Positions 1 to 6,258 of a DNA stretch of 6,258 bases are shown here, piece by piece; within the stretch, counting starts at the first letter, position 1; each line of letters begins with the position of its first letter. A model generated the notes under the pieces. The model was given only the letters and a program-made list of their open reading frames with translations, did not search any database and had not been told where the DNA came from. The DNA is taken from contig CAMWKA010000111.1 in the NCBI GenBank assembly GCA_947174725.1, positions 1-6,258 of the forward strand, given 5' to 3'. The translations under genes were made by a program, and so were the position numbers. Source of the stretch: an uncultured Lachnospiraceae bacterium. GTDB lineage: Bacteria; Bacillota; Clostridia; Lachnospirales; Lachnospiraceae.

Positions 1-691
1 CACCATCGGTGAGAAGCTTTCTGTCAGAAGATTTGAGAAGGTTAGTGGAGACGTCGTTGCGTCTTATATTCACGCCGGCGGAAGAATCGGCGTCCTTGTA
101 GCGGCAGACGGAGATTCCTCTGCGGAAGCGAAGGAAGCGCTTTCCAACGTCGCAATGCAGATTGCGGCTATGAATCCGCAGTATATCAGCAGGGCAGATA
201 TCTCCGCGGAAGAACTTGATAAATTAAGGGAAATTACGATCGACAGCGCTTTGAACGATCCTGCGTCTCTTCCTAAGCCGTTATTACAGAAATTGATCGA
301 TAAGGCGATCGGCGACGCAGTATGGAGTAAGGAAGATATCGATATCTACGAAGAGAAGAAGAGTAATATGAACTACTTATTCAACTTCCTTTCTAACGAG
401 GCAAAAAATGCGTTGGTTGAGCTGGCATTTGCCGACAAAACTTCCATCGTTTCTGATAAGATTTTCAGCGGTCTGGTGGAAGGACGTATCTCAAAGCAGA
501 TAAAAGAAATCAGTCTTTTGGATCAGACATATGTTAAGGCAGAAGATGGCAAGCAGACAGTTGCGCAGTACCTCAAAACAGTTTCCGGCAATCTGAAGAT
601 TACAAAGATGGTAAGATTTGAAGTCGGCGAAGGTATGGAGAAGAAGGAAGAGAACTTCGCTGAAGAAGTGAAAAAGCAGATGGGCGAATAA
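1..691 (+). CDS. tsf: Elongation factor Ts, 3' part (5' end outside window)
   Basis: EF-Ts is the cytoplasmic guanine-nucleotide exchange factor that regenerates EF-Tu-GTP during translation elongation. The open frame enters the window at base 2 with no start codon; 229 residues are visible. The visible start (GEKLSVRRFEKV, then SYIHAGGRIGVLV) matches the EF-Ts core domain, AMQIAAMNPQYISR follows, and the C-terminal module is present as SLLDQTYVK, KQTVAQYL and FEVGEGMEKKEENFAEEV. The first methionine of the uninterrupted frame (155) is internal and is not the start. Roughly the first 80 to 120 residues, including the UBA-like N-terminal domain, are missing. Between DISAEELDK and GLVEGR there are about 60 more residues than in E. 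coli EF-Ts, in the region of the coiled-coil protrusion; I believe related Clostridia share this, but cannot check. Identification is secure. Confidence 0.96.
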   Translation, partial: TIGEKLSVRRFEKVSGDVVASYIHAGGRIGVLVAADGDSSAEAKEALSNVAMQIAAMNPQYISRADISAEELDKLREITIDSALNDPASLPKPLLQKLIDKAIGDAVWSKEDIDIYEEKKSNMNYLFNFLSNEAKNALVELAFADKTSIVSDKIFSGLVEGRISKQIKEISLLDQTYVKAEDGKQTVAQYLKTVSGNLKITKMVRFEVGEGMEKKEENFAEEVKKQMGE

Positions 692-786
692 TACAGTTTA
701 TATTCCTTTAAATCAAAGCAATCTTTTGGTGCGGAATTTGCGTGTTGCTTAAAGACGGATTTGAAATGAAATATTTGCACAAAACA

Positions 787-830
787 AAAAGACATCATTG
801 CTTATAGTAGTATAGGTGATGATGTTTTTT
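787..830 (+). terminator. Rho-independent terminator after tsf
   Basis: A long hairpin: bases 792-806 pair with 811-825 (15 bp, including T-G and G-T wobbles and one T-G pair at 802/815) around the tetraloop GTAG at 807-810. The A-tract 787-790 can pair with the T-tract ending at 830. The T-run 825-830 follows directly. It lies about 95 bases after the tsf stop and before the promoter of the next unit, so it should end the tsf transcript. Confidence 0.85.
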
Positions 831-878
831 ATATATCGGGTTAGTTTATATATTAGGTGTCCAAATATCAAATAATTC

Positions 879-907
879 TTGAAAAGGCTATTACAATAAG
901 ATATAAT
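879..907 (+). promoter_or_regulatory. Sigma-A-type promoter of the toxin-antitoxin operon
   Basis: TTGAAA at 879-884 and TATAAT at 902-907 are separated by exactly 17 bases, close to the housekeeping consensus. Transcription would begin near 914, giving a leader of about 60 bases before the antitoxin GTG start. It lies downstream of the tsf terminator, which supports an independent transcription unit. Inferred from consensus match only. Confidence 0.75.
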
Positions 908-975
908 GCAAATAATATAGGAAAGAAGAAATTTTGCTGATTGAGTACACTAATACAAGAAAGGACTGATTTTTT

Positions 976-1134
976 GTGGAAGCAGCATTAAAAAATGACT
1001 ATCAAACTGCGTTAAATGAACAGAAAAAGGAAGTTCGTAATCTTGTAATGGCAGGATTAGAGCAGATGAAGGATGGGAAGACAAAAGACTTTAATACTGT
1101 ATGTGACAGATTGGAGAAGAAATACAAAGAATGA
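976..1134 (+). CDS. Putative small antitoxin of a type II toxin-antitoxin pair
   Basis: A 52-residue, charged, probably mostly helical protein (starts MEAALKNDYQTALNEQ, ends VCDRLEKKYKE). The start is GTG at 976: an in-frame TGA at 967-969 rules out anything further upstream, and AAAGGA (960-965) stands 10 bases before it. The stop overlaps the next gene's start as ATGA (1131-1134), the usual arrangement for translationally coupled antitoxin-toxin pairs. The C-terminal stretch GKTKDFNTVCDRLEKKY resembles the toxin-binding tail of RelB/Phd-like antitoxins. I see no complete ribbon-helix-helix or other DNA-binding domain, so self-repression is uncertain. The role is inferred mainly from position beside a recognisable ParE-like toxin; the family itself I do not name. 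It should bind and neutralise the toxin in the cytoplasm. Confidence 0.75.
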   Translation: MEAALKNDYQTALNEQKKEVRNLVMAGLEQMKDGKTKDFNTVCDRLEKKYKE

Positions 1135-1457
1135 GGCACTACCGAATTGAGATTACTGAGTTGGCGGAACAGGATTTAGAAAATGCTGGCGATCATATTG
1201 CATATAACTTGAAAAATCCGACTGCTGCTGTTAATACGGTAAATGGCATACGTGAGAAGATTAATTCTTTATCAGATTTCCCTGAAAGAAATGAATTAGA
1301 TGAGGATAAGGCGCTAGATGAGTTGGGTGTTCGCATGGATTACTACAAAAATTATAAGATATACTATATAATTTATGAGAACACCATATACATAATAAGA
1401 ATACTTCATATGTTAGTTGATAGCAAGGCATGGCTATATCGTGCGTTTGGCTTGTAA
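1131..1457 (+). CDS. RelE/ParE-superfamily toxin
   Basis: A 108-residue protein with the layout of the ParE/RelE toxin fold: an N-terminal strand and helix (YRIEITELAEQDLENAGDHIAYNL), a second helix with NTVNGIREKINSLSDFPER, then the strand segment YYKNYKIYYIIYE, and a C-terminal IIRILHMLVDSKAWLYRAFGL. The order of the LAEQDLE, FPER, YKIYY and RILHMLVDSK blocks is what identifies it. Family members either poison DNA gyrase (ParE) or cleave ribosome-bound mRNA (RelE); the sequence alone does not decide which, although the general look is nearer ParE. Its ATG overlaps the antitoxin stop by ATGA, so it is probably translated by coupling; a purine-rich GGAGAAG lies at 1113-1119, rather far upstream. 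Base composition is visibly more AT-rich than in the genes on either side, consistent with acquisition by transfer. The length is normal and the gene appears intact. Confidence 0.87.
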   Translation: MRHYRIEITELAEQDLENAGDHIAYNLKNPTAAVNTVNGIREKINSLSDFPERNELDEDKALDELGVRMDYYKNYKIYYIIYENTIYIIRILHMLVDSKAWLYRAFGL

Positions 1458-1548
1458 TATGATAAATAGTTGTACCTCATGCAGCAGTTTTTAAGAAAAA
1501 ATCGCGATGCAGAGTAATTGCTGAGAATGGCAAAAAGAGATAAGAGCT

Positions 1549-1592
1549 AAAACCTTTGAAAAGTCTGATCATGGGCGTTTTGAGGGTTTTTT
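1549..1592 (+). terminator. Probable terminator of the toxin-antitoxin operon
   Basis: AAAACC (1549-1554) pairs with GGTTTT (1585-1590), and the stem can continue inward through wobble pairs to 1561/1578, giving about 13 bp around a loop of 16 bases. A run of six T (1587-1592) closes it. The stem is AU-rich and has several G-T pairs, so it is weaker than the hairpins at 787-830 and 4731-4762. The rest of the gap between toxin and galactokinase (1458-1548) holds nothing else I can support. Confidence 0.5.
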
Positions 1593-1611
1593 ATGATTTT
1601 GAATAGATGTA

Positions 1612-1626
1612 TACATATCATATGTA
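1612..1626 (+). promoter_or_regulatory. Palindrome in the galactokinase leader, possible operator
   Basis: Bases 1612-1626 are a perfect inverted repeat, TACATAT-C-ATATGTA, with 7-base arms and one central base. It lies 28 bases before the galK start and just after a weak -35-like TTGAAT (1599-1604); TATGTA at 1621-1626 would be a poor -10 with a 16-base spacer. Its position would suit a repressor site or overlap the promoter. AT-rich palindromes of this size also arise by chance, and the promoter itself is not clearly resolved. Confidence 0.35.
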
Positions 1627-1654
1627 AAAATTTTATTGAAGAAAGGATACTGCC

Positions 1655-2935
1655 ATGCAGAACACAAGTGAATATATACAGGAAATCCAAAGCGGCGTCT
1701 ATGACGAACGCCTGGGTGAAATCTATGTGGATGAGAAATTATTATCTGGCCAAAAACAGCGGTATCAGGATGCGCTGTTAAGGTTTCAGGAATTGTTTGG
1801 TGAAAAAGAGGTATCCGTTTATAGTGCGCCCGGAAGAACCGAGGTTTCCGGTAATCATACGGATCATCAGCATGGACATGTACTCGCGGCAAGTATCAAT
1901 CTGGACGCAGTCGGCGTAGCGGCAAAGATTGGGAAGAAGATTGTTCGTCTGGTATCGGGGGACGCTCCGATGATTGAGTGTGATCTGGAGCAGCTTGAGC
2001 CTGTGGAAGAAGAAAAGGAAAGTACGGCTGCGCTGATCCGTGGTGTGGCAGCCGGACTGGTGCAGAGAGGATATCAGGTGGGTGGATTGGAAGCCTATGT
2101 AACCTCAGATGTTCTGATCGGAGCCGGTATGTCCTCTTCAGCAGCGTTTGAGAGTCTGATTGGGACGATCTTTTCCGGATTATATAACGATATGCAGGTG
2201 CCTTCCGTGGAGATTGCGAAGATCGGACAGTATGCGGAAAATATTTATTTTGGGAAACCCTGCGGGTTGATGGATCAGATGGCATGCAGTGTCGGCGGGC
2301 TGATTTATATTGATTTTGCCGATGTACAGCAGCCGATGGTCAGACAGATCCCCGCGGATTTTGAAGGACACCGGTATAGTCTGTGTATCGTTGATACGAA
2401 AGGATCCCATGCGGATCTGACGGAGGATTACGCGGCTGTCCCCATGGAGATGAAAGCGGTAGCCGCGTATTTCGGAAAGGAATATTTAAGGGATGTGGAA
2501 GAAGAAGACTTCTTTGCCAACCTTGCGAAAATTCGTGAAGAGGCAGGCGACAGGGCAGTTCTTCGTGCGATTCATTTTTACACGGAGCAGGGGCGCGTCA
2601 GCAGGGCAGTTAAGGCTTTGGAGGAAGATGAGTTTGACAGGTTCTTATCTGAGATCAGGGAAAGCGGCGATTCTTCGGAAAAGTGTCTGCAGAACATTTA
2701 TAGCATAAAGGAGCCGCAGACGCAGAGTCTCACGGTGGCGCTTGCTGTCAGCGCATATTACCTGAAAGATAACGGCGTCTGCCGTGTGCATGGCGGAGGT
2801 TTTGCCGGGACGATTCAGGCATTTGTAAAAAATGAAGCGGTTGATGAATATAAAAATACAATAGAAGCCATTTTCGGGAAAGACGCCTGCCATGTGCTAA
2901 AGATACGTCCGTATGGCGGGATCTGTGTCATGTAA
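1655..2935 (+). CDS. galK: Galactokinase (GHMP kinase family)
   Basis: Catalyses ATP-dependent phosphorylation of alpha-D-galactose to galactose-1-phosphate, the entry step of the Leloir pathway in the cytoplasm. All three GHMP motifs are present: the galactokinase signature GRTEVSGNHTDHQHG (residues 60-74), the phosphate-binding loop IGAGMSSSAA (155-164) and the C-terminal GGGFAGT (380-386). The catalytic aspartate is probably D207 in CGLMDQ. At 426 residues it is longer than the E. coli enzyme (382), mainly through an N-terminal extension of about 40 residues. The start ATG is preceded by AAAGGA at 1642-1647, 7 bases upstream. In the signature, the position held by the sugar-contacting glutamate of classical galactokinases (E43 in the human enzyme) is N67, while the arginine, histidine and aspartate (R61, H68, D70) are kept. 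I recall similar signatures in other gut Firmicutes and Bacteroides. No galT or galE is visible nearby. A related sugar kinase cannot be fully excluded. Confidence 0.92.
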   Translation: MQNTSEYIQEIQSGVYDERLGEIYVDEKLLSGQKQRYQDALLRFQELFGEKEVSVYSAPGRTEVSGNHTDHQHGHVLAASINLDAVGVAAKIGKKIVRLVSGDAPMIECDLEQLEPVEEEKESTAALIRGVAAGLVQRGYQVGGLEAYVTSDVLIGAGMSSSAAFESLIGTIFSGLYNDMQVPSVEIAKIGQYAENIYFGKPCGLMDQMACSVGGLIYIDFADVQQPMVRQIPADFEGHRYSLCIVDTKGSHADLTEDYAAVPMEMKAVAAYFGKEYLRDVEEEDFFANLAKIREEAGDRAVLRAIHFYTEQGRVSRAVKALEEDEFDRFLSEIRESGDSSEKCLQNIYSIKEPQTQSLTVALAVSAYYLKDNGVCRVHGGGFAGTIQAFVKNEAVDEYKNTIEAIFGKDACHVLKIRPYGGICVM

Positions 2936-2957
2936 AGCCGGGAGAAGATTGGGCTTT
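2934..2957 (+). terminator. Weak hairpin after galK, possible terminator
   Basis: AAAGCC (2934-2939, overlapping the galK stop codon) pairs with GGCTTT (2952-2957) as a 6-bp stem with a 12-base loop. Only three T (2955-2957, inside the stem) precede GTGC, so the U-tract is poor. No better terminator is visible in the 154-base gap before the next gene. Confidence 0.3.
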
Positions 2958-3020
2958 GTGCAGATATAATTTGTACAATTTTAATAATTTATGTCTTCTG
3001 CTTTTGGAATACCTTGCAAC

Positions 3021-3049
3021 TTGTCGAAGTCCTTCTGAGGTGATATAGT
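3021..3049 (+). promoter_or_regulatory. Extended -10 promoter of the EAL-domain gene
   Basis: TTGTCG (3021-3026) and TATAGT (3044-3049) are 17 bases apart, and the -10 is preceded by TG one base upstream (3041-3042), giving the extended -10 form TGATATAGT. Transcription would begin near 3056, leaving a short leader of about 34 bases before the ATG at 3090, which carries GAGGA at 3079-3083. No c-di-GMP riboswitch is recognisable in the leader. Confidence 0.65.
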
Positions 3050-3058
3050 ATTAATACT
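3047..3058 (+). promoter_or_regulatory. 12-base palindrome over the -10 and start site
   Basis: AGTATTAATACT at 3047-3058 is a perfect palindrome. It overlaps the last three bases of the -10 element and the likely transcription start, the classical place for a repressor operator. No regulator gene for it is visible in the window. It is short and AT-rich, so chance is possible. Confidence 0.35.
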
Positions 3059-3089
3059 TACTGTTATTATTTGGAATTGAGGACGATGC

Positions 3090-4727
3090 ATGGAAGGGAT
3101 CTTAAAACTTCTCTGGAATAGCGAAAACGGAATTTGTCAGTTGAAGAACAATAGCCAGCTGGCCTATACGGATGCTATGCAGTCTGACGGACTGGATGGT
3201 TTTCTGCGTCTTGTGGTAGAGGAGGATCGGGAGACTTATGAGGTATTTCTTCATGCTTTGAAAAATGGTCTGAAAGGTACAGCAGAGTTTGTACCGTTAC
3301 AGGATAACCATATGTCGGTATCCGTCCGTATGTATAAGGCGGACGGAAAGGATTCCTATCACAATACGCTTTGTTTTTTCCGAAAGGACGATAACGGCGC
3401 AGCCATACAGATGACGATGGTGATCTGTGAGATGACGGCGGAGGAGATCTACCGTATGCAGCTGGCGCAGACGATTACCAATGACAGCACGCCAGCCACG
3501 TTCCTGCAGGCGGCTCACGAGGTGATTCGTCAGGCTCCGGACAGGAAATATGCGCTGGTGCAGTTTGATGTTGCGAAATTTAAGATGATCAATGAGATGT
3601 ACGGGGAGCAGTTCGGGGATGAGATGCTGAACTTTTTTATTGAATCTCTGCAGGTGCTCCGTAATAAGGATCAGCTCTTTGTCCGGCTGACTGCGGACGT
3701 TTTTATGATACTGGTTCCCCATGAAGAAAGACAGGAAATATTGGATTTTATCGAGATGGTCAGGAAAGCGTTGTCGGGATATAAGGGAATCGATTATCAG
3801 TTGGTGTTTGGCGTAAGCTATGTTGAGGATGTCAATGGTATCCTCCGTAAATATGGTGACCGTGCCGCTATGGCAAGGCAGAGTATCAAGGGCAATGCGT
3901 TGCAGCATGTGGCATTTTATGAAAATAAGATGAAGGATATGATCTATAATAGAAAGTTTTTGGAGGATCATATGGAAAGTGCGCTGGAGAACCATGAATT
4001 TGTAATGTATCTTCAGCCGAAGTACAATATGGAGAACAACAGGATCGTCGGAGCGGAGGCGTTGGTACGCTGGGTCAGGAAAGACGGAAAAGTGGTACCA
4101 CCATCAGATTTTGTGCCGTTTTTTGAAAAGAACGGCTTTGTTACCAAGATGGATGCATTTATCTGGGAAGAGGCCTGTAAGCTGATCCGGGAGTGGATGG
4201 ATCAAGGGAAGGAAGTGCTCCCGATCTCAGTGAATATGTCCAGAAAGCATTTTCAGTCAGAGGATTATCTGGATACGCTAAGGCGTCTGATTGATACCTA
4301 TAGGATTCCGAAAGAATATCTGGAGATTGAAATTACGGAAACGGTGGATGAGAATGAGACCCATGATAATATCATGCGTTTGAAAGAAGAAGGATTTACG
4401 CTGCTGATGGATGATTTTGGTTCCGGTTACTCATCCTTAAATGTACTGAAGGATACGCATTTTGACATTATTAAGATCGATCGGGCATTTTTACAGGATT
4501 TCTTAGGATCGGACCGTGGTCAGAAGATCGTAGAAAACATTGTTCGTATGACAAGCGCGATCGGACTTCCCATGGTGGCAGAGGGGGTAGAGACGAAAGA
4601 ACAGGCAGAGTCGCTGCTCCAATATGGCTGCAATGTGGCGCAGGGATTTTATTACGCAAGACCGATGACAGTGGAGGATTTTCGGAAACGAAAAGAGGAA
4701 CAGGAAAATAAGGAATTGGCAGGATAG
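3090..4727 (+). CDS. Cytosolic EAL-domain c-di-GMP phosphodiesterase with degenerate GGDEF domain
   Basis: Predicted to hydrolyse the second messenger c-di-GMP to pGpG. The 545 residues fall into three parts. Residues 1-125 look like a PAS-type sensory module (EEDRETYEVFL, then a closing VICEMTAEEI). Residues 135-285 are a GGDEF fold (FDVAKFKMINEMYGEQFGDEML), but the active-site motif is TADVF (201-205), so no cyclase activity is expected. Residues 290-535 are an EAL domain with every usual catalytic or metal-binding position in place: E323 in EAL, N382 in SVNMS, E414 in EIT, D441-D442 in MDDFGSGYSSL, K462 in IIKIDR, E498 in AEGVET and Q518 in AQGFYYARP. No membrane segment or signal peptide is seen. 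The ATG at 3090 has GAGGA 6 bases upstream; the ATG at 3086 is out of frame. The gene has its own promoter and terminator. The degenerate GGDEF domain may sense GTP allosterically, as known for some composite proteins; this is inference. Confidence 0.92.
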   Translation: MEGILKLLWNSENGICQLKNNSQLAYTDAMQSDGLDGFLRLVVEEDRETYEVFLHALKNGLKGTAEFVPLQDNHMSVSVRMYKADGKDSYHNTLCFFRKDDNGAAIQMTMVICEMTAEEIYRMQLAQTITNDSTPATFLQAAHEVIRQAPDRKYALVQFDVAKFKMINEMYGEQFGDEMLNFFIESLQVLRNKDQLFVRLTADVFMILVPHEERQEILDFIEMVRKALSGYKGIDYQLVFGVSYVEDVNGILRKYGDRAAMARQSIKGNALQHVAFYENKMKDMIYNRKFLEDHMESALENHEFVMYLQPKYNMENNRIVGAEALVRWVRKDGKVVPPSDFVPFFEKNGFVTKMDAFIWEEACKLIREWMDQGKEVLPISVNMSRKHFQSEDYLDTLRRLIDTYRIPKEYLEIEITETVDENETHDNIMRLKEEGFTLLMDDFGSGYSSLNVLKDTHFDIIKIDRAFLQDFLGSDRGQKIVENIVRMTSAIGLPMVAEGVETKEQAESLLQYGCNVAQGFYYARPMTVEDFRKRKEEQENKELAG

Positions 4728-4730
4728 ACA

Positions 4731-4762
4731 GGAGAACCGACCGGTGGTCGGTTCTCCTTTTT
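4731..4762 (+). terminator. Strong rho-independent terminator after the EAL-domain gene
   Basis: GGAGAACCGACC (4731-4742) pairs perfectly over 12 bp with GGTCGGTTCTCC (4746-4757) around a 3-base loop GGT, followed at once by TTTTT (4758-4762). It begins 3 bases after the EAL gene's stop codon and ends 29 bases before the next gene's start. Confidence 0.95.
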
Positions 4763-4775
4763 AGTTGAGAATCAG

Positions 4776-4781
4776 AAAGGA
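4776..4781 (+). promoter_or_regulatory. Ribosome binding site that sets the transporter start
   Basis: AAAGGA at 4776-4781 stands 10 bases before GTG at 4792. The in-frame TTG at 4765 lies right behind the terminator T-run with no such site, and the in-frame GTG at 4783 is only one base away from this motif. The motif therefore favours 4792. Confidence 0.7.
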
Positions 4782-4791
4782 AGTGTACGAC

Positions 4792-6177
4792 GTGGAAGAA
4801 AAAGAAAAGAAAAGCGGATTCTGGTATCAGGTGGCAAATTTTATCGTAAACAAGCGTAAGGCAATTGAGATTTTATTTGTCTGCGCAATTATTTACAGCG
4901 TCTTCTGCATCAATAAGGTGCAGGTCAATCAGGATATCACAAGCTACCTGCCAGGGGAAAGTGAGACCAGACGGGGGCTTTCCCTGATGGAGGAGCAGTT
5001 TGTCACCTATGGTTCCGCGAAGGTGATGTTATCAAATGTCACTTATGGACAGGCGGAGAAGCTTGCCGGACGGATGGAATTGCTGGAGGGTGTCAAATCT
5101 GCTGCCTTAGGTATGGATGAGGAACATTATAGCGGTACGAATGTACTGATCGAAGTAACGGTTGACGGCAGCGAAGAAGAGGAACACAGTATTCAGACTA
5201 TGGATGCGGTGAAGGAGCTGCTGACAGGATATGATTACTATATTTCGACGACCATCGGTGAGACACAGGAAAGTACGGAAAGTTTAAATCATGATATGAA
5301 TATCATTTTGGTGTTGGCGGTGGTTATCATCATTGCCGTACTGATGCTTTCCACCAAGGCGTATTTTGAGATCCCGGTGCTGCTGATTACCTTTGGTGTT
5401 GCCGCGATTTTAAATATGGGCACCAATTATTGGTTGGGGGAGATTTCCTCGGTTACCAAATCAATTGCCGTCGTTTTGCAGCTTGCTTTGGCAATCGACT
5501 ATGCTATCATTCTGTGCGACCGATATATGGAGGAGCACGAAACGATGGAATCTGTGGAAGCGGTGAAGGTGGCGCTCTCGAAAGCGATCCCGGAGATCAG
5601 CTCATCTTCATTAACAACGATTTCCGGTATGGTTGCCATGATGTTTATGCAGTTCAAACTGGGATATGATATGGGTATCGTGCTGGTCAAGGCAATCATT
5701 TTAAGTTTGATTTCTGTTTTCTTCCTGATGCCGGGAGTGATACTGATCTTCGCGAAGGGTATTGACCGGTCCCATCATAAGTGTCACGTTCCGAAGATCT
5801 CCTTTGTCGGGAAATTTGCGGCTGCAACCAAGTATATCATTCCGCCGGTTTTTATCATTGTTCTGGTAGGCGCGTTTATGATGTCCAGTAACTGTCGGTA
5901 CTTGTATGACGTAAATTCCGTGGAGAGCTCGAAAAAGACGCCGTCAAAGATTGCCAGAGAGAAGATCGGGGAGATCTTTGGATCGGAGAATCAGTTTGTC
6001 GTTATGGTGCCAAAGGGAAATTATGAAGCGGAAGCAAAAGTTCTGGCGGAGCTGGGAAAGCTTCCTTATGTATCGGATGTCCTTGGTCTGGCGAATCAGA
6101 CGATCAATGATGAATATTGTCTGACTGATAAGCTTACCCCAAGACAGTTTGCCGAGCTGACGGATCTGGATGTGTAG
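4792..6177 (+). CDS. MMPL/RND-type membrane transporter, N-terminal part; 3' end replaced by adapter
   Basis: A proton-driven permease-like protein of the MMPL/RND superfamily in the cytoplasmic membrane; the substrate (lipid, drug or other) cannot be told. From GTG 4792, 461 residues are open. Membrane segments are visible near residues 24-41, then an extracytoplasmic loop 42-168 (with DITSYLPGESETRRGL), then about 170-187, 191-210, 220-243, 272-288, 300-322 and, beginning the second repeat, 349-365, followed by the start of the second external loop. Segment four contains LAIDYAIILCDRY, with the Asp-Tyr pair (D236-Y237) that forms the proton relay in this family. Full members have two such halves and about 12 segments in roughly 700 or more residues, so about a third is missing. 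The apparent TAG stop (6175-6177) is inside sequencing-adapter sequence that starts by 6172, so the last reliable codon is the aspartate at 6169-6171. A TTG at 4765 would add 9 residues but lacks a ribosome site. Confidence 0.88.
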   Translation: MEEKEKKSGFWYQVANFIVNKRKAIEILFVCAIIYSVFCINKVQVNQDITSYLPGESETRRGLSLMEEQFVTYGSAKVMLSNVTYGQAEKLAGRMELLEGVKSAALGMDEEHYSGTNVLIEVTVDGSEEEEHSIQTMDAVKELLTGYDYYISTTIGETQESTESLNHDMNIILVLAVVIIIAVLMLSTKAYFEIPVLLITFGVAAILNMGTNYWLGEISSVTKSIAVVLQLALAIDYAIILCDRYMEEHETMESVEAVKVALSKAIPEISSSSLTTISGMVAMMFMQFKLGYDMGIVLVKAIILSLISVFFLMPGVILIFAKGIDRSHHKCHVPKISFVGKFAAATKYIIPPVFIIVLVGAFMMSSNCRYLYDVNSVESSKKTPSKIAREKIGEIFGSENQFVVMVPKGNYEAEAKVLAELGKLPYVSDVLGLANQTINDEYCLTDKLTPRQFAELTDLDV

Positions 6178-6204
6178 ATCTCGGAGGTCAACTAATCTTA
6201 AAAA
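6172..6204. other. Degraded copy of the Illumina P5-side adapter (artefact)
   Basis: GTGTAGATCTCGG at 6172-6184 is identical to the P5 part of the Nextera adapter read in reverse complement; A at 6185 replaces T, GGTC matches again, and the following bases diverge but keep ATC-TT at 6195-6199 and then run into A (6200-6204), as reads do after running off the adapter end. It joins directly to the transporter coding sequence. Confidence 0.85.
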
Positions 6205-6209
6205 CACAA

Positions 6210-6258
6210 ATACACATCTGACGATGCCGACGACTTAATAGGTGTAGATCTCGGTGGT
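6210..6258. other. Nextera transposase adapter with i5 index (artefact)
   Basis: ATACACATCT (6210-6219) is the inner part of the Tn5 mosaic end. GACGATGCCGACGA (6220-6233) follows, which differs from the standard adapter only by A for C at 6224. The 8 bases CTTAATAG (6234-6241) occupy the index position; the reverse complement CTATTAAG is, as I recall, Nextera XT index S518. GTGTAGATCTCGGTGGT (6242-6258) is the P5 part and runs to the last base of the window. The order and spacing match the adapter exactly. Confidence 0.95.

What the first reader, a model, noticed from the sequence alone, without database searches (positions are those of the whole stretch)
6172..6258. Contig end consists of Nextera sequencing adapter, not genome
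Mosaic-end bases, the Tn5-side adapter, an 8-base index and the P5-side adapter appear in the right order and spacing at 6210-6258, preceded by a degraded second copy from 6172. Adapter-containing reads were assembled into the contig. Anything annotated here would be spurious.
Basis: partly seen in the sequence, partly recalled or inferred. Interest (0 to 1): 0.8.

Follow-up and report, generated by a model that had tools for sequence, protein, structure and literature searches.

The report
Flow-cell primer read over genome
The last 48 bases of this contig are Nextera sequencing adapter, and the 39 bases before them are likely true genome and the flow-cell primer P5 read at the same time from one mixed DNA cluster, so the gene end seen there is false.

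Summary
6210-6258 is Nextera i5-side adapter (48 of 49 bases) with index S518. Adapters of the same library end 17 of 321 contigs of this genome. Four close relatives read on through the interrupted MMPL transporter gene, and its second half lies on another contig (C227) of the same genome.

The 'degraded second copy' at 6172 is more than a bad adapter copy. It fits P5 plus ten A in 30 of 39 bases and expected genome plus adapter in 24, but both superposed under two-colour base calling (G dark, A both dyes) in 35. That dye code fits best of all 12 possible. The sequence turns clean where P5 plus ten A would run out. The genome is itself P5-like there (14 of 18).

I infer that the P5 flow-cell oligo primed inside the fragment within one cluster. 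Elsewhere P5 plus A overwrites genome: in a viral contig 39 for 39 bases against all 74 well-anchored relatives, and in the lac promoter region of one E. coli record. One E. coli case is 2 bases off register, and the lac site is not P5-like. P7 keeps the reading frame in 4 of 5 cases. This is not biology, but perhaps an undescribed form of adapter contamination.

The parts
4792..6171 (+). 5' half of an MMPL-family transporter gene, genomic and cut by the contig end
   Evidence: Pfam MMPL 1.2e-21; 93-96% protein identity to G018, G008, G015, G022, whose frame stays open to codon 828-830; remainder on contig C227, which starts 139 bases after the equivalent of 6171
6172..6200 (+). Blend of expected genome and the reverse complement of the P5 oligo
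   Evidence: Two-colour union of both predicts 27/29; genome alone 21/29, P5 alone 22/29
6175..6177 (+). False stop codon (TAG) ending the listed 470-aa ORF
   Evidence: ORF list; the four closest relatives read on here, first base GAG instead of TAG
6201..6210 (+). First 10 bases of the Nextera mosaic end overlaid by the A run that follows P5
   Evidence: 8/10 are A as the model predicts; mosaic end alone 3/10; the two C that remain are C in the mosaic end
6211..6232 (+). Clean rest of the mosaic end and of the i5-side read-primer site
   Evidence: Part of the 48/49 match; 47/48 over 6211-6258
6233..6240 (+). i5 index CTTAATAG (S518 reversed)
   Evidence: Exact in 6 of the 8 i5-side tails that cover the index, the other two with one mismatch; listed in PMC7589761
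6241..6258 (+). Start of the P5 tail, cut by the contig end
   Evidence: Part of the 48/49 match

Best explanation
Bases 6211-6258 are Nextera i5-side adapter at a contig end, and bases 6172-6210 are likely two molecules of one sequencing cluster read at once: the normal fragment (genome to 6200, then adapter) and a shorter one (genome to 6171, then P5 oligo and its spacer). Inferred steps: the P5 oligo fixed to the flow cell would have primed at a P5-like site inside the fragment, making a shortened strand in the same cluster. Up to 6171 both strands agree, so the read is clean. For 39 cycles they differ, and two-colour chemistry would report the sum of the dyes (G gives way to any other base, C plus T gives A). 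When the short strand runs out it is dark, and the normal fragment reads clean again from 6211. A thinly covered assembly then likely extended the contig along such a read, which put a false stop codon into the transporter gene.
For: Adapter and index; 18 contig ends on 17 of 321 contigs carry i5- or i7-side adapter. The gene continues in four of four closest relatives and on C227. The union model fits 27/29, 8/10 and 47/48; the real dye code is the best of 12 (35/39, next 29/39); P5 start at 6172 is the single optimum (163/168, next 152). Log-likelihood -16.3 against -28.4 for P5 alone and -39.6 for genome plus adapter with the error pattern of other tails. Where exactly one molecule has G, the call is the other base in 7 of 7. 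0 of 200,000 shuffled P5 partners and 0 of 400,000 random genomic 39-mers, best 32, reach the observed fit. The site is 14/18 P5-like in G018 and G022; only 3 other such sites occur in 1,091,130 positions. Independent case: viral contig L190, 39-for-39 replacement against 74 of 74 well-anchored relatives of 79.
Against: 4 of 39 calls keep one component base instead of the union. The genome's own bases at 6172-6200 are unknown; G018 stands in (448/471 identical upstream), and with G008 and G015 the fit is 26/29 and 25/29. The best A-run length is a flat optimum: 82 of 87 for 9 and 10, but 81 for 4, 6, 8, 11 and 12. The insert end at 6200 coincides with the end of P5 for no reason I can give. 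Errors in 17 other adapter tails of this assembly go to A in only 42 of 95 and to G in 30, so not all noise here is dye addition. The lac case is not P5-like (1/9), and in E. coli D7 the register is 2 bases off. No reads were available.
Confidence: 0.68

Rival explanations
1. 6172-6210 is a degraded copy of adapter (P5 tail plus A run) with random errors, joined to a second adapter copy.
For: 22/29 plus 8/10 match.
Against: Nine mismatches, several of which are the relatives' genome bases; log-likelihood 12 units worse than the union. No mosaic end or index precedes it, and the following 48 bases are clean (1 error), which random degradation does not explain.
Confidence: 0.14
2. Assembler or read-merging software built a mosaic consensus from a genome read and an adapter read that overlap by their chance similarity.
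For: 37 of 39 bases equal one of the two sources; the genome is 14/18 P5-like there.
Against: The two remaining bases (A where the sources have T and C) are what dye addition predicts. It does not explain the in-register replacement by P5 plus ten A in other data sets.
Confidence: 0.14
3. 6172-6200 is genome with ordinary sequencing errors before a damaged mosaic end; P5 is not involved there.
For: 21/29 match to G018; other tails of this assembly are noisy too (95 mismatches in 1,068 bases, the worst 17 of 76).
Against: 15 errors in 39 bases between a clean stretch and a 47/48 stretch; the errors turn into P5 letters; log-likelihood 23 units worse.
Confidence: 0.03
4. A real genomic sequence, that is, a true early stop in the transporter gene.
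For: None beyond its presence in the contig.
Against: Library adapter with index at the contig end; the gene continues in the four closest relatives and on C227.
Confidence: 0.01

Closest known systems
Adapter read-through contamination of assemblies (Nextera)
   Same: Adapter with sample index at contig ends, from short inserts and untrimmed reads
   Different: Here a 39-base blend of genome and P5 lies before the clean adapter
Mixed clusters (PMC3163567, passages seen)
   Same: Two sequences in one cluster give a mixed signal, and the read may resemble one of them at some positions
   Different: There two distinct sequence populations merge in one cluster; here the second molecule is inferred to come from the same fragment by P5 priming inside it, so only 39 cycles are affected
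Two-colour no-signal G calls (PMC5217569, passage seen)
   Same: G is called where there is no signal, as in the G runs after some adapter tails here
   Different: Here darkness of the ended strand lets the other strand read clean again

Membership tests
Nextera adapter contamination | Mosaic end, i5-side primer site, 8-base index and P5 in order | tested here: met
   48/49 over 6210-6258; the first 9 bases of the mosaic end are not readable in the window
Nextera adapter contamination | Index belongs to a known set and is shared by other contigs of the assembly | tested here: met
   S518 and N714 listed in PMC7589761; i5 index exact in 6 of 8 tails that cover it, i7 index exact in 6 of 8
Nextera adapter contamination | Lies at contig ends | tested here: met
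   18 ends on 17 of 321 contigs, starting 22-95 bases from the end in the 17 tails measured besides the window
P5 in-register overwrite (proposed) | P5 follows genome directly, without read-primer site or index | tested here: met
   6172 in the window; 8 of 83 P5 occurrences in the 80 viral stretches held (of 110 found)
P5 in-register overwrite (proposed) | Genome is replaced, not interrupted, over about 39 bases | tested here: met
   L190: 74 of 74 well-anchored relatives of 79 give 39; E. coli NZ_OZ040716 no length change; exception E. coli D7, 2 bases longer; L181 too weakly anchored to count
P5 in-register overwrite (proposed) | Start site resembles the 3' end of P5 | tested here: inconclusive
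   Window 14/18, L190 9/9 at the start, hscC an 11-base shared run; not met in the lac case, 1/9
P5 in-register overwrite (proposed) | Both molecules present in one cluster | not testable with these tools
   Needs raw reads, best with intensities

The most novel reading that the evidence does not exclude
Illumina flow-cell oligos prime inside library fragments at oligo-like genome sites and overwrite about 39 bases (P5) or 34 bases (P7) of the read in register. This leaves a hidden class of false variants, broken genes and lost control sites in public genomes, complete ones included, which adapter trimming at read ends does not catch.
Probability: 0.55. Interest if true: 0.6.

Novelty: new variant of a known kind. 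Interest (0 to 1): 0.38.

Why it matters
The window's gene end is false and should be masked from about 6172. More widely, overwriting in register leaves contig length and reading frame almost intact, so screens that look for insertions or frameshifts would miss it, and cutting the adapter out would itself make a deletion. Examples in two complete E. coli records (lac promoter region and hscC) and in a same-genus genome (G029) suggest that such false variants sit in reference data. The predicted signature, P5 or P7 plus about ten A inside a contig with no read-primer site before it, is easy to screen for.

Tried and rejected
Plain second adapter copy, random errors, software mosaic and true genome: see rivals. 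A neighbouring cluster with its own full adapter was rejected because its mosaic end and index would scramble 6131-6171, where mismatches to G018 stay at 3 of 39, as upstream; this assumes that the contig there rests on the same reads. Priming by a 20-base PCR primer (its length is recalled) was set aside because the T calls at 6175 and 6181 lie in the part of P5 beyond it.

Cases that led nowhere: phage-collection searches around four interior P5 cases (L187, L181, L190, L244) and L178 listed no record covering 80% of the query. For L187 a viral scan returned only the contig itself; an ORF of 290 codons stays open across the 39 bases, and its agreement with the usual RmlA length is recalled, not tested. 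For L181, 4 relatives give 39, 2 give 36 and 5 could not be placed, all with weak flanks, so it is not counted. GenBank phages WFK, TAC1 and HMD-P3 carry interior P5, but no other record covers 80% of WFK or TAC1, and the best HMD-P3 relatives cover 92% in two pieces with 724 for 833 bases; not counted as overwrites. P5-like 18-mers in ten other relative genomes: G018, G001 and G015 are adapter at contig ends, G029 is discussed in the report, and the other six fit P5 in 20-23 of 39 bases; the reversed control pattern gave 11 hits, so these six are within chance.

Literature: 10 searches, of which three returned 0 papers. One search found 33 papers and listed 15; I looked at passages of one. 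I saw no description of in-register overwriting, which is weak evidence of novelty.

Full report
What is there. The closest named record holding the same gene is a Lachnospiraceae metagenome assembly (96% protein identity, isolate SC0353_S20_2). The last gene is an MMPL-family transporter. Its listed ORF ends at a TAG at 6175-6177.

The adapter. 6210-6258 matches the Nextera i5-side adapter in 48 of 49 bases. The index is the reverse complement of CTATTAAG, listed as S518 in PMC7589761 (passage seen). The i5 side ends 10 contigs: C275, C145, C61, C20, C249, C231, C137, C111, C251 and, as a 22-base match only, C100. The i7 side ends 7 contigs (C69 at both ends, C4, C3, C277, C269, C180, C152) with index GCTCATGA, listed there as N714. 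That makes 18 ends on 17 of 321 contigs. The index is exact in 6 of 8 i5 tails that cover it and in 6 of 8 i7 tails. The two other hits (C99, C54) are 14-base interior matches, which I take for chance. In three tails (L127, L137, L139) the adapter is followed by exactly ten A and then mostly G; L126 has nine A and ends, L128 five. G as the call for no signal marks two-colour chemistry (PMC5217569, passage seen). The nearest relative, G018, carries the same i5 index at contig ends, so it may come from the same project.

The gene goes on. In the four closest relatives (G018, G008, G015, G022) the frame stays open to codon 828-830. Contig C227 of the window's own genome carries the rest: its first 300 bases match G018 in 292, and it begins at the equivalent of window base 6311, 139 bases after 6171, in all four comparisons. 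The stop at 6175 is therefore not genomic.

What lies at 6172-6210. This stretch resembles the P5 tail (22 of 29) but has no mosaic end or index before it. G018's genome matches it nearly as well (21 of 29), because the genome is P5-like there: 14 of 18 bases in G018 and G022, 13 in G008, 12 in G015. In 1,091,130 positions of 80 relative loci, both strands, 5 sites reach 14 of 18; two of them are this very site in G018 and G022. Take genome plus adapter as one molecule and P5 plus ten A plus darkness as the other, and add their dyes (G none, T one, C the other, A both). This predicts 27 of 29, 8 of 10 and 47 of 48 bases in the three segments. With G008, G015 and G022 as stand-ins the first figure is 26, 25 and 27. 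Of 12 possible dye codes the real one fits best, 27 of 29 and 35 of 39; the next best values are 23 and 29. Sliding the P5 start gives one optimum at 6172, 163 of 168 against 152. The A run fits best at 9 or 10, but the optimum is flat (82 of 87 against 81 for 4, 6, 8, 11 and 12). No shuffled P5 of 200,000 reached 27, and no random genomic 39-mer of 400,000 reached 35, the best being 32. Against the model, 4 of the 39 calls keep one component base instead of the sum, and other tails of this assembly also show errors towards G (30 of 95, against 42 towards A).

How it most likely arose. The sequence before 6172 is clean, with 3 mismatches to G018 in 39 bases, as upstream, so a second unrelated molecule with its own mosaic end and index is unlikely. 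A molecule that shares the genome up to 6171 and then is P5 is what priming by the flow-cell P5 oligo at the P5-like site would make. This step is inferred. That the grafted Illumina oligo carries a ten-T spacer is recalled; PMC11123353 (passage seen) describes such a spacer on primers of its own design, and the ten A are seen in tails of this assembly. That the insert of the normal fragment ends at 6200, where P5 also ends, is a coincidence I cannot explain.

Independent cases. An exact scan for P5 in viral contigs gave 110 stretches; 80 were examined, with 83 occurrences. 23 follow Nextera and 50 TruSeq sequence by script, 2 more follow TruSeq by eye (L213, L214), and 8 follow neither: L178, L181, L183, L187, L190, L197, L237, L244. 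For L190, P5 plus ten A stands in place of exactly 39 bases against 74 of 74 well-anchored relatives; 5 of the 79 fetched were anchored too weakly. The nearest relative's flanks are 60/60 and 58/60 identical, and its replaced stretch begins with the 9 bases complementary to the oligo's 3' end. For L181 the flanks are too diverged to count (39 in 4, 36 in 2, no placement in 5). Of 5,426 complete E. coli genomes, 2 hold P5 plus A at this sensitivity. In NZ_OZ040716 it overwrites part of the lacI-lacZ gap without a length change; all 29 mismatches to strain SK1144 lie at locus positions 398-435, but the site is not P5-like. In strain D7 it lies in hscC, annotated as frameshifted, 2 bases longer than two relatives, at a site sharing an 11-base run with P5. 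In same-genus genome G029 a 39-base stretch starts with an exact P5 18-mer; P5 alone explains 31 of 39, and P5 or the nearest relative (G007) 38 of 39, against 31-33 for four misplaced relatives. Among the 19 relatives compared only G007 anchored on both sides, with a gap of 39. I take the gene for priA, a name recalled from its motifs. For P7, 14 interior stretches were found, 5 of them without adapter before them. In 4 of these 5 the longest frame is in the same phase on both sides of the 34 bases on at least one strand, as replacement predicts and insertion does not; in the fifth (L375) the phases differ on both strands.

Verdict. Its inner part is best read as true genome plus flow-cell oligo in one mixed cluster. 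Mixed clusters are known in print (PMC3163567, passages seen). I saw no description of overwriting in register by the flow-cell oligo in my 10 searches of the open library, which is weak evidence for novelty.

Noticed in passing
window 1131-1457: A ParE-like toxin ORF (Pfam ParE_toxin 2.4e-12); a short ORF just upstream may be its antitoxin (read by eye, not tested).
   Followed up: no
window 2-691, 1655-2935, 3090-4727: C-terminal part of elongation factor Ts cut by the contig start, a galactokinase/GHMP-type kinase and a GGDEF-EAL protein.
   Followed up: no
G029 contig 170, 39056-39094 (L158): P5-like stretch inside a gene that I take for priA; it fits P5 in 31 of 39 bases and P5 or a relative in 38 of 39, likely the same artefact.
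   Followed up: partly
L408 (E. coli D7, 401-439) and L409 (E. coli NZ_OZ040716, 401-436): Complete E. coli records with P5 plus A inside hscC (annotated as frameshifted) and in the lacI-lacZ gap.
   Followed up: partly
L373, L374, L375, L380, L384: Viral contigs with interior P7 plus at least ten A and no read-primer site before it.
   Followed up: partly
G018 contig ends (L145, L148-L153): The closest relative has Nextera i5-side adapter at contig ends with the same S518 index where it is readable; errors in 7 tails go to A in 31 of 40.
   Followed up: partly
GenBank phage records: 28 of 50,697 phage records match P5 plus A, many near record ends; they look like left-over adapter.
   Followed up: no
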